DNA from: Thermoplasmata archaeon
Lineage (GTDB): Archaea > Thermoplasmatota > Thermoplasmata > Methanomassiliicoccales > Methanomethylophilaceae
Assembly: GCA_015063185.1 (NCBI GenBank)
Contig: SUSY01000016.1
Location: 1-34,328, forward strand
Direction: 5' to 3'
DNA length: 34,328 bases
The position numbers and the translations under genes are program-made. The notes beneath the pieces were generated by a model. The model saw nothing but the letters and a program-made list of their open reading frames with translations. It had not been told where the DNA came from and did no database searches. The first letter of the stretch is position 1; every line of letters begins with the position of its first letter. Of this stretch, positions 1-34,328 are shown one piece after another.

Positions 1-2
1 AC

Positions 3-1628
3 AAGGTCGACAAGTCCACCATGGAAGTCAAGGCAAAGAGGATCTCCACCCAGAAGTGGAAGTACACCAAGGGTAAGGACGGAAAGACCATCAAGGAGGA
101 CATCCCCGCGGACCTGGAGAAGGTCCAGAAGATCGACGACCTCCGCGTCAAGGAGATCGCGGAGATCGGACGCCAGATCGAGATCCACTACGAGAAGCCC
201 ATGGACATGGAATGGTGTGTGGAGGATGATAAGGTATACATCGTCCAGGCAAGGCCCATCACCGCAGTCGGTGACATGGCGACCAACGAGACCGTCCAGA
301 CCGAGGCGGCGAGCGAGGACATCATCACCACCGGTCTCGGAGCAAGCCCCGGACTCGCATCCGGAAAGGTCATCATCTACGATGAGTCCATGAGCCTTGA
401 TGTCGTCAAGGACGGAGACGTCCTCGTAACCGGAATGACCATGCCCGACATGGTCCCCGCAATGAGCAGGGCAGCCGCGATCGTCACCGACGAGGGAGGA
501 ATGACCTGTCACGCAGCGATCATCTCCAGAGAACTCGGAACCCCCTGTGTCGTCGGAACCGGAAACGCGACCTCACTCCTTTCCGACGGAATGATGATCA
601 CCGTAGACGGAACATCCGGAACCGTATACAAAGGAGATCTCACCAAGAAGTCCTCGTCCAACGCAGCGGCACCCGCAATGGTCTGCGCAGAACCCGTTCC
701 GATCACAGGAACCGGAATCTACGTCAACATGTCCATGCCCAACAAGGCAGAGGAGATCGCTGCACTCCCCTGTGACGGGGTCGGACTCATGAGGTCCGAG
801 TTCCTATTCACCAACTATGTCGGCGAACACCCCCTCTCCGTCATCGCAGAGGGACGTGCGAACGAGCTCATCGATAAGCTCGCCGACGGAATCGCAAAGG
901 TCTGCCGTGCATTCTACCCCAGGAAAATCACCCTCAGGACCTCCGACTTCAAGACCAACGAGTACCGCGACATGCCCGGAGGAGCAGACTTCGAGCCCGT
1001 CGAGTCCAACCCCATGATCGGATGGAGGGGATGCTCCAGGTACGTCTCCCCCGACTACCGCGAAGCATTCATCTGTGAGCTCAAGGCCATCAAGAAGGTC
1101 AGGGAAGAGATGGGAATGAAGAACCTCAACGTCATGTTGCCCTTCGTCAGGACCGTCGATGAGGCCAAGGAAATCGTCGAGATGATGTCAGATATGGGCC
1201 TCAAGAGGAACAGGGACTTCAAGCTCTACTTCATGGCAGAGATCCCCGCCAACATCATCATGGCGGATGAGTTCGCAAAGTACTGCGACGGATTCTCCAT
1301 CGGATCCAACGATCTCACCCAGCTCACCATGGGTGCGGACAGGGACTCCGACATCCTCGGACGCATGGGATACTTCGACGAGAGGAACGATGCGGTCAAG
1401 AGGAGCATCAGCCACCTGATCAAGGTCGCACACGCAGCAGGAAAGACCGTCGGAATCTGCGGACAGGGACCCTCCGTGTACCCCGAATTCACCGAGTTCC
1501 TGGTCAGAGAGGGAATCGACTACATCTCCCTCAACCCCGACACCGTCGTGAAGACCAAGAAGATGATCGCTTCCGTCGAGCAGAAGATCATCCTCGAGGA
1601 CCTTCGTGCACTCAGGTCCAAGCTCTGA
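3..1628 (+). CDS. ppsA: Phosphoenolpyruvate synthase, C-terminal three quarters (5' end outside window)
   Basis: The enzyme makes phosphoenolpyruvate from pyruvate and ATP, feeding gluconeogenesis in the cytoplasm. The frame is open from base 3, so the gene starts upstream; about 540 of the usual ~750 residues are present and most of the N-terminal ATP-grasp (pyruvate/PEP-dikinase) domain is missing. The swivelling phosphohistidine domain is clear from TCHAAIISRELGTPCVVG, whose His carries the phosphate. The C-terminal PEP-binding barrel follows, with GVGLMRSEFLF, MLPFVRTVDEA, FSIGSNDLTQL and the catalytic-Cys loop GICGQGPS. Codon choice is strongly biased to C- and G-ending codons, more so than in the genes downstream, as expected of a highly expressed gene. 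A terminator hairpin follows the TGA stop. Pyruvate phosphate dikinase is the nearest alternative, but the C-terminal motifs fit PEP synthase better. Confidence 0.93.
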   Translation, partial: KVDKSTMEVKAKRISTQKWKYTKGKDGKTIKEDIPADLEKVQKIDDLRVKEIAEIGRQIEIHYEKPMDMEWCVEDDKVYIVQARPITAVGDMATNETVQTEAASEDIITTGLGASPGLASGKVIIYDESMSLDVVKDGDVLVTGMTMPDMVPAMSRAAAIVTDEGGMTCHAAIISRELGTPCVVGTGNATSLLSDGMMITVDGTSGTVYKGDLTKKSSSNAAAPAMVCAEPVPITGTGIYVNMSMPNKAEEIAALPCDGVGLMRSEFLFTNYVGEHPLSVIAEGRANELIDKLADGIAKVCRAFYPRKITLRTSDFKTNEYRDMPGGADFEPVESNPMIGWRGCSRYVSPDYREAFICELKAIKKVREEMGMKNLNVMLPFVRTVDEAKEIVEMMSDMGLKRNRDFKLYFMAEIPANIIMADEFAKYCDGFSIGSNDLTQLTMGADRDSDILGRMGYFDERNDAVKRSISHLIKVAHAAGKTVGICGQGPSVYPEFTEFLVREGIDYISLNPDTVVKTKKMIASVEQKIILEDLRALRSKL

Positions 1629-1641
1629 ACAAAACAATAAA

Positions 1642-1669
1642 GGGGGATTTGCCCCCAATACTCTTTTTT
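1642..1669. terminator. Bidirectional terminator between ppsA and the ATPase gene
   Basis: A GGGGG/CCCCC stem (1642-1646 with 1652-1656) is followed on the plus strand by a run of seven T (about 1663-1669). On the minus strand the same stem is followed by a T-rich stretch. It lies between two convergent genes, so it probably ends transcription from both sides. Confidence 0.7.
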
Positions 1670-1673
1670 TCTA

Positions 1674-3059
1674 TCAATACCAACAGATGTCCGAAAGGTC
1701 GAAAAGGAACACATCGTCCTCATCGGATATGTCATTGAGATCGGAAGTGAATCCGACCATGGAGAACAGTGCGTAGGTACGTCTCCCGAACACGTTCAAC
1801 CTCTCGGACTTACGTTTCAATTCATTCAGGACACTCATGCTGACAGGTGAATCGCGGAACCTGCAATCACAGAACAACGTGGTCATGTGATCGCCTGATT
1901 CCACCACGATATCTATGAACTCGTTACCGAAATCCCCCTGACCCCACCATCTTCCGATATTTCCGGGATCGATATCGAGGAGAGAGGGATTCTCCTTGAT
2001 GAACATCACGCAGATGTCTCTGAACACCTGTTGCAGATGCTGCTCCAACCCCTTCTCTACGATTCTACCATAAAGATCCTCATCCCCCCTAAACTCTATG
2101 AGTGATTGATTGCCCTGGATGAACCTTGTCCAGAAAGCGGTAGGGATGTCGGAGATACGATAGAGGCTTTTTCTTGAATTCCTCTCATTGAATGACACTT
2201 CCTTCTCCACAATACCGATGTCCACCAAATTGGAAAGATATGTGGAACATGCCGCTGAAGGCCCTATGGATGTCTTAGAGACGATATCCTTCATCGGTGT
2301 CAATCCTCCGGAGATAGCTGTCAACAACGAACAATATGTATCCGGAGACCTCAGATGGGACATCATCCTGCGTAGGGGCAAATCGAACATTATGCCATCC
2401 GAGGAAAGGCACATGGAATCGATGTTCTCACGTATGCCTTTGCCTGGATCCACATGCCTCAGTAGATTGGGATCCCCTCCGGTCATTGCATACAAAACTA
2501 CTTGATCATAATCGGGGAATGACCTGAACGAATCCCTCATCTCCGAAAACGATAGATTCTCCAAATGTATGGAAATATGATTCGTTCCAAACGATTGGGA
2601 ATCCATGAACTGTTTCGATCCTGTTAGGATCAACATGATGTTGCGCTTGGGAAAAATATATGACAGATATGTCCCGATGAGTTCCGGAAGGCCTTCGATA
2701 GCGTTTACAAGATCATCGTAATTGTCTATCACGACGATCTCCCTCCCTTTTTCGGCCAACTTGTGGATAAATTCCATCGCGGAATCCATCGATTTGAATG
2801 TGACCAGGTCTCTGACCTCCTTGTACAGTGATTTCGAGACTGCACGGGACAGTGCCTTCAGATTGTTCGCGGCATCCGATTTGATCGCGGAGAAGAGAAT
2901 GGCCTTCTTCCCCTTACAGAATTCGCGGAGGAGTGCGGTCTTCCCTATGCCATCCCTGCCGGTTATCGTGATAAATTGAAAGCCATTGGATGCGTAACAC
3001 TTCTCCAGAACGGACAGTTCATTCTCCCTTCCGAAAAATGTGTTATTTTGATAAATCAT
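1674..3059 (-). CDS. DUF234-type AAA ATPase with degenerate active sites
   Basis: This 461-residue protein has the layout of the archaeal ATPase/DUF234 family: an N-terminal P-loop domain, a central winged-helix-like part and a C-terminal nuclease-like fold. Walker A is GRDGIGKT (residues 34-41). Walker B is IVVIDNYDD (108-116), in which the usual catalytic Glu after the Asp is Asn. In the C-terminal domain the PD-(D/E)xK-like positions read D383 and D398-C-R400, where the neighbouring paralogue has D368 and E385-C-K387. ATP binding therefore looks possible but hydrolysis and nuclease activity look weakened. It lies 61 bp downstream of that paralogue on the same strand, with its own AT-rich TATA-like upstream region (about 3083-3093). 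The family's cellular role is unknown. The gene is AT-richer than the flanking housekeeping genes, which suggests transfer. Confidence 0.8.
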   Translation of the reverse strand: MIYQNNTFFGRENELSVLEKCYASNGFQFITITGRDGIGKTALLREFCKGKKAILFSAIKSDAANNLKALSRAVSKSLYKEVRDLVTFKSMDSAMEFIHKLAEKGREIVVIDNYDDLVNAIEGLPELIGTYLSYIFPKRNIMLILTGSKQFMDSQSFGTNHISIHLENLSFSEMRDSFRSFPDYDQVVLYAMTGGDPNLLRHVDPGKGIRENIDSMCLSSDGIMFDLPLRRMMSHLRSPDTYCSLLTAISGGLTPMKDIVSKTSIGPSAACSTYLSNLVDIGIVEKEVSFNERNSRKSLYRISDIPTAFWTRFIQGNQSLIEFRGDEDLYGRIVEKGLEQHLQQVFRDICVMFIKENPSLLDIDPGNIGRWWGQGDFGNEFIDIVVESGDHMTTLFCDCRFRDSPVSMSVLNELKRKSERLNVFGRRTYALFSMVGFTSDLNDISDEDDVFLFDLSDICWY

Positions 3060-3120
3060 AATTTACTAAATGAGGATTTACTTAATAAATATTATCAAAG
3101 TGTTTTTGATCACCTACGCA

Positions 3121-4482
3121 TCAAAGGACTGGATGATATGAATGACCGAATATGACCTCTGGCCCGATAAGGCGAACCGAGGGATCATTCAGATCAAGGA
3201 GATCATCGTCGAAACCACTGATGGAGAACAGAAGGTAACGCGGGTTTGAGGCCTTACTGAAACGTTCTGCCCTATCCCTAAGAAGATTGTAGTCCCTCAT
3301 ACCGAACAGTGATTTTCTGAACTTGCATTCACAGAACAGGTCGAAACGAACATTGTCGACGGATACCTTCGCCACAATGTCGATCTCTGAATGCACATCG
3401 TCTCTATCCATCCACCAAGTACCCATATCCAAGGTAAGATACCATTCACGTATCGAATCGGAACAAAATGATTCAAATTGTTTACCTAGGAACGTGTTGA
3501 TATACGGTTCTATGAGATGATAGGATTCATCCACATGATTTTCATCAAAATATGCAACGATCTTTGGCATCAGGGAGAAATGGAATGCAAAGAATGCGTC
3601 CGAAATGTAATACACTGCCCTTTTAGGTGCATCGAACATCGGATTCAATTTGGATATGATACCGACATCCATCAATTGATACAGGCACTTGGAACAGATC
3701 GTATCATCGATCCCGACCTTCTGCGAGATCTCCCTGAGTGATGTGGATCCGCCCCCTATCGCATGAAGGATCGAGATCACCCTCAGAGGATTGGAAAATT
3801 CGGATTCGATAAGACGTTCTGCCTCGTCCGTCATCCAATCATTATTAAAATAGTTCTCCTTGATACAGCCCTCGAAGGTATCCGATACCATTTCCGAATG
3901 GTATTTCGGTATACCGCCCATTATCAGATACAACTTCAACGCATCAAGATCGGACATGTCTGGGTGAAAACACCTGATCTCCGAGAAAGATAACGGTTGT
4001 AAGGACATCGTCCTTCTGAAACGACCGAATAAAGGCCTTGTGGAATCCTCCCCCTCCTTCTTCATTGTGGAGATGGACGAACCGCAAAGGACCAACATGG
4101 ACCCGGAACGTTTCAATGGCCCATCGATGAAATGTTGAAGGAGTGATGAAACCAAGGGGGATGCGATATATGGATACTCATCGATCACGATGATGTATCT
4201 GTCAGATAGGCACACACTTTCCAACGAATCGATGAATTCCAAATAGGATGACAGTACAGTGTCACCGATTTCCTTTGAAAGGAAGTTGGAAAAATAAGAT
4301 AGATTTACCGATTCCCCACCCTTCAAACATCTAAAGAACAAAGACTTCTTCCCTTCACAGAATTTTTCCAATAAGGTAGTCTTCCCAACACGTCTACGAC
4401 CATACATCAGAACCGCGGAACCGCCTATGTGATACACATTCTCCAATTCGGAAAGTTCTTTGATTCTACCGATGAAGGTCAT
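3121..4482 (-). CDS. DUF234-type AAA ATPase with intact motifs
   Basis: This 453-residue paralogue of the downstream gene has complete motifs. Walker A is GRRRVGKTT (residues 28-36), Walker B is IIVIDEYPY (97-105), and CGSSIS (133-138) follows at the sensor position. A winged-helix-like segment covers roughly 225-295. The C-terminal DUF234 domain has D368 and E385-C-K387, matching a PD-(D/E)xK nuclease-like core. The start ATG sits about 22-28 nt below a TATA box at 4503-4510, so the transcript may be leaderless. Two identical inverted repeats (4520-4568) lie just upstream of the TATA box and may be an operator. The family is common in archaea and often found in variable regions; its substrate is not known. 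Confidence 0.85.
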   Translation of the reverse strand: MTFIGRIKELSELENVYHIGGSAVLMYGRRRVGKTTLLEKFCEGKKSLFFRCLKGGESVNLSYFSNFLSKEIGDTVLSSYLEFIDSLESVCLSDRYIIVIDEYPYIASPLVSSLLQHFIDGPLKRSGSMLVLCGSSISTMKKEGEDSTRPLFGRFRRTMSLQPLSFSEIRCFHPDMSDLDALKLYLIMGGIPKYHSEMVSDTFEGCIKENYFNNDWMTDEAERLIESEFSNPLRVISILHAIGGGSTSLREISQKVGIDDTICSKCLYQLMDVGIISKLNPMFDAPKRAVYYISDAFFAFHFSLMPKIVAYFDENHVDESYHLIEPYINTFLGKQFESFCSDSIREWYLTLDMGTWWMDRDDVHSEIDIVAKVSVDNVRFDLFCECKFRKSLFGMRDYNLLRDRAERFSKASNPRYLLFSISGFDDDLLDLNDPSVRLIGPEVIFGHSYHPVL

Positions 4483-4502
4483 GATCAGACATTATATTGA
4501 GA

Positions 4503-4510
4503 AATATATA
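4503..4510 (-). promoter_or_regulatory. TATA box of the intact DUF234 ATPase gene
   Basis: On the minus strand the sequence TTATATATT lies about 22-28 nt ahead of the ATG at 4482, the usual archaeal spacing between TATA box and transcription start. Confidence 0.5.
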
Positions 4511-4519
4511 ACCATTTTT

Positions 4520-4568
4520 AAAATCGAATTTTTTTCGATTAAAAAATAAAATCGAATTTTTTTCGATT
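4520..4568. repeat. Two identical 21-bp inverted repeats in tandem, possible operator
   Basis: Copies at 4520-4540 and 4548-4568 are identical and spaced 28 bp apart from start to start. Each contains the arms AATCGAA and TTCGATT around a five-T loop. They sit immediately upstream of the TATA box of the ATPase gene and downstream of the frameshifted acidic-protein gene. Two equally placed dyads suit binding of a dimeric regulator; a terminator for the pseudogene is the alternative. With only two copies and no spacer structure, this is not a CRISPR array. Confidence 0.6.
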
Positions 4569-4634
4569 AAGCATATTGACATAATCTAAAGCATACGGGA
4601 ATCGCCTAGATTGTTTAATCGAAGTCCGTAAATG

Positions 4635-4926
4635 TTAGAATCTCTCGAAACCCATCAGGCGAAGGTTCAGATCGTCAATATCGATACTTTCCCCATAAGG
4701 GAGATTGAACTCATCTACAGCATTAGAGACATCCTCCAACAACTGGAGATCGACATCCAATCCTTCATCCTGATCCATCGACAGAGGTGCTTCCAGGGAT
4801 GTGAAGAATGAAGGATCTCGAAGGGGCCCCACAGTCCGAACCACCACCTATTGGCAGTTTCAATCCGATCTCATCTCTGTACAGATTCAACACCCTCACA
4901 GTTGCATCGGAAATCTTTCTCGCCAT
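4635..4926 (-). pseudogene. Frameshifted paralogue of the small acidic protein at 5065-5337
   Basis: Reading from an ATG at 4926 gives MARKISDATVRVLNLY and on to LPIGG, which aligns with the first 26 residues of the divergent neighbour (MKREIRERTISLIKEHF to GLPLD). That frame then runs into a stop. The homology continues in another frame down to 4635, where LLEDVSNAVDEFNLP and IDDLNLRLM match the neighbour's LLNAAADAYDDLF and IDELNERLM. The frame switch falls near 4840-4858, beside a GGTGGTGGT run, and a TAG lies at 4848-4850 in the second frame. Repaired, the product would be about 97 residues against 90 for the neighbour. A GTG-started 70-residue product (from 4847) cannot be excluded, but it would lack the conserved N-terminal part. 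A sequencing error is possible. Confidence 0.65.
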
Positions 4927-5064
4927 CTTTTCACATTCCTGAATCTTCTGTCACCCGTCGTACTCGGATGATGTCATTCAATGGACTCAACAACCATATG
5001 TGTTTATATCAGTGTTCCAACTCCTGAGATACCAGAACCGCAAATGAATCCAGAAGGTGATTCG

Positions 5065-5337
5065 ATGAAGAGGGAAATCAGAGAAAGGACGATATCGTTG
5101 ATCAAGGAACACTTCGACAAAATCGGAGTGGGACTTCCATTGGATATAGAGGGTGTTCAGGACATGATGGATTATTTCGAAGAGATTGAATGCACCCTTG
5201 CGAATGCCAAAGGATGTGGCGACAAAGTAGACGATGAGTTATTGAATGCCGCTGCGGATGCGTACGACGATCTCTTCTACCTAGAGGAGGACGATTACTC
5301 CTACATCGACGAACTCAATGAAAGGTTGATGTCATAG
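5065..5337 (+). CDS. Small acidic protein of unknown function
   Basis: I do not recognise this 90-residue protein. It is predicted to be helical: a basic amphipathic start (MKREIRERTISLIKEHF), a short linker (GVGLPLD), and a strongly acidic second half ending EEDDYSYIDELNERLMS. The ATG at 5065 is chosen because AAGGTGA lies just ahead of it and because the homologous pseudogene begins at the matching residue. Upstream in-frame ATGs at 4981 and 5044 would place the start too close to the TATA-like TTTATAT near 5002. The stop is TAG and lies inside a hairpin. It is divergent from its frameshifted paralogue, so the pair looks like an inverted duplication. Its size and acidity would suit an antitoxin-like or regulatory partner, but nothing shows this directly. 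Confidence 0.6.
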   Translation: MKREIRERTISLIKEHFDKIGVGLPLDIEGVQDMMDYFEEIECTLANAKGCGDKVDDELLNAAADAYDDLFYLEEDDYSYIDELNERLMS

Positions 5338-5356
5338 GTTCGTAAGACACGAACCT
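5336..5356 (+). terminator. Hairpin overlapping the stop codon of the small acidic gene
   Basis: The arms AGGTTCGT (5336-5343) and ACGAACCT (5349-5356) form a perfect 8-bp stem around a 5-nt loop. The TAG stop occupies 5335-5337, so the stem starts within it. No T-run follows, so this is a weak terminator or an mRNA 3'-end structure. Confidence 0.45.
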
Positions 5357-5410
5357 GACATCATATCGGGACATCTTCATCCCAGCCCGTTCATCGTTAT
5401 GACGTGATGA

Positions 5411-6244
5411 TCAGATCGCGTCCTTCAACCTCTTGTTAATGGCCTGAACCTCCTCCTCGGGAACGAGGACGGTGGTCATCTCGATGAACGGATGCTTGGA
5501 ACCTTCGATTATCCTGACATCGTCCAAATTATGAAGCCCCCACCTCTCCGCAGTCTTCTCCAATCCGAGAGGGACGTTCATATCGTTGGGTTCGAGAACA
5601 ATCGCACGGAAGGTCTTGGAACCAAGCTCCTTCGCTGCCAAGGCCCTGTGATGTCCGTCAACGATGAGATAACCGTACTGCCTCTTGATGACGATAAGAG
5701 GCTCGTTGAGCCCTCTCTTGAGTTCGTACTGCCTACCGATCAACTCATCCCTGTAGACCTCCTTCTGGGTAGGTCTGGCCAGCTCCGTGGGAACGTCCAT
5801 GGTGACGATCCTCATCCTGATCCCGTTCTGCTGCTCAAGGAAGGATTTGACACTCATGACCTTGGACGGACGTGACTTCTCGATCTGTGAACGGACTATA
5901 TCGATATTGGAGATGATACCTACCAGTTTCTTGTCCCCATCAACGACAGGGAGGTTCCTGATACCGTACCTGAACAGTACACGCACAGCATCATCTATCG
6001 ACATCTCAGGATTACAACAGATAGTTCCACGCTTCATGACCTCGCGCATCTTTGCATCCCTATTGTCATGGAATCTGAGAAGCTCCTTTGCAGTTACGAA
6101 TCCGAGAAGATATCCGCGTTCCGTGATCGGGAATCCATGGAAATTGGAATCGATCATCTTCTCTGAAACCTCAGCGACCGTCATCTCCGGACTAACGGAT
6201 ACGACATCTCTGACCATGTATTCTGCAACGGTTATCGAGGACAT
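5411..6244 (-). CDS. Two CBS domains fused to a ParB/SerK-like domain
   Basis: The 277-residue protein has a CBS pair at about residues 5-60 and 65-125, which usually binds adenosyl nucleotides. A ParB/sulfiredoxin-like domain follows at about 145-235, with the signature VDGHHRALAAKELG (DGHHR at 196-200). The same DGHHR motif occurs in the archaeal free-serine kinase SerK, which has a ParB-like fold, so an adenylate-sensing small-molecule kinase is as plausible as a DNA-partition role. No helix-turn-helix partition domain is visible and no parA neighbour is present, which argues against plasmid or chromosome partition. The ATG at 6244 sits about 30 nt below a TATA element embedded in a palindrome (6271-6285). 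Confidence 0.85.
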   Translation of the reverse strand: MSSITVAEYMVRDVVSVSPEMTVAEVSEKMIDSNFHGFPITERGYLLGFVTAKELLRFHDNRDAKMREVMKRGTICCNPEMSIDDAVRVLFRYGIRNLPVVDGDKKLVGIISNIDIVRSQIEKSRPSKVMSVKSFLEQQNGIRMRIVTMDVPTELARPTQKEVYRDELIGRQYELKRGLNEPLIVIKRQYGYLIVDGHHRALAAKELGSKTFRAIVLEPNDMNVPLGLEKTAERWGLHNLDDVRIIEGSKHPFIEMTTVLVPEEEVQAINKRLKDAI

Positions 6245-6270
6245 TCTGTTATCTCCTACCCCGTATGATT

Positions 6271-6285
6271 CTGTTAATATAACAG
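6271..6285 (-). promoter_or_regulatory. Palindrome around the TATA box of the CBS-ParB gene
   Basis: CTGTTA-ATA-TAACAG is a perfect 6-bp dyad 27-41 nt upstream of the start at 6244. The central TTATATTAA (minus strand) is at TATA-box distance. A repressor bound here would block TBP. A further CTGTTAT half-site lies near 6246-6252. Confidence 0.4.
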
Positions 6286-6384
6286 ATTATGTGTATAAAC
6301 ATGGTAAATATTGCAGTTTATACAACCTGGTGAAGAATAATAAAACAATGTATTATATACTAGATGCACAATCTACGACCTACT

Positions 6385-6457
6385 GCCCTGGTAGTGTAGT
6401 GGCCTATCATGTTGCCCTGTCGAGGCAACGACCCGGATTCGAATTCCGGCCAGGGCG
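6385..6457 (+). tRNA. tRNA-Asp (GTC)
   Basis: The acceptor arms GCCCTGG and CCAGGGC pair fully. The anticodon stem TTGCC/GGCAA encloses the loop CTGTCGA with anticodon GTC, and the T arm is CCGGA-TTCGAAT-TCCGG. The discriminator base is G, no CCA is encoded and there is no intron. A TATA-like TATTATATA lies about 30 nt upstream (6351-6360). Confidence 0.96.
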
Positions 6458-6549
6458 CTCATCCTTTCTCCCGAGCGTTTTTGTCAAAGAGGTCACTTTG
6501 CAGTTTTCAGCATGGCAAGGTATTTTAACGATACCTCTATCGAGGATTC

Positions 6550-6897
6550 ATGCGTTCGATGCTTCGTAGTAAGATTCACAGAGCCACCGTTACCGAGACG
6601 AGGGTAGATTATGAGGGAAGCATCACCATAGACATCGATCTTTTGGAAAGGGCCGGACTCTGGATCGGGGAGAAGGTCCTCATCGCCGATGTGAATAACG
6701 GCAACCGTCTGGAGACCTATGTCCTCCCGGGAGACAGAGGAAGCGGGATCATCGCTTTGAATGGTGCCGCAGCCCACCTCTGTGAACTTGGGGACAAGAT
6801 CATCATCATGGGATTCGAGCTCACCGATGAGCCCATCAGTGCCAAGGTCGTCCTCGTAGATGATGACAACAAGGTCAAGAGGGAGTTCGGCTACTGA
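6550..6897 (+). CDS. panD: Aspartate 1-decarboxylase, pyruvoyl-dependent (bacterial PanD type)
   Basis: The enzyme converts L-aspartate to beta-alanine for pantothenate and coenzyme A. The 115-residue length matches the bacterial family. The proenzyme self-cleavage site is seen as YEGSITID (Gly23-Ser24; the Ser becomes the pyruvoyl group). The substrate-site Lys8, NGNRLETY and the conserved [15 protein letters not shown] are also present. The ATG at 6550 gives the usual number of residues before the cleavage site; the next Met, three codons on, would be short. Many archaea make beta-alanine with an unrelated PLP enzyme instead, so this looks like a gene acquired from bacteria. Its stop overlaps the rnhA start (TGATG), so the two are co-transcribed. 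Confidence 0.93.
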
Positions 6898-7301
6898 TGA
6901 AGCTGACGATCTACTCCGACGGCGGTTCCAGAGGCAACCCCGGAATCTGCGCGTATGCCATCGTGGTCACACAGGATGGCAAGGTGATCTTTGAAGACAC
7001 CAAATTCCTTGGAGTGGGGACAAACAACTATGCCGAATACAGAGGCCTCATCGCCGGGATCGGTAAAGCCATAGAGCTAGGGGCTGACGAGGTGGAATTC
7101 ATCATGGACTCCGAGCTCGTCATCAAACAGATGAATGGGGAATACAAGGTCAAATCACCGAAGATGCAGGAGCTCCACAGGGATGCAAAGGCCCTGTCAT
7201 CCATGATTGAAAAGGTGAAGTTCACACACGTGAGACGTTCGAACGAATTCGTCTCACGTGCGGATGCTCTTTTGAACCGTACTATGGATATCAACAGCTG
7301 A
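6897..7301 (+). CDS. rnhA: Ribonuclease HI-like protein
   Basis: The 134-residue protein is a single RNase H fold, which cuts the RNA strand of RNA-DNA hybrids. The catalytic acidic residues are visible: Asp in YSDGGSRGNPG, Glu in NNYAEYRGL, Asp in IMDSELVIKQM, and a C-terminal Asp in SRADALLN. There is no N-terminal hybrid-binding domain. It starts within the panD stop codon, an arrangement that implies translational coupling. Its 3' end overlaps the convergent hisS by 11 bp. The wider group includes RNase HI enzymes with loose specificity, so exact activity is inferred. Confidence 0.9.
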   Translation: MKLTIYSDGGSRGNPGICAYAIVVTQDGKVIFEDTKFLGVGTNNYAEYRGLIAGIGKAIELGADEVEFIMDSELVIKQMNGEYKVKSPKMQELHRDAKALSSMIEKVKFTHVRRSNEFVSRADALLNRTMDINS

Positions 7302-8544
7302 TCTTGGAGACCAGATCCACAACGGGTACGATCTGTTGCTCCCCGGACACCATGTCCTTGACGGTAACGGATTCGGATTCCATCTCCTTCGCACCGACGA
7401 TAATCGCGTATCTGGCACCTATTCCGGCAGCATACTTCATCGCCTTCTGCATCTTCCTTCCCATAAGATCCAGGTCAGTGGGAATGCCCGCCGCACGAAG
7501 CATGGCCGCAATCTCGGAACACTTGACCCTCATATCCTCGGTAACAGGCAGGACGTATGCATCCACGCCCTTGCATTCGAAGGTCTGACCCTCTTTCTCG
7601 ATAGCGAGAAGGACTCTGTCGAACCCGATGGCGTAACCGGTGGAGAAGACCTCGCTTCCACCGAATATCTGGGACAGTGTGTAGGAACCTCCGCCGCAGA
7701 TCTGCTTTTCCGCACCTAACGAAGGTGCCTCTATCTCGAAAACCATTCCGGTGTAGTAGTCCAATCCCCTGACGACACCGAGATCGATCTCGATGTCCCT
7801 GACACCCATGACGTTCAGGAGCTCGACCAACTGTCTGAGGTAATCCCCTGCCTCTCCGGGAACGTTCTCCAATACAGAGACGTCTCCGACGGTCTCGGTA
7901 AGCTCGAAGATTTTCTCCATTACGTCGTCCTCGACACCCATCTCCTTCATAAGGGGACGTGCCTCATCATACAACTTCTTATCCAGTTTCTGGAGGACCT
8001 CCGCTGCCCTCTCCTTGGGAACACCCGCATCTGCTATCATCTGTCTAAGGACACCGATGTGACCGATACGAATCCTGTATTCTCTGAGGCCCAATGCCTT
8101 GATCATGGATGCGGCCATCGCGATGACCTCCGCATCGGAACTCGCATTAGGATTGCCGATGAGCTCTGCACCGAACTGGAAGAACTCCCTGTATCTTCCG
8201 CTCTGCGGTCTCTCGTATCTGAAGCACTGTCCGAAATAGAACAGCTTCAAAGGCTTGGGATCGTTGCTCATCTCGTTGACAAACATACGAATGACGGCAG
8301 CGGTCATCTCCGGCCTAAGGGCGATCTCCCTGTCCCCCTTGTCCTTGAACGCATAGAGCTCCTTGAGCACATTGGGACCGGATCTGGCTATGAACAGTTC
8401 AGCTTCCTCGAAGATAGGTGTTGCTACCTCTCTGAAACCGAAAGTCTTGGCAGTTCCCCTCAGGAGACCCTCATAGTGTCTCCTCCTCTCCATATCGTCG
8501 GGGAGAAAGTCCCTTGTACCGCGCGGGCGCTCTATCATACACAC
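7291..8544 (-). CDS. hisS: Histidyl-tRNA synthetase
   Basis: This class II aminoacyl-tRNA synthetase charges tRNA-His. It begins with RPRGTRDFLP typical of the family. Motif 2 is FRYERPQSGRYREFFQFG, the His-specific element is RGLDYYTGMVFE, and motif 3 is GYAIGFDRVLLAIE. A C-terminal anticodon-binding domain follows (from about residue 325). Length (417 residues) is normal. The start could be the ATG at 8544 or the one at 8538, two codons on; a TATA box (TTTTTATA on the minus strand, 8561-8568) places transcription start near 8540, so the second ATG with a leaderless message is slightly favoured. It is convergent with rnhA and overlaps it by 11 bp. Confidence 0.96.
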   Translation of the reverse strand: MCMIERPRGTRDFLPDDMERRRHYEGLLRGTAKTFGFREVATPIFEEAELFIARSGPNVLKELYAFKDKGDREIALRPEMTAAVIRMFVNEMSNDPKPLKLFYFGQCFRYERPQSGRYREFFQFGAELIGNPNASSDAEVIAMAASMIKALGLREYRIRIGHIGVLRQMIADAGVPKERAAEVLQKLDKKLYDEARPLMKEMGVEDDVMEKIFELTETVGDVSVLENVPGEAGDYLRQLVELLNVMGVRDIEIDLGVVRGLDYYTGMVFEIEAPSLGAEKQICGGGSYTLSQIFGGSEVFSTGYAIGFDRVLLAIEKEGQTFECKGVDAYVLPVTEDMRVKCSEIAAMLRAAGIPTDLDLMGRKMQKAMKYAAGIGARYAIIVGAKEMESESVTVKDMVSGEQQIVPVVDLVSKISC

Positions 8545-8614
8545 GCGTATAGGTAGAGACTATAAAAATGAGCGGATGGGACCATATCCTCCAGATTCGC
8601 ATACTGGCACATCA

Positions 8615-9715
8615 TCAGCGTTTGACGATGATACAGACAACGTCCTCATCCATGACCTTGTGATCGAGACCGACGGTCTGTCCTGGGAATTTGGCACTCT
8701 TTCCCCATACCATGGCATATCTGAAATTCTGCTTGAAAGCCCTGTGAATCAATTCACACACGTCACCGATGGTGTTACCGCGCTTGACGATAAGGGGTAT
8801 GTCCATATCCGCTTCCTGACCCTGGGGCTTCAGATAGATGCGGATCATGTCGATGGTGTCATAGAGCCCCTGCTTGAGCTCCTCCATACCCAGACCGGTA
8901 GCCGCGGATACCGGGAACTTCTTGTAACCAGGATTCATAGCGTAGGCGTTCTCCAACTGGCCTTCCATGGCGATATCGACCTTGTTGACCGCCATGATCG
9001 CTTTGATGTAGACCCTGTTTCCTGCAAGGACATCCAACATCTGCTCGACGTTGATGTCCTCACGGACGACAACGGTAGCATTGACGTAACCATATGCAGA
9101 GACCATGTCCTTGATGATCTCCGGAGTGATCTTGGTAAGCTTGAGAGTGGGCTTGACAAGGATACCTCCTTGATCCGCACCGGTGATGGTGACATCGGGC
9201 TTGGTCTGGTTCAGACGGATAGCTGCGTTCCACAGTTCCTTGAACAGAACGGATATATCCGGGTTGAAGACGTCAACAACGAGGAGAATGACATCCGCGG
9301 ACCTTGCAGCTGCAATGACCTCCCTCCCCCTTCCCTTACCACGGGACGCGTCCTTGATCAGACCGGGCATATCCAGGATCTGGATCTTGGCATGTTTGTA
9401 GACCATGACTCCGGGTACAACATCGAGCGTGGTGAAATGATATGCCCCGACCTCGGATTTGGCCCCTGTGAGTCTATTGAGAAGGGTGGATTTACCCACA
9501 CTGGGGAATCCGACGAGTGCGACCGTCGCGTTTCCCGCCTTCTTGACATAGAAACCCTTGGTATTGCCCTTGGAGGATTTCCTTTTCTCGTCCTCCATGG
9601 TCAATTTCGCGATCTTCGCCTTGAGTTTACCGATGTGGCCTTCGGTAGCCTTGTTGTATTTGGTCTTGGCGATCTGCTCTTCCAATTCCTTGATCTGCTC
9701 CTCAATGGTAGCCAT
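8615..9715 (-). CDS. DRG-family (OBG-type) GTPase with TGS domain
   Basis: The DRG/Rbg family of ribosome-associated translation GTPases is conserved in archaea and eukaryotes. The 366-residue protein starts with a helical coiled segment (MATIEEQIKELEEQIAKTKY). The G domain has G1 GFPSVGKST (69-77), switch Thr in HFTTLD, G3 DMPG (115-118) and a later NKVD. The C-terminal ~70 residues are a TGS domain ending in EDVVCIIVKR. The ATG at 9715 is chosen over an in-frame start at 9814 because GGAGGATAT lies just before it, because family members start with this helix, and because the extra 33 residues look random. An AT-rich TATA candidate lies around 9746-9755. Confidence 0.94.
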   Translation of the reverse strand: MATIEEQIKELEEQIAKTKYNKATEGHIGKLKAKIAKLTMEDEKRKSSKGNTKGFYVKKAGNATVALVGFPSVGKSTLLNRLTGAKSEVGAYHFTTLDVVPGVMVYKHAKIQILDMPGLIKDASRGKGRGREVIAAARSADVILLVVDVFNPDISVLFKELWNAAIRLNQTKPDVTITGADQGGILVKPTLKLTKITPEIIKDMVSAYGYVNATVVVREDINVEQMLDVLAGNRVYIKAIMAVNKVDIAMEGQLENAYAMNPGYKKFPVSAATGLGMEELKQGLYDTIDMIRIYLKPQGQEADMDIPLIVKRGNTIGDVCELIHRAFKQNFRYAMVWGKSAKFPGQTVGLDHKVMDEDVVCIIVKR

Positions 9716-9883
9716 CGATATCCTCCGTATCGCGAGTGATGAATCCCTCTTATTTAATGGGTCGCGCGCGTTACCACATAACGGGCTGTATCGCACGGCA
9801 CTAGTTATTGCCATAGCCAGAATGGATAGTCGTCGTTTTTGCTAATGTGGTTCTATATATAGTCGACAATTTATAGGCGGACT

Positions 9884-11032
9884 ATGGAAAACAGCCCAAG
9901 GAAACCATACGATGGATTCATTGGTACACCTGCCGCAAAGGCACTGGGTCTTGTGCTCGCATTTGTCATCACGTTCTTCATGATGTACTTCGGAGCATAC
10001 AGCAACTACTGCCTTTTCGTCTTCGTGGGCGCATTGTTGTTCGTCATTCCGAAAGCATTCGGAGTCAAGAACTTCAAGGCCATGCTCGCCCTCGGAATCG
10101 TGTTCTTCCTCGTCACATCACTGGTTGGTGCATTCATGTTCACCGCGCCTACCCTGGAGGACATGGAGGACAATGAGATCACAGGCGATTTCGTGAACTA
10201 TACTGTGACCGATATCCCAGATTCCGATGAGTACCTGATCACCCTCAACTACGCGGGATCCACTCCCAAGATTGTTTTAGAACAGGTGGTGGAGACCAGT
10301 TTCAATAACATCTACACGGCCAAGAAAGAAGCCGAGATGACACCTGGCTCCATTGGAGAATACAGTTACAAGATAGGTCTCAAGAACGATACGATCTATT
10401 GGTTCTACTTCACGGCGGACGATAAGACCTCGGAAAAGGTGCTTGTCGAAGGCACGATCGAATCCGACACCATCATGATGACCGCCATCAAGGGCAACAT
10501 GTATGTCAATGCGATCCCTGCAGTCATGTTCCTCCTCATCCTGGTGTTCTCCGCTTGGATGAGAAAGAACTTCGAGAAACAGAGGGCCAAGTTCGAGGCC
10601 GAAGGACGCCTCTATCCCAAGGGATACGGTCTCTGCAAGAAATGCGGAATGACCGTCCTCCCCGGAGAGAAGGTCTGCAGGAGATGCGGCGAACCTATCG
10701 ACATCCCGGAGGAGATCCAGAGACAGACCCTGTCCAAACTCTACGGAACCGAGAAGTGCCCCAACTGCGGAAACGACGTCATCAAGATAGAGAAGGCATG
10801 TCCCAGATGTAAACAGGTCATGCCCGGTCGTGAGAACGTTGCAGATGATGAAACATTTAAGTGTTCCGAATGCGGAGCGGATGTTCCGGCCAACGCTGAC
10901 ATGTGTCCCGTGTGCCACGCAAGGTTCGACGATGACGACAACGACGCGTTCAAGTGTTCCGAATGCGGAGAGCTTGTCCCTGGAGATTCCGAATTCTGCC
11001 CCAAGTGTGGCGCAACGTTCGATAAGGACTGA
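9884..11032 (+). CDS. Membrane protein with four C-terminal zinc ribbons
   Basis: I do not recognise a named family for the whole 382-residue protein. Three predicted membrane helices lie at about residues 20-38, 42-57 and 66-86. A soluble, probably extracytoplasmic beta-rich part follows (about 90-205), then a fourth helix (AIPAVMFLLILVFSAWM, about 207-225). The cytoplasmic tail holds four CxxC...CxxC zinc ribbons: CKKCG/CRRCG, CPNCG/CPRCK, CSECG/CPVCH and CSECG/CPKCG. The last two ribbons are near repeats of each other (FKCSECG). A TATA box (TATATATA near 9852-9860) lies about 28 nt upstream of the ATG, and a terminator follows. A tethered zinc-ribbon array suggests binding of nucleic acid or protein at the membrane, but this is inference. 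Confidence 0.75.
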   Translation: MENSPRKPYDGFIGTPAAKALGLVLAFVITFFMMYFGAYSNYCLFVFVGALLFVIPKAFGVKNFKAMLALGIVFFLVTSLVGAFMFTAPTLEDMEDNEITGDFVNYTVTDIPDSDEYLITLNYAGSTPKIVLEQVVETSFNNIYTAKKEAEMTPGSIGEYSYKIGLKNDTIYWFYFTADDKTSEKVLVEGTIESDTIMMTAIKGNMYVNAIPAVMFLLILVFSAWMRKNFEKQRAKFEAEGRLYPKGYGLCKKCGMTVLPGEKVCRRCGEPIDIPEEIQRQTLSKLYGTEKCPNCGNDVIKIEKACPRCKQVMPGRENVADDETFKCSECGADVPANADMCPVCHARFDDDDNDAFKCSECGELVPGDSEFCPKCGATFDKD

Positions 11033-11043
11033 TAAACCATTCC

Positions 11044-11070
11044 AAGGGGATTTTCCCCTTCCTTTTCTTT
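11044..11070 (+). terminator. Terminator after the zinc-ribbon membrane protein gene
   Basis: AAGGGGA (11044-11050) pairs with TCCCCTT (11054-11060) over a TTT loop, followed by the T-rich CCTTTTCTTT. It separates this gene from top6B, which starts 42 nt further on. Confidence 0.7.
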
Positions 11071-11111
11071 AATAGCACCCTTTAAATGCGATAGGTAGAT
11101 TATCAAAGCGG

Positions 11112-13130
11112 ATGCCCTCTGCTAAAGACGATAACGTGAAAAGCACTGCCGTAAAGAAATCCATCGCGGAAGACCTTGCGAAGAAACAGCGTGAGATCTC
11201 TGTGACGGAGTTCTTCGAGAAGAACAAACACATCCTTGGATTTGACAGTCGTGCAAAATCCCTCCTGATGGGAATCAAGGAAGCTGTCGATAACTCGTTG
11301 GATGCCTGTGAAGAAGCGAACATCCTCCCAGACATCTACGTCAGGATCGATGACCTCGGCGAGGATGAATACAGGATCATCGAAGAGGACAATGGGCCTG
11401 GAATCGTTCATAAGATGATTCCCAATGTCTTCGGACGTCTTCTCTTCGGTTCAAGATTCCATGCGCTAAGACAGTCAAGGGGCCAACAGGGTATCGGAAT
11501 ATCGGCCACAATCATGTACGGTAACATAACCACCGGAAAGGCAGCACATGTAAAATCCATGATCGAAGGGGATGTGGCACGTCAGATGGATATCGTCATC
11601 GACACCAAGACCAACCGTCCAGTCGTATCCAACGACACCGCGTTCATATGGGAAGGTAAGGAACACGGTACGTACATCGAGTACTACATCGCAGGCAAGT
11701 ACATGAACGGAAAACAATCCGTGTACGAGTACCTGAAAGACACTGCCATCGTCAACCCCCATGCAAGGATCACTTTCGTCGACCCCAAGGGCAACACGTT
11801 CATCTTCGAGAGAGCCACCGACATCATGCCGATCAAATCCAAGGAAATCAAACCTCATCCAGAAGGCATGGAAATCGGTCAGCTCCAGAAATACTCCCAG
11901 AACACGGCGCAGAAGAATGTCAAGGCGTTCCTTACCAACGACTTCTCCAGAGTCACATCGAGGATTGCGGACGAGGTTTTGGAGAAATCCGGTGTTCCGG
12001 AAAAGACCAAACCCGCCAATCTCACAAGGGATCAATGCAAGGACATCATCAAGGCACTCGGATCGGTCAAGATCATGGCTCCGCCTACGGACTGCCTATC
12101 CCCCATCGGAGACAACCTCATCAAAAAGGGACTTATGCATGTCCTCGACGGAATGCGTCCCGATTATTACGCACCACCGGTCACCAGACCTCCAAAGTCC
12201 GTGAACGGCAACCCATTCATCGTAGAAGCTGGAATCGTGTATGGAGGAGACATCCCCTCGGACGGACCAGTACAGATCCTCAGGTTCGCCAACCGCGTAC
12301 CCCTCTTATACCAGCCTGGGGCATGTGCGATCACCAAGGCGGTATCCAACCTCGATTGGAGGAGATATGGTCTGGAACAGAGAGGAGGAAAAGGAGTTCC
12401 GTTCGGACCCGCCATCATCCTCGTGCACATAGCTTCCACAAAGGTCCCCTTCACGTCAGAAGGAAAGGAGGCAGTTGCGGACTTTGAGGAGATTGCAAGT
12501 GAGCTCAACCTCGCACTCAGGCAGTGTGCAAGGAACCTCAAGTCACACCTGAACAAGAACGAAAGGAAGAAGAAGACTCGTGCCAAGTTCGAGATCGTTC
12601 AGGAGATCCTTCCTCTAATCGCACAGAAATCCGCCGACTTCCTAGACAGACCGGTACCTGATCTGGATATGACGATATCCAAGATCATGAACGTCATCTG
12701 GGTGGAGCCGACGGTGGAGAAGAAGAAACGCTCACGCGACGTCACATACACGGTATACAACTACACCAGGGATGCACGTTCCATGAGGATCCATACCCAG
12801 GTGCCCAAGGAGAGCATAAACCTGTCCCTGTACTCGAGTCTTGGATTCGTCGAGATGAACGATGACGGAAAGGTCACATGGGAACTTACGGACATCCCTC
12901 CATCCACACATGTGGATATCAAATTCGAACTCACCGGAGAAATGGCGGACACGTTCTCCGCCGGTGACGTCTACGTATCCGGTATCAATCCCGTCATGGT
13001 AATGGGTGCGGATGCACTCCCCGGAGACTGGGGAATCAAAGGAATGGAGATCAAGACCTACGAGTCTGACCTCCTGGAAGAAGAGGACGCAGAGGCAGTA
13101 GAGGAGGTTGAGAACCTTGACGATGAATGA
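11112..13130 (+). CDS. top6B: DNA topoisomerase VI subunit B
   Basis: Subunit B is the ATPase of the archaeal type IIB topoisomerase, which passes one duplex through another to relax and decatenate DNA. The N-terminal GHKL ATPase fold is clear: [19 protein letters not shown] and [12 protein letters not shown]. The helix-two-turn-helix and transducer domains follow (ending around residue 530). A C-terminal extension of about 100 residues contains an Ig-like segment and ends in an acidic tail ([17 protein letters not shown]). Length (672 residues) is in the upper normal range. The stop overlaps the start of top6A by 8 nt, so the two subunits are translationally coupled. Confidence 0.96.
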
Positions 13131-14211
13131 GAATGAGACCAAGACAGTGAACAACCTTTCCCAGATCGTCGAATCCCTCTATAATCAGATCAATGTGGGT
13201 GACGTTCCTGAGATGAGTCTTGCACTCAGGTCCAAGAAGAACATCACATTCGATAGCAGACATGACGTATGGACATACGGAGACATGAAGACCGTCAGAT
13301 CACTCAAGAATCTGAACGCCGCACACATGATGCTCAGGACAGTCTATACGGTCGATTTCATCAAGGATCAGATCGAGCAACAGAGATCGTCCACCTTGAG
13401 GGAAATGTACTACATCTCCGAAGGCTGGGGCAAAGCCAAATTCCACTCACAGGACGAGAGCAACCTACTTGCAGAGGATCTGGAAGTCATCTCCAAATGT
13501 ATGAGGGAGGACTTCAAACTCCGTCCCGAGGAATCCGGTGCCCACGTCTACGGTAACGTGACGTTCCGCACCATGACCAAGAAGGGAATGAAGAACATCC
13601 ACTGTATGGACGATGTTGCAGAGACCGGATTCGCCGTACCGTACAATGTGGACAACGGCGAGAGCTTCCAGATCGAGCCCACCGATGCTGAATTCATCAT
13701 CGCGATCGAGACAGGAGGTATGTATGCCAGGTTGATCGAGAACGGCTTCTGCGACAAGCACAACTGTATCCTGGTCCACCTGAGCGGTCAGCCCGCGAGA
13801 AGTACCAGACGTATCATTAAGAGACTGAACGAGGAGCACAACATACCCGCCATCGTCTTCACAGACGGTGACCCCTGGTCGTTCCGTATCTTCGCATCTG
13901 TCGCATATGGTGCGATCAAGACCGCACACATCTCGGACTATCTGGCAACACCCAGTGCACACTTCATCGGTATCACACCGTCGGATATCTTGAACTACGA
14001 CCTCCCCACGGACAAACTGTCCGACAAGGATGTCGGTGCACTCCACGCGGAACTCACCGATCCCAGATTCAAGGACGAGTTCTGGACATCCGAGATACAG
14101 GCCATGCTCTCGATGAACAAGAAATCGGAACAGCAGGCATTGGCCAAGTATGGTCTTGACTTCGTCACTGATAAGTACCTTCCCGACAAGCTCAGCGAAC
14201 TGGGAATCTAA
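13123..14211 (+). CDS. top6A: DNA topoisomerase VI subunit A (Spo11-like)
   Basis: Subunit A cleaves DNA and is related to eukaryotic Spo11. The winged-helix CAP domain carries the catalytic tyrosine in [13 protein letters not shown] (second Tyr, residue 97 from the ATG at 13123). The Toprim domain supplies the metal-binding Glu in [12 protein letters not shown] and the DxD in [11 protein letters not shown]. The start at 13123 overlaps the top6B stop and gives 362 residues, the usual length; a TTG at 13108 would add five residues. Two hairpins follow the gene. Confidence 0.96.
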
Positions 14212-14224
14212 ACCATTGAAAGAT

Positions 14225-14242
14225 GGTCGGTGAAAACCGACC
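14225..14242 (+). terminator. Terminator hairpin of the top6 operon
   Basis: GGTCGGT (14225-14231) and ACCGACC (14236-14242) form a perfect 7-bp stem with a GAAA loop, just after the top6A stop. A moderately T-rich stretch follows. Confidence 0.65.
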
Positions 14243-14278
14243 TTTCATCATATTTCTAACATAAAAATGAATATATGA

Positions 14279-14307
14279 TTGGAACAGGGGACGTACCCCT
14301 GTTCCAA
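14279..14307 (-). terminator. Strong terminator hairpin after lysS
   Basis: TTGGAACAGGGG (14279-14290) and CCCCTGTTCCAA (14296-14307) form a perfect 12-bp stem with a 5-nt loop, six bases past the lysS stop. On the minus strand it is followed by an AT-rich stretch with TTTTTATG. It may also back up termination from top6A. Confidence 0.7.
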
Positions 14308-14312
14308 TCAAT

Positions 14313-15866
14313 TTAGAATGAGGCTTCCTTCACACGACCGACGACGAAGTCCTTGTCCATCATGGCAAGGAAATTGGCAAGCCTGGGTCCCCTCTCCTTC
14401 TGGATAAGGATTTTGTACATCACCTTGTAGGCATTCTTGTTGCCGATGGGTGATGCGGAACCTGCTGCAGAGATAGCGTCGTTGATGGCGTCGGTAGCCC
14501 AGTCCGCGGATGCAAGCTTTGCTGCAAGATCTGCAAGGAATGCCTTCTCGTCTGCGGAGAGTTCGACTGCGGGAAGCTCCTTTGCTACGGAGAACCTGTA
14601 CTTGTCATCGGCGTAACCGCCCTCCAACCAATACTTAGCGGAATCCGCTCTCCTCCTGATGGATGCGATGTCCGCCTCGGTCGCACCCTCGAGATATCCG
14701 GTACGCTCGAGGATCTTCAGGACTCCATCGAAATCATCAGCGATCTGAACAAGATTGACCAAGTGACCATATGGGACCTGTGCGGGAAGCTTCTCGGGAA
14801 TGAGGTTGTTTCTTGCAATGCGATATGCACTCATGAGATTCTCGTCATCCTCTGTCTTCTCGTCGGAGAAGTAGATACGCTCAATCCTGTCAAACTCATC
14901 GGCGATGATGGGCATCCCATCCTTGAAGTCGTAGTCGATGGACTTGTAGGGGTTGACCCTGAGGAACATGTACTTCAGTACCTCTGGTGGGTTCATGTTG
15001 ATCGCATCGAGTCCGGATACGACGGATCCCTTGGACTTGTGCATCTGCATGACCTGCCCCTTGGACTTGAACTGGACGAACTCGTAGGGAATGGGATATA
15101 CCGGCTCACCGTCGAAGATCTCCTTGACAATGATCTCTCCAGAATCGTAGGAACCTCCAGCGGCTGCGTGGTCCTTTCCAAAGGGTTCGACGGAGGTGTT
15201 GAAGATCTTCCACTTCGCAGGCCATTCGAGCCTCCAGGGAAGCTTACCCTCTCCCTTGGTGATGTCCGCCTTACCGTGGTGTCCGCACTTGCACTGGTAC
15301 TCTACGTACGGATACTCATAGGTGTCTAGGATAGGGTCGGTGAAACGACCACACTTCTCACAGAGGGGGTTGAAGGGTGCCCAATCGGGTTTCATCTCCC
15401 TTCCAGTGACCTTGTTAAGGATCTCCATCGCCTTCTCGCGCCTCTTGAACGCCTTGTCGATGGATTCTGCGAACATTCCCTTACGATACATCTCGTTGAC
15501 GAAGATGACCTCGCATCTGACATCACATGCCTTCATAGCATTGATGAATGGCTCGACATAGTGGTGGGCATAGCTCTTGTGCTTACCGCAAGGACAGGGA
15601 ATGTCGCTAAGAGGCATGTTGACATACTTCTCATACTCCTCGGGAAGGAACTCATATCTCTTCCTGAGAGGATCGAAATCATCAACGAGGTAGATCAACT
15701 TGACCTCCTTACCGAGCGCCTCGAGAGCGCTGCGAACGGATTCTCCGGTGATAGCTTCCCTGAGACTGCCAACGTGAATCTCCCCCGAAGGACTGATTCC
15801 TGTGGCAATCAGCGGTTTATCGCATTTGGATGCGATGTCTTTTGCAATGACGTCTGCCCAGTGCAT
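14313..15866 (-). CDS. lysS: Lysyl-tRNA synthetase, class I
   Basis: The enzyme charges tRNA-Lys. This class I form is typical of many archaea and unrelated to the class II enzyme of most bacteria. The HIGH-type motif is ISPSGEIHVGS (residues 24-34) and the KMSKS-type motif is MHKSKGS (275-281). Cys pairs at 91/93, 169/172 and 192/194 mark metal-binding inserts. The C-terminal alpha-helical anticodon-cage domain is present. Length (517 residues) is normal. A TATA box (AAATATATAGG on the minus strand, about 15893-15903) lies about 30 nt ahead of the ATG. Confidence 0.96.
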   Translation of the reverse strand: MHWADVIAKDIASKCDKPLIATGISPSGEIHVGSLREAITGESVRSALEALGKEVKLIYLVDDFDPLRKRYEFLPEEYEKYVNMPLSDIPCPCGKHKSYAHHYVEPFINAMKACDVRCEVIFVNEMYRKGMFAESIDKAFKRREKAMEILNKVTGREMKPDWAPFNPLCEKCGRFTDPILDTYEYPYVEYQCKCGHHGKADITKGEGKLPWRLEWPAKWKIFNTSVEPFGKDHAAAGGSYDSGEIIVKEIFDGEPVYPIPYEFVQFKSKGQVMQMHKSKGSVVSGLDAINMNPPEVLKYMFLRVNPYKSIDYDFKDGMPIIADEFDRIERIYFSDEKTEDDENLMSAYRIARNNLIPEKLPAQVPYGHLVNLVQIADDFDGVLKILERTGYLEGATEADIASIRRRADSAKYWLEGGYADDKYRFSVAKELPAVELSADEKAFLADLAAKLASADWATDAINDAISAAGSASPIGNKNAYKVMYKILIQKERGPRLANFLAMMDKDFVVGRVKEASF

Positions 15867-15991
15867 ACTAATCGAACGGCCATACCCCTAAACCTATATA
15901 TTTAGGACGGTCGGAATCCTGTGCCAGTAGGACATGGGCACCATTTTGTCACAATTAAAAGGTATTTATAGGGAGTATCGAATGACCCATC

Positions 15992-16165
15992 ATGGCTAAG
16001 AAGAACGAGGGCGGAGGTTTCTCCCAGTCCGCAGGACTCATGAGGTACTTCGACTCAGAGGACACCGATAAGGCAATCAAGATCTCCCCCAGAGGAGTCA
16101 TCATCGCAGCGGTTGCCGTTGTCGTCGGAGTCCTGGTGTTGCAGGTCTTCTTCCCGATGAACTGA
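15992..16165 (+). CDS. Preprotein translocase subunit Sec61-beta (SecG)
   Basis: This is the small subunit of the archaeal Sec61/SecYEG protein-export channel. The 57-residue product begins MAKKNEGGGFSQSAGLMRYF, the cytoplasmic segment typical of archaeal Sec61-beta. It continues through IKISPRGV into a single membrane helix (VIIAAVAVVVGVLVLQVFF, residues 36-54) and ends in PMN. A TATA-like TATTTATA lies at 15963-15970, about 25 nt upstream. The ATG at 15992 gives the full family N-terminus. The gene stands alone, divergent from lysS. Confidence 0.93.
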   Translation: MAKKNEGGGFSQSAGLMRYFDSEDTDKAIKISPRGVIIAAVAVVVGVLVLQVFFPMN

Positions 16166-16212
16166 TCGGGTACAAACCCCTTACGACCAATTATACATGA
16201 CTCAGCGGTAGC

Positions 16213-16608
16213 ATGTTGCATAGATACGATGATGCAACGTCCACATACATCACGGACGATGTTCCAGATATTCCAGACAGATTCAGATCGAAAGTACGTA
16301 AGGTAATCGTACTGAACAATGCTACGACGATCGGCCTATGTGCATTCATGAACTGTACTCTGCTGGAATCCGTGGAACTCTGCAAGACCATAACAGAGAT
16401 CGATGATTATGCATTCAGAGGTTGCACATCCTTATCAGGGATCACACTCCCGGAAGGGTTGATACGTATAGGAAATGGTGCGTTCACCGATTGCAAGAAC
16501 CTTCGTGAATTGAAAATACCCAGCACCGTAAAATTCATCGGACAATCCGTATTCGAGGGATGTCAATCCTTGAAGATGATCAATACTCCAGAAAACTGTG
16601 TATGGTAA
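16213..16608 (+). CDS. Small leucine-rich-repeat (BspA-type) protein
   Basis: The 131-residue protein consists mostly of LRR_5/BspA-type repeats of about 23 residues. The repeating unit is seen in IGLCAFMNCTLLESVELCKT, IDDYAFRGCTSLSGITLPEG, IGNGAFTDCKNLRELKIPST and IGQSVFEGCQSLKMINTPEN. It has no signal peptide, membrane anchor or cell-wall domain, whereas family members are usually large exported surface proteins. It may be a cytoplasmic protein-binding module or the remnant of a larger gene. A TATA-like AATTATACAT lies about 24 nt upstream. Confidence 0.75.
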   Translation: MLHRYDDATSTYITDDVPDIPDRFRSKVRKVIVLNNATTIGLCAFMNCTLLESVELCKTITEIDDYAFRGCTSLSGITLPEGLIRIGNGAFTDCKNLRELKIPSTVKFIGQSVFEGCQSLKMINTPENCVW

Positions 16609-16700
16609 ACAATAGAGGTCGTTTTGAAAATTACCATTCTTAATTCCATCGCCGATGTACGTATAAAAAAAGGGTTTGGAAATGGTTTACTGACTTGGAC

Positions 16701-18008
16701 TTAAAGCCTGTCACTATCCCTGATCTCATAGGGCGAGTTGTACTTCCTCTTATACAGGATCGAAAGGATCGGAGGTGCAATGATGGTCGTAGCGATACAC
16801 ATCATGACGATGATCGCATAGAGTTCAGGCGTAAGGACTGCGACACCATCCACAAGAGTGGTGGTTCCAAGCAGTGCAACGATGATACCTACCTCACCAC
16901 GTGGCATCATTCCGACTCCAATGATGGAAACGGATGACATCTCCATGTGAGGATCTGCGATCTTTGCACCAAATCCACAACCGACGAACTTAGTGATGCA
17001 TGCGAGGATGATAAGAATCAGTACGGTACCGAGAAGAGCTGGATCGTCAAAGAAGACCTCGAGATTCACATTCATTCCGACATAGATGAAGAAGAACGAC
17101 ACGAAGAATGAGGAAATGCTCTCGAACTTCTCCTCGAGCTTCCACTCCCATGCGTGCTCCGCAAAGAGCATACCTGCAAGGAATGCACCGATGATCATCG
17201 CAAGTCCCGCCATGTCCGCAATGTAAGCGAACACAAGACAAGTAGCAATGGCTACGACGAACATGTTGAAACCTGCGGGAATATAGTTGGGATCCGCAAG
17301 GAGTCTGTCGGCCCTCTTCTGTTGAATACTGTCGTAGACCTTGGGAATAATCTTTCCTGCGATTAGCAATACGATGAGGACGAATGCAACAGCAGTGATT
17401 GAAACGATGAGGATGTTGACGATATCGATCTTACCGGTCTTGGCCATTCCACTGACAATCGCAAGGACAATCATTCCGAGGATATCGTCGATAACAGCTG
17501 CTCCAATGATAATCCTAGATTCCTTTGCATCCATGAGCTTCATGTCCTTGATGACACGAGCGGTGATTCCGACACTTGTCGCGACCATCGCTGCTCCCAT
17601 GAAAAGGGACGAATAGAGATCTCCATCAGTAATTGTGATGAACAGATATCCAACGATGAATGGTACGATGACTCCCATGACTGCAACGAGAAGTGCAGCC
17701 TTTCCGACGGAAGTCAGGTCGGTCACCTTGGTCTCCAATCCAACCGTGAAAAGAAGGAATATGACTCCGAGTTCGGAGAATATCTCGACAATCTCCTCTA
17801 CGGTATGGGATGAACTTTCAGAGGGGCTGAACTCAGTGGCGATCCACTCGAACACGTTGTAATCACCAAACGTGATACTGACGAGCAGAATTCCTAAGAT
17901 GATCTCACCAATGAGACCGGGAACACCCAACTTGGCAAAGATGCGTGATGCAATCTTAGCGAGGATGAACACGATAGCAATGGCGAGGATTACCTGCGCG
18001 ATTTCCAT
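16701..18008 (-). CDS. Cation:proton antiporter, CPA2 family (KefB/NapA type)
   Basis: This is an integral membrane exchanger of Na+ or K+ for H+. About 12-13 hydrophobic helices run from MEIAQVILAIAIVFILAKIA to IVMMCIATTIIAPPIL. Family motifs include GLIGEIILGILL near the N-terminus, FLLFTVGLET and the half-way loop GAAVIDDILGMIVLAI with the paired Asp residues of electrogenic NapA-type exchangers. There is no TrkA-N regulatory domain. The ATG at 18008 gives a 435-residue protein that starts directly at the first helix. Longer in-frame translation up to 18158 runs into the group II intron and is not real. A TATA-like TTTAATATTA lies about 25 nt upstream (18028-18038). Confidence 0.9.
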   Translation of the reverse strand: MEIAQVILAIAIVFILAKIASRIFAKLGVPGLIGEIILGILLVSITFGDYNVFEWIATEFSPSESSSHTVEEIVEIFSELGVIFLLFTVGLETKVTDLTSVGKAALLVAVMGVIVPFIVGYLFITITDGDLYSSLFMGAAMVATSVGITARVIKDMKLMDAKESRIIIGAAVIDDILGMIVLAIVSGMAKTGKIDIVNILIVSITAVAFVLIVLLIAGKIIPKVYDSIQQKRADRLLADPNYIPAGFNMFVVAIATCLVFAYIADMAGLAMIIGAFLAGMLFAEHAWEWKLEEKFESISSFFVSFFFIYVGMNVNLEVFFDDPALLGTVLILIILACITKFVGCGFGAKIADPHMEMSSVSIIGVGMMPRGEVGIIVALLGTTTLVDGVAVLTPELYAIIVMMCIATTIIAPPILSILYKRKYNSPYEIRDSDRL

Positions 18009-18065
18009 GACACTGGATATCTGTCGCGTAATATTAAAGACTGCTTGATTGACAGTTGGAAAGAA

Positions 18066-18101
18066 ATCGAGTGGGGCCCGATAGATGATGGACCCATCGA
18101 T
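18066..18101 (-). other. Group II intron domain VI and 3' splice site
   Basis: ATCGA at the 5' side pairs with TCGAT at the 3' end, and the TGGG/CCCA-type inner stem leaves an unpaired base near the candidate branch-point A at 18072, seven bases from the 3' terminus. The intron ends in AT, fitting the AY 3' end. Confidence 0.6.
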
Positions 18102-18112
18102 TGCCACTTCAC

Positions 18113-18145
18113 ACCACCGTGCGTACTTCTCGTATACGACGGCTC
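18113..18145 (-). other. Group II intron domain V
   Basis: This is the catalytic hairpin of the intron. The lower stem pairs CCGT with ACGG, and the following upper stem (CGTAT with GTACG, one base bulged) ends in a purine-rich loop. The 3' flank GGTGGTGTG matches IIC introns. Pairing below CCGT is imperfect in the predicted triad (A opposite G), so activity is uncertain. Confidence 0.65.
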
Positions 18146-18156
18146 GCCAGATTGAC

Positions 18157-18340
18157 ATCTGTGCCCATATATGTCTCGAGTATTGACGGAAAACCTAATG
18201 ATTCCAAATAATGGTTGGACAAGGTTGACTGCAGTGACCTGAAAGCGGACATGTGCCAGTACCCATGAACCCCTTCATGTTTCAAGGTTCCATGTACAAA
18301 CCATCCTTTTGTCAATAACGGAATGGGCCACTTGTGACGG
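18157..18340 (-). pseudogene. C-terminal remnant of a group II intron reverse transcriptase/maturase
   Basis: Translation gives GYWHMSAFRSLQSTLSNHYL followed by ESLGFPSIL, the conserved end of the maturase (thumb/X) region of group II intron proteins. There a GYWR-type motif precedes an alternating Leu/Asn helix and a GLxSL-type end. The catalytic palm with the YADD box and the whole N-terminal part are missing. The fragment ends about 10 nt before domain V, the position expected for an intron ORF in domain IV. Confidence 0.65.
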
Positions 18341-18769
18341 TTCTTAGGCATCTTCTTTAGTGCCACATCTTGGCCCGCAGAGTGTCGTATACTCCGTTCC
18401 AATACCCCTATACGAACCATGGCAGTTTGGATACGGATATCCCATATACGCCTGGCGAGCCTCCGTTAGCAACGACCCTTTAGACAGACTGATCTGGACC
18501 CCCTTATCGAGAATCTTGTCCATCTGGTCGAGCACGTACAACTCGCCCCATATATTTCTCAGAACCGCTGCTCCCGCCCCCTCCCATTCAGGTGGCTTTG
18601 TAATCTTTTCCGTTGGCTTATCATAGTCCCCCCCCCCCTTCAACCCTCGGCGAATAGGGGACTAACGATTCCCTTCAGTAGCCCATAGAGGACTTTCACC
18701 TCCAAGAATCCACAAATTGGTTTGTGGATGGAGTCCAAGGACTCCAACCACGTGTGATGGGCACACAAG

Positions 18770-18791
18770 GATGGCGGATGACTCCGCCATC
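18770..18791 (-). terminator. Terminator stem of the 440-residue gene, used as intron insertion target
   Basis: GATGGCGGA and TCCGCCATC (18770-18778 and 18783-18791) form a perfect 9-bp stem with a 4-nt loop, 13 nt after the stop codon of the upstream minus-strand gene. On the minus strand CTT follows and then the intron. With the intron removed, CTT would join TTCTTTCC to give a normal T-rich tail. Confidence 0.75.
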
Positions 18792-18804
18792 ATAATCCGA
18801 TAAA

Positions 18805-20127
18805 TCACTGTGATGCAAGACCAAAACGGAATTTTATGCCAACAGACGTAGTACTGGCCATTCCGGTACCGAATCTGAAGGATATGCAGGCCCCATTACA
18901 GGCAGACAAGGATGTATCCTGTACAGGAACATCCGAAACCATACTCTCTATCGATGGTTGTACATCGACGATTGGACCCTCTTCGACACCATCAGAGACA
19001 GGCTCAACGATGTCGACCGATGCGGACATAATACTCTCCGCAACCTTTGCGGCCTGCACGATGCTGGGGATGATATCCTCCACGATAGGTTCGACCTCTG
19101 CAACCTCGACGACTGGCTCATCGACGGTCTCCGGGATTGTAGAAATGATTTCCGCAACCTTTGCGGCTTGTGCGATACGTGCCACAACGGTCTCGATCGC
19201 ATCCTCGGTCATAGCTTTAACAGCCATCTCGGTAAGTTCCGCATCCACATCCGGTATAGAGGCATCAACGAACACGGGTTCATCGAACTCCTCCATCATG
19301 GGTGTGATAGTCTCGATACAATCCTCCGTAGCTGCACGGATTGCAATCCTGATGAGGTCCGCATCAGTGTACCATGGCGTTTCTGGTACATCTTTGGAGA
19401 TATACTTCTCGCTATACAGTGTGGTCTGCTTCTGAGTAGGGCGCACCTCTGGGAAATCGGGTGCTTTATCGGTGAATGGCTCGTATACTGGATTATCAAT
19501 CTTCATCTGCTCGATCACAGAATCATGACCGATGATAGAAATCACATTACGGATAAGATCGGACTCCCTGACATCGTCGAAGATCTCACCGCTGTCGAAG
19601 ATCCAATCGTCAACGGTACGCATCATGTCCACAACCTCATCCACCAATTCGATGGGTGTTGCGGTCGCAGAAATGTCCGGGAAAAACTCGCCTTCCTGAA
19701 TGGGGACTGCCGGAGTGTCGACAATAATCCCGACAGGTGCCGCAACCTCGACTGTTTCGGCACTGTCCGTAGGCGTAGCAGATACGGGTGACTCGAACTC
19801 TGGAACATGAATCGCAGGTTCGATGACATCGAACTTCTCATCATCCATCTCCTCAAGCTGTTTGACAGCCTTTGATGCCTTGATGATCGTCTCGTCCTGA
19901 GGGATTGCCCTTTTCTGAATCGTCTCATCGAACTTATGACCAAGAATGTTATCGCGCTCAGTAACTATGTCCGATATCAGATCATAATCAGGATTTGTCA
20001 TCCTGCTCAGTCTAAATCTTGCGGATTTTCCAATATCCAGAATCGAACCGAGGAACCTGCGCACCCTTGTAGCGAGACTCGTGCCCCCCATCAACTCTGG
20101 AGCGAACTTCTTTTGCTCAGAGCTCAT
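18805..20127 (-). CDS. Acidic repeat protein of unknown function
   Basis: I do not recognise this 440-residue protein. The first 45 residues are basic (RVRRFLGSI and GKSARFRLSRM); the rest is strongly acidic and rich in Val, Ile, Glu, Asp, Pro and Thr. It has no signal peptide or membrane helix. Imperfect repeats are visible: IAIRAATEDCIETITPMMEE..DEPV (261-285) and MAVKAMTEDAIETVVARIAQ...DEPV (301-338), with AAKVAE recurring at 321 and 359. The C-terminus has two FRFG motifs (ISFRFGTGM and IKFRFGLAS). A GGTATAAAG element near 20161-20169 lies between it and the divergent amidinotransferase-like gene and may serve as TATA box. The long Pro/Thr/Val-rich acidic part suggests an extended or scaffolding protein, but this is only inferred. 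Confidence 0.7.
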   Translation of the reverse strand: MSSEQKKFAPELMGGTSLATRVRRFLGSILDIGKSARFRLSRMTNPDYDLISDIVTERDNILGHKFDETIQKRAIPQDETIIKASKAVKQLEEMDDEKFDVIEPAIHVPEFESPVSATPTDSAETVEVAAPVGIIVDTPAVPIQEGEFFPDISATATPIELVDEVVDMMRTVDDWIFDSGEIFDDVRESDLIRNVISIIGHDSVIEQMKIDNPVYEPFTDKAPDFPEVRPTQKQTTLYSEKYISKDVPETPWYTDADLIRIAIRAATEDCIETITPMMEEFDEPVFVDASIPDVDAELTEMAVKAMTEDAIETVVARIAQAAKVAEIISTIPETVDEPVVEVAEVEPIVEDIIPSIVQAAKVAESIMSASVDIVEPVSDGVEEGPIVDVQPSIESMVSDVPVQDTSLSACNGACISFRFGTGMASTTSVGIKFRFGLASQ

Positions 20128-20188
20128 GCTATCCCATCCAACCCATATGATGCGTAAAAAAGGTATAAAGTTATGGTAAGGCCCAACA

Positions 20189-21223
20189 ATGGAGTCTGGG
20201 TATGTTCATCCGATAATCGCTGGGCCACGGTTAAGGGATATATACCCCTATAAGAATGGTAGAGATATGTGCATGAAGAAAGCGGACCCCAAAGCATCCG
20301 TCTGCATATCCAATGTATACGGCAAATTGAATGATGCCATCGTGGGTATCGGTTCCGGGATGTACAACGGAAAAGTGTCCTGGTCGGATGACCTGGATGG
20401 AATCGTTGCTAGCGAATTCTTGGAAAAGGAGAATGATTCCCTGATCTCCATCCTTACGGAGGCAGGTGTTAAAGTGGAAAGGCCCAAATATATGTCGAAA
20501 AGAGATGTGGAGGACCTTTATGGAAATAATTCCGTCGAAACTGGATATAACCAAGCTTTTCCTCGAGACAACATAGCGATTGTTGCCAATGACCTGATAG
20601 AGTTCGAACTGAACAACAGCTCCAGGAAAGTGGATATCGCGGGCCTTTACGATATACTCCAAGAGAGGTCTCAGGACTCCAACATATGTTGGTATTCCAC
20701 CCCACACTGCCCACTCAGGGATACTCCACCCAACTATCCTGCACTCAATGGCAGGGACTTCCTACCACTCAACGAAAAGATGCTGTTCGGACTATCAGAG
20801 GAATACCCGATCGGAACCAATTTCGAAGGGTTCAGATGGATGAGGAACACATTTGCATTCCATGACGTCATGGCAGTCTATCTCAGAAACGGCATCGAAT
20901 ATCTTTCAAAGGTGATATCCGTACCCAAGCCCGGAGTGGCTATCGTATGTATGGATGCCATTGTGGCATTGCCGGCATTCATGAAGGATTGGGACCTTAT
21001 CGAGATCACGCTGGATGAGGCCAAGGCTTTCGCTGCTGATGGATTGGCCATCTGTGAGGATGAATACATCATAGGTAAGTCAGAGAATGACAATAACGAA
21101 CGTGTCGCATCCGAACTTGAGAAAAGGGGCATAAAGGTTCACAGACTCCCATTCTCCGCACATATGAGTCTTGGCGGTTCTGTAGGTTCCGCAGTACTGG
21201 CTCTTAGAAGGAACGTGGAGTGA
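20189..21223 (+). CDS. Amidinotransferase-like (guanidino-modifying fold) protein lacking the catalytic Cys
   Basis: The 344-residue protein resembles glycine amidinotransferases and related guanidino-modifying enzymes. QAFPRDNIAIVANDLIE (122-138) corresponds to the YPRD-type segment of the family. The end HMSLGGSVGSAVLALRR (325-341) lines up with the family's catalytic loop SLGGGFHCW, but Gly333 and Ser334 stand where the loop's His and nucleophilic Cys should be. The protein may therefore bind rather than transform a guanidino compound, or use another chemistry. A His-Asp pair at FHDVMAV (225-226) may retain part of the site. The ATG at 20189 lies about 25 nt below the GGTATAAAG element shared with the divergent gene, so the message may be leaderless. 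A terminator hairpin overlaps its stop. Confidence 0.7.
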   Translation: MESGYVHPIIAGPRLRDIYPYKNGRDMCMKKADPKASVCISNVYGKLNDAIVGIGSGMYNGKVSWSDDLDGIVASEFLEKENDSLISILTEAGVKVERPKYMSKRDVEDLYGNNSVETGYNQAFPRDNIAIVANDLIEFELNNSSRKVDIAGLYDILQERSQDSNICWYSTPHCPLRDTPPNYPALNGRDFLPLNEKMLFGLSEEYPIGTNFEGFRWMRNTFAFHDVMAVYLRNGIEYLSKVISVPKPGVAIVCMDAIVALPAFMKDWDLIEITLDEAKAFAADGLAICEDEYIIGKSENDNNERVASELEKRGIKVHRLPFSAHMSLGGSVGSAVLALRRNVE

Positions 21224-21247
21224 GGGAAACCTCACCCACAATTTTTG
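21220..21247 (+). terminator. Terminator of the amidinotransferase-like gene
   Basis: GTGAGG (21220-21225) and CCTCAC (21230-21235) form a 6-bp stem with a GAAA loop, overlapping the stop codon and followed by CCACAATTTTTGA. Confidence 0.6.
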
Positions 21248-21372
21248 ATCCCTTCATCGGACACCCATATAGGATTGTGGCCCTATCTTCGCGCGTATAA
21301 CTCCTCTGTAAAAGAGAGGGCTTGTCAAAACGAATACAACCCACGTGAATCAGAAGTAGAGAAGTCCGCCTA

Positions 21373-21393
21373 AATCAAAAATAGTGACCAGTG
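21373..21393 (+). repeat. Left subterminal inverted repeat of the IS element
   Basis: AATCAAAAAT-AGT-GACCAGTG matches the reverse complement of 22931-22949 (AATCAAAAAT-T-GACCAGTG) apart from a small insertion in the middle. CCAGTGCC recurs near 21474. Confidence 0.7.
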
Positions 21394-21445
21394 CCCTTTC
21401 AAATTGCTACATACGAAAACGACACCGGTCGTGATACCTATCATT

Positions 21446-21472
21446 CGGATGGTATTTAATCGATATCATCCG
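21446..21472 (+). other. Hairpin in the left non-coding end of the IS element
   Basis: CGGATGGTAT and ATATCATCCG pair over 10 bp (one G-T pair) around a 7-nt loop, 39 nt ahead of the transposase start. It may be an RNA element or a block to read-in transcription and translation. Confidence 0.5.
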
Positions 21473-21510
21473 GCCAGTGCCGTTTTCCTGTGGCCATAGG
21501 AAGTGACACA

Positions 21511-22659
21511 ATGAGAATGGCTGTAGGTATGGATCTTCATTCGAAGATGACCACGATGTATGCCGTGTATGCGGATGGTTATGATGTCCCTTCGAGACAT
21601 CAGAAATTCTTGAACGATTTCAACAGGGAATTCTGCGAATTCCCGTCAACACCGAAATGGTTCAAGAAGATGGCAGACTATGTTTCGAAACATGAATGTC
21701 ACGTCCTGGTGGAGAATTCTACAAAGACACACGATGTGTATTGGATGTTGACGAATCTCGGGATCCTTGTGACTGTTGCACAGGCACAGGACCTGTACAG
21801 GATAACCAAATCCGTCAAGAAGACCGATAAGCACGACTGCAGAGAATTGGCGGCATATATGCGCAGGCGTCTGAACGGAGAGGATGAGTTCTCGGTGTGC
21901 TACATGCCCACTCCCGAATGGATGACCAGGAGAGAGGTGTGCAGGGGCCTTTCCCATGAGAAGGACTATCTCGCCGATACCAAGAGAAGGATAAGGGCGT
22001 TCCTTCTGCTGAGAGGTATCACTCTCAAGCGTGAGTATTCCGATATAACCTGTGACAGGGCGTTGAAGGAACTGTCGCAGATCGACGATCCGTATCTGAT
22101 GATGCAGATAAGGTTCGCTCAGGACTGCAGGAAGAGGGTGGATTTCTTCGAGAGAGTGGTACTGAACATGTTCCATGATCTGGAGATGTATCAGCTGATA
22201 AATTCGATACCGGGCTTCGGCGTCCTGTCATCGGCGTATTTCACATCGTTGATCATAGATATCGACAGATTCCCGGATTCCAAGAAGTTCACATCATCAT
22301 TCGGTGTGGTGCCGAAGATAAGGTCATCCTCCGATTCCAATCCCAACTGTTCGACCACACACAGGGGGGACGATCTTGCCAGATATCTGCTGATGTTCTG
22401 TGTTCTGGGCCATGTGAAGCATCAGAAGGATTCCGTCGTCACCAGGATGTACCGGAGACTGGTCGAAAGAGGGAAACCGAAGAGGGAGGCGATGGTGGCC
22501 GTGGGAAGGAAACTGTTGACGGTCGTCTATTCCGTACTGAAGAACCGCAGACCGTACGTCTCCGATCCTGAGACTTTGTTATTGTCACACGAGGACGAGG
22601 AATCCGAGAGGGAGGATTTCGGCCTGAAGGATGTGTCGGAGGAGAAATTGATCGACTGA
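21511..22659 (+). CDS. IS110-family DEDD transposase
   Basis: The protein catalyses excision and insertion of the element. The N-terminal RuvC-like DEDD domain shows Asp8 (VGMDLHSK), Glu68 (VLVENSTK), Asp106 and Asp109 (KKTDKHDCREL). The C-terminal Transposase_20 domain shows NSIPGFGVLSSAYFTSLI (a helix-hairpin-helix-like segment), FTSSFGVVPKIRSSS with candidate catalytic Ser residues, and RRLVERGKPKREAMVAVGRK. The ATG at 21511 gives 382 residues and follows AGGAAGTGA; a GTG at 21490 would add seven. The reading frame is complete, so the element may be active. Confidence 0.92.
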   Translation: MRMAVGMDLHSKMTTMYAVYADGYDVPSRHQKFLNDFNREFCEFPSTPKWFKKMADYVSKHECHVLVENSTKTHDVYWMLTNLGILVTVAQAQDLYRITKSVKKTDKHDCRELAAYMRRRLNGEDEFSVCYMPTPEWMTRREVCRGLSHEKDYLADTKRRIRAFLLLRGITLKREYSDITCDRALKELSQIDDPYLMMQIRFAQDCRKRVDFFERVVLNMFHDLEMYQLINSIPGFGVLSSAYFTSLIIDIDRFPDSKKFTSSFGVVPKIRSSSDSNPNCSTTHRGDDLARYLLMFCVLGHVKHQKDSVVTRMYRRLVERGKPKREAMVAVGRKLLTVVYSVLKNRRPYVSDPETLLLSHEDEESEREDFGLKDVSEEKLID

Positions 22660-22930
22660 TCATCGTGACCATGATGAGAGGTGAATGCAGGAGACGGGGT
22701 CCGAAAGCGTGCAGGAACCATATGGTGCCATACGGGGACGTATCGGACGAGAGAGAAGATTGCAGAGTAGGGCCCTGTTCAGTCGGCGCAGAAAGGGTTT
22801 CCGATATCGGATGACCGAAGAATAAGATGATCGTCCTGCAGTGACTCGAATCGACGGAAAACTACATTCGGGAAAGATACATCAGCGGTAGCTTTCTAAA
22901 CCGGAATGACAATATGAGCAAAAGAGAGCT
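22660..22930 (+). ncRNA. Possible bridge RNA region of the IS element
   Basis: This 271-bp stretch downstream of the transposase has no credible gene. It has many short palindromes, such as ACCATATGGT (about 22717-22726) and CCGATATCGG (about 22800-22809). IS110-family elements encode a structured guide (bridge) RNA; in IS1111 types it is expected in this 3' region. I cannot fold it or identify its guide loops by eye, so the call rests on position and on the lack of a gene. Confidence 0.35.
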
Positions 22931-22949
22931 CACTGGTCAATTTTTGATT
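22931..22949 (-). repeat. Right subterminal inverted repeat of the IS element
   Basis: CACTGGTCAATTTTTGATT is the inverted partner of 21373-21393, with 18 matching positions and a 2-nt length difference. Confidence 0.7.
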
Positions 22950-22960
22950 ATAATAAAGAA

Positions 22961-23036
22961 TGGTGCTCCCGGCGGAATTCGAATCCGCGTCGAAGCCTCG
23001 AGAGGGCTTCATGATTGGCCGCTACACTACAGGAGC
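22961..23036 (-). tRNA. tRNA-Glu (CTC) with encoded CCA
   Basis: On the minus strand the acceptor arms GCTCCTG and CGGGAGC pair (one T-G pair). The anticodon stem AAGCC/GGCTT encloses CTCTCGA with anticodon CTC, and the T arm is GCGGA-TTCGAAT-TCCGC. The mature body is 22964-23036 with discriminator A, followed by an encoded CCA at 22961-22963, unlike the tRNA-Asp gene. An insertion sequence ends about 11 bp downstream. Confidence 0.96.
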
Positions 23037-23079
23037 TTAAGTGGTAGTATTCATATCTGATATTTATATCCTTCCATGA

Positions 23080-23865
23080 TTAAAGATACCTTCCGGGTCT
23101 GAACGCAAGAGAACGTTTATGTTTCATTGATTCCACACGCTTCCTTAACCCTTGAACATTCTCAACAGGAAGTCCGACCGCGAGTGCTATCTCTCTGTCG
23201 GTACGATCCTGTTCAAAACCATACAGGATGTGATCCAGCAAAAGGTATGTAATCCCCATCTCCTCCTCATCGGTCTGACCCTCCCACAATCCTGCCGTAG
23301 GTGGCTTTGCGATGATATCGTCTGGAACACCAATAATCTTGGCAAGTTGCCTCACATTTGTCTTATAGATATTCACCAGAGGCAAAGCGTCACATGCACC
23401 ATCGCCGAACTTTGTGAAGTAGCCCATCATGAGCTCACTCTGATTGGTAGTACCCAGCACTATGCGATTCATCACCTTTGCACGTGAATATAGAATGGTC
23501 ATCCTACATCTAGCAGCGATGTTTCCTCTGTCCAATCTAGAAAGATCGCCCCCCAGAAGTGCTTCCATCGAACGTACGGGTTCGGAAATGCTCAAAACCT
23601 CATATCCGGTACCCCAAAGCTTGGCCATGGATTCAGTGGAGACGTAATCACACTCAGGGGTGACCTCACTGGGCATGAATATCGTATGCACATGGTCTGC
23701 ACCCAGTGCATCCACAGCGAGTTTAGTGACCACTGCGGAATCTATACCTCCGCTCTGGCCGATGACGACTCCATCGCAACCACTCAGTGCCACATAGTCT
23801 CTGATGAAATGTCTGAGCTCTTCGGCATCATCCTCGGTGATACGCGGAAGTCTGTCTGGAATCAT
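23080..23865 (-). CDS. nadE: NAD+ synthetase, ammonia-dependent
   Basis: The enzyme amidates deamido-NAD to NAD using ATP and ammonia. The ATP-pyrophosphatase loop is SGGIDSAVV (residues 38-46), and GTTNQSELMMGYFTKFGDG and KPPTAGLWEGQTDEEEMG are family signatures. At 261 residues it lacks the N-terminal glutamine-amidohydrolase (nitrilase-fold) domain of glutamine-dependent enzymes, so it uses free ammonia or ammonia from a partner. The divergent neighbour is a separate nitrilase-fold protein. Confidence 0.95.
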   Translation of the reverse strand: MIPDRLPRITEDDAEELRHFIRDYVALSGCDGVVIGQSGGIDSAVVTKLAVDALGADHVHTIFMPSEVTPECDYVSTESMAKLWGTGYEVLSISEPVRSMEALLGGDLSRLDRGNIAARCRMTILYSRAKVMNRIVLGTTNQSELMMGYFTKFGDGACDALPLVNIYKTNVRQLAKIIGVPDDIIAKPPTAGLWEGQTDEEEMGITYLLLDHILYGFEQDRTDREIALAVGLPVENVQGLRKRVESMKHKRSLAFRPGRYL

Positions 23866-23929
23866 GTAAACTCTATAACTCTACTGACATATAAGACTGA
23901 CAGTGTTATCTAGTGGCTGACACATTTCA

Positions 23930-24685
23930 ATGAACATGCGGTTGGCACTGTGTCAGAGGAAATCCATCCCCAATGACATACATGGTAATCTTCATACGAT
24001 TATGGACGATGTCGACCATTTGGATGCAGACCTTCTGATCTATCCGGAGCTGTTCCTCACAGGTTACACTTTTGACGAGGAACATATAAGGGATCAATTG
24101 AACGAAGCGCTAGCATCCATTCAGGATACCTCTAGAAAGAAGGATGTGTCGATTCTCGTCGGTGCCCCCGAGATATCCAATGAAGGGATATACAATTGTG
24201 CCTATATGTTCACTTCCGGAACTATGGAAACATACAGGAAGATACATCTTCCTGAATTCGGGCCATTCACAGAGAAAAGCAGATTCATACCGGGATCGGA
24301 ACCGATCTCTTTCACATACAAAGGATTCACATTCGGCCTGTGCATATGCTATGACCTCTTCTTCCCCGAACTTATGAAACATTGTACCATGTATGACGGG
24401 GCCGATGTCATCATCTGTATATCCGCTTCACCGGTCACATCCCGTACCGCATTCGAACGTGTACTCCCTGCAAGGGCTGTGGAGAACACCACATATGTAG
24501 CATATGTGAACAACATCGGAACCATGGGTGAACTGGAATTCTTTGGCGGAAGCAGGCTCCTTGACCCCGGCGGAAACGAACTCGGAACCATCGATGGCGA
24601 AGACATAATGACCTTCGAATTGGACAAAAATGTCATCGAAAATGCAAGAAAAATGCGTCCTGTCATCAAAGATTCAAGATTTTAG
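23930..24685 (+). CDS. Carbon-nitrogen hydrolase (nitrilase superfamily)
   Basis: The 251-residue single-domain amidase has the full Glu-Lys-Cys triad: Glu40 in IYPELFLTGYTF, Lys104 in YRKIHLPEFG and Cys140 in GLCICYDLFFPEL. It hydrolyses an amide or nitrile, but the substrate cannot be read from the sequence; omega-amidase or a related deaminated-glutathione amidase are typical activities of the group. It is divergent from nadE, and the nitrilase fold is the one that supplies ammonia in fused NAD synthetases, so a functional link is possible but unproven. Met1 at 23930 and Met3 are equivalent starts. The stop is TAG, and tRNA-Ser follows 63 bp later. Confidence 0.9.
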   Translation: MNMRLALCQRKSIPNDIHGNLHTIMDDVDHLDADLLIYPELFLTGYTFDEEHIRDQLNEALASIQDTSRKKDVSILVGAPEISNEGIYNCAYMFTSGTMETYRKIHLPEFGPFTEKSRFIPGSEPISFTYKGFTFGLCICYDLFFPELMKHCTMYDGADVIICISASPVTSRTAFERVLPARAVENTTYVAYVNNIGTMGELEFFGGSRLLDPGGNELGTIDGEDIMTFELDKNVIENARKMRPVIKDSRF

Positions 24686-24748
24686 ACCCAAATTGGAAAT
24701 CCATCAGGCGATAGACTTTTAAACAATCACCAGATAGGGGGCTTTGAA

Positions 24749-24832
24749 GCCGAGATGGCCCAGCCCGGTAAGGCGCGAGCCTGGAAAGTTCGTGGTGACT
24801 CCACCTCGGGAGTTCAAATCTCCCTCTCGGCG
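24749..24832 (+). tRNA. tRNA-Ser (GGA)
   Basis: The acceptor arms GCCGAGA and TCTCGGC pair. The anticodon stem CGAGC/GTTCG encloses CTGGAAA with anticodon GGA. A long variable arm (GGTG-ACTC-CACC), typical of serine and leucine tRNAs, precedes the T arm GGGAG-TTCAAAT-CTCCC. The discriminator is G, and no CCA is encoded. Confidence 0.96.
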
Positions 24833-24846
24833 CTTCTTCACATCTA

Positions 24847-24907
24847 AATTCGGTCAGAGCGGGCTCTGCACAAATCGCAAAAGTAATGGACCTTGACGAA
24901 CCGAATT
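24847..24907. other. Possible structured RNA or attenuator-like element
   Basis: An outer pair AATTCGGT (24847-24854) and ACCGAATT (24900-24907) encloses an inner hairpin CAGAG-CGGG-CTCTG (24855-24868). The block lies between tRNA-Ser and the 3' end of nifB and contains no gene. It could be a small RNA, a terminator for nifB on the minus strand or chance; no T-run or known box supports a specific type. Confidence 0.3.
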
Positions 24908-24979
24908 CAGTCTGACGAGAATGTTCTGTCTTCATGAAATGGTCCGCCAGCCCCGTGCGGATAGCATAAATGGGCCGGA

Positions 24980-26200
24980 TCAAAATCTTCCGGACCTAAT
25001 GCCCTCTATGACCTTATCGATAGTAGCGTCCGTAACGATAACCTTTATACCCAATCCATCCAGGAGTTTGAACGGATAGGAACCTATCTCAGATACCGCC
25101 ACATATTTAGGCGATCTCAATGAGGTGATTATGGAATTTATGTGCTCCTTATGACCTGTACCAACGACACTACGGTTGGTGTCTACATCCACTTTATCGA
25201 TCATATGCCCATCGGACAAAGAAAAGATACTGAATGATGAGGTATTCCCGAACCCACGGTTGACATTGGCACCATCATCCGTCGCGATAGCCACCGCATC
25301 CCTCATGTCCCCAAGCAGTATCGGCCGTACCTCCGCAGATCTGCAGGAACCACATGCAAACTCCGATGAACGATCGTTTCCCAATAATCCAATGGCATCT
25401 GCCCGACATTGTTTACAATGCCTCATCACTTTGATACCGAGCTCACCGCATGAATCCATCAGGGACTTCCTCATCTCTGGAGTAGGAGCATCATAATCTT
25501 CGAACGGGGTACCCTCTACAGGAATCAAAGGCAAGATGTTCACGGTGTATGCACCCATCTCCTTCACCTTACGTACCAATGTAGGTATATGGTCCACATT
25601 GACTCCGGGGACCATAACGACGTTGATCTTCACGACCATCCCCAGATCGACACATTCCTCCAGGCCCTTCAATTGTTTAGAGATCAGGATCCGGGCAGCA
25701 TCCACACCTTTTAGGACCTTGTTGTCCTGAATCACACTTCCATAGATCCTGGCACCGATTTCAGGATCCAGAGCATTCATCGTAATTGTCAGGAACCTAA
25801 CACCGAGATCGTACAACCTCTTTGCATTACCCGGAAGTGCCAGACCGTTCGTGGATACACACAGGGTGAGGTCTGGATAGTTCTTGGAAATCAACTCTAT
25901 GGTCTCATAGGTAGCCTCATTGGCCAAAGGGTCTCCGGGACCCGCAATGCCTATGACCTTCAACTCAGGAATCCTCTCTAGAACTGCACCGACCTTATCG
26001 GACGCTTCAATCGGAGTCAGAACCTCACTGGTCACACCCGGTCTAGACTCGTTGCTACAATCATACTTTCTGTTACAATAGTTACACTGAATGTTACATC
26101 TCGGTGCCACAGGAAGATGCATCCTTGCAAACTTCCTGTGGGCCGACTCATCATAACAGGGGTGCTCTGAAATGAGCCTGATCAACTCTGGTTCGACCAT
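24980..26200 (-). CDS. nifB: NifB-type radical SAM protein with C-terminal NifX/NafY-like domain
   Basis: NifB builds the Fe-S core (NifB-co) of the nitrogenase cofactor from two [4Fe-4S] clusters with S-adenosylmethionine. The 406-residue protein has the radical SAM motif APRCNIQCNYCNRKYDC (CxxxCxxC at 35, 39 and 42), HPC at 13-15, the SAM-contact region GIAGPGDPLAN, and later Cys residues in HCKQCRADAIG. From about residue 295 a NifX/NafY-like cofactor-binding domain follows. No nitrogenase structural genes lie in this window, so its client cannot be seen. It follows the Rrf2 regulator gene by 5 bp, so the two form an operon. NifB-like paralogues for other metalloenzymes are an alternative. 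Confidence 0.9.
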   Translation of the reverse strand: MVEPELIRLISEHPCYDESAHRKFARMHLPVAPRCNIQCNYCNRKYDCSNESRPGVTSEVLTPIEASDKVGAVLERIPELKVIGIAGPGDPLANEATYETIELISKNYPDLTLCVSTNGLALPGNAKRLYDLGVRFLTITMNALDPEIGARIYGSVIQDNKVLKGVDAARILISKQLKGLEECVDLGMVVKINVVMVPGVNVDHIPTLVRKVKEMGAYTVNILPLIPVEGTPFEDYDAPTPEMRKSLMDSCGELGIKVMRHCKQCRADAIGLLGNDRSSEFACGSCRSAEVRPILLGDMRDAVAIATDDGANVNRGFGNTSSFSIFSLSDGHMIDKVDVDTNRSVVGTGHKEHINSIITSLRSPKYVAVSEIGSYPFKLLDGLGIKVIVTDATIDKVIEGIRSGRF

Positions 26201-26205
26201 CTATA

Positions 26206-26640
26206 TCAGAGAGAGTCTGTCAATAGGAGTCTTGTAGTCCCATCCCAATCGGCCATATCCTTCAAGGAGATATTGTCTATAATACCGCAAACCGCATCAT
26301 CGACCATTGTCCAAAGTTTGAGTGTCTTACACCCCTTGGAGTGAGGACAGGAGTTTCCACCGGTCCTGACACAACTGATGCTCAGCTCCCCCTCCATAGC
26401 ACGGATAATGGAGCCGACCGTAATCTGATCTGCAGGCTCTGCAAGGCAATACCCTCCCTTAGGTCCGCGAATGGATTCAACGAATCCTGCGCCTTTAAGC
26501 ACAATCATAATCTGCTCAAGATACTTGGCAGAAATACCCTGCGCATCAGCAACATCCCTAATCCTCACAGGTCCATCGTTGGACTCTGCAAGTTGAAGCA
26601 TCATACGCAGAGCGTACCTTCCTTTAGTCGAAACCAGCAT
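26206..26640 (-). CDS. Rrf2-family transcriptional regulator with Fe-S site
   Basis: The 144-residue protein starts with the Rrf2 winged helix (MLVSTKGRYALRMMLQLAES, ISAKYLEQIM, IRGPKGGYCLAEP). The regulatory loop has three cysteines at 90, 98 and 104, spaced like the cluster ligands of IscR, so it probably senses Fe-S status, redox or oxygen. It is the first gene of a two-gene operon with nifB and probably controls it. A TATA-like AT-rich stretch (about 26672-26685) and an ATTCT-CTCC-AGAAT dyad (26642-26655) lie just upstream, the latter a possible autoregulatory site. Confidence 0.9.
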   Translation of the reverse strand: MLVSTKGRYALRMMLQLAESNDGPVRIRDVADAQGISAKYLEQIMIVLKGAGFVESIRGPKGGYCLAEPADQITVGSIIRAMEGELSISCVRTGGNSCPHSKGCKTLKLWTMVDDAVCGIIDNISLKDMADWDGTTRLLLTDSL

Positions 26641-26726
26641 AATTCTCTCCAGAATCTATACCTATCTAAGTACTAATAAATCTATTGACGGAACGCCACA
26701 GTACCATCATATGATTTGATGCAATT

Positions 26727-27293
26727 CTAATGCCTTTTTAGATAGTATACTGCAGAACAACTGCAAGGATTGCCACATACTGGACAATCATGTCCGTTGG
26801 GGAACGCACGTGGGTCATTCCAATATCCCTGGAATTCGGCCACCTCCACCATACCGTAGAGCTCCACCACCTTGGATATGTTAACCGTTCCATCGACAGA
26901 CTTCCATGCCATGGCACATGATACGTCCACATGACGCCTATCGAATTCCCTCTCGGCAGCCTCCACCAATTTCTTACCGATACCTTTCCTCTTTGCAGAG
27001 TCAAGGACGGCCACGGATGCCAGATACCCGATCCTGTCATACCCCATGATCTCATCCCTCTCGGGACCATCTGGCATATGCAGAATGGGATCCACCTTAT
27101 CCTTACCGAACACATTGCAGATCGCGAATCCGACAGGACCGGACTCCTCGATGGCGACAAGACAGAAATCGTCCTTGGAAGTGAGAGTCATGAGAAAATC
27201 CTCATCCTCAAGATAATCAGAACCCAATTCGGCCATGGAAATCTCCATCAATTTTGGGAGATACTCCTCGACAAAATACGTTATAATTGCCAT
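26727..27293 (-). CDS. GNAT-family N-acetyltransferase with Cys-rich tail
   Basis: The 188-residue protein is a GCN5-related acyl-CoA transferase; acetyl-CoA binding is seen in SVAVLDSAKRKGIGKKLVEA, the V/I-x-x-x-x-G-x-G/A region. The middle strand region FCLVAIEESGPVGFAICNVF fits the fold. The last 25 residues hold a CPVCGNPCSCSAVYYLK motif, a probable zinc-binding knuckle. The substrate is unknown. The start lies 4 bp after the stop of the membrane protein gene upstream, so the two are co-transcribed. The stop is TAG. Confidence 0.85.
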   Translation of the reverse strand: MAIITYFVEEYLPKLMEISMAELGSDYLEDEDFLMTLTSKDDFCLVAIEESGPVGFAICNVFGKDKVDPILHMPDGPERDEIMGYDRIGYLASVAVLDSAKRKGIGKKLVEAAEREFDRRHVDVSCAMAWKSVDGTVNISKVVELYGMVEVAEFQGYWNDPRAFPNGHDCPVCGNPCSCSAVYYLKRH

Positions 27294-27297
27294 GAAA

Positions 27298-28098
27298 TCA
27301 AAACTCCTTCAATGCTTCGATCACCGCGTTCTCGAAAACCCATTGTTCCTCGATGTGCCTGTTCATATCCACCATGGAACGATAGACCCAGTATGCGAAG
27401 AATGTACCTAAGGTCACAACGGATAGCACAAAAAACACCCAAAAAGGCCTGTATCCGATGACTGGCTCATATCCTCTGATCCTGACTCCGCATCTTGCCA
27501 TCGCATCCACGTATGCATCCGAGAAGGTGACAAATTCCTTCTCATGAGCACGTGGGTATGTGATGCATTGAAGAAGCAGCACGATATTGATGACCAATGA
27601 GACGGCAAACAAACAACACGTGACTATGAATGCCGTTTCACTAGTGGAATTGAACAGCAGGATGATCAACCCTATGGCAGCGGGTGCCACAGATACTATG
27701 AACCTCAAACGGAACGTACGAAGACCCGATTCGGCCTTTATACAGGACCTCATAGAATTCGTATAATGATACTCCCTGATTCCATAATGATCGAAGAGAT
27801 CTCTGGTGTAATCCAGAAGGTCTTTCATGAGTGCCAGATCCCTATCCTCATGATTGTACCTACGAGAAACGAGAAGATACATGATGGATATTACCACACC
27901 GATCCCGGTCAGGAATACGCCTGCGGACTGAAGACGTGAATCTGCACCGTCTATAGAAAGTTGGACCATCTGATACACTGAAACACAGATGAAGACAAGC
28001 AACACGATAAGGACCATTCCAGGATATATCCTGATATCCGTACTGTTACGCCGGTCGACATCCCGGACGATTTTCACGATGTGATCCTTACTTTCCAT
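27298..28098 (-). CDS. Five-helix membrane protein of unknown function
   Basis: The 266-residue protein has predicted membrane helices at about residues 27-47, 58-78, 131-149, 156-176 and 219-239, with a cytoplasmic helical loop of about 50 residues between helices 2 and 3. The C-terminal part (RPFWVFFVLSVVTLGTFFAY followed by WVYRSMVDMNRHIEEQ) recalls the DUF4234 type, in which a helix is followed by a WxY...NRH segment. It heads a two-gene operon with the GNAT gene and is divergent from another membrane protein gene 48 bp away. Function is not known. Confidence 0.75.
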   Translation of the reverse strand: MESKDHIVKIVRDVDRRNSTDIRIYPGMVLIVLLVFICVSVYQMVQLSIDGADSRLQSAGVFLTGIGVVISIMYLLVSRRYNHEDRDLALMKDLLDYTRDLFDHYGIREYHYTNSMRSCIKAESGLRTFRLRFIVSVAPAAIGLIILLFNSTSETAFIVTCCLFAVSLVINIVLLLQCITYPRAHEKEFVTFSDAYVDAMARCGVRIRGYEPVIGYRPFWVFFVLSVVTLGTFFAYWVYRSMVDMNRHIEEQWVFENAVIEALKEF

Positions 28099-28146
28099 CG
28101 GATGTCAAGTATAATAATTAGATATATAATTACCATTTTTGAGCAG

Positions 28147-28959
28147 ATGGGTGCGAAGGATAGAGTACTATGGTCCGCTGAAAAAGCACTGAAGAAGATA
28201 CGCGATCGTTCTGGGTCCAAAGGAACCGTTCAAACAGACGTGGTTTATGACCATTCCCTCGAACAGATCGCACCATCCGATGGTTCCGATATCGACGTAG
28301 GGACTGTGGACATGACCTCTATCGAAGAAGTAATCGAACCTACACCTGTTGAAGTACCTGGTCCCGTCACGACACCCATTCCGTTGATCAAAAGAGCCAA
28401 CCACTTCAAAAGAAGCATCTCCGCATCCTCTAGGGAGATCGACATCAGGCCTTCCCCACTGGGACTCTCATTCGTCGGATTGGTGGCACTGGTCTTCGCA
28501 TCGTTGTACCTGATGAGATTACTCTCCAGTCTGGATGCGATACAGGACGATATGTCCATCTTCAAGAGGGTATTCTCCGGCGGACTTCTGTTGTTCCTGT
28601 TCTACCAATACATCGGATATGTCATCACGATATTCCAACTCAAATCCGGACTCAGAGGCTCGTGGGCAGCCATGATGAGATCGTCTGGGTCATATGTGAT
28701 ATTGATGATATTGGCCAACACGCATCTATTCGATTGGTTACCTTTCGATCTGGTTGCGTTCCCGTCATGGGCATTGTTGCTGTGTATGACCGCAATCCTG
28801 ATCTATATGCTCCTTCCCGATGTGAGGGATTATTATAGGCCCCCATACGAAGACAAGGTACCTCTGACCGCATGGTTGGCATTCATATTCTGGATTGACC
28901 CATACGGTTCGATTGAGGATGAACTGGATGTGGCCATCAACATGGATACCGGACTGTGA
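28147..28959 (+). CDS. Membrane protein with long acidic N-terminal segment
   Basis: I do not recognise this 270-residue protein. Residues 1-25 are basic and helical, 30-80 are acidic and Pro-rich (VEVPGPVTTPIPLI), and four or five hydrophobic helices lie at about 106-126, 143-164, 182-198, 203-223 and possibly 239-252. The ATG at 28147 lies about 25 nt below TATATAATT (28122-28130), so I prefer it to an in-frame ATG at 28081, which would overlap the divergent gene. The shared short intergenic region suggests co-regulation with that gene. The end (DPYGSIEDELDVAINMDTGL) is acidic. Confidence 0.75.
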   Translation: MGAKDRVLWSAEKALKKIRDRSGSKGTVQTDVVYDHSLEQIAPSDGSDIDVGTVDMTSIEEVIEPTPVEVPGPVTTPIPLIKRANHFKRSISASSREIDIRPSPLGLSFVGLVALVFASLYLMRLLSSLDAIQDDMSIFKRVFSGGLLLFLFYQYIGYVITIFQLKSGLRGSWAAMMRSSGSYVILMILANTHLFDWLPFDLVAFPSWALLLCMTAILIYMLLPDVRDYYRPPYEDKVPLTAWLAFIFWIDPYGSIEDELDVAINMDTGL

Positions 28960-29021
28960 TATCGATTCGATGCACTACTTTATTTAGTTCGCGCGTAATA
29001 AAGGCATGAGTGTGAACCCAC

Positions 29022-29510
29022 ATGTTAGTGAATGCCGACATATATGTCAGGGACGTTCCCGGGCAACTCGTAGCTGCACTGGAACCGATGTCGACCGTCA
29101 ACGCAAACATCATAGGCGTAGTGCACAGCCGTGAACAGATGATCAGCGGGAGGATTGCAGTCAACCTGACATTCGACATAGACCCCGATAGCATAGACAA
29201 GCTCAAGGACATCTGGAAGGAGAAGGATGTCATCGTCGTAAGAATCGGTTCGGCTGTGGACCTTCGTAACATCACTTTCATGATCATTGGAGATCTCACC
29301 GCAGTCACCGTTGAGGAGATCATGACTGCTGCAGCAGAGAAGGTGGATATCCAATCGAAGAACATCAGAATATCGTCCAACTCCTCCGGACGCAACACCT
29401 GCATGATCTCGGTCAATGTCAAAACAGAAGAGGAACTGGAGACACTGGACAGATTCATGTCCGAGGGATGCAAAGATAAGGGTTACACATACATTAGGGG
29501 GGTCGAGTAA
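29022..29510 (+). CDS. ACT-domain protein (probable amino-acid sensor)
   Basis: The 162-residue protein starts with an ACT domain (MLVNADIYVRDVPGQLVAAL through IIGVVHSREQ), a fold that binds amino acids and regulates enzymes. The second half may form another ACT-like unit. It overlaps the homoserine dehydrogenase start by one base (TAATG), so it is translationally coupled to it. The likely role is a regulatory subunit for that enzyme, responding to threonine or a related amino acid; this is inferred from context. A TATA-like CTTTATTTAG (about 28977-28986) precedes the operon. Confidence 0.85.
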   Translation: MLVNADIYVRDVPGQLVAALEPMSTVNANIIGVVHSREQMISGRIAVNLTFDIDPDSIDKLKDIWKEKDVIVVRIGSAVDLRNITFMIIGDLTAVTVEEIMTAAAEKVDIQSKNIRISSNSSGRNTCMISVNVKTEEELETLDRFMSEGCKDKGYTYIRGVE

Positions 29511-30514
29511 TGAAAGTGTTCATTTCTGGATTCGGCACCGTAGGTCAGGGTACCATGGAAACAATATTGGTCAAATCCATGGACATCCAGAGAATCACCG
29601 GAGACCAGGTGCAAATAGTGGGAGTCACCGATTCGAAATCATACGCAGTGAAGGCGGATGGTGTCTGTAGTTTCAGCGTACTAGGATCCAAGAACATGAG
29701 TGGAAAGGTCGGCCCGGACATGAAGGACGGTAAGAGTACCGTCGATATCATGAAGATGGTGGAATTTGACACACTGATCGAAGCCAGCCCTACGGACGTG
29801 GAAACCGGAGGCGAAGGACTCAAAAACATAAGATGGGCGCTGGAGAACGGCAAGAACGTCATAACGGTCAACAAAGGCCCTCTCGCATTGGAGTTTAGGG
29901 AACTCATGGACCTCGCCAAAAAGAACGGTTGCATGATCAGGTTCGAAGGGTCGGTCGGCGGCGCGATGCCCATAATCAATCTGTGCAACGATGCACTTGC
30001 AGGTCAGAAAATCAAATCCATCCAAGGAATCTTCAACGGAACCTGTAACTTCATACTCAGTAGGATGGATGGAGGACTTCCGTTCGACCAGGCGCTCAAA
30101 GAGGCACAGCAGCTCGGATATGCCGAAACGGATCCTACCAACGACATCGAAGGCTATGACAGTGCATCCAAGGTCGTCATCCTCGCCAACTCGGTATTCG
30201 GAATGGATGCCAAGTTCAAGGATGTCAACGTCACAGGAATCACCGCCATCACCAGTGAAGCCATCGCTCTCGCAAGGGAGAATGGTATGGTCATCAGACT
30301 CATCGGAGAGGTCTCAAAAGGAAAACTGGAGGTCTCCCCAAGACTCATCCCAAAGGGTCACCCACTCAGCATATCCGGTTCCCTGAACACAGCATTAATC
30401 AACACTGATCTCGCCGGACCGATCACCGTCTCCGGACGCGGTGCAGGACGTAAGGAAACCGCCTCCGCGATCCTGAGCGACCTCGTCGCCATCATGTTGG
30501 CCCAGAAGAACTGA
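29510..30514 (+). CDS. hom: Homoserine dehydrogenase
   Basis: The enzyme reduces aspartate semialdehyde to homoserine on the way to threonine, methionine and, in part, isoleucine. The N-terminal Rossmann motif is ISGFGTVGQGT. The catalytic domain shows TVNKGPLAL (active-site Lys), FEGSVGGAMPIIN, GIFNGTCNFILSRM and AETDPTNDIEGYDSASK. At 334 residues it lacks the C-terminal ACT domain found in many bacterial enzymes. A separate ACT protein gene directly upstream may replace it. Confidence 0.95.
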   Translation: MKVFISGFGTVGQGTMETILVKSMDIQRITGDQVQIVGVTDSKSYAVKADGVCSFSVLGSKNMSGKVGPDMKDGKSTVDIMKMVEFDTLIEASPTDVETGGEGLKNIRWALENGKNVITVNKGPLALEFRELMDLAKKNGCMIRFEGSVGGAMPIINLCNDALAGQKIKSIQGIFNGTCNFILSRMDGGLPFDQALKEAQQLGYAETDPTNDIEGYDSASKVVILANSVFGMDAKFKDVNVTGITAITSEAIALARENGMVIRLIGEVSKGKLEVSPRLIPKGHPLSISGSLNTALINTDLAGPITVSGRGAGRKETASAILSDLVAIMLAQKN

Positions 30515-30525
30515 GAGGGATTCGC

Positions 30526-32088
30526 TTGACCGGCAAGATCCTTGTCTTCGACACTACCCTCCGCGATGGTTCTCAAATGGAGGGTATGACGTTCTCGCTT
30601 GAGGACAAGAAGGACATTGTGTCCAGACTGGATGATCTGAAGGTGGATTTCATCGAGGGAGGTATGCCTCAGTCCAACCCCACGGATGAGGGGCTGTTCT
30701 CCGATCCACCAAAAACAGAACATGCCAAACTCGTCGCGTTCGGAAGCACATGCAGGCCCGGAACCCATGCATCGGATGACATCGGATTGAATCGCCTTGC
30801 TGACAGTGATACAGAATGGATATGTATTTTCGGAAAGAGTTGGAGATTCCACTTGGACAATGTCCTCAGGATAACCCCCGAAGATAACCTCGCATTGATC
30901 AGGGATAGTGTACGTTATCTCGTATCCAAAGGAAAGAAGGTCATTTTCGATGCTGAACACTACTTCGACGGATTTATTGATGATAAGGAATTCGCATTGT
31001 CCGTCGTAAGGGCCGCACATGATGCAGGAGCGGAATGGATCACACTCTGCGATACCAATGGAGGAAATCTCCCTACGACCATTGGAAGGATCGTTGCGGA
31101 AACAAAGGATATCGTTGGCTGCAATATAGGAATCCATTGTCACAATGACTCCGATCTAGCCGTAGCATGTACTCTGGCAGCAGTGGATAGCGGTGCACGC
31201 ATGGTACAGGGGACCATCAATGGTATCGGTGAAAGATGCGGAAACGCCAACCTCTGTTCAGTGGTCCCAGACCTTATGCTGAAGATGGGATACGATACCA
31301 ATGTGGACCTGAGCAAACTCACATTCGTTAGCCGTGCGATTTCTGAGATATCCAACATCGCACACAACTCATCCATGCCGTATGTAGGATCCAAGGCATT
31401 CACCCATAAAGCAGGGATGCACATAGATGCCCTTTTAAAAAACCCTCAGACGTACGAACATGTCGCACCAGAAGCAATAGGGAACCGCAGGAACTATCTT
31501 GTATCCGAGCAGACAGGTAAGGCGGGGATATCCAAGAAACTGATGGACCTTGGAATGAATTCTGATGATAAACACATAGATTCGGTTCTAAAACATATCA
31601 AGGATATGGAGTCCAGGGGATACCAGTTCGAGGGCGCGGATGCCAGTCTGGAACTCCTTATCAGAAGGGAATGTGACAACATCACGCCACCGTTCAGAAT
31701 CCCGTCTTTCCGCGTATACATCGATGAGATCGGCGGAGGAGTGATCAAATACGAATCAATAATCAAAGTATCCAATCCGTCAGGAGAAATCGAACATACA
31801 GCATCCGATGGTAACGGTCCCGTCGATGCGTTGAACAAAGCCCTGATGAAGGCCCTTACCAAATTCTTCCCAGAAGTCAACAACGTAAGACTGATCGACT
31901 ATAAAGTCCGCGTATTGGATGAGAAAGCAGCGACCGCAGCACCCGTAAGGGTGATGATCAGATCGACTGACGGAAAGGAACAATGGACCACCGTTGGAGT
32001 TTCCACGGACATCATCGAAGCATCGCTCATAGCATTGGCGGATTCAATGGAATATCACATACTCAAAAAGAATTGGAGAGAACAATAA
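30526..32088 (+). CDS. cimA: Citramalate synthase (2-isopropylmalate synthase family)
   Basis: The enzyme condenses pyruvate and acetyl-CoA to citramalate, opening the threonine-independent route to 2-oxobutyrate and isoleucine. The HMGL-like barrel has FDTTLRDGSQMEGMTFS at the start and the metal-binding GIHCHNDSDLAVA. LeuA-type GTINGIGERCGNANL follows, and a C-terminal LeuA dimer (allosteric) domain covers about 385-515. The 520-residue length and sequence fit the CimA subgroup better than LeuA or homocitrate synthase. The start is TTG, preceded by GAGAGGGA at good spacing, 11 nt after the hom stop; no in-frame ATG fits the conserved N-terminus. It follows hom and ends one base before the next ACT gene. 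Confidence 0.9.
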   Translation: MTGKILVFDTTLRDGSQMEGMTFSLEDKKDIVSRLDDLKVDFIEGGMPQSNPTDEGLFSDPPKTEHAKLVAFGSTCRPGTHASDDIGLNRLADSDTEWICIFGKSWRFHLDNVLRITPEDNLALIRDSVRYLVSKGKKVIFDAEHYFDGFIDDKEFALSVVRAAHDAGAEWITLCDTNGGNLPTTIGRIVAETKDIVGCNIGIHCHNDSDLAVACTLAAVDSGARMVQGTINGIGERCGNANLCSVVPDLMLKMGYDTNVDLSKLTFVSRAISEISNIAHNSSMPYVGSKAFTHKAGMHIDALLKNPQTYEHVAPEAIGNRRNYLVSEQTGKAGISKKLMDLGMNSDDKHIDSVLKHIKDMESRGYQFEGADASLELLIRRECDNITPPFRIPSFRVYIDEIGGGVIKYESIIKVSNPSGEIEHTASDGNGPVDALNKALMKALTKFFPEVNNVRLIDYKVRVLDEKAATAAPVRVMIRSTDGKEQWTTVGVSTDIIEASLIALADSMEYHILKKNWREQ

Positions 32089-32361
32089 ATGGAGAAGGTC
32101 GTAGTCACCCTTGTAGGGATGGATACTGTAGGTATCATTGCAAAGATGTGCACCTATTTTGCTGAGAACGGAATCAACATCATAGACATAGCACAGACCA
32201 CGGTAAGGGGTGTGATCAACATGATCATGATTGTTGATATCGAAACCGGGAAAAAGGGGTTCGACACACTGAAGGAAGATATGTACAAACTTTCCAAGGA
32301 TGTCAGATGCATCGTCAACATCGTAAGACAGAACGAACTGGAATCCATCGCGGAGGCCTGA
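32089..32361 (+). CDS. ACT-domain protein, UPF0237 family (first copy)
   Basis: The 90-residue protein is a single ACT domain with the N-terminal VVVTLVGMDTVGIIAKMCTY and the ENGINIIDIAQT strand. It starts immediately after the cimA stop (TAA ATG). A paralogue follows at once; the two differ mainly in their second halves. UPF0237 proteins are usually found beside UPF0210, as here. A regulatory subunit for cimA or for the UPF0210 enzyme is plausible. Confidence 0.9.
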   Translation: MEKVVVTLVGMDTVGIIAKMCTYFAENGINIIDIAQTTVRGVINMIMIVDIETGKKGFDTLKEDMYKLSKDVRCIVNIVRQNELESIAEA

Positions 32362-32363
32362 TT

Positions 32364-32636
32364 ATGAACAGGATCATCGTTACACTGTCCGGTAAGGACA
32401 GGGTAGGAATCATAGCGAAGATCTGTACATTCTTTGCTGAGAACCACATAAATATCCTTGACATCTCCCAGACATCCACCGATGACCGTATCGATATGAT
32501 GATGGTGGTGGACATCGAGAAGTTCGAAGGGAATTTCAAAGACCTCATCAACGGATTGAACACCGTAGGAGAGGAGATAGGATGCTCAATCAAGGCACAA
32601 CATGAGGAAATCTTCGATATGATGCACAGGATCTGA
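32364..32636 (+). CDS. ACT-domain protein, UPF0237 family (second copy)
   Basis: This is another 90-residue single ACT domain: [20 protein letters not shown], then [12 protein letters not shown]. The ATG at 32364 starts 2 nt after the stop of the first copy and keeps the paralogue alignment; an earlier in-frame codon at 32307 would overlap that copy. The pair is a tandem duplication that may form a heterodimer. The stop is 4 nt from the UPF0210 start. Confidence 0.9.
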
Positions 32637-32640
32637 TAAC

Positions 32641-34011
32641 ATGGCTATGATCACATTGAATGAGGTGCTCGAAACCAACAAGATGATTGAGCATGAGAAT
32701 CTGGATGTCAGAACGATCACCATGGGAATCAACCTCATGGGTTGCATGACCGACGACCTTGATCAACTTAACAAGAACATATATGATAAGATCACGGGGC
32801 TCGCCAAGGACCTTGTAAAGGTCGGTGACGAGATAGGGATGGAATATGGAATACCGATTGTCAACAAAAGAGTGTCCGTCACGCCCATCGCAATGGTTGG
32901 ATCATCCGCATGTAAGACCCCTGAGGACTTTGTATCCATCGCAAAGACACTTGATCGTGCCGCCAAGGCTATCGGTATCAACTTTATCGGAGGGTACTCG
33001 GCCTTGGTCATGAAGGGTATGACCAATGCGGACAAGCTCCTCATAGAGTCCATCCCTCAGGCATTGAAGGAAACGGATTTCGTATGCAGTTCGATCAGCG
33101 TAGGATCGTCCCGTGCCGGAATCAACATGGATGCCGTACAGATGATGGGAGACGTCATCAAGAGAACAGCAGAATACACCAAGGACAACGATTCCCTTGG
33201 ATGTGCCAAATTAGTGGTTTTCTGCAATCCTGCCGATGATAACCCATTCATGGCAGGTGCGTTCCACGGCGTCACCGAAGGAGACGCTGTTTTGAATGTT
33301 GGCGTCAGCGGACCAGGAGTGGTCAAAACTGCGGTAGAAAAGGTACGTGGAGAGAACTTTGAAGTTCTTTGTGAAACCATCAAAAAGACTGCGTTCAAGG
33401 TCACCAGGATTGGACAACTGGTAGGAAAGGATGCATCTGAAAGATTGGGCATTCCATTTGGAATACTGGACCTCTCACTCGCACCAACCCCGGCCATCGG
33501 TGACAGTATCGCCGATATCCTCCAAGGAATGGGATTGGAACGTGTAGGAGCACCGGGCACTACCGCAGCATTGGCCATCCTTAATGACCAGGTCAAGAAG
33601 GGCGGAGTCATGGCATCATCCTACGTTGGAGGATTGAGCGGCGCATTCATCCCAGTTAGCGAAGATCAGAGCATGGCAGACGCGGCAGAGATTGGTGCGC
33701 TCACCCTTGAAAAACTCGAGGCCATGACCTGCGTTTGTTCCGTTGGATTGGATATGATTGCAATACCCGGAGATACCACAGCAGCCACCATATCGGGAAT
33801 TATCGCAGACGAGATGGCGATCGGAATGATCAACAACAAGACCACGGCTGTCAGACTCATTCCGGTAATCGGAAAAGGTGTTGGAGAACATGCGGAATTT
33901 GGAGGATTATTGGGTTCTGCACCCATAATGCCAGTGAACAAATACGCGTGTGACGAATTCATCAATCGTGGCGGAAGGATCCCTGCTCCAATACACAGCT
34001 TCAAAAACTGA
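32641..34011 (+). CDS. UPF0210 (DUF711) family protein
   Basis: This 456-residue protein belongs to the UPF0210 family, related in fold to the glycyl-radical PFL group but without the glycyl-radical motif. Family features include [11 protein letters not shown] near the N-terminus, [49 protein letters not shown] and the C-terminal [24 protein letters not shown]. Its activity is unknown. In many bacteria it is adjacent to a UPF0237 ACT protein; here two such copies precede it and it closes the amino-acid operon. A terminator follows. Confidence 0.92.
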
Positions 34012-34013
34012 TT

Positions 34014-34033
34014 AATTGGGGTATACCCCAATT
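34014..34033 (+). terminator. Terminator of the hom-cimA-ACT-UPF0210 operon
   Basis: AATTGGGG (34014-34021) and CCCCAATT (34026-34033) are perfectly complementary around TATA, directly after the stop, and followed by CATTTCTATTT. Confidence 0.75.
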
Positions 34034-34207
34034 CATTTCTATTTAGATCTAAAACTTTGCACCCGAGCAATATCACACATTCTTCTGTGTCACCTATATT
34101 CTGATGTTTGCACACGGTGAAAAATTTAGGATCTTATTTTCAAAAATATCCCCAATATCACTAAGGTTGAAAGAATGAAATATAAAGTAAACTAAAAGAA
34201 CAGAAAA
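34034..34207. other. Intergenic stretch with a probable promoter
   Basis: No gene is visible. A short dyad ACACA/TGTGT lies around 34075-34090. An AATATAAAG TATA-like element occurs near 34180-34188, about 20-25 nt ahead of the open frame beginning at 34208, so the right part may be a promoter. Confidence 0.4.
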
Positions 34208-34328
34208 ATGAAATCAAAAGAGGGTGTGCGGATGAGAAACACACCACCATATGCAACCTGTTTGACTGCTAGACCACACCCCAGCGACGTCAAAAGAACT
34301 TTAGTAAGCGTCAGACTGAACATCTCGG
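34208..34328 (+). CDS. Possible start of a gene cut by the window edge
   Basis: An ATG at 34208 opens a frame that runs without stop to the end of the window (40 codons, MKSKEGVRMRNTPPYATCLT at the start). A second ATG lies at 34232. A TATA-like AATATAAAG about 25 nt upstream supports transcription from here. The product cannot be recognised from this fragment, and the frame may be a chance opening; a structured RNA is also possible, since GGGTGTG near 34219 and CACACCC near 34274 can pair. Confidence 0.3.
   Translation, partial: MKSKEGVRMRNTPPYATCLTARPHPSDVKRTLVSVRLNIS

Follow-up and report, generated by a model that had tools for sequence, protein, structure and literature searches.

ORF-less group II introns keep a complete ribozyme. 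Such introns of bacteria and archaea were reportedly the subject of work by Simon and co-workers in 2008.

In bacteria, the majority of group II intron copies have been truncated or inactivated; IIC introns target terminator motifs, and ORF-less introns usually coexist with related IEPs (PMC4424553). The usual domain V (DV) triads are AGC and CGC (PMC12350094; PMC4424553). Published archaeal IEPs are of the types bacterial-C, D, CL1A and CL1B; those of class C fall into groups of their own. Of the Thermoplasmatota genomes surveyed, 15% contained group II introns (PMC8919778). Our literature search found no relevant intron work on Methanomassiliicoccales.

The locus described here lies in a 34,328-nucleotide stretch of DNA (the window) from a methanogenic Methanomethylophilaceae archaeon. 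Judged from its sequence, a 701-bp element in the window is the broken remains of a mobile self-splicing group IIC intron in this archaeal host. Very probably, it is a degenerate, internally deleted relic of a full-length class C/IIC intron that retrotransposed 3 nt past a hairpin.

An intron copy behind a terminator-like stem

The element lies on the minus strand, where it begins with GTGTGCCC at 18766 and ends with CCACTCGAT at 18066. It therefore has the GUGYG 5' end and AY 3' end of group IIC introns (GTGTGCCC...CTCGAT), with hairpins resembling DV and domain VI (DVI) at its 3' end (Table 1). Three nucleotides upstream is an intrinsic-terminator-like stem of 9 bp without mismatch. It belongs to a set of just three perfect stems of at least 9 bp in the 34-kb window, versus none or one in each of five Markov-shuffled windows. 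Excision of the element in silico joins ...CATCCTT to TTCTTTCC.

No Rfam group II model matched the region of the element, either at the gathering threshold or at E <= 10, a result that could be read to mean that the element is not an intron. That reading is ruled out by a family-specific DV-DVI covariance model, built without the window copy, which matched it with 46.8 bits (E = 3e-9). Moreover, a full-length group II intron elsewhere in the genome can be aligned with the element right up to both termini of the latter (E = 1e-39, 1e-32 and 5e-23). An earlier, sequence-only reading had proposed group IIC ends and ancestry, a position 3 nt past a perfect 9-bp terminator stem, and DV and DVI hairpins at the 3' end. 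The first two proposals are upheld by these results, and the hairpins are indeed present, though degenerate, with the family model positive and Rfam negative.

Table 1. Coordinates of the intron copy, its parts and its insertion target in the window
Feature	Position	Strand	Details
Degenerate group IIC intron copy, whole	18066..18766	-	701 nt; ends and blocks align with full-length G000:C6:1280-3233 and four relatives
Perfect 9-bp hairpin, terminator-like stem	18770..18791	-	Insertion target; GATGGCGGA-gtca-TCCGCCATC
End of 5' exon	18767-18769	-	CTT, between stem and element
Retained 5' end of domain I	18660..18766	-	Intron nt 1-107; 82% identity to full-length copy
Deletion junction 1	18660..18664	-	TAGTC microhomology; ~336 nt missing (most of domains I-III, including EBS1)
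Domain III end/domain IV start and IEP N-terminus remnant	18384..18652	-	Several frameshifts; run of 11 G
Deletion junction 2	18373..18380	-	CTGCGGGC direct repeat; ~903 nt missing (reverse transcriptase core)
IEP C-terminus remnant	18112..18372	-	~82 codons; 54% identity; frameshifted relative to the 5' part
Degenerate DV	18112..18145	-	Triad CGC to CGU (U at 18139); A.C mismatch beside bulge (18135/18121)
Degenerate DVI	18066..18110	-	GAGAGG to GAAGTGG; CCTACTCGAT to CCCACTCGAT; A bulged in intact copies now paired

Upstream of the element is a gene at 18805-20127, followed by the hairpin, and downstream is a Na+/H+ antiporter gene whose ATG is at 18008. A 485-aa version of the antiporter ORF, with a start codon within the intron, results from mechanical extension of the frame; the start codon at 18008 is the conserved one, and a congener has it too. 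This congener (G001) carries the same two genes, with a hairpin after the first and without the intron, and thus provides the empty site that the sequence-only reading had suggested seeking. Its sequence has diverged around the insertion point, such that the join is not readable base by base; as one genome per species was compared, this empty site belongs to another species of the genus, not to the same species. Just upstream of the antiporter start, and after the element, comes a TATA-like TTTAATATT. Because the element sits between the hairpin of the upstream gene and this TATA-like sequence, the signals of both neighbours are probably intact, and the present effect of the element is probably nil.

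Several other features of the window were observed. The 18805-20127 gene (minus strand) encodes a 440-aa protein without a Pfam match (E <= 1); it has repetitive Ala/Val/Glu-rich stretches, and its C-terminal end is conserved beside the antiporter in G001. At 21490-22659 (plus strand), 2.7 kb from the relic, is another mobile element, an IS110-type transposase (PF02371, 2.9e-12; PF01548). The longest perfect stem in the window is a 15-bp hairpin at 14276-14310, between two genes.

Intact relatives and their guide loop

A genome search of the kind suggested by the sequence-only reading found one full-length IIC relative in the host genome (G000:C6:1280-3233). This copy is 1954 nt long and encodes an intact class C reverse transcriptase (RT) that is open over 479 aa, matches TIGR04416 with 398 bits, and has GsI-IIC RT as its best solved-structure match. 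Other long copies occur in G004 and G146, as well as in G141 (cut at a contig end) and G048 (RT partly gapped). In a quick tree of IEPs, six archaeal sequences group together (SH-aLRT 97) next to Bacillota introns; the introns of the host are members of this archaeal class C clade. All seven archaeal copies examined sit 1 to 7 nt after a hairpin. The DV-DVI model matched in 16 of 102 genomes of the archaeal family; several of these matches are 3' fragments, which indicates that relics are common there too. In the sequence-only reading, an archaeal IIC copy that lost its ORF yet may still splice had been called unusual, as IIC introns are mainly bacterial. The host is archaeal and does carry IIC introns, but this is less unusual than was claimed, because class C archaeal IEPs and Thermoplasmatota introns have been published (PMC8919778) and the family has its own resident clade.

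Some structural peculiarities of these introns were also noted. The apical part of DV in the archaeal IIC family (L009:3154-3187 and relatives) is 1 to 2 nt shorter than the bacterial one (UAC-GAGAA-GUA versus UACC-GAAC-GGUA), and a related copy in G026 has the bacterial form. The intact C6 copy is itself located within DVI of a different-class group II intron that has decayed (L009:1218-1290 and 3233-3245), such that the DVI hairpin of the outer intron serves as its stem target. This nesting was recognized from a DV/DVI remnant upstream and from the 3' exon ATTCGACT, which continues the pattern of the DVI region at L164 (CCTTATTCGACT). L163 and L164 are strong RF00029 matches (G000:C7:7980-8054 and G000:C9:50333-50407) with equal scores of 64.4 bits and lie near contig ends; they show that the host genome also harbors another group II intron family, one of canonical type.

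The intact copies share a loop of the form CTGGC-NNNNN-ACAG, whose central pentamer pairs with the five bases at the 3' end of the intron's own 5' exon. In the five intact archaeal copies, the exon/loop pairs are TTCTT/AAGAA, TTTTT/AAGAA, TCATT/AATGA, TAAAC/GTTTA and ATACC/GGTAA. The true assignment pairs 24 of 25 positions and is equalled in only two of 120 permutations, the second of which exchanges two loops of the same sequence. The same holds for eight bacterial copies, for which none of 20,000 shuffles reached the observed pairing total. Loops and exons were taken from the sequence, and the pairing register was our choice. We take this covarying pentamer loop to be EBS1, which would pair with IBS1.

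Deletion and decay of the window copy

Relative to the full-length C6 copy, the window copy consists of three co-linear blocks with 70-82% identity: its positions 1-107, 115-383 and 387-701 correspond to nucleotides 1-109, 446-735 and 1639-1954. Exactly two large gaps separate these blocks, and both lie at short direct repeats (Table 1). The window copy is short because of these two deletions, which took the domain I-III core, EBS1 included, as well as the RT core. RF02001 and RF01998 match all five full-length archaeal copies, and in the C6 copy these matches (intron nt 122-297 and 336-426) fall wholly inside the first gap. Neither model was found at E <= 10 in the region of the window copy, where the domain I-III core of functional IIC introns is missing. 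The EBS1 loop (approximately intron nt 219-223) also falls within the first deletion, which would leave the window copy without a guide for its own exon.

The retained 3' domains are eroded. The DV triad is CGC without exception in 16 intact rows, whereas the window copy has CGU, a departure from the functional triad, and its J5/6 and DVI bases have also changed relative to the intact rows. Its DV-DVI region folds with -26.9 kcal/mol (z -1.2), compared with -41.5 kcal/mol (z -5.95) for the C6 copy, and its DV-DVI model score compares with about 77 bits for intact close relatives.

The coding region fares no better. The remnant of the IEP N-terminus is interrupted by frameshifts and the RT core is deleted, so the window copy has no complete class C IEP, and a 103-aa remnant ORF gave nothing convincing in Pfam and NCBIfam. 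The loss of the ORF, as proposed in the sequence-only reading, is thereby confirmed. The C-terminal remnant remains open, with dN/dS of approximately 0.25-0.39 against intact copies at near-saturated dS; its dN to intact copies is 0.25-0.44, versus 0.13 between the G000 and G004 copies, again with dS close to saturation. Given that this fragment is still open, function may have been lost rather recently, a suggestion weakened by the near-saturation of dS.

Could the element nevertheless be a functional compact intron without an ORF, self-splicing or using the IEP of the full-length copy in trans? Its ends and its DV-like and DVI-like hairpins would suit such an intron, as would the related intact IEP encoded in the same genome, given that ORF-less introns elsewhere usually stand beside related IEPs (PMC4424553). 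However, functional ORF-less introns retain domains I-III, and the window copy has lost these too: the entire Rfam-recognized core of the intact copies is absent, as is EBS1, the catalytic triad is mutated, and DV-DVI is eroded. We therefore regard this explanation as very unlikely, and the earlier suggestion of a compact intron that may still splice does not hold in view of the deleted core and EBS1, the mutated triad and the frameshifted IEP fragments. On sequence grounds, the window copy is almost certainly unable to splice or to move.

It is likewise very doubtful that the element is a non-autonomous, MITE-like short form that was already deleted when the machinery of the full-length copy inserted it. 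Although such an origin would fit the exact termini of the element at both ends and its canonical target site, only one copy of this form exists in G000 and none was found in 120 relatives. Moreover, loss of EBS1 means loss of target recognition, and the family's other weak DV matches, which are 3' fragments or lie at contig ends, do not have the two-deletion form.

We give almost no credence to a rearranged or circularly permuted intron whose core lies nearby, or to an assembly error. Circularly permuted group II introns are described in bacteria (PMC8637638), and the genome is a 52-contig draft, but the 34-kb window contains no other group II match and no significant match to the missing segments. 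A collapse or chimera is also unlikely given the 70-82% identity to the full-length relative, and the window copy carries frameshifts of its own. Next to no weight is given to a split system, in which the RNA and IEP of the full-length copy would provide the missing domain I-III core in trans for cleavage or splicing of the short RNA.

For the degenerate relic that we favor, the following history can be proposed. A full-length class C/IIC intron would have arrived by retrotransposition upstream of the antiporter, 3 nt beyond the hairpin at the end of the 18805-20127 gene. It would then have decayed in place, with replication slippage between short direct repeats deleting the domain I-III core with EBS1, as well as the RT core, and with point mutations degrading DV, DVI and what remained of the IEP.

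Comparison with known group II introns

The relic itself matters little. The resident archaeal family is modestly useful, as it offers intact class C introns, sited behind hairpins, whose guide loops have been identified. That these archaeal copies lie behind hairpins, including DVI of another intron, is consistent with introns that recognize the stem in the DNA as such and not functioning terminators.

The closest relatives of the window copy, G000:C6:1280-3233 and the congener copy G004:C23 (L072:1934-3888), share with it the ends, block order, hairpin-adjacent insertion, and overlap of the IEP C-terminus with DV. However, they keep the domain I-III core, EBS1, an intact 479-aa RT and the CGC triad, all four of which the window copy has lost. 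Bacillota IIC/class C introns, for example that of [Clostridium] asparagiforme (L082), with IEP relatives of solved structure (GsI-IIC RT 6ar1, 7uim), have in common with the archaeal introns the 5' GTGYGCCC, 3' CCTACTCGAT, DV CGC triad, insertion after terminator stems, a 4-5 nt EBS1 loop, and a class C IEP. The IEPs of the two groups are approximately 45% identical, and the window copy, unlike the Bacillota introns, is a relic. Group II introns already published from archaea resemble those of the present host in their archaeal setting and class C IEP, and ORF-less pieces have been reported among them (PMC8919778). The window copy resembles ORF-less bacterial and archaeal introns in that it has no functional IEP and a related IEP is encoded in its genome; unlike them, it has lost most of domains I-III. 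It fits the truncated category and is an ordinary relic, a piece of genomic debris.
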